A program made the position numbers and the translations under genes. 32,131 nucleotides of DNA from Gemmatimonadota bacterium (lineage in GTDB: Bacteria; Gemmatimonadota; Gemmatimonadetes; Gemmatimonadales; Gemmatimonadaceae), in assembly GCA_025362095.1 (NCBI GenBank), contig JANYIJ010000041.1, positions 1-32,131 on the forward strand, given 5' to 3'. Positions 1 to 32,131 of the stretch are shown here, piece by piece. Positions within the stretch are counted from its first letter, which is position 1. Every line of letters starts with the position of its first letter. Under the pieces are notes generated by a model. It ran no database searches, was not told the origin of the DNA, and worked only from the letters and a program-made list of their open reading frames with translations.

Positions 1-210
1 TGCATATTGATGCAAGAAATAACACGAGGTTTATAGCCGTAAGATATTTTGCAACGCGCTGTTAGTATATATGCATTAAGTGATACATGAGAACAAATCA
101 GCGCTGTGGATATTCGGAATATGCGCAGATCCACCGGATTCAGGTTCTTGAATGGTGCCAGTGGATCACAAAAATACGCGTGTGTAGTTATCAACCGAGC
201 TATGAAAAGC

Positions 211-242
211 AAGCAGGGCCGGCATCACTGCCGGCCCTGCTT
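211..242 (-). terminator. Rho-independent terminator of the small minus-strand membrane protein gene
   Basis: Perfect 14-bp inverted repeat AAGCAGGGCCGGCA-tcac-TGCCGGCCCTGCTT, followed on the minus strand by a short T-rich stretch (CTTTTCATA); lies just downstream of the minus gene ending at 300. Confidence 0.8.
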
Positions 243-299
243 GTACTGAGACGCAAGTTGAATGACTACAGACCTGGGACCACAAACAATCGCGGGCGG

Positions 300-482
300 T
301 TAAGCTACCTTCTTTCCACGCTTAGCCATAACGGCATCCTGGACCCAGGTCAGCGGAACCAAAAAGAGCGGCGTCAAGAACACGCCGAGCAGCATGTTGA
401 TCCAAATCAGCGCCGTGTAAAACGCTCCGAGACCGAGGCCTGCGAGAAGCGTCCCCATCGGCCCGCCAAAGCTGTGTTCCAT
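300..482 (-). CDS. Small hydrophobic membrane protein (60 aa), function unknown
   Basis: ORF MEHSFGGPMGTLLAGLGLGAFYTALIWINMLLGVFLTPLFLVPLTWVQDAVMAKRGKKVA; two hydrophobic segments; terminator immediately downstream. Confidence 0.65.
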   Translation of the reverse strand: MEHSFGGPMGTLLAGLGLGAFYTALIWINMLLGVFLTPLFLVPLTWVQDAVMAKRGKKVA

Positions 483-544
483 GAGTTCGATCGATCCGGA
501 AGAAGGTCGGACTGACTATTGCGTGACGCTCTTATGTTAACTGC

Positions 545-1519
545 ATGGCGCGAGCGAGGGAAGTCAAAAGATCGGGCGATTACCTGAAGCGCGTCGCAGC
601 CGCAGTGCGCGCCCTGCGTCCGGATCGCTACCTCCTCGCCGTCTCCGGCGGGCGAGACTCGATGGTTCTCCTCGACGCCTTCGCGCGGTTTCGCGGCGAC
701 GCCGTCGGCGCCGCCACGTTCGATCACGGGACCGGCCCCGCAGCCACCGAAGCAGCGATCCTCGTGGAACTCGAGGGAAGCCGCCGACACATTCCCGTGG
801 TCTCCGGCTGTCGCGCGAACTCCGCTGAGACCGGCGAGGCTGTCTGGCGCGCCGCGCGCTGGGGGTTCCTCGCGGGATGGGCGAAGGAACTGTCCGCTAC
901 GATCGTCACCGCTCACACCCGCGACGATCAACTCGAAACCGTCGTGATGCGCGTGATGCGCGACCCACGCAACACCTCCGTCCGGGGACTCGCCGCGATG
1001 TACGCGAGGTCGCCGGTCGCGCGGCCGCTGCTCGACGTGTGTCGCTCCGACATCTCGGCCTACGCCAAGACGAACGAGGTGCGCTTCATGGACGATCAGT
1101 CGAATTTCGATCGCGTCCACCTGAGGAATCGCGTGCGCCTCGACCTCCTTCCCGCGCTCGAGAAGGCCCGGCCCGGATTCGGCGATTCGATGATCGCCAT
1201 CTCAAAGCAGGCGGCCGCATGGCGCGAGTCCGTGGAGCGGGTCGTCGATTCGCTCGGGCTCGCGCTGCTGCCGCCGCTCGTCGTTCCGGCCCCGCCGCTG
1301 CTGGATCTACCTGCGGAATCGCTCGGAATCCTCTGGCCGGCGATCGCGGCCCGCGCTGGAATCGCGCTCGACTGGCGCGGCACGGAGCGACTCGTCGCGT
1401 TCACACTCGCTGGAAAACCGGGCGGGAAGATCCCGCTCTCGGGCGGAGGCGCGGTGGAGCGCACCGCATCGACGTTCGTCGTGCGCCATTCCACGGCTGC
1501 AGAGGCGCTATATTCATAG
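545..1519 (+). CDS. tilS: tRNA(Ile)-lysidine synthase
   Basis: N-type PP-loop YLLAVSGGRDSMVLLDAF; TilS-like HTRDDQLETVVMRVMR and LRNRVRLDLLPAL segments. Confidence 0.9.
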   Translation: MARAREVKRSGDYLKRVAAAVRALRPDRYLLAVSGGRDSMVLLDAFARFRGDAVGAATFDHGTGPAATEAAILVELEGSRRHIPVVSGCRANSAETGEAVWRAARWGFLAGWAKELSATIVTAHTRDDQLETVVMRVMRDPRNTSVRGLAAMYARSPVARPLLDVCRSDISAYAKTNEVRFMDDQSNFDRVHLRNRVRLDLLPALEKARPGFGDSMIAISKQAAAWRESVERVVDSLGLALLPPLVVPAPPLLDLPAESLGILWPAIAARAGIALDWRGTERLVAFTLAGKPGGKIPLSGGGAVERTASTFVVRHSTAAEALYS

Positions 1520-1520
1520 T

Positions 1521-2087
1521 ATGAGCGCCGCCCCTCCGAACGTCGGCTCGGCAGACCCGCGTTTGCTCGGCCGAGCGGTCAAGCGAATTGCGTATGGCGC
1601 GCCCGAGATCGCGTGGCGCGTGGACGAGCTGGGCGCTGAGATTACCGCGGCATACCCGGATGGCGAGTTGCTCGTGCTCGGACTTCTGAAGGGCAGTTTC
1701 GTCTTTTTGGCAGATCTCGTGCGACAGATCCGGCGGCCGCTGCAGGTCGATTTTCTGGTCGCATCGAGTTACGGCGTCGGCACGTCTTCATCCGGCGAGG
1801 TGAATCTGGTGTACGATCCGGAGACTATTCTCGAGAAGAAGCACATCCTCCTGGTAGAGGACATCGTCGACTCGGGGAGAACGCTCAGCAGGCTGGTGGA
1901 TGTCTTACAGTTGAGGGGCCCGAAGTCGATCGAGATCTGCGCGTTGCTTCACAAGCATATTGCGACTGAGTTGCGTTACCCCACGCGATTTATCGGGTTC
2001 GACGCTCCGAATGAATTTCTGGTGGGGTATGGCCTGGATCATGCTGAAGACTTCAGGCACCTGCCATATGTTGCCAGTCTTGCATAG
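1521..2087 (+). CDS. hpt: Hypoxanthine phosphoribosyltransferase
   Basis: PRPP-binding motif [34 protein letters not shown]; starts 1 nt after the tilS stop. Confidence 0.92.
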
Positions 2088-2150
2088 CGCGCACGCAGAA
2101 GAAGTTTTCCATTCCGTAACGACCCGTTTCGCAGCGTAGCTGCATAGACC

Positions 2151-4121
2151 ATGTCCAATCCGCCGACCAAACAGCCCGGTTCCTGGGGTCGCCTCTCGAA
2201 GACGATTGCGTTCTGGATTCTCGTCGTCCTCGTGCCGACGGCGTACTTCCAGTTCCAGGGCGCGAAGAGTGATCCTGCGCCGCGTCTCGACGTAACGCAG
2301 TACGAAGACCAGCTCGATGCTGGCAATATTTCGAAAGTTACGGTGACCGCCGGCAAGGATATTGTCGGCGAGTTCAAGACGTCGCAGACGGTGAACGGCG
2401 TGAGCGCGAAGCGCTTCACCGTGAAGCTCACCGGACAAATCGGCGACCGCGATCTCGACCGCCTGCGCGCGCAGAAGGTGCAGGTCACCGCTGAGGACGC
2501 CCGCGCCTCCATCGGCGCGCTGCTGCTGAATATCCTGCCGTGGGTCGTGATGATCGGCATCTGGATTTTCATCATCAGGCAGATGCAGGCGGGTGGGCAG
2601 AAGGCGTTCTCATTCGGAAAGTCCAAGGCGAAGCTCCTCGCGGGCGATACGCCGAAGGTGACGTTCGCCGACGTCGCAGGCTGCGACGAAGCGAAGGTCG
2701 AGCTCGAAGAGATCATCGAGTTCCTGAAAGATCCCGCGAAGTTCACGAAGCTCGGCGGACGCCTGCCCAAGGGCGCGCTGCTCGTCGGGCCGCCGGGAAC
2801 CGGCAAGACGCTGCTCGCGCGCGCAGTTGCGGGCGAAGCGGGACGTCCGTTCTTCTCGATGTCCGGTTCGGACTTCGTCGAGATGTTCGTGGGCGTCGGC
2901 GCGAGCCGCGTGCGCGATCTGTTCGAGCAGGGCAAGGCGCATGCGCCCTGCATCATTTTCATTGACGAAATCGACGCCGTCGGCCGTCATCGCGGCGCCG
3001 GACTCGGCGGCGGTCATGACGAACGCGAGCAGACGCTCAATCAGCTGCTCGTCGAGATGGACGGCTTCGAATCGAACGAAGGCGTGATTCTGATCGCTGC
3101 GACCAACCGGCCGGACGTGCTCGACCCCGCGCTGCTGCGGCCGGGCCGCTTCGACAGGCAGATCGTCGTCGACGCGCCGGATCTTCGCGGCCGCGAGGGA
3201 ATTCTCCGCGTGCATGTTCGCAACAAACCGATCGCGGACGACGTCGACATTACGTCGATTGCCAAAGGCACGCCGGGAATGGCCGGCGCCGACATTGCGA
3301 ATCTCGTGAACGAGGGCGCGCTGCTCGCAGCGCGCCGCAATCACGACAAGATCTACATGGTCGATCTCGAAGACGCGAAAGACAAAGTGATGCTCGGCGC
3401 AGAGCGGAAATCGCTCGTGATGCGTGAGGAGGAGCGTCGTCTCACGGCGTACCACGAAGGCGGCCATGCCGTGTGCGCGATGCTCGTCAAGGGAAATGAT
3501 CCGCTGCACAAGGTGACGATCGTGCCTCGCGGACGCGCGCTTGGTCTCGCGTTCACGCTGCCGGAAGACGATCGCGTGAGCGTCACGCGCGAGCAGATCG
3601 AAGCGCGCCTCGTGATGGCCTACGGCGGCCGCGCCGCGGAAGAAATTGTTTTCGGCCGCGAGCACGTGACCACGGGCGCGGCGAGCGACATTCAAACGGC
3701 GACGGCAATCGCGCGCCGCTACGTGTCCCAGTGGGGTTTGTCCGACACGATTGGTCCGGTGCTGGTCGGCGACAACGAACAGGAAGTATTTCTCGGACAG
3801 CAGCTCACGAGCCGCCGCACGGTTTCGGAGCGCACCGCGCAGCAGGTGGACGACGAAGTGGCGCGTGTGATCGACACGGCGTTCCAGCGCGCGAAGAAAG
3901 TGATCAATGAGAATCGTCCGCTTCTCGATGCGATCGCGGCTGGATTGCTCGAGCGCGAGACGCTCACGCGCGACGACTTCGCGATCCTGATCAAGGGCGG
4001 CACGCTTCCGCCGCGCCCACCGTCGCCAGTCGCGCCGCTCACGCCTGCCGCTCCTGCGGTTGGCGAGGCCAAGCGTGTTACGCCGCCGCTGCTCGGTGGA
4101 CCGGAGCCGTCGCCGGCGTAA
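2151..4121 (+). CDS. ftsH: ATP-dependent zinc metalloprotease FtsH
   Basis: N-terminal TM segments, Walker A GPPGTGKT, Walker [15 protein letters not shown] region [21 protein letters not shown], zinc motif HEGGH. Confidence 0.97.
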
Positions 4122-4158
4122 CGCGGCGCGAAGTTCCGCGAAGTTCGCAGTGCGCAAA

Positions 4159-4201
4159 TTGACGCGAGCGTCGCGCGATTCAGCGCGACGCTCGTCGTCA
4201 A
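4159..4201. terminator. Strong stem-loop between convergent genes (possible bidirectional terminator)
   Basis: 18-bp stem TTGACGCGAGCGTCGCGC / GCGCGACGCTCGtCGTCAA with one bulged T and 6-nt loop GATTCA; lies between ftsH (+) and the minus gene; no clear U-tract. Confidence 0.6.
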
Positions 4202-4214
4202 TGCGGGCCGTCTG

Positions 4215-4802
4215 TTATTGAACCGTGATCGTCGTGCAACCCTTGATAGTGGGTGCGTCGGTCACGGCGGCACAGACGAGCACCGAAGGGGTCTTTGAGA
4301 CGGTGGTGACTCGTCCGGTCTGATCGACTGTAATCTTGCTCGCGTCGGCTGTCGACCAGATGAGCGTCTTGCCGCGGGCCGGATTGCTGAGCGTCGTGAG
4401 CACCGTGGCGACCATAACCTGCTGCGTGCCGAGCGTCACAGCCGGCGCATCTGGCGCGAGCGACACGGTCTGGGGGATGTTCCCGTCGACGGCGAGGGTC
4501 AGGTTCACCTTCGCATTGCCGGAGGAGACACCGATTATCGCAGAGCCTGGGATGAGCGCAATAATGAGTCCGGTCGAGGAGATCGTTGCGATCGTCGGGT
4601 TGTTCGTGGTGTAGTTCACCGGCGCCCCGAGGCTGTTGCCGTTGATGTCGAACGTATACACGGTGAGTTGCACGTGATCGGCGACGAACACGCCGTTGCC
4701 GCCGGCGTTGTCGCCGACCTGTATTTGTGCCACCGTGTTCGGCGCCGACTCGGCCAGGCAGCCAGCAGTGAGCAACAGGCCCGTCAGTAAAAACCGCCGC
4801 AT
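4215..4802 (-). CDS. Putative lipoprotein with bacterial Ig-like (Big2-like) repeats
   Basis: Start placed at MRRFLLTGLLLTAGCLAES (lipobox LTAGC) preceded by AAAGGAG; Ig-like segments NNPTIATISSTGLIIALIPGSAIIGVSSGNAKVNLTL and WSTADASKITVDQTGRVTTVSKTPSVLVCAAV. Confidence 0.8.
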   Translation of the reverse strand: MRRFLLTGLLLTAGCLAESAPNTVAQIQVGDNAGGNGVFVADHVQLTVYTFDINGNSLGAPVNYTTNNPTIATISSTGLIIALIPGSAIIGVSSGNAKVNLTLAVDGNIPQTVSLAPDAPAVTLGTQQVMVATVLTTLSNPARGKTLIWSTADASKITVDQTGRVTTVSKTPSVLVCAAVTDAPTIKGCTTITVQ

Positions 4803-4886
4803 CGCGCGAACTCCTTTTGTTTTTTCCATGAGACTAAGACTTACACCGCACACAATAGTTCCGCGACGGGCTGCTGATCAAGAAGT

Positions 4887-5100
4887 GAGGGGCGAGGCGT
4901 GAGCGGGAGGATCGTGTGGGGAGTGAGGGGGAGGATCAGTGAGGAGTGAGGCGGAAAGAGCAGCAACGGATGAGGAGCACGTATTTTGTTTAAACTTCCG
5001 CCCCTCTAACGATCCTCCCTCGCACACCTCACTGATCCTCCTGACCTCTCGCTGATTCCTCCTGACCCTTCACCGGATCTTCCTCCTGACCCCTCACTGT
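4887..5100. repeat. Intergenic purine-/pyrimidine-biased degenerate repeats with an inverted arrangement
   Basis: Left half GTGAGG/GGAGGATC units, right half reverse-complement CCTCACTGATCCTCC and TCCTCCTGACC units; exact 15-bp inverted pair at 4930-4944 and 5027-5041. Confidence 0.75.
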
Positions 5101-5108
5101 CCGTGCCC

Positions 5109-5136
5109 TTGCCCAAGTGCGGTAACCCCTGATAAT
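5109..5136 (+). promoter_or_regulatory. Sigma70-like promoter of yggS
   Basis: TTGCCC - 16 bp - GATAAT, with the ATG 10 nt after the -10. Confidence 0.45.
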
Positions 5137-5146
5137 TTCATGTGTT

Positions 5147-5845
5147 ATGCCATTTTCGGACGTCAACGAACGAGTCACGGAAATTCGGGGACTTATCGCG
5201 GACGCGGTGAAGCGAGGCGGACACGGTCAGGACGTCCGCATCGTTGCCGTCACCAAGACGCACGGGCCAGACGCCGTGGAAGCCGCGCGCAGCGCCGGAA
5301 TCCTCGACGTCGGTGAAAACAAGGTGCAGGAGGCGATCGACAAACAAGAGGCGCTGAACATTTCGCAGCCGTGGGCCGCCGAAATGCGCTGGCACCTGAT
5401 CGGGCATCTCCAGCGAAACAAAGTAAAATTTCTCGATCGCTTTTCGCTGCTGCACGCGCTGGACAGTTCGCGTCTCGCCGATGCGGTGAACGAATTCGGA
5501 AGCCGCAGCGGAAGTCCGGTCGAGTCACTCTTGCAGGTGAATGTTGCCGGAGAGGAAACGAAGGGCGGATTTGAAGCGTCGGACGTGGAGATGGAGGCGA
5601 ACCGGCTGCGTGGTATTAGCGGCGTGCGCGTGACCGGTGTGATGACGATGGCGCCGTTCGACGCACACGAGAGGGCACTGCGTCGCGTGTTCGCGGGCGC
5701 GCGCGCTGCGCGCGAAGTGTTGATCAAGGCCGGTCATCCGGCGCGGGAGCTGTCGATGGGAATGTCGGGAGATTATCTGCTGGCGGTCGAAGAAGGCGCC
5801 ACGATGGTGAGATTGGGCACGGTCCTGTTCGGAGCGAGGGCGTAA
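5147..5845 (+). CDS. yggS: YggS/PROSC-family PLP homeostasis protein
   Basis: VRIVAVTKTHGPDAVEAARSAGILDVGENKVQEA; WHLIGHLQRNKVKFL; ELSMGMSGDYLLAVEEGATMVRLGTVLFG. Confidence 0.92.
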   Translation: MPFSDVNERVTEIRGLIADAVKRGGHGQDVRIVAVTKTHGPDAVEAARSAGILDVGENKVQEAIDKQEALNISQPWAAEMRWHLIGHLQRNKVKFLDRFSLLHALDSSRLADAVNEFGSRSGSPVESLLQVNVAGEETKGGFEASDVEMEANRLRGISGVRVTGVMTMAPFDAHERALRRVFAGARAAREVLIKAGHPARELSMGMSGDYLLAVEEGATMVRLGTVLFGARA

Positions 5846-6405
5846 TGAACGACGAGGCCTTTCATCTGACACCGGTGGACGCGCGGCGATTCGACTTCGG
5901 ATCGGCGCTTCGCGGCTACGACAAGACGCGCGTGGACCAGTTCCGCGACCAGGTCGCCGACGAGCTCGAGCGTCTCAGTCGCGTGAACCAGGAGCTCGAG
6001 GCCAAGGCCAAGGGTTTCCACGAGCAGCTGCGCGCATTCCGCGAACGCGACAAGGCGCTGAACGACGCGCTAATTTCCGCGCAGCAGTTGCGCGCGGAGA
6101 CGCGCGAGCAGGCCGACCGCGAGGCGCAGCTGATCCTCCGCGAGGCGCGCGCCGAGGGCGAGCGCCTGCAGGAGGAAGCGCGCGCCGCAGTGCGAAAGTT
6201 GCAGACGGAGATCGATTCGCTCGAGCGCGCGCGGCGCAGCTACCTCGCGCAAATGCGTTCGATGGCGGAACGGCATCTCGCCGAGTTGCAGTCGGCGGAG
6301 ACGGCGAGCGCCGCTCCTGCGCACCCCAAGACCGAAGCGGGCGACGAAGCGCATCCACCGGTGAAGAGCCCGTCCTGGCTCGACGCGAACGTTCAGGCGG
6401 AGTAG
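5845..6405 (+). CDS. DivIVA-domain protein
   Basis: FHLTPVDARRFDFGSALRGYDKTRVDQFRDQVADELERL followed by long coiled coil. Confidence 0.85.
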   Translation: MNDEAFHLTPVDARRFDFGSALRGYDKTRVDQFRDQVADELERLSRVNQELEAKAKGFHEQLRAFRERDKALNDALISAQQLRAETREQADREAQLILREARAEGERLQEEARAAVRKLQTEIDSLERARRSYLAQMRSMAERHLAELQSAETASAAPAHPKTEAGDEAHPPVKSPSWLDANVQAE

Positions 6406-6408
6406 ATC

Positions 6409-7323
6409 GTGGAGGCAGTGCAGGATCGTGCGCACCTCGATGTGATCGAGGGGGCGGAGCACGCGCATCGGGCGGAGACGGTGCGCGCGAGCGTGGCCGC
6501 GATTCTGGAGCGACTGGCGACTGGCGCGGGGCGTCGCTTGGCGAGTGGCGACTTGAACCTCGTGCCGGAAGTCGCGATTGTGCTCGGCACAGGACTGGGC
6601 GCGCTCGGTGAGGCGATCACAGTTGAGACGTCGATCGACTACGCGGACATCCCCGGATTTCCGCTCTCAACAGTCGAATCGCATCACGGCCGCCTGCTCC
6701 TCGGCACACTCGGCGGACGGCGCGTCGCGGCGATGCAGGGACGCTTCCATCGCTACGAAGGATATTCGCTCCAGCAGGTGACGTTCCCCGTGCGCGTGCT
6801 GCACGCGCTCGGCGCGAAGACACTCGTGGTGAGCAACGCGTGCGGCGGAATGCGCGCGGACTGGAGCGCCGGCGACATCATGCTGATCAGTGATCACATC
6901 AACCTGCTCGGCGACAGCCCGCTGATAGGACCGAACGACGATTCGCTCGGGCCGCGCTTTCCGGACTTGAGCGAACCGTACGATGAATCGCTGCGCGCGG
7001 TGGCGCGCGCTGTGGCGAACGCACAGGGAGTTACGCTGCGCGAAGGCGTGTACGCGGCCGTGGCGGGTCCGAATCTCGAGACGCGCGCCGAGTATCGCAT
7101 GCTGCGCACGATGGGCGCGGATGTGGTCGGCATGTCCACCGTGCCCGAGGTGATCGTCGCGAAGCATGCCGGGATGCGCGTGCTCGGATTCTCGATGATC
7201 ACCGATATGTGCCTGCCGGATTCGCTGGAGCCCGCGACGCTCGACAAGATCCTCGCGGTCGCGCGCGGCGCAGAGCCGAATCTCACGGCGCTCGTGCGCG
7301 GCGTGCTGGAGCGCATCGCATGA
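6409..7323 (+). CDS. Purine-nucleoside phosphorylase (trimeric PNP/MTAP family)
   Basis: [68 protein letters not shown] start. Confidence 0.92.
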
Positions 7324-10300
7324 CGGCGACTCCGATCGGGCTCCCCGCGGTGCGCTATCGCGTGCTTCCGCCTGAGCGCGCCGCGCGTGAAATGGAGGAG
7401 GAGCTGCTCGCGCGGTGGCAGAGTGAGGATCTCTTTCACCAGTCGCTCGCGGCCAGGGAAGGCGCGCCGGAGTTCGTGTTTTTCGAGGGACCGCCGACGG
7501 CAAACGGGCGGCCGGGAATCCATCACGTCTTCTCGCGAACGCTGAAAGATCTTTTCTGCCGCCATCGGGCGATGCGCGGATTTCACGTCTCGCGTAAAGC
7601 CGGATGGGACACGCACGGCCTGCCTGTGGAGATCGAAGTCGAGAAGGCGCTCGGCATCAGCGGCAAGCAGGACATCGAGAAGCTCGGTGTCGAGAAGTTC
7701 AACCAGCTCTGCCGCGAGAGCGTCTGGAAATATCGCGAAGAGTGGGAGAAGCTCAGCGCCCGCATGGGCTACTGGCTCGACTACGCGAACCCATACGTGA
7801 CGTATTCGAACGACTACGTCGAGAGCGTGTGGTGGGCGCTGAAAACACTCTACGACAAAACGCATTTGTATCAGGGTCACAAGATCCTGCCATATTGCCC
7901 GCGCTGCGGCACGTCGCTCTCCTCGCACGAGGTCGCGCAGGGCTACGAAGACACAGAAGATCCAAGTATTTATCTCGCGCTTGACCTTGAGGGACCGAAG
8001 ACCGAAGGACCGAAGACCGAAGTGGCGCGAAGGCGGATTGTCGTGTGGACGACGACTCCGTGGACGCTGCTCTCAAACGCCGCGCTGGCGGTGAATCCGG
8101 AGCTGAACTACATCGAGGTCCGCAAGAACGGCCGCACCGATTGGACGCTGCTGCTCGCCGACGCGCGCGCGATCGCGGTGCTCGGGCAGGAGTGGCGCTC
8201 CAAGTGGGAAATCGTCGCGACGTTCAAGGGCAGTGATCTCGCGGGGATGCGTTACAAGCGCCCGCTCGACTGGGTGCCTTACGCCGAGGGCGCGCACGAA
8301 ATAATCGTCGCCGAAGATTTCGTTTCGGCAGATGACGGCTCGGGCGTTGTGCACATGTCACCGGCGTTTGGCGCCGATGACTACACGGCGGGCAAGAAGC
8401 ACGGTCTCGCGTTCCTGCAGCCGGTGAACGCGCGTGGCGAATTCCCGGTAGACGTTCCGGTTGTCGGCGGAATGAAAGTGAAGGAAGCCGCGCCGCAGAT
8501 TATCGAAGAACTGAAAAGACGCGACGTGCTCTGGAAAGCGGGAACGGTGCACCATCCGTATCCGCACTGCTGGCGCTGCGGCACGCCGCTGCTGTACTAC
8601 GCGCGCGGTTCCTGGTTCGTGCGCACCTCGGCGTACAAAGACGAGATGATGGCGCGCAACGCCAACGTGAACTGGACGCCGCCCGACATGGGCACCGGCC
8701 GGTTCGGCATGTGGCTCGAGAACAACATCGACTGGGCGATCTCACGTGACCGCTACTGGGGCACACCGCTTCCGGTGTGGGTGAACGACGAGGATCCCGC
8801 CGAGATCGAAGTGATCGGAAGCTTCGCTGAGCTCGCGGCACGCGCAGGTCGCGCGCTGCCCGCGGATTTCGATCCGCACAAGCCGTTCATCGACGCGTAC
8901 ACGTGGCCGGCGAAGTCGGGCAAGGGGACGATGCGCCGCGTGAACGAAGTCATCGACGCCTGGTTCGACTCGGGTTCGATGTCGTTCGCGCAATGGCACT
9001 ATCCGTTCGAGAACGCGGAACTGTTCAAACGCCATTTCCCTGCGGATTTCATCGCCGAGGGCGTTGATCAGACGCGCGGGTGGTTCTACTCGCTGCTCGC
9101 GATCGCAACCGGGCTCGGCGACGCGCTCGGCGTGGCGACGCCGCCGGACGCGAAGGACGCACCTGCCTCGCCGTACCGAAACGTGGTCGTGAACGATCTC
9201 GTCCTCGATGCGAACGGGTTGAAAATGTCCAAGAGCCGCGGCAATACCGTCGAGCCGATGGCGGTGATGGAGCGGCATGGCGCAGACGCGGTGCGCCTGT
9301 TCCTTGTGACGGCGAGCCAGGTGTGGAAGCCGCGCGCATTCGACGAAGCGGTGATTCGTGGGACGGCGGGACGTTTTCTCGTGACGCTCAAGAATCTCTA
9401 CAGCGGAATGTTCGCCGAGCTCGCGAATCTCGGATGGGCGCCATCGCCGGCCGATCCTGCGCGCGAGAAGCGCCCCGCGTTCGACCGCTGGGTGCTCTCA
9501 CGGCTCGCGAATGTGGAGGCAGAGGCGAATCGTTTGCTCGAGGCCTTCGATGCAACGGGCGCAGCTCGAGTCGTGATGGAGTTCGTGGATGACGACGTCT
9601 CAAAGTGGTACGTGCGCCGTTCACGCGATCGCTTCTACGGCGTGCGCACTCCGGACAGCCGTGCCGCGTTCGCGACGCTGCACGAGGTGCTCGTCGCGAG
9701 CTGCAGACTGCTCGCGCCGTTCTCGCCGTTCGTAACGGACTGGATGCACCGCGAGCTCACGGGCGAGTCCGTGCACATCGCGCCATACATCCGCCCGGAT
9801 CCGTTCGCGCCGAAGCCGGAACTTGAAACTGCGATGCAGGAAATTCGCGCGCTCGCGACCCTGGGCCGCGCGGCGCGTGAGGCAGCGAAGGTCAATGTTC
9901 GGCAGCCGCTCGGACGCATGGTGTGCGTGCTGCCGGTGCATGGCACCGCGATCGACGCGCATGTGCAGGAACTCGTGCCGCTTCTCGCGGCCGAGCTCAA
10001 CGTGAAAGTGGTCGAATTCGCGTCGAGCGCAGATTCGCTGGTGTCGCTTGAGGCCAAGCCGAACTTCCGCGCCCTCGGCCAGCGATGGGGGAAAGAGACC
10101 CCTCGGGCCGCGGCCGCCGTTGCCGCGCTTTCATCGGAAACGCTGCGCGCGTTCGAGCGCGGCGAGCCCGTGATAATCGGGGTGGACGGCATCGATCACG
10201 AATTGACTGCGGATGAGGTTACCATTCATCGCCGCGCGAGCGGTCCGCTCGAAGTGCAGGAGGACGGTGCGCGTTTCGCCGCAATCGACACGACCGTGAC

Positions 10301-10577
10301 ACCGGAGCTGCGCGCCGAGGGTATAGCACGTGAAATGGTCAGCCGCATTCAGCGGCTGAGAAAGGATACGGGGCTCGCGGTGAGCGACCGGATCCGGCTG
10401 CAGATTGCCGGGCCCGACGCGCTGCGCGCGATCGCCGAGCAGCACCGGCAATGGATCGCCGGGGAAGTTCTCGCACGAGAAATGATCGTGAGCGATTCAC
10501 TCTCGGCTGATCCATCGGCCATCGCCCTCGAACTCGACGGCATGACCGCACATATTGCTCTAACACGGGACGTCTGA
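7320..10577 (+). CDS. ileS: Isoleucyl-tRNA synthetase (type-2-like)
   Basis: [64 protein letters not shown]. Start placed at ATG 7320 (ATGA overlap with upstream stop), not the ORF-track start 7209. Confidence 0.95.
7992..8021 (+). repeat. Two perfect 15-bp tandem copies (GGACCGAAGACCGAA)2 inside ileS
   Basis: Direct reading; each unit contains two GACCGAA heptamers plus one extra G; encodes [10 protein letters not shown]. Confidence 0.95.
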
Positions 10578-10579
10578 CG

Positions 10580-10999
10580 ATGGCGCCAACAGCAGAAGGC
10601 GATAAGAAGTTCAAGCCGCTCGGTAAAAAACAGATTGCGCACTTCGAGAAACGATTGCTCGAAGAACGGAAGCGCGTGCTGAAGGAACTCGGCCATTACG
10701 ATGAGACATTCGGTTCCACGCCGCAGGGCGCGGACGGCGATCTCTCGTCGTACTCGTTCCACATGGCGGACCAGGGCACCGACGCGATGGAGCGCGAAAA
10801 GGCGTTCCTCTTCGCGAGCCAGGAAGGGCGCTTTCTCTGGCACATCGATGAAGCGCTGCGCCGCCTCTACCGCTCGCCGGATACCTTTGGCCGCTGCCAT
10901 CAGTGCGGCGGAGAGATCGGCTTCGACCGTCTCGATGCGCTGCCGCACGCGCGGTTTTGCATTGCGTGCAAGCAACGCGAAGAAGATGGAAAGAAGTAA
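10580..10999 (+). CDS. DksA/TraR-type C4 zinc-finger protein
   Basis: CHQCGGEIGFDRLDALPHARFCIACK zinc finger; N-terminal coiled coil. Confidence 0.88.
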   Translation: MAPTAEGDKKFKPLGKKQIAHFEKRLLEERKRVLKELGHYDETFGSTPQGADGDLSSYSFHMADQGTDAMEREKAFLFASQEGRFLWHIDEALRRLYRSPDTFGRCHQCGGEIGFDRLDALPHARFCIACKQREEDGKK

Positions 11000-11531
11000 C
11001 CCGAACCCGCGACTGTTCTTCGGAGTGGTCGTGTCGGTAGTGCTCGCCGACGCGTTCACGAAAATTCTGGCGGTCGACCGCCTGATGCCGTCGCGTATGC
11101 CGCGCGAGATTCTCGGTGAGACGCTTCGGCTCACGCTGGTGTTCAATCCGGGAGCCGCGTTTGGACTGCATCTCGGTCCGTACTCGCGCTGGATTTTCAC
11201 GGCGCTTTCCATCGGCGCACTGCTGTTGCTGTGGGAACTGCATCGCACCACTCGTCAGGGAGACTGGGTGCGCACGCTCGCGATCTCGCTGGTGTGCGGC
11301 GGCGCGCTCGGCAATCTCGTCGACCGGTTCAAGTCCGGCCGCGGCGTGGTGGATTTCATCGACGTCGGCGTGGGCTCGATGCGGTGGCCGACGTTCAACG
11401 TCGCCGACATGGCGGTGAGCTGCGGCGCAGTGCTGCTGGCGATCGTGCTTTGGAGAGAGGACGTGGCGGCTGTGGCCGTCGCGCCCACAATCGTGGCGTC
11501 GGGTGGATCGGACGCGGCGGTTCAGGGTTGA
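10986..11531 (+). CDS. lspA: Lipoprotein signal peptidase
   Basis: FNPGAAFGL, GGALGNLVDRFKSGRGVVDFIDV, FNVADMAVSCG; start ATG 10986 overlaps the end of the zinc-finger gene. Confidence 0.92.
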   Translation: MERSNPNPRLFFGVVVSVVLADAFTKILAVDRLMPSRMPREILGETLRLTLVFNPGAAFGLHLGPYSRWIFTALSIGALLLLWELHRTTRQGDWVRTLAISLVCGGALGNLVDRFKSGRGVVDFIDVGVGSMRWPTFNVADMAVSCGAVLLAIVLWREDVAAVAVAPTIVASGGSDAAVQG

Positions 11532-12483
11532 GGGGGACGACGCCGCGAGGCTGGATCTGCTCGTCGCGCGCCGTCTCGACCTCTCCCGTTCCCAGGCTGC
11601 CACACTCATCGCGAACGGCGCGGTGCTCGTGGACGGCAAGAAACAAAAGGCCAGCTTCAAGGCTGAGGACGGCGCCGAAGTAGCCGTCGAGCTCGCCGAG
11701 TCGAACGAGCGCACCGTCGAAGGTGAGAACATCCCGCTCTCGATCGTATTCGAAGACGACGAGCTCCTCGTGGTGGACAAACCCGCGGGCATGGTGGTGC
11801 ATCCTGCGCCCGGCAACTGGACCGGCACGCTCGTCAACGCGCTCAAAGGGCGCGGCCAGGCGCTGGCCGAGGGGAATACCGAGGAGCGCGCGGGACTCGT
11901 GCACCGTCTCGACAAAGACACGTCGGGTTTGATCGTCGTCGCGAAATCCGAGCGCACATTGCGAGCGCTGGGGAAGGCGATCACCGAGCGGCGCGTCGCG
12001 CGGCGATACGCGGTGCTGAGCTGGGGCCATGTCGAGAAAGAGATGATCACGGTCGACCGGCCGATTGCGCGCGATCCGAACGACCGCAAGCGCATGGCGA
12101 TCGCGCTCGCCGGACGCGCAGCGCGCACGGATTTCTACCGGCTCGCGCGATTCGACCAGACCGAACTTTTGCGTGCGCACTTGCATTCGGGTCGGACGCA
12201 TCAGATTCGCGTGCATCTTTCGTCGATCGGGCATCCTGTGGTTGGCGACGAGACATACGGCGGTGGTGGCGCCAGACGGTTGATGGGACTGCCGCCGAAG
12301 CGACACTTTCTCCATGCCGCTTGGCTGATGTTCAAACATCCGTTCAGCGGAGAACTGCTGGACTTCAGATCCAAGCTTCCAGCGGACTTGCACCAGTCGC
12401 TTATTGCAGCGTCGGAAATGGCCGAATTGATTGCCCACCCCGATCCGCTGGAGTACCTTGGCTTCTATAGAGTCGACGACTGA
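11503..12483 (+). CDS. rluD: RluA/RluD-family 23S rRNA pseudouridine synthase
   Basis: S4 domain LDLLVARRLDLSRSQAATLIANGAVLVDGK; LVHRLDKDTSGLIVVAKSE; HSGRTHQIRVHLSSIGHPVVGDETYGG. Confidence 0.92.
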   Translation: MDRTRRFRVEGDDAARLDLLVARRLDLSRSQAATLIANGAVLVDGKKQKASFKAEDGAEVAVELAESNERTVEGENIPLSIVFEDDELLVVDKPAGMVVHPAPGNWTGTLVNALKGRGQALAEGNTEERAGLVHRLDKDTSGLIVVAKSERTLRALGKAITERRVARRYAVLSWGHVEKEMITVDRPIARDPNDRKRMAIALAGRAARTDFYRLARFDQTELLRAHLHSGRTHQIRVHLSSIGHPVVGDETYGGGGARRLMGLPPKRHFLHAAWLMFKHPFSGELLDFRSKLPADLHQSLIAASEMAELIAHPDPLEYLGFYRVDD

Positions 12484-12919
12484 ATTACAGCTTCACCGCT
12501 TCCTCCTGTTCGGGGTGGCGGGGAGGTTGTGTGCCTGCGATTTGGACAGTGTCCGGGAAATAGTCCCGGCGCGCGCGGCCACGCGGTTGCCGGGGGCTCC
12601 GGATTGGGTGCGAGGGCTGATCAACCTGCGCGGAATGCTTGTTACGGTCGTCGATCTGGCGGTCCGGTTCGGGTCCGACGCCGCGGTCGAGAATTCGAAG
12701 TCGCTCATCGTGGTGGAGGCGTCTGGAAAGTCGCTTGGCATCGGCGTGGATGAAGTGCGCGACGTGCAGTCCGTTGCGGACGATGCGCTGGAGGAAGTCG
12801 ATGCGCTCCGCGCGGCTGGAGGGATCGTTCGCGGACTCGCGCATGTGGGAGCGTCGGGGGCGGAAACTGCGCTCGTCGTGGATGTGGGAGAGATCGTGAG
12901 GCAAGCGCTCGTGCTTTAA
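12431..12919 (+). CDS. cheW: CheW-like coupling protein (start uncertain; TTG 12431 or TTG 12458)
   Basis: HRFLLFGVAGRLCACDLDSVREIV; WVRGLINLRGMLVTVVDLAVRFG; LGIGVDEVRDVQSV. Confidence 0.85.
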   Translation: MPTPIRWSTLASIESTTELQLHRFLLFGVAGRLCACDLDSVREIVPARAATRLPGAPDWVRGLINLRGMLVTVVDLAVRFGSDAAVENSKSLIVVEASGKSLGIGVDEVRDVQSVADDALEEVDALRAAGGIVRGLAHVGASGAETALVVDVGEIVRQALVL

Positions 12920-13003
12920 GGCGACAGGCGACAGGCGACAGGCGACAGGCGACAGGCGACAGGCGACAGGCGACAGGCGACAGGCGACAGACGGCAGACG
13001 GCG
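12920..13003. repeat. Heptanucleotide tandem array (GGCGACA)10 plus two degenerate copies
   Basis: 10 exact 7-bp copies from 12920 to 12989, then GACGGCA GACGGCG. Confidence 0.98.
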
Positions 13004-13032
13004 GAGAAAAATCCTTTTTTCGAGAGGCACCG

Positions 13033-13395
13033 GTGGCTCCAACTGTGCTCATTTGCGATGACGCGATCTTCATGCGGACGATGGTCAGCGACATCCTGCA
13101 GCAAGCCGGCTTCGAGGTGGTTGGCGAGGCCGAGACCGGCGCCCAGGCTGTGGAGCGCTACAAGCAGCTTCGCCCGGATCTCGTGACGATGGACATCGTG
13201 ATGCCCGACATGGGCGGCATCGACGCGGTTCGCGAGATCACGAAGTTTGATCCGGACGCAAAAGTTCTGATGTGCAGCGCGATGGGACAGCAGGCGCTGG
13301 TCGTCGAGGCGATTCAGGCGGGAGCGAAGGATTTCGTGGTCAAGCCATTCCAGCCGAGCCGCGTGCTGGAGGCCGTTCAGCGCGTGCTCGGCTGA
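13033..13395 (+). CDS. cheY: CheY-like response regulator
   Basis: REC domain ICDDAIFMRTMVSDIL ... DLVTMDIVMPDMGGIDAV ... AGAKDFVVKPF; GTG start. Confidence 0.93.
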   Translation: MAPTVLICDDAIFMRTMVSDILQQAGFEVVGEAETGAQAVERYKQLRPDLVTMDIVMPDMGGIDAVREITKFDPDAKVLMCSAMGQQALVVEAIQAGAKDFVVKPFQPSRVLEAVQRVLG

Positions 13396-13435
13396 GCTCA
13401 ACGGCCGCCGCCCCCCGGTTAGAAGGCCCCACACG

Positions 13436-15121
13436 ATGAAGCTCGATCCGCAGCGATACGCCGAGCTGTTTCGCACCGAGAGCCGCGAACAGCTGTCGGC
13501 CATCAATCGTGCGTTGCTACTGCTCGAAGAGGGCGGCGATCCGTCTGAGCCGGTGAGCGTGGTGTTCCGCGCCGTGCACACGATCAAAGGCATGAGCGCG
13601 ACGATGGGCTATCACGCGGTGGCAGAGTTCTCGCATGAGCTCGAGTCCGTGCTCGATCGCGTGCGGCGCGGCGATCAAACGCTCGCGCCCGACCTGATGG
13701 ACGCGCTGTTCGCATCCGCCGACGCGCTGGAGACCGCGGTAGATGACGCGTCGGAGCAGGCGGCGCAGACGCCCGCGATGATCGCAGCGCTGCAGCGACT
13801 GCGCGATGTGGCGGGCGGCTCGGCCACGAGTGAGTTTCCCGCGATGCAGATGCCGGAAGGCGGCGTATTCGACGAGTCGCCGGCGCCACGGCGCGCGGGA
13901 CACGAGCCGCGCACGACGCTCGAACTCGTCGCCGCTGCCGACGAAGTCACGCGGCCGGGCGCGCGTCCCACGCGCCATGTGCGCGTGGATCTCGGCCGGC
14001 TCGACGCGCTGATGAATCTCATCGGCGAACTCGTGATCACGCGCGGCCGCCTGTTGCAGCTCACCGCGACCAGTCCCGATCCTGCGCTCGACGAGGCCAT
14101 GCAAATGGCGGCGCGCCTCGTGTCGGACCTGCAGGCGGAAATCATGACGATGCGCATGGTGCCCGTGTGGCAGGTGTTCGACCGCTTCCCGCGCCTCGTG
14201 CGCGACGCGGCGCGCCAGCAGGGGAAGGACGTGCACTTCGTGGTCGAGGGAAAAGAGATCGAACTCGACCGTTCGCTCCTCGACGAAATCGGCGAGCCGA
14301 TCGTGCACCTGCTGCGAAACTCCATTGGTCACGGCATCGAAACACCGGAAGTGCGCGAGGCCGCAGGAAAGCCGCGCGAGGGCCGGCTCGTGCTCAGCGC
14401 CGCGCGCGATCGCGCGGCCGTGCTGATCCGCGTGAGCGACGACGGACGCGGCATCGATCGCGACCGCGTGCTCGAGCGCGCGCACAGGCTCGGACTCGTG
14501 GACGAGAGCGTAAAGGAGCTCGACGACGCGGCGCTCTTCAAGGTGATCGCGACGCCCGGATTCTCCACCGTCGAAACAGTGTCGGATCTCTCCGGGCGCG
14601 GTGTGGGAATCGACGCGGTCCAGGCGAAGGCGCGCGCGCTCGGCGGATCGGTCGAGCTGATCACGATGCGCGGCGAGGGCACGACGATCACGGTGCGGCT
14701 GCCGGTGACGCTGGCGATCGTGCGCGCGCTGCTCGCGCGATCGGGAGTGGAGCGTTACGCGCTGCCGCTCACGCACGTGCGCGAGACGCTCGAATACGAT
14801 CGCGACGTGGTGCAGTTCGTGAAGGGAAAGCCGGTGCTGGTGCTGCGCGATGAAGTGCTGCCGCTGCTCGATCTGCGCGACGTCGTGCGACAGCGGCCGG
14901 CGGATGACACGCCCGGCGCGCACCGCGAGATCGTCGTGATCGAGCGCGGCGCGCGGCGCTCCGGGCTCGTGGTCGACGAGCTCATCGGTCAGCAGGATAT
15001 CGTGGTGAAACAGTTCGACGCGGCACGCGACGCGCTCGCGCTCTTCAGCGGCGCGACGATTCTCTCCGATGGCGCTCCGGCACTGATCATGGACGTGGGC
15101 AGTCTCTTCGAGGGGAGCTGA
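13436..15121 (+). CDS. cheA: Chemotaxis histidine kinase CheA
   Basis: Hpt FRAVHTIKGMSATMG; dimerisation VRVDLGRLDALMNLIGELVITRGRL; HATPase HLLRNSIGHGIE...VSDDGRGID; C-terminal CheW domain. Confidence 0.95.
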   Translation: MKLDPQRYAELFRTESREQLSAINRALLLLEEGGDPSEPVSVVFRAVHTIKGMSATMGYHAVAEFSHELESVLDRVRRGDQTLAPDLMDALFASADALETAVDDASEQAAQTPAMIAALQRLRDVAGGSATSEFPAMQMPEGGVFDESPAPRRAGHEPRTTLELVAAADEVTRPGARPTRHVRVDLGRLDALMNLIGELVITRGRLLQLTATSPDPALDEAMQMAARLVSDLQAEIMTMRMVPVWQVFDRFPRLVRDAARQQGKDVHFVVEGKEIELDRSLLDEIGEPIVHLLRNSIGHGIETPEVREAAGKPREGRLVLSAARDRAAVLIRVSDDGRGIDRDRVLERAHRLGLVDESVKELDDAALFKVIATPGFSTVETVSDLSGRGVGIDAVQAKARALGGSVELITMRGEGTTITVRLPVTLAIVRALLARSGVERYALPLTHVRETLEYDRDVVQFVKGKPVLVLRDEVLPLLDLRDVVRQRPADDTPGAHREIVVIERGARRSGLVVDELIGQQDIVVKQFDAARDALALFSGATILSDGAPALIMDVGSLFEGS

Positions 15122-15124
15122 GCA

Positions 15125-15739
15125 GTGGACGATATTCGCAAACTCAAGGCTCTCCAGCTCGACGCGCTGCGCGAAGTGGCGAACATCGGCGCGGGGCATG
15201 CCGCGACGGCGCTTTCGCAGATGACGGGACAGACGATCATGATCAACGTCCCGCAGATCAACATCGCGGCGATCGAGGACATTCCGAACCAGGTGGGCTC
15301 GGATGAAGAGCCGGTGGCGGCGGTGCTGATGAAAATCCTCGGCGACCTCACGGGCCTTGCGCTGCTCGTCTTTCCGCAGCCCACCGCGCTGCGGCTCGCC
15401 GGCCTGATGATGAAAAAAGAGGGCCTGAAGGAACTCGGCGAAATCGAGCAGTCTGCGATTCGAGAGGCGGGAAATATTCTCAGCGCGGCGTACCTGAACG
15501 CGCTCAGCGAATTCATGGGGATGATCCTGCTGCCGTCGCCGCCGTCGCTTGCGATCGACATGAGCGACGCCGTGATGAGCGCGACGTTCCTCGAAGTCGC
15601 GCAGGGCGCGGAGTACGTGTTCTGCGTTGAGACGGAGTTCCACCTGAAGGAACTCAACGAGTCGCTGCGCGGATTCTTCCTGATGCTGCCCGATCTTGGC
15701 AGCCTCACCGCCATGCTGCGCGCGATCCGCGTGGGCTGA
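15125..15739 (+). CDS. cheC: CheC-family CheY-P phosphatase
   Basis: Two CheC active-site motifs DALREVAN...P and SAIREAGN...P, both fitting [D/S]X3EX2NX22P; GTG start. Confidence 0.92.
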   Translation: MDDIRKLKALQLDALREVANIGAGHAATALSQMTGQTIMINVPQINIAAIEDIPNQVGSDEEPVAAVLMKILGDLTGLALLVFPQPTALRLAGLMMKKEGLKELGEIEQSAIREAGNILSAAYLNALSEFMGMILLPSPPSLAIDMSDAVMSATFLEVAQGAEYVFCVETEFHLKELNESLRGFFLMLPDLGSLTAMLRAIRVG

Positions 15740-15753
15740 ACGCCGGCTAACCC

Positions 15754-18462
15754 GTGTCCGCTCCGCTTGCCTCCGATCGTGACCGCGACACGCTGAAGTC
15801 GTTCGCGCGGCGCATCGATCCATCCGATGCGGGCGCGCACAACAACCTCGGCGTGCTGTACTACAACAAAGGCCTCTACGAAGAGGCCGCGGCCGCGTTT
15901 ACGAAGGCGCTCGAGCTCGACCCCAAGATGCAGGTCGCGCAGCGCAACCTCGAGGTCGCGTATTTCAACACTGGCTACTACGACAGGCGGATCGCAGAAC
16001 TGCGCGAGAAGCTCCGCTTCCGCGTGGACGACCGCGACGCGCGGTGGGAACTCGGGCGCGCGTACGCGCTGCTCGGAAAGTCGGACGAGGCCGTCGCGGA
16101 ATTCACGGCACTGCTCAGGCATCACCCGAGCGATCTCGGCGCCGTGGTGCAGCTCGGTCTCGCGGAGAAGGCGAGTGGGAATCTCGGCTCGGCGCAGCAC
16201 TGGTTCGAGGACGCGATCCGGCTCGACCCGTCGAGCTCGGTCACGCGTTTCTATCTGGGCGAGGTGCTCTACAACCAGGGACGCATCGACGACGCACTCG
16301 ATGCGCTCAAACGCGCGATCGAACTCAATCCAGACAATCCCGACGCGCATTTCCTGCTGAGCTTCGTCTACGGCGACATGGGAAAGCACGAAGAGGCTGC
16401 GGCCGCGAGCAAACGCGCCGTGGCGCTCAATCCCACGCTCTCGCGCGCGCAGGCCAACCTCTCGCTCGACCAGTACAACCCGGACAAGTACGCCGAGCTC
16501 GTGCCGTCGCAGCACGAGCGCAAATCGGCGCGCATGATGCAGGTGGCGGAGGGCGTGGAACTCGCGCACTACAACCTCGGCCTCGCGTTCCGGCAGAAGG
16601 GTTACTACGCAGAAGCGCAGCGTGAGTACCAGCTCGCGCTCGAGCGTGGAGAGGATCGCGCGCTGGTCCTTCAGGCGATGGCCGAAGTGCACCTGCTGCG
16701 GAAAGAGTCTGCCGAAGCGATCTCGCTGTACGACAACCTGATCCTCGAATCGCCGAACAGTCCGAAACTCTGGAACGAGCGCGGCGTAGCGGTGCATCAG
16801 GACGGGCGGTTTGCCGAGGCGCTGCAGAATTACCAGAAGGCGCTCGAAGTCGATTCGCACTACGCGATCGCGCACAACAACGTCGGCGTGGCGCTCTATC
16901 ACGCCGGCGAACGCGAGAAGGCGGTGGACGCGTTCCGCGCGGCGCTCGATGCGAACGCCGCGTTCGTGAAGGCGCGGCTCAATCTTGGGCTGCTGCTCTG
17001 CAAGAGCCACCGCTTTCAGCTCGCGCTCGAGGCGTTCAAGCAGGTGCTCGTCACGGAGCCGGAGAATCCGCTCGCGTGGAACGGCATCGGACTCGTGCTG
17101 GGCGAGCTGAGAAAATTCGAAGACGCGCGCAACAGTTTCGCGCGGGCGATTCAGGCGCGGCCGGATTTTGCCGAGGCGCACTACAACCTGAGCTTTACGC
17201 TTTCCAATCTGGGCGATCACGAGGGGGCGCTGCGCGAGACCAAGCGCGCGCTCGAACTCGATCCGTACTACGTCGCGCAAAAGTTCTCGCTCGCGATCGA
17301 TCTCGAGTACGAAGATCCCGATCTCTCCGTGGTGCCGGATCTCGGCGGAGAGCAGCGCATGAGCGCCGAAGTGGAGAGCTTCACGTTCGATCCGCGCTTG
17401 CTCGAGTCTCTGTTCAGCGAGCTCGCGCCGCCGCCGGAGCGGGAGCCGCAGGTCGTTGTTGAGGCCGACGCATTCACGATGGCCGTGGACTATCTCTCCA
17501 CCGGCCTCTACGATCGCGCGATGGCGGAGGCGAGCCGCGCCATTTCACGCGGCGCGGATGCCGCGGAAGGGAATGCGCTGCTCGGCGACATCCTCTGCAG
17601 GCAGGGCGCGTACGGCGACGCGCTGGAGAAATATCGCGCGGCGCGCGTGGCGAGCCCGTCGCATCTGCGCGCGATGCGCGGCGAGGCGCAGACGCTGCTG
17701 CTGCTCGGACGAGGCGCCGAGGCCCGCGACGTGTCGGATCAGGTGCTTGCTGTTGCGCCGAACGATGTCGACGCACTGATGCTCGCCGCGACCTGCCGCT
17801 TCGAGGCCGGCGATGCCGCTGCCGCGCTCGAGGCACTCGAGCAGGCGCGTGCGCTGGCGCCAAGGCGCGCGGATGTGCTGCGCTGGATCGGAAACATCAC
17901 GCGCTCGCTCGGCGACGTCGACGGCGCGATCCGCGCGTATCGCGACGCGCTCGCGCTCGACGCCGATTTCGCCGCGGTGCGGTTCGATCTTGCGCGGTTA
18001 CTCATCCAGCGCGAGCTGTGGCACGAGGCGGAGCAGGAGCTCGTCGGTGCGCTCGACGCCGTGCCGACCTACGCCGAGGCGACGCTCGAACTCGCGACGC
18101 TGCGGCGGCTGATGGGCAAGCAGCAGGAAGCGGTGATCCTGCTCGTCGATCTGCTGCAGCGCGATTCGTACAACTTCGACGCGCACATCGCGCTCGGCGA
18201 GACGCTGATCGAGCTGAACCGGCCGGCGGACGCAGGCACGGCGTTCCGTCGCGTGCTCGCGTTCGATCCCGATCATGCGGGCGCGACCTTCTACGACGGC
18301 GTCTTGATAGCGGGACAGAAGCGCTACCGCGAGGCGATCGACCGCTGGCAGCGCGTCATCGAACTCGAGCCTGCGGGCGAGTACGCGCGGCGCGCGCGCA
18401 AAGAGATGCGCACCGCCGAAGACCTGATGAAGGTATTCGGCGACCGGCTCGGAGGGCGCTGA
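15754..18462 (+). CDS. Large TPR-repeat protein (902 aa)
   Basis: Many TPR units such as NNLGVLYYNKGLYEEAAAAFTKALELDPK, WNERGVAVHQDGRFAEALQNYQKALEVD; GTG start. Confidence 0.9.
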   Translation: MSAPLASDRDRDTLKSFARRIDPSDAGAHNNLGVLYYNKGLYEEAAAAFTKALELDPKMQVAQRNLEVAYFNTGYYDRRIAELREKLRFRVDDRDARWELGRAYALLGKSDEAVAEFTALLRHHPSDLGAVVQLGLAEKASGNLGSAQHWFEDAIRLDPSSSVTRFYLGEVLYNQGRIDDALDALKRAIELNPDNPDAHFLLSFVYGDMGKHEEAAAASKRAVALNPTLSRAQANLSLDQYNPDKYAELVPSQHERKSARMMQVAEGVELAHYNLGLAFRQKGYYAEAQREYQLALERGEDRALVLQAMAEVHLLRKESAEAISLYDNLILESPNSPKLWNERGVAVHQDGRFAEALQNYQKALEVDSHYAIAHNNVGVALYHAGEREKAVDAFRAALDANAAFVKARLNLGLLLCKSHRFQLALEAFKQVLVTEPENPLAWNGIGLVLGELRKFEDARNSFARAIQARPDFAEAHYNLSFTLSNLGDHEGALRETKRALELDPYYVAQKFSLAIDLEYEDPDLSVVPDLGGEQRMSAEVESFTFDPRLLESLFSELAPPPEREPQVVVEADAFTMAVDYLSTGLYDRAMAEASRAISRGADAAEGNALLGDILCRQGAYGDALEKYRAARVASPSHLRAMRGEAQTLLLLGRGAEARDVSDQVLAVAPNDVDALMLAATCRFEAGDAAAALEALEQARALAPRRADVLRWIGNITRSLGDVDGAIRAYRDALALDADFAAVRFDLARLLIQRELWHEAEQELVGALDAVPTYAEATLELATLRRLMGKQQEAVILLVDLLQRDSYNFDAHIALGETLIELNRPADAGTAFRRVLAFDPDHAGATFYDGVLIAGQKRYREAIDRWQRVIELEPAGEYARRARKEMRTAEDLMKVFGDRLGGR

Positions 18463-18464
18463 CA

Positions 18465-19568
18465 ATGGCGATCGAAGGACCACTCCGCGAACTCGGCATC
18501 CACGACGTCTTCCAGCTGCTCGATCTGAGCCGGAAGACGGGAACGCTCGGCGTGACGTCTGAACTGCGCGACAACGAGGGCACCGTTCATTTCCAGAACG
18601 GCAAGGTTGTCGCGGCCGCTATCAAGAGCAATCCGCACCGCATCGGCGAACTCCTGATGCGCGCCGGGCGCGTGACGGCGTCGCAGGTCGCAGAAGCGAG
18701 CGCGGCGCAGACGGAGCGCGGCGACGCGCGTCGTCTCGGCGAGATCCTGCTCGACATGGGTGCGATCACGCAGAAGGAACTCGAGCGTCAGATTCGAATT
18801 CAAATCGAGGCGGTCGTGTTCGAACTGCTCTCGTGGCGCGAAGGGTTTTTCCGGTTCGAAGAGGGGCTGATGCAGGGCGTGCCGATGGTGCAGATCGGCA
18901 CGGAGGCGCTGCTGATGGAGGGCGCCCGCCGGATCGATGAATGGTCGCGCATCTCCGATCGCGTGCCGAGCCTGCTCGCGATTCCGCGGCTCACCGATAC
19001 CGGCGACGACAAGCACCCACCGATGCTCGACCTGCTGCCGAGCGAGTGGGAAGTCTTGACGATGATCGACGGCGAGCTGGACCTGCGCGCGATCGCGTCG
19101 CGCCTTGCGCGCACGGAGTTCGATCTCGCGAAGGTGGTGTACGGTCTCGTGAGCACCGGTGTGGTATCGCTCAGGGTGCCCGCGTCGGTGCAGGAGCGTG
19201 TCGCGGCGCGCATGAGCACGCCGGCGATTCCGATTCGCGCGGTTGCGGATGTGGAGACCCCGGTCGTCGGCGGCATGGCAGTACCGTCGCCTGTCGCCGC
19301 GGCACCCGCATCCCCGCGCGCACCGTCGCCCGCGGACGATCTCCCGCCGCTCGCACCGAAGCAGGAAGCGCCGCCAATTGCCGACGGACTCGATGATCTG
19401 GAGCGCGGATACCAGTACCTCCTGCGCGGCGACTTCGACAGCGCCGTGGTGTCGTGGGCCGTGTGGCTGCAGGCGAATCCCAAGCACGAGATGACGGAGA
19501 AGACTCGTCTTGGACTCGAGGCCGCCGCGCGGCTGCGCGGGCTCGTGGAGGCGCGCTACGATGAGTGA
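18465..19568 (+). CDS. PATAN/DUF4388-domain protein
   Basis: MAIEGPLRELGIHDVFQLLDLSRKTGTLGVTSELRDNEGTVHFQNGKVVAAAI; paralogous to 23748..25367. Start placed at ATG 18465 rather than ORF-track 18018. Confidence 0.85.
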   Translation: MAIEGPLRELGIHDVFQLLDLSRKTGTLGVTSELRDNEGTVHFQNGKVVAAAIKSNPHRIGELLMRAGRVTASQVAEASAAQTERGDARRLGEILLDMGAITQKELERQIRIQIEAVVFELLSWREGFFRFEEGLMQGVPMVQIGTEALLMEGARRIDEWSRISDRVPSLLAIPRLTDTGDDKHPPMLDLLPSEWEVLTMIDGELDLRAIASRLARTEFDLAKVVYGLVSTGVVSLRVPASVQERVAARMSTPAIPIRAVADVETPVVGGMAVPSPVAAAPASPRAPSPADDLPPLAPKQEAPPIADGLDDLERGYQYLLRGDFDSAVVSWAVWLQANPKHEMTEKTRLGLEAAARLRGLVEARYDE

Positions 19569-20373
19569 CGACATCCGCGCGCTCAGCGAAACGCTCGCCG
19601 CCGATCCGTCGAGCGTCGTGTTCGTGCAGCTCGGCGAGGCGCTGCGCCGCTCCGGGCAGGTGGAGCTCGCGTGGCGCGTCGCGACGCGCGGACTCGACCG
19701 CCACGCGCAGCGCGCCGACGCGCACGATCTCGTCGCGCGCATCGCGATCGACCGCGGCGATTTTCCGCGCGCACGCGACGAGTGGGAATCGGTGCTCACG
19801 CTCTCGCCGGGACATGGCGGCGCGCAAAAGGGACTCGGATTTCTCTGCTTCCAGCAGGGAGATCTTGACGAGGCGGCGAGATATCTCGGCGCCGCGCTCG
19901 CCGACGACCCGGGCGATCAATCGCTCGCCGCCGCGCTCGACACGGTGCGCGCGTCGCATCCCGACCGCCGGCCGATCGAAGAGGCGCCTACCGTGCCCGC
20001 GCCGGTTCTCGACGCGCGCACCCTGTTCCACGATGTGCTCGGCGACGCGCCGCAGACTGCGATTCTCCTCGACGCCGACGGTTACGTGGTTGCAGGCGAA
20101 TACCTCACCGCAGACGGCCGCGATCTTGGCGCGGACATCGGCGCGCAGCTCTCCGGCGTCAGCGACGAAGCCAATCGCGCGATGCGTCACCTGGGGCTCG
20201 GCCGCTGGCATCAGATCGTGTTCGAGGCCGAGACCGCGAGCGTCGCCATGGCACCGAGCGGCGGAGGCGTGCTGCTGGTCGCAGCGCCGCGCAGCGTGCC
20301 GCTCGGATATGTGCGGCGATTGCTCGAGCGTTCACTCGATCGCGTTCGCCGGTGGATGGGGCGCGGGACATGA
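19561..20373 (+). CDS. TPR protein with C-terminal Roadblock/LC7-like domain
   Basis: TPR-like N-terminus (VFVQLGEALRRSGQVELAWRVATRGL); C-terminal FHDVLGDAPQTAILLDADGYVVAGEYLTADGRDLGADIGAQLSGVSDEANRAM; ATG overlaps previous gene. Confidence 0.75.
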   Translation: MSDDIRALSETLAADPSSVVFVQLGEALRRSGQVELAWRVATRGLDRHAQRADAHDLVARIAIDRGDFPRARDEWESVLTLSPGHGGAQKGLGFLCFQQGDLDEAARYLGAALADDPGDQSLAAALDTVRASHPDRRPIEEAPTVPAPVLDARTLFHDVLGDAPQTAILLDADGYVVAGEYLTADGRDLGADIGAQLSGVSDEANRAMRHLGLGRWHQIVFEAETASVAMAPSGGGVLLVAAPRSVPLGYVRRLLERSLDRVRRWMGRGT

Positions 20374-20380
20374 GGAACGC

Positions 20381-20728
20381 ATGAGCAGTCCATTCACTGC
20401 GCTGCTGCAGTCGCTCATCCGCCACCGCGGCGTCACCGGCTGCATGGTGGTGGGAGAAGGCGACGGCATGATCGTCGATTCGAGCCTGCAGATCGGCGTG
20501 AATGGCGATGCGTTCGCAGCGCTGACGGCGTCGCTGTATCGCAAGGCGAGGCGGGCGGCGGCAGCGGCCGGGTTCGGCGAGACGGGATTTTTCGAGCTCG
20601 ACGCGGACGGCGGCCGCATGTGCGCCGCGGGACGCAACGATCTCGTGATCGTGGTGATCGCCGAGCCGCGCGTGAACGTCGGTCTCCTGCGCGTCGAGAT
20701 GCTGCAGGCGCTGGAGTCGTTCGCATGA
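20381..20728 (+). CDS. Roadblock/LC7 (MglB-like) domain protein
   Basis: MSSPFTALLQSLIRHRGVTGCMVVGEGDGMIVDSSLQIGVNGDAFAALTASLYRKAR; 115 aa, single domain. Confidence 0.75.
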   Translation: MSSPFTALLQSLIRHRGVTGCMVVGEGDGMIVDSSLQIGVNGDAFAALTASLYRKARRAAAAAGFGETGFFELDADGGRMCAAGRNDLVIVVIAEPRVNVGLLRVEMLQALESFA

Positions 20729-21195
20729 AGCTTTCAGTCGCGGAGAACTGGGTTGAGGCGCCGCTCAAGCAATTCGTAGATGAGGCGCGTGTGCAGCTCG
20801 CCGTGCTGCTGAATCCGAGCGGGCAGGTGCTCGGCCAATTCGGATTCGCCAGCTCGGTAGACGTCATGACCGCGTGCGCGCTGGCCGCGGCGACGACCGC
20901 ATCGTCCGGGGAGCTCGGGCGCCTGGTGGACGGCCGCCCGTTCGCGGGCCTCCACTACGCCGGCAAAGTGCGGCAGATTTTCCTCGGGCAGGTGCCGATG
21001 GGAGCGGGCACGCTGATACTGCTCACCGTGTTCGACGAAGAGAGCTCGCTCGGTCTGGTGCAGGTGTTCTTTGCGGAACTTTGCGTCGCGCTCGCCGGCG
21101 TCGTTCAGCCCGACGCGCCAACAACGCCCGCGCTCGCGGAAGATTTCGAGCGCGAACTGAACCGGAATCTCTCAGTCATGTTCGGACGGTCATGA
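20725..21195 (+). CDS. Roadblock/LC7 (MglB-like) domain protein
   Basis: LKQFVDEARVQLAVLLNPSGQVLGQFGFASSVDVMTACALAAATTASSGELGRLV; ATGA overlap with previous gene. Confidence 0.75.
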   Translation: MKLSVAENWVEAPLKQFVDEARVQLAVLLNPSGQVLGQFGFASSVDVMTACALAAATTASSGELGRLVDGRPFAGLHYAGKVRQIFLGQVPMGAGTLILLTVFDEESSLGLVQVFFAELCVALAGVVQPDAPTTPALAEDFERELNRNLSVMFGRS

Positions 21196-21238
21196 CCACT
21201 TTCCGCATTCCTCATCCGCACCCCGAATCGGTTCGAAA

Positions 21239-21838
21239 GTGTCACTCGTAAATTACGCAGCGCGGGAAATCACGTGCAAGATCGTCTACTACGGCCCGGG
21301 ACGGTCCGGGAAGACGACGAACCTGCATTACATTTACGGGCAGGTTCCGGGCGACCGCAAAGGCCAGATGGTTTCACTCGCAACGCAAACGGACCGCACG
21401 CTGTTCTTTGATTTTCTTCCGCTCGATCTCGGGATCATCTCGGGATTCACCACGCGATTTCAGCTCTATACGGTGCCGGGGCAGGTGTACTACCAGACCA
21501 CGCGGCGGCTCGTGCTGCAGGGCGCCGACGGCGTCGTATTCGTCGCGGACAGTCAGGCGCGCCAGCTCGATGAAAACGTCGAGTCGATGCAGGATCTCCA
21601 CGCGAATCTCGCGGAGCATGGCGTCGATGCGCGAACCGTCCCGCTGGTGATCCAGTACAACAAGCAGGATCTCCCCGCGGATCTGATTCTCACCGTGCCG
21701 GAACTCGAAGAACAGCTGAACTTCCGCGGCGTGCCGTCGTTCGCCGCCGACGCGCTGCACGGGCCGGGCGTGTTTGAAACGTTGCGCGCGGTGAGCGAGC
21801 AGGTGCTCCGCAAACTCAGCACCGGTGGAGGAGGCTGA
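21239..21838 (+). CDS. mglA: MglA-family small Ras-like GTPase
   Basis: P-loop GPGRSGKTTNLHYIY; MglA-type TVPGQVYYQTTRRLVLQGADGVVFVADSQ; QYNKQDLP; GTG start. Confidence 0.95.
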   Translation: MSLVNYAAREITCKIVYYGPGRSGKTTNLHYIYGQVPGDRKGQMVSLATQTDRTLFFDFLPLDLGIISGFTTRFQLYTVPGQVYYQTTRRLVLQGADGVVFVADSQARQLDENVESMQDLHANLAEHGVDARTVPLVIQYNKQDLPADLILTVPELEEQLNFRGVPSFAADALHGPGVFETLRAVSEQVLRKLSTGGGG

Positions 21839-21840
21839 GC

Positions 21841-23748
21841 GTGCAGCTCGATTCGCGGCTCCGGTTCGACAGTCTCGTCGTGGGCGCGGGAAACCGCCTC
21901 GGGGTGGCCGCCGCGCGCGCCGTGGCCGAGTCGCCGGGCGCCGTGTACAACCCGCTGTTCATCTACGGCGGCACCGGACTCGGGAAGACGCACCTGCTGT
22001 GCTCTGTGGGGCATCTCGCCGCGGCGCTGCAGCCGCAGCTCGAGATCGAATATCTCTCGCTCGATGAATTCGTTGAGCAGCTGCACGCGTCGGTGAGCGC
22101 GGGACAGATGGACGCATTCTCACGCCGCTATGAGCGCGTGGGACTGCTGTTGATCGACGACGTGCAGTTTCTCACCGGTCGCCGCGAGACGCAGGCCGAA
22201 CTCCTGCGGCTGTTCGAGCGCATGCAGACCGCCGGCGGGCAGATCGTGCTCACGAGCGACCGGCCTCCGGCGGAGATTCCGGACGTCGACGAGCGATTGA
22301 TCAGCCGTCTCTCCGGCGGATTGATCGTCGATGTCACGGCGCCGGACTACGAAACGCGCGTCGCGATTCTCCGCGCGAACTGCGAAGAGCGGCAGCTCGA
22401 ATTCAAGAGCGGCGTGCTTGAAGAACTCGCGCGCTTCAACTTCAACAACGTGCGCGCGCTGCAGGGCGCGCTCAATCGCCTCGTCGCGGCGAAGGCCGTG
22501 ACCGCCGAAGAAGAAGTAAAACCCGAACCTCCGAGGACTCCCGCGCGGCCGACACCCGCGGAGCGGCCCACGGGTGAGTTTGAGAGTTTTCTTTCCGAAG
22601 TCACCACGGTGGTGCAGCAGCAGGTGGAATCGTGGCAGGCGCGGCTTCGCGAGGCGGTCGCGTACTGGAACGGCGAGGGATATCGCACCGCCGTGCTGGA
22701 GCGCGCGCTCACGCTCACCAAGGCGCCGGATGTCGCGGGGCTGCTCGCGACGTTCACCGCGGCGGTCGAACATCTGCGCGATCTCGAGCAGAAAGCGGTG
22801 GAAGTGGATCGTGCACTCGGGAGCGATCCTGTATTCCGCGATCCGGAGCGCATGGCGGCGGCTGAAGATCTCGTCGAGCGCGCGCTCGCCGGAGAAACGC
22901 CCCCCGGCGGCCCGAGCCCTGCGTTTGCGCGCGCCGCGTTCGAGGTCGGCACGTCGAACCAGCTCGCGGTGCACGCGGCCGACGCCGTTATTGCATCGCC
23001 GGGTGTGAAATACAATCCGCTGCTGATCCACGGCGCGAGCGGCGTGGGGAAGACGCATTTGCTGCACGCGATCGGCAACGCGCTCGTGCAGGCGCGCGGT
23101 TCACGCCTGGTGGTCGCGTGCGTCCACGCGCAGCAGTTCATCGACGAACTCATCGCGTCGATTCAGGGCGGCACGATCGAACGCTGGCGCGCGCGCTACC
23201 GCTCGGTCGATGCGCTGATGATCGACGACGTGCATTTTGTCGCCGACAAAGAGCGGACGCAGGAGGAGCTGTTCCTGCTTTTCAACGAAATCGTCGGAGC
23301 GGGGAAGCAGGTCGTGCTCACCAGCGATCAGCCGCCCGCCGCGATTCCCGATCTCGAAGCGCGGCTCCGTTCGCGATTCGAAGGCGGGCTCGTCGTGCCG
23401 ATTCAGGCGCCCGATCGCGCGCTGCGCGAAAAACTGTTCGCGCGATTCCTTTCCGCGGCGGGGCGAGAGTCCGATGCGCATCTGCTGACGCTGCTCGGGC
23501 AGCAGCCGGTGCAGAGTGTGCGCGAAATTATCGGCGTCGTGAATCGTCTCGGCGCTGCCGCGCATGCCGCGGGCGCACCGCTCGACGCGAAGCTCGTGCG
23601 CCGCGAACTCGGCGCGGTGACGCCGTACGCCGGCGTGCCCGTGGTGACGCAGGCCAATGACGCCCGCGACCCCGCGTTCATGGACGCGGAAAAAATCGTG
23701 TGGGACTGGCCTGAAGTCGGATCGCGCATCATCGAGGAGTTTCGCTGA
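21841..23748 (+). CDS. Tandem double DnaA-type AAA+ ATPase (635 aa) lacking DnaA domain IV
   Basis: Module 1: YNPLFIYGGTGLGKTHL, LLLIDDVQFLTGR, IVLTSDRPP, NVRALQGALNRL; module 2: YNPLLIHGASGVGKTHLLHAIGN, ALMIDDVHFVADK, VVLTSDQPP, SVREIIGVVNRL; no DHTTVxHA-type domain IV. Confidence 0.93.
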   Translation: MQLDSRLRFDSLVVGAGNRLGVAAARAVAESPGAVYNPLFIYGGTGLGKTHLLCSVGHLAAALQPQLEIEYLSLDEFVEQLHASVSAGQMDAFSRRYERVGLLLIDDVQFLTGRRETQAELLRLFERMQTAGGQIVLTSDRPPAEIPDVDERLISRLSGGLIVDVTAPDYETRVAILRANCEERQLEFKSGVLEELARFNFNNVRALQGALNRLVAAKAVTAEEEVKPEPPRTPARPTPAERPTGEFESFLSEVTTVVQQQVESWQARLREAVAYWNGEGYRTAVLERALTLTKAPDVAGLLATFTAAVEHLRDLEQKAVEVDRALGSDPVFRDPERMAAAEDLVERALAGETPPGGPSPAFARAAFEVGTSNQLAVHAADAVIASPGVKYNPLLIHGASGVGKTHLLHAIGNALVQARGSRLVVACVHAQQFIDELIASIQGGTIERWRARYRSVDALMIDDVHFVADKERTQEELFLLFNEIVGAGKQVVLTSDQPPAAIPDLEARLRSRFEGGLVVPIQAPDRALREKLFARFLSAAGRESDAHLLTLLGQQPVQSVREIIGVVNRLGAAAHAAGAPLDAKLVRRELGAVTPYAGVPVVTQANDARDPAFMDAEKIVWDWPEVGSRIIEEFR

Positions 23749-25367
23749 TGGCGATCAAGGGCAGTCTGAAGGAGGCGAGCCTCCCCGACGTGCTTCAGCT
23801 CCTCGCGATGGGGAAGAAGACCGGGTGCCTCTCGGTCACGCACAGAAATAATTTCGGCTCGATCTATTTCGACAAAGGGCGCATCTGTTACGCCGCGATC
23901 GTCAATCGCCGCGACCGCCTCGGCGACATCCTGCTCAAGAGCGGCGCGATCACGCCGATGCAGCTCGAGGAGGCGATCGAAGCGCAGTCGAAGGAGCGCG
24001 ACAAGCGACTCGGCGAAATTCTCGTCGGACTCGGGATTATCTCGCGCGAAGATCTCCACGCGCAGATCCGGCTGCAGATCGAAGAGGCCGTCTACTTCCT
24101 CTTCACCTGGACACAGGGGACGTTCAACTTCGAGGCCGACATCCGGCCCGAGGAGCAGGACTTCCTCGTGATGATCAACCCCGAGTCTCTGCTGCTCGAG
24201 GGCGCGCGCCGGGTGGACGAGTGGAGCCTGATCGAGAAAAAGATTCCATCGTTCGACATCGTGTTCGACATCGATCTCAAGCGGCTCGAGGAGAGCGGCG
24301 CAAAGCTGACCGCGGAGCAGACCGTGCTGCTGCCGCTCATCGACGCGCGCCGCGACGTGGCGGCGATCATCGAAGACTCGGGCCTCGTGGAGTTCTCGGT
24401 GGGCAAGGCGCTGTACGGACTCTCCACCGCCGGATTCCTGCATCGCGTTGGAAAATCGCGCGCGCCCGACGTCATTCTGCCGGACGCGCGGGTCGAAGAA
24501 CACCGGAATCTTGGAATGGCGTTCTACAAGACCGGTATGCTCGACGAAGCCGAGCGCGAGTTTCGCCGCGTGGTGGAGCTGCGGGCGAGCGACATGCCGG
24601 CGCGATTCTTCCTGGGTCTCGTGCATCTGCGCCTCGCGCGCTGGGACGATGCGGTCGCCGATTTCGAACATGCGGCGCACCAGCGTGGCGCGACGCCCGC
24701 GGTGCTGCACAACCTCGCGTTCGCGTTCGAGCGAAAGGGCGAGCCCGCAAAGGCGCGTGAAGCGCTGCGTGAAGCGCTGAAACGGGGCGGCGAGGACGAT
24801 GCGCGCGTGCATGCATCGATCGGCGTGCTCGCGCTGCGCGACGGCGATCTCTCCGCAGCCGAAGAAAGTTTCCGAAAAGCGCGTCCGTTGTATTCCGGCC
24901 GCGCGCCGTCGCCCGCGTGGTTCCACTACGCGTCCCTCTGCTTCGCGCTCGCCGGAAAAGCGGACGAGGCGATCGCGCTGCTGCAGGAGGGAGTCGAGGC
25001 GTATCCGCACGCGGCGGTGCTGCACAACAATCTCTCGGCCGTGCTCGAGCGCGTGGGCCGCAACAAAGAGTCGCTCGCCTCGGCCGAACGCGGCGTGTCC
25101 GAGGACGCAGGAATCGCGCAGCTGCACAAAAACATCGGCGACGCGCACTACCGCGTGGGCATGTTCGACGAAGCCTACGACGCGTATCTCCGCGCCGTGA
25201 AGTTCAACGACACACTCGGCCCCGACGTCTGGATCAAGCTCGGCAACATCCGCCTGAAGCGGAGTGAGCCCGACGAAGCCGTCAAATGCTATGAGCACGC
25301 GCTAATGCTCGACCCGGCAAACCAGACCGCCCGAAAGAACATCGAGGCGGCCCAGGCGGGCACGTGA
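23748..25367 (+). CDS. PATAN/DUF4388 protein with C-terminal TPR repeats
   Basis: MAIKGSLKEASLPDVLQLLAMGKKTGCLSVTHRNNFGSIYFDKGRICYAAI plus TPRs (HRNLGMAFYKTGMLDEAEREFRRVVEL). Confidence 0.88.
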   Translation: MAIKGSLKEASLPDVLQLLAMGKKTGCLSVTHRNNFGSIYFDKGRICYAAIVNRRDRLGDILLKSGAITPMQLEEAIEAQSKERDKRLGEILVGLGIISREDLHAQIRLQIEEAVYFLFTWTQGTFNFEADIRPEEQDFLVMINPESLLLEGARRVDEWSLIEKKIPSFDIVFDIDLKRLEESGAKLTAEQTVLLPLIDARRDVAAIIEDSGLVEFSVGKALYGLSTAGFLHRVGKSRAPDVILPDARVEEHRNLGMAFYKTGMLDEAEREFRRVVELRASDMPARFFLGLVHLRLARWDDAVADFEHAAHQRGATPAVLHNLAFAFERKGEPAKAREALREALKRGGEDDARVHASIGVLALRDGDLSAAEESFRKARPLYSGRAPSPAWFHYASLCFALAGKADEAIALLQEGVEAYPHAAVLHNNLSAVLERVGRNKESLASAERGVSEDAGIAQLHKNIGDAHYRVGMFDEAYDAYLRAVKFNDTLGPDVWIKLGNIRLKRSEPDEAVKCYEHALMLDPANQTARKNIEAAQAGT

Positions 25368-26191
25368 ACGACACGGCGGACGACGAGGCCTTCGTCGCGC
25401 TGACGTCGAAGATTTCGCGCGACCGCGGGTTCGGCGCGGCGAACTACAAGGACACGTGCATGCGGCGCCGCATCGCGGTGCGCATGCGTGCGCGCGGCAC
25501 CGCGGATTTCGATTCCTACAGCCGGCTGCTCGACAGCGATCCTGCCGAATACGAATGGCTGATCGCGGCACTTACGGTGAATGTGACGAAGCTGTTCCGG
25601 AACGCGGAGACGTGGGACGCGGTCACGCGCCTCGTGCTGCCGGAACTTTGGTCGCTGCCGGCGCCACGGCTGAACTGCTGGGTTGCGGGCTGTGCCTCCG
25701 GCGAGGAAGCGTACACGCTCGCGGCGCTCTGGCAGCAATACGCACAAGACAAGTCGCAGATGGTGAGCGCGAGCCGGGTGCGCGTGATCGCGAGCGACAT
25801 CGACGCTGGGAGTCTCGAACTGTCGGAGGCGGGGACGTATGCGGACGATTCATTTTCGGAAGCTCCGGCCGGCGTGCGCGAGCGATGGTTCGCCCCCGCG
25901 CAGCAAGCCGGAACGTGGACGGCCGGCGCGGAACTGCGTTCGCTGATCCGGTTCGAGCGGCGCGACGTTCTGCAGGATCCGGCGCCCGCGCTCGGCCTAC
26001 ACCTCATCACGTGCCGTAACGTGATCATCTATTTCGACCGCGATGCGCAGGACGCGCTGATGCAGCGCTTCCACGATGCGCTCGTGCCCGGGGGCTATCT
26101 CGTGCTTGGCAAAGTCGAGACGCTGCTGGGACCGTCGCGCGCGCTGTTCGCGGCAGTCGATTCGCGGCAGCGCATCTTCCGGCGCTCGTGA
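25364..26191 (+). CDS. cheR: Chemotaxis methyltransferase CheR
   Basis: NYKDTCMRRRIAVRMRA; NVTKLFRNAETWDAV; CWVAGCASGEEAYTLA; LITCRNVIIYFDRDAQ; GTGA overlap. Confidence 0.94.
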   Translation: MNDTADDEAFVALTSKISRDRGFGAANYKDTCMRRRIAVRMRARGTADFDSYSRLLDSDPAEYEWLIAALTVNVTKLFRNAETWDAVTRLVLPELWSLPAPRLNCWVAGCASGEEAYTLAALWQQYAQDKSQMVSASRVRVIASDIDAGSLELSEAGTYADDSFSEAPAGVRERWFAPAQQAGTWTAGAELRSLIRFERRDVLQDPAPALGLHLITCRNVIIYFDRDAQDALMQRFHDALVPGGYLVLGKVETLLGPSRALFAAVDSRQRIFRRS

Positions 26192-26664
26192 AGGAGATCC
26201 GGGTGCGCATCGCTCATCACGCCGTCGCCAAGGGGCGATCCCGTCTCATCACGGTGGGGCTGGGCTCGTGCGTGGCGGTGGCGATTCACGATCGCACGGC
26301 GAAAGTCGGCGGCCTCGCGCACGTGCTGCTGCCAGACGCGTCGCTCGGCCGCGGGGTCGAGAACAAAGCGCGCTATGCGTCGAGTGCGGTGCCGCTCCTG
26401 CTCGATGAAATGAAGGCGATGGGCGCGAGCGGTCCGTTCGCGGCGTCGCTCGTGGGCGGCGCCGCGCTGTTCGGTCCGCTGCTCTCGTTCGGCGGATCTG
26501 TCGGCGCGCGGAACATCGCGGCGGCGCGCAAAGCGCTCGCCAAGGCGAAGGTTCCGCTCATCGCAGAGGATGTCGGCGGGGAGAGCGGGCGCACGGTGAT
26601 GTTCGATGTCACGACGGGAAAGGTGAAAGTGCGATCGATCAGAGGAGGCGAGCATGTTCTTTGA
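26188..26664 (+). CDS. cheD: Chemoreceptor glutamine deamidase CheD
   Basis: RLITVGLGSCVAVAIHDRTAKVGGLAHVLLPD with catalytic-type GSC and H; GTGA overlap with cheR. Confidence 0.92.
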   Translation: MKEIRVRIAHHAVAKGRSRLITVGLGSCVAVAIHDRTAKVGGLAHVLLPDASLGRGVENKARYASSAVPLLLDEMKAMGASGPFAASLVGGAALFGPLLSFGGSVGARNIAAARKALAKAKVPLIAEDVGGESGRTVMFDVTTGKVKVRSIRGGEHVL

Positions 26665-27760
26665 ACAAGAGATCCGCACTCCGCATCGAAGTGGCGTGAA
26701 AACCGTTCTTGTTGTGGACGACAGCGCGCTCGCCCGTCAGGTGGTGTGCGATCTCATCGACGGCTTCGGCGAGTTCACGGTGATCGGCACGGCGAACGAT
26801 GGGATGGAAGCGCTCACGAAAGTCCGCGAGCTCAACCCGGATATCATCACGCTCGACATCGAGATGCCGGTGATCGACGGCATCGCCGCGCTCGGTTACA
26901 TCATGAGCGAGGGGCCGCGCGCGGTCATCATGCTGAGCGGCGTCGACTCGCGCGGCGCCGTCGATCTCACGCTGCGCGCGCTCGAACTCGGCGCCGTGGA
27001 TTTCGTTCGAAAACCGGCGGGCGCGTTCGAGCAGGCGATGCCCGCGATGGCCAGCCGCCTTCTCGATGCGCTGCGCGCGGCCGCCGTGGTCAACCTGAGC
27101 GGCGTGCCGGTGCTCGCGCGTGTCGCCGCGGCGATCGAGCGCGCGCGCATTTCGGCTCGCGGCGCGCGGGCGGCAGTTGCGATCGCGGCGTCGACAGGCG
27201 GCCCGCGGGCGCTCGTGGAAGTTGTGCCTTCGCTCACGCGCGATCTCGACGCCGCGGTGCTGATCGCGCAGCACATGCCGCGCGGCTTCACCGCCGGTCT
27301 CGCGCGCCGTCTCGACGCGCTCTCGGCGCTCGAGGTCAGCGAGGCGACGCATGGAGAGGCGGTGCTCACGAATCATGTCTACATCGCGCCAGGCGGATTG
27401 CACATGCGGATAGTGTCCGATGGCACGCAGGCGCGCATCGCGCTGGACGAATCCGAGCCCGTCTGGGGCGTGCGGCCGGCCGCGGATCCGCTTTTTACCT
27501 CGACGGCAAAGCACTTCGGCGCTGCCTGCGTTGGTGTCGTGCTCACGGGGATGGGACGCGATGGAAGCGCCGGACTCGCCGCGATTCGTGCGGCCGGCGG
27601 CGGGGCAGTGGTGCAGAACCGCGAGACTGCGACGATTTACGGCATGCCGCTTTCCGCGCTCGAGAGCGCTGGCGCGGATGTCGTCGCGCCGCTCAGCGGG
27701 ATCGCGGGAGCCGTGGTGGACTTGATCGGCGCGCGCCGCGCACTGGGGAGCGCGAGATGA
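26654..27760 (+). CDS. cheB: Chemotaxis methylesterase CheB
   Basis: REC domain VDDSALARQVV, TLDIEMPVIDG; methylesterase IAASTGGPRALVEVVPSL, QHMPRGFTAGLARRLD, VLTGMGRDGSAGL. Confidence 0.95.
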   Translation: MFFEQEIRTPHRSGVKTVLVVDDSALARQVVCDLIDGFGEFTVIGTANDGMEALTKVRELNPDIITLDIEMPVIDGIAALGYIMSEGPRAVIMLSGVDSRGAVDLTLRALELGAVDFVRKPAGAFEQAMPAMASRLLDALRAAAVVNLSGVPVLARVAAAIERARISARGARAAVAIAASTGGPRALVEVVPSLTRDLDAAVLIAQHMPRGFTAGLARRLDALSALEVSEATHGEAVLTNHVYIAPGGLHMRIVSDGTQARIALDESEPVWGVRPAADPLFTSTAKHFGAACVGVVLTGMGRDGSAGLAAIRAAGGGAVVQNRETATIYGMPLSALESAGADVVAPLSGIAGAVVDLIGARRALGSAR

Positions 27761-28272
27761 ACGCGCGATTCGCGGCTCCTGCGCCATCCGCGCTCGGCGA
27801 CGATCACGCCCTGCACATCGTCGCGCGCGTGGGCGTCGAGCGCTTCGCATTTTCCGTTTCGCATGTCGAGGAGGCGATCGACGCTCCGACGGTCGAGTGG
27901 GTTCCCGTCGCGCCACAGGGCATGCTCGGCCAGCTGATGCACCGCGGACACATGGTGCCCGCGTGGGATGCTGGATCGGTGTTTCGCCTTCGAACAGCGG
28001 CCGCCGCCGGAGCCGCGATCGTGCTGCGGGATGGCCCTCGTCGCATCGCACTCGTCGTTGATGACGTCGTCGAGATGGCGCGTATCGAATCCGCCGATGT
28101 GCACGCCGTGCCTGGTGGCGCCGATCTCGACGGTGTGCTCATCGGAGTGTGTTTTCAGGATCGAATCGCCGGCAAAAAGAACGCCGGTTCGCTCGTGAAT
28201 ATTGTGCGCGTGACTACGCTTGCGACGCTCGTCTCGTCGCGCGGAACCTTCGCCGAGGGGATGACGCTGTGA
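27757..28272 (+). CDS. Divergent CheW-like protein
   Basis: LHIVARVGVERFAFSVSHVEEAIDAPTVEWVPVAPQGMLGQLMHRGHMVPAWDAG; start ATG 27757 (ATGA overlap). Confidence 0.75.
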   Translation: MNARFAAPAPSALGDDHALHIVARVGVERFAFSVSHVEEAIDAPTVEWVPVAPQGMLGQLMHRGHMVPAWDAGSVFRLRTAAAAGAAIVLRDGPRRIALVVDDVVEMARIESADVHAVPGGADLDGVLIGVCFQDRIAGKKNAGSLVNIVRVTTLATLVSSRGTFAEGMTL

Positions 28273-28796
28273 GCCGCCTTTCCGGATGGACCGCGTCGGG
28301 ACTTCCGAAGGGCGCGGAGCGCACACAGCTCGTCACGTTCCGTGTGGGCGATGATTTATTTGCCGCCGATATTTTTTCGGTGGAGCGCGTGCTGCGTTTC
28401 ACCGCGCCGCGGCCGATACCAAATGTTCCAGCGTGGCTCGAGGGCGTGATCGATTATGGCGGTCGCGTGGTGCCGGTGATCGACCTGCGCGCGCGATTCG
28501 AACTCCGCGCCTCCGCAGCGCGCGGCGCCGCGCGCATTCTCGTGGTGGTCGCGGGCGTCGACTGGATCGGCGCTATTGTGGACGGCGTGGACGAAGTGCT
28601 CACGGTGCAGAGCGACGCGCTGACGCCGCCGCCCGCGGTGTTCAAGGGACTCGCCAAGCAATACATCCGCGCGCTCGTGCGCGGCAAAACGGAGGAGGAA
28701 CCGGTGATCGTCGTCCTGGACGTCGCGCAGCTGCTCACTGCGCGCGAGCGTATAGTGCTCGAACAGGCAGTCGAGGGGGCCTCACAGAATGGCTGA
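28269..28796 (+). CDS. cheW: CheW-like coupling protein
   Basis: QLVTFRVGDDLFAADIFSVERVLRFTAPRPIPNVPAWLEGVIDYGGRVVPVIDLRARF; GTGA overlap. Confidence 0.9.
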   Translation: MSRLSGWTASGLPKGAERTQLVTFRVGDDLFAADIFSVERVLRFTAPRPIPNVPAWLEGVIDYGGRVVPVIDLRARFELRASAARGAARILVVVAGVDWIGAIVDGVDEVLTVQSDALTPPPAVFKGLAKQYIRALVRGKTEEEPVIVVLDVAQLLTARERIVLEQAVEGASQNG

Positions 28797-29649
28797 CGAA
28801 TCGCTCGCGGGTTTCAAGGCGAAGTACGCCGACATCGACCGCCGTCTCGACGAGGGCCTGCCGGAGGGCGAGAGCGCGAGTGTGAAGGCGGAGATCATTG
28901 GATTGTTCAAGACCGTCGAGCAGACTGTCGCCGACCTCGCCGCGCTGAAAGAAGAGATCCGTGCGCTCGTCGATAAATGGAAGGCGCAGCAGGCGGCCGC
29001 GCCGTCGCTCGCGCCGCAGTTCTCTGGCGACAAGCCGGTCGTGCATGCGGATCATATCGGCGCGTCGACGTTCATCGAGAAGGGGTGGAGCCGGCTCTCG
29101 CTCGGCGACTATGACGGCGCCGAGACCGCGCTGAAACGGGCGATCGAACTTTCGCCGGGCGATCCGCAGAGCGAAGCGCTCCTCGGCTGGGCGCAAATGC
29201 TCAACGAGAAATACGACGAAGCGCTTGCGAACTTCCAGAAGGTGCTCATGCGCGAGCCGTCGAACGCGCTCGCGAGAATTAATGTCGGCTATATCTGCCT
29301 GAAGAAACGCACGTTCGGCGAGGCGATCGAGCATCTTTCCAAGGCGATCCGCCTGGACAACGACAAAAAGGCTACGCTGTATGCGCATTTTTACCTGGGA
29401 CTCGTGTATCTCGAACGCGAGATGTACGAGGACGCCGAGAATTTTTTCCAGAAGACGCTGCTGCTCGGCCCGAATCTCATCGAGGCGTATTACGAGATGG
29501 GGCGCGCATACTGGTTCAACGAGCAGAAAGACGAAGCGCTCGACACGTGGAAGCGCGGGTTCGCGGCGAACAAGTTCAATCCGTGGGGCAAGCGCTGCGC
29601 GGAGCTGCTGAAAACGGTCGAGGAGGGCGGGGAACCTTCGAGGACGTGA
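28789..29649 (+). CDS. TPR-repeat protein with N-terminal helical region
   Basis: MADESLAGFKAKYADIDRRLDEGL...; TPRs EKGWSRLSLGDYDGAETALKRAIELSPGD, HFYLGLVYLEREMYEDAENFFQKTLLLGPN. Confidence 0.85.
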   Translation: MADESLAGFKAKYADIDRRLDEGLPEGESASVKAEIIGLFKTVEQTVADLAALKEEIRALVDKWKAQQAAAPSLAPQFSGDKPVVHADHIGASTFIEKGWSRLSLGDYDGAETALKRAIELSPGDPQSEALLGWAQMLNEKYDEALANFQKVLMREPSNALARINVGYICLKKRTFGEAIEHLSKAIRLDNDKKATLYAHFYLGLVYLEREMYEDAENFFQKTLLLGPNLIEAYYEMGRAYWFNEQKDEALDTWKRGFAANKFNPWGKRCAELLKTVEEGGEPSRT

Positions 29650-29650
29650 T

Positions 29651-30664
29651 GTGCGGCTGAAGCGCTTCCTGCTGCTGCCGCTGCTGCTGCCGCTCGCGTT
29701 CACGCTCCAGGCGCAGCAGCCCGCCTCCGCGCGCGCGATTGAAATCGATTCAGGCCGCTTCACGTTCGTCGCGGCACCGCGTGACGAGCTGCTCGCCCGT
29801 TCGCTTCTCGGCGAAGCGCTGAGCCGCGACACGTTTCCCGGACTTCCGCGGCCGAGAACGCGCGCGCGCATTGAGATCGAGCCCGATGCCCAGCGCTTTC
29901 GCGCGGCGATCGGTCCGGCGGCGCCCGAGTGGGGCGCGGCGATCGCGATTCCGGAGCAGGGCACGATCGTAATGCAGGGGAGCCGCGCGAGTTCCGCGGC
30001 CGGCGATCCGCGCGAGACGCTGCGCCATGAACTCGCGCACCTCGCGCTCCACGAATCGCTCGGAGATCTCGCTCCGCGCTGGTTCGACGAAGGCTACGCC
30101 TCGTACGCCGCCGGCGAGCTCGCGCGCGACGACGTGCTCTCGGCCAATGTTGCGCTGGTCTTCACCGGGATCCCGTCGCTCGATTCGCTGGATCTGTTTT
30201 TCGGAGGCGGCGAATCGCGCGCCCAGACCGGATACGCGCTCGCGCGTCGCGCGGTGGCAGACATGGCGGCGCTCGATCGCGAGCGCGGTCTGACGCTGTT
30301 TTTTCAGTATTGGCGCGAGAACCGGTCTCTGGATCAGGCGCTGCGGCGCGCTTATGGGGTGACCGAGGCGGGGTTTGAAGCGCGCTGGAAGAGCGGGACT
30401 CGGAGGCGGTACGGCGCGCTCGCGATCTTCGCCGACGTCACCTTCGCGGCACTGCTCTTTCTCGCCATTATCGGACCGTTGTGGCTGATCAGGCGACAGC
30501 GCGATGCAAGGCGGCTCGCCACTATGAGAGCGGCGGAGGAGGCTCAGGAGCGGCGCGAGCGCGAAGACGCGCTGCATCAGCTACTTTACGGAAGTGTTGA
30601 GCGACCGCCCGACCCTCCCCCGGGCGACGGAACAAAGGCGGGAAATGAGGATCTCATTAACTGA
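29651..30664 (+). CDS. Membrane-anchored MA-clan-like metallopeptidase
   Basis: Signal peptide, RHELAHLALHESLGDLAPRWFDEGYASYAAGEL (HExxH plus downstream E), C-terminal TM segment; GTG start. Confidence 0.75.
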   Translation: MRLKRFLLLPLLLPLAFTLQAQQPASARAIEIDSGRFTFVAAPRDELLARSLLGEALSRDTFPGLPRPRTRARIEIEPDAQRFRAAIGPAAPEWGAAIAIPEQGTIVMQGSRASSAAGDPRETLRHELAHLALHESLGDLAPRWFDEGYASYAAGELARDDVLSANVALVFTGIPSLDSLDLFFGGGESRAQTGYALARRAVADMAALDRERGLTLFFQYWRENRSLDQALRRAYGVTEAGFEARWKSGTRRRYGALAIFADVTFAALLFLAIIGPLWLIRRQRDARRLATMRAAEEAQERREREDALHQLLYGSVERPPDPPPGDGTKAGNEDLIN

Positions 30665-30686
30665 GGGCAAAGCGGCTGATTCTTGC

Positions 30687-30715
30687 TTGACACTATATTG
30701 CTAAGGGTCTAAACT
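30687..30715 (+). promoter_or_regulatory. Sigma70-like promoter
   Basis: TTGACA - 17 bp - TAAACT; ATG at 30725. Confidence 0.6.
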
Positions 30716-30724
30716 CAGCCGCCT

Positions 30725-30895
30725 ATGGCAGATACAGAGTCGGTAAAAAAGAGCTCTTCCGTGATCAAATGGGGCATAGCGGCAGTGGTGCTGGCGGCTG
30801 GCTATGCCGATCTTGCGCGCGGAGGTGCGACGATCGCTCCGATTCTGCTGGTCATTGGTTACGGGATCCTGATTCCAGTCGCGATTATCTCGTAG
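30725..30895 (+). CDS. Small membrane protein (56 aa), not in the ORF track (below length cut-off)
   Basis: MADTESVKKSSSVIKWGIAAVVLAAGYADLARGGATIAPILLVIGYGILIPVAIIS*; two hydrophobic helices; promoter directly upstream. Confidence 0.65.
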   Translation: MADTESVKKSSSVIKWGIAAVVLAAGYADLARGGATIAPILLVIGYGILIPVAIIS

Positions 30896-30912
30896 GCGGT
30901 GTTTTTTCTGAC

Positions 30913-30986
30913 GGGCGAATAGCTCAGTTGGTTAGAGCACCTGCCTTACACGCAGGGTGTCGGGGGTTCGAGTCCCTCTTCGCCCA
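30913..30986 (+). tRNA. tRNA-Val (anticodon TAC)
   Basis: GGGCGAA...TTCGCCCA acceptor, D-arm AGCTCAGTTGGTTAGAGCA, anticodon arm CCTGC-CTTACAC-GCAGG, T-arm GGGGGTTCGAGTCCCTC; no encoded CCA. Confidence 0.96.
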
Positions 30987-31031
30987 TATGGTTTTCTTTG
31001 GATGGTCACCAGTCGGGAGGATGACATAGTG

Positions 31032-32131
31032 ATGGTTCGGCGCCAGTCTCGTGTGGTCGCAACGCTCGCGGTCATGCTCCTCGGTGGAATCCCATCGGTG
31101 TCGGTCGCGCAGCTTACGCGCCCGCCGAATCCGGACGCTCCGATGCTCGTTGTCGTGACGTTCAATAGCAAGGAAAAGAAGACGGGCGTCGATTTCGCCG
31201 AGACTCTGCGCGACCGGATTACGGGCGACGTGTCGTATCGCGATCTGCAGGTACAGACCAAGGCGAACATCGACGCAACGCTGCAGGCCTCGGGTTACGA
31301 TCTGACGGCCGCTCTCACGGAAGGCGACGCCAATCTCCTCGCCAAGCAGCTCCGCGCGGATTTTTACATCGAGGGCAGCGTCGACAAGTCTGCGACCGGG
31401 TACACGGGCACTGCGTGGATGGTGCTCATGAGCGACCCGAATTATTTACAGCCGCTCGGCACGTTCGAGGGCGGGAAGCTCGGCGACATCGCGAGCCAGA
31501 TCTCGAAATCGTTCCAGGGCGCGAACAGGGTGTGGGACGAAACGAAGAAGTGCCGCGCGGCCCGCCGTGAGAGCAAGTACGCGGATGCGATGGCTGCGGC
31601 GACGGGCGGAATCTCGAAGTATGGAAAGTCGGCGTGGCTCCGCATCTGCGAGATGGGGACCATGATTGATCAGAAGAAGCCCCCCGCAGAGGTATTGAAA
31701 ATTGCGAGCGAGATTATCGCGCTCGATCCCAAGAGCAAGTTCGCGCTGCAGGCGCAGGTTGACGCGTACGACCAGCTCGGCGACAAGGACAAAAAGATCA
31801 CGACGCTGTCAAACCTCATGGCGGCTGATCCGTCGAACGCGAAGCTGCAGCAGACGGTGGTGTATGAGCTGGCTGCGTCGGGCAAATACGACGTCGCGAT
31901 CGGAATCATCAAGAAAGCGTACGAGGACAATCCGGGCGATCCGGCGATTACCAAGCTGTACTGGCAGCTGCTGTACGCGACGAAGAACTACAAGACCATG
32001 GTCACGATCGGCGACGCGATGGTGCAGATGGATACATCGTTCTCCGACACCACGTACTACGATCGTACGATTGACGCGTATCGCACCGACAGCGCGTGGG
32101 CCAAGGCGGCGGCGGCAGCAGCGAAGGCGAC
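31032..32131 (+). CDS. Exported TPR-type protein, truncated by the window end
   Basis: Open frame to the window edge: MVRRQSRVVATLAVMLLGGIPSVSVAQLTRPPNPDAPMLVVVTFNSKEKKTGVDFAETLRDRITGDVSY...; signal peptide, TPR-like helices. Confidence 0.75.
   Translation, partial: MVRRQSRVVATLAVMLLGGIPSVSVAQLTRPPNPDAPMLVVVTFNSKEKKTGVDFAETLRDRITGDVSYRDLQVQTKANIDATLQASGYDLTAALTEGDANLLAKQLRADFYIEGSVDKSATGYTGTAWMVLMSDPNYLQPLGTFEGGKLGDIASQISKSFQGANRVWDETKKCRAARRESKYADAMAAATGGISKYGKSAWLRICEMGTMIDQKKPPAEVLKIASEIIALDPKSKFALQAQVDAYDQLGDKDKKITTLSNLMAADPSNAKLQQTVVYELAASGKYDVAIGIIKKAYEDNPGDPAITKLYWQLLYATKNYKTMVTIGDAMVQMDTSFSDTTYYDRTIDAYRTDSAWAKAAAAAAKA

Follow-up and report, generated by a model that had tools for sequence, protein, structure and literature searches.

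The window, i.e. the whole 32,131-nt stretch of DNA that was analysed, carries three chemotaxis genes in a row on its plus strand, cheW (12431-12919), cheY (13033-13395) and cheA (13436-15121), with an array of heptanucleotides between the first two. The identities assigned to these genes in the first-pass annotation were borne out by Pfam matches. cheW matched the CheW family (PF01584, E 1.7e-29), cheY is a single receiver domain read from a GTG start (PF00072, E 1.1e-31), and cheA, the next gene on the same strand, has Hpt, H-kinase_dim, HATPase_c and CheW domains. For cheW, position 12431 is a TTG assigned mechanically as the start of the reading frame, and the true start probably lies farther downstream. 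Minus-strand reading frames across the array were set aside because the well-conserved cheW, cheY and cheA occupy the opposite strand. The relatives of CheA in named genomes were Gemmatimonadota MAGs except for three Firmicutes at 42-43% identity. Elsewhere in the window, positions 21841-23748 seem to encode a protein with two ATPase regions; it gave matches to Bac_DnaA and to an IstB-type ATPase in two stretches each.

The stop codon TAA of cheW (12917-12919) directly abuts a perfect array (GGCGACA)10 at 12920-12989, whose purine-rich strand is the sense strand of the che operon. Two degenerate period-7 units follow, GACGGCA (12990-12996) and GACGGCG (12997-13003), and then, ahead of the cheY GTG, GAGAAAAATCCTTTTTT... 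The ten identical units directly after the TAA and the two degenerate ones had been described in this way from the letters alone, and the sequence agrees. The letters given for the stretch after the array were also right, save that the reading GGAGAAAAATCC repeated the final G of the second degenerate unit, a trivial slip. The residual spacer of 29 nt (13004-13032) separates the array from the cheY GTG and holds GAGAGG at 13022-13027, the probable Shine-Dalgarno sequence of cheY, which begins 18 nt past the last degenerate unit. Another array of the genome (L007/C189) is closed by the similar end GACAGACGGCGG.

Tandem Repeats Finder reported 10.3 copies with 100% match and a score of 144 at 12919-12990, the top array of the window. 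The 14-mer GGCGACAGGCGACA occurred nine times in the window, always within the cheW-cheY array, compared to 0.00 in 100 shuffles. By both measures the tandem 7-bp units at cheW-cheY are well above chance. The exact copy number comes from the assembly of one fragmented Gemmatimonadota MAG (2.99 Mb in 253 contigs), in which the array may have been collapsed or may represent the consensus of a population. A second heptamer run, of the GACCGAA family, is located on the plus strand at 7993-8022, in frame inside ileS, where it encodes 10 residues; at this variable site the loop of the nearest relatives is shorter and unrelated.

No heptamer array was present at the cheW-cheY junction in any of 21 further Gemmatimonadota loci, nor at that of the same-genus genomes in which both genes were found, a set that partly overlaps in genomes with the former. 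In the two nearest species CheW was 82.7% and CheY 100% identical, and the cheW-cheY gap was 32 nt vs 113 nt here; their junction, TAGGACTCGATCACTCTTTC..., measured 35 nt including the stop codon vs 116 nt in the array genome. The cheW stop is at the same place in these nearest relatives and therefore was not created by the array, and the GTG start of cheY is conserved in them as well. The spacer sequence TCCTTTTTCG, kept in more distant members of the genus, is similar to TCCTTTTTTCG after the array, which also resembles the spacer of the relatives L087 and L088. The simplest reading of this comparison would be that this lineage acquired the array immediately past the stop while retaining the part of the spacer next to cheY. 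Because the array is absent from the nearest species, the comparison supports the view that it is evolutionarily labile. A conserved cheY leader or riboswitch was ruled out by the absence of the array in all relatives and of any Rfam match at the cheW-cheY spacer.

A wider search for GGCGACA, put forward as a check in the first-pass annotation, returned dimers at six places in the genome, the cheW-cheY array included. Related units of the RRCAG type (CAAACAG, CAGACAG, GGCAACA and GACGGCA) were found at further places, several of them at contig ends, where heptamer arrays probably broke the assembly. The unit families of the source genome comprised GGCGACA, GGCAACR, CAAACAG, GACCGAA and GCCGGAA. 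The RRCAG pattern selects for its own core, and its control counts were inflated since CAGACAG is nearly the same when read backwards; we therefore gave weight to period scans that presuppose no particular unit. Across 949 kb of the source genome, about a third of it and including some contigs chosen for their repeats, period 7 was the commonest period among Tandem Repeats Finder arrays of at least three copies. A recount on 65 contigs picked without regard to repeats (732 kb) yielded 23 period-7 segments vs none for periods 5, 8 and 13, three for period 10 and five for period 11. Apart from the harmonic 14, multiples of three were the only periods to approach period 7. Shuffled sequence gave no period-7 segment at a stricter threshold. 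Period 7 is over-represented genome-wide in the source genome, and the cheW-cheY array is one recent member of this genome-wide set of heptamer repeats. The same genome contains a G-rich heptamer family, GGTGAGG/GGGTGAG (L142 10051-10118, L132 7082-7133). A degenerate GGCGACA-type run lies in the dnaG frame at a contig end (L155 4293-4330, contig C46; also in L001 near the end), and the dnaG-region match in genome G011 has no array of this type.

The arrays recur in one layout, with the purine-rich strand in gene sense and a start right at a stop codon or no more than about 10 nt from it. Using gene calls from a simple hexamer model made for this analysis, 9 of 10 arrays in the sense of their neighbour began within 10 nt of a stop in the source genome (null 5.2, P 0.016) as did 2 of 10 antisense arrays (null 5.3, P 0.027), a test that is weakened by short spacers. 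In such spacers the stop anchoring is due in part to the need to spare the ribosome-binding site of the next gene. That all arrays of this genome are sense-oriented was rejected, as overall orientation was even (10 vs 10); what depended on orientation was the stop anchoring alone. The layout recurred in G057, a genome from another family of the order with the unit GATGACA. Here 24 of 28 arrays were within 10 nt of a stop, against an average of 3.4 under random placement, which never exceeded 10 in any of 5000 draws. Part of this overlap stems, however, from the TGA within GATGACA, at which any gene entering the array must stop. None of 25 antisense arrays of G057 was that close.

Convergent genes in G057 usually had an inverted pair of arrays between them, placed around a terminator-like stem or the palindrome TGTCATCCTGAG...CTCAGGATGACA. 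The end of this palindrome equals the array unit GATGACA. The source genome had this arrangement at a few places, e.g. L142 6720-6859, L141 4058/4132 and L170 3664/3775. At L238, L240, L247 and L253 of G057 the palindromic repeat TGTCATCCTGAGC...GCTCAGGATGACA was seen between inverted (GATGACA)n arrays; its end equals the array unit, and for this reason it may have seeded the arrays. Viral contigs of IMG/VR contained GGCGACA/TGTCGCC arrays by terminator-like stems (L275 10261-10288, L278 178-205, L276 14470-14668); the sequence around the array appeared to be near-identical in L275 and L278.

The repeat units differed between species. The GAYSGAR trimer pattern matched 40 times in the source genome, 222 times in G009, 69 times in G011 and 9 times in G014, with one match or none in each of 14 other genomes of the genus. 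Among the matches listed for the sister species the unit was mostly GATGGAA or GATCGAA, while the contigs read from the source genome had GACCGAA or GACCGAG. Two sites were shared with a unit differing between species (L123 5098 vs L209 13792; L155 2476 vs L206 3072), and other compared sites had an array in one species only. The GGCRACR type was patchy: among 99 genomes of the family it occurred in six, each from a different genus. Of 121 genomes sampled from the phylum as a whole, two had exact GGCGACA trimers. GGCGACA was found patchily in other genera (G020, G033, G068, G184). Dimers of it were absent from 17 same-genus genomes, which ruled out a unit inherited genus-wide.

It had been proposed that a variable copy number alters mRNA structure or spacing and thus phase-varies or tunes the expression of cheY and cheA. 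A perfect short tandem array in intercistronic mRNA is in line with such a switch, and copy-dependent expression from a tetranucleotide array in the 5' UTR of Moraxella UspA2 is outlined in PMC4679880. Yet the array lies outside the reading frames of cheW and cheY, no frame effect is possible, and cheY has kept its own GAGAGG. RNA folding of one segment, a weak test, predicted that opening the start region of cheY costs 9.3 kcal/mol with 10 copies and 8.5-10.1 kcal/mol over 0 to 30 copies, with little change per unit near 10; three array-less relatives gave 11.4-13.3 kcal/mol. Tuning by structure was rejected as unlikely on this flat predicted accessibility. Likewise, no promoter-like site was found at the cheW-cheY spacer. 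It had been suggested that the A/T-rich tail could add attenuation, which was not borne out: terminator-like sites, defined as a G+C-rich stem followed by a T run, numbered zero with the tail included, and on this ground an intrinsic attenuator was rejected. The tail gave no Rfam match either. Furthermore, the same repeat class follows unrelated genes, relatives with the same operon do without the array, and Rehm et al. judged a role in phase variation unlikely for comparable heptamers of Xanthomonas and Nostoc (PMC4692102). We consider a slippage-driven switch of cheY and cheA improbable, and by these predictions the array does not appear to fit a phase-variable locus, where a change in the number of copies acts on frame, promoter spacing or translation. 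Because arrays of the same kind lie behind many unrelated genes, it is not a chemotaxis-specific device. The longer spacer could mildly affect the coupling of cheW and cheY.

Another explanation is that post-stop sense arrays act as functional elements in 3'-end formation, mRNA stability or intercistronic decoupling, e.g. as protein-binding sites or, where two arrays are paired in inverted orientation, as a slip-tolerant hairpin around a terminator. Stop anchoring with sense orientation, strong in G057 and weaker in the source genome, argues for it, as do the inverted arrays flanking terminator-like stems in both genomes and the GGCGACA arrays abutting such a stem in viral contigs. On the other hand, the units are wholly different between lineages and turn over, most genes have no array, some arrays reside inside coding sequences, and the cheW array has neither an inverted partner nor a terminator. 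As an account of the cheW array we regard this as unlikely. For the heptamer population as a whole a role in mRNA 3' ends is possible, because strand dependence and stop anchoring of the grade seen in G057 exceed what plain neutrality predicts. Somewhat less doubtful, but still a minority view, is that the cheW array was planted by copying from locus to locus, via gene conversion or repeat seeding, and was not born in place; its ten flawless copies could reflect a recent event of this kind. The C189 and cheW arrays share units and a similar terminal module, the unit of G057 matches the end of its palindromic repeat, and shared sites carry species-specific sets of units. Yet the terminal module is common to only two arrays, neither a mobile gene nor a conserved flank was seen at the cheW site, and convergent slippage of similar seeds can also yield similar units. 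Finally, contigs of this fragmented MAG end in other heptamer arrays, as an assembly artefact might lead one to expect. But the perfect array of 70 bp is shorter than the contig-ending ones and sits mid-contig (32 kb) between intact genes, and the assemblies of several other Gemmatimonadota also resolve arrays of the same kind, which makes an artefact highly improbable.

We favor as the probable explanation that the array belongs to the genome-wide heptamer population as a young member specific to this species, grown by slippage and most likely near-neutral for chemotaxis. A heptamer tract would have arisen in the ribosome-free spacer directly past the cheW stop, a stretch that may serve as a permissive niche, and replication slippage would have extended it to ten identical units. 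The cheW-cheY gap would have lengthened from about 32 to 113 nt with the ribosome-binding region of cheY intact. The consequence for chemotaxis would most likely be near-neutral, with the array acting at most as a mild intercistronic spacer.

The comparison of the array to the slippage-prone heptanucleotide simple-sequence repeats of cyanobacteria, made in the first-pass annotation, was supported. As described in PMC4692102 and general background, the repeats of Calothrix and other cyanobacteria share the period of 7 and the intergenic tandem arrangement; units and phylum are different, and the likeness is one of description, not of sequence. The 2007 survey of long simple-sequence repeats, as summarized in PMC4679880 and PMC4692102, found that in most repeat-rich genomes heptanucleotides outnumber every other class, and proposed polymerase slippage; these summaries mention neither Gemmatimonadota nor anchoring at stop codons. 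MacGregor 2015 (PMC4679880) reported TAACTGA direct repeats in marine Beggiatoaceae, Cyanobacteria and Bacteroidetes, which resemble the present arrays as tandem heptamers that are strand-oriented to genes, lineage-specific and missing in some relatives. They number 2-6 copies in the main genome and mostly lie just upstream of start codons, overlapping the expected Shine-Dalgarno sequence. In contrast, the cheW array adjoins the upstream stop, is not start-proximal and leaves the Shine-Dalgarno-like GAGAGG free.

The closest likeness is to the GGGAATC and GGGGA(C/T)T heptamers of Xanthomonas and Nostoc described by Rehm et al. 2015 (PMC4692102). Those are also genome-wide, mostly intergenic and not tied to phase-variable functions, and they show the same stop-proximal layout, with inverted pairs between convergent genes; the cheW array abuts the TAA as they do. 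Unlike them, GGCGACA lacks a GGG run, which excludes a quadruplex with three tetrads; one with two tetrads is the most it could form. Moreover, most Xanthomonas sites are conserved between species (PMC4692102), whereas the cheW site is not. A literature search of incomplete coverage returned no description of the heptamer layout in Gemmatimonadota. Because this layout had already been reported by Rehm et al. in Xanthomonas and Nostoc, the present case adds a further example to a kind that is known, though unexplained.

The units differ between lineages: GACCGAA occurs in one species, its sisters have GATGGAA/GATCGAA, and another family has GATGACA. Tentatively, and with more doubt than confidence, one may propose that in heptamer-rich Gemmatimonadota the stop-anchored sense position is kept genome-wide while the unit is replaced species-wide in a concerted manner. 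If so, a process would seed or convert arrays at transcript ends, perhaps in the R-loop-prone, ribosome-free RNA just past the stop codon. Attention is drawn away from a presumed switch of chemotaxis and towards a general property of some bacterial genomes, sense-oriented 7-bp arrays at stop codons. That this property, earlier described in Xanthomonas and Nostoc, recurs with different units in two families of Gemmatimonadota suggests a common mechanism acting where transcripts end.
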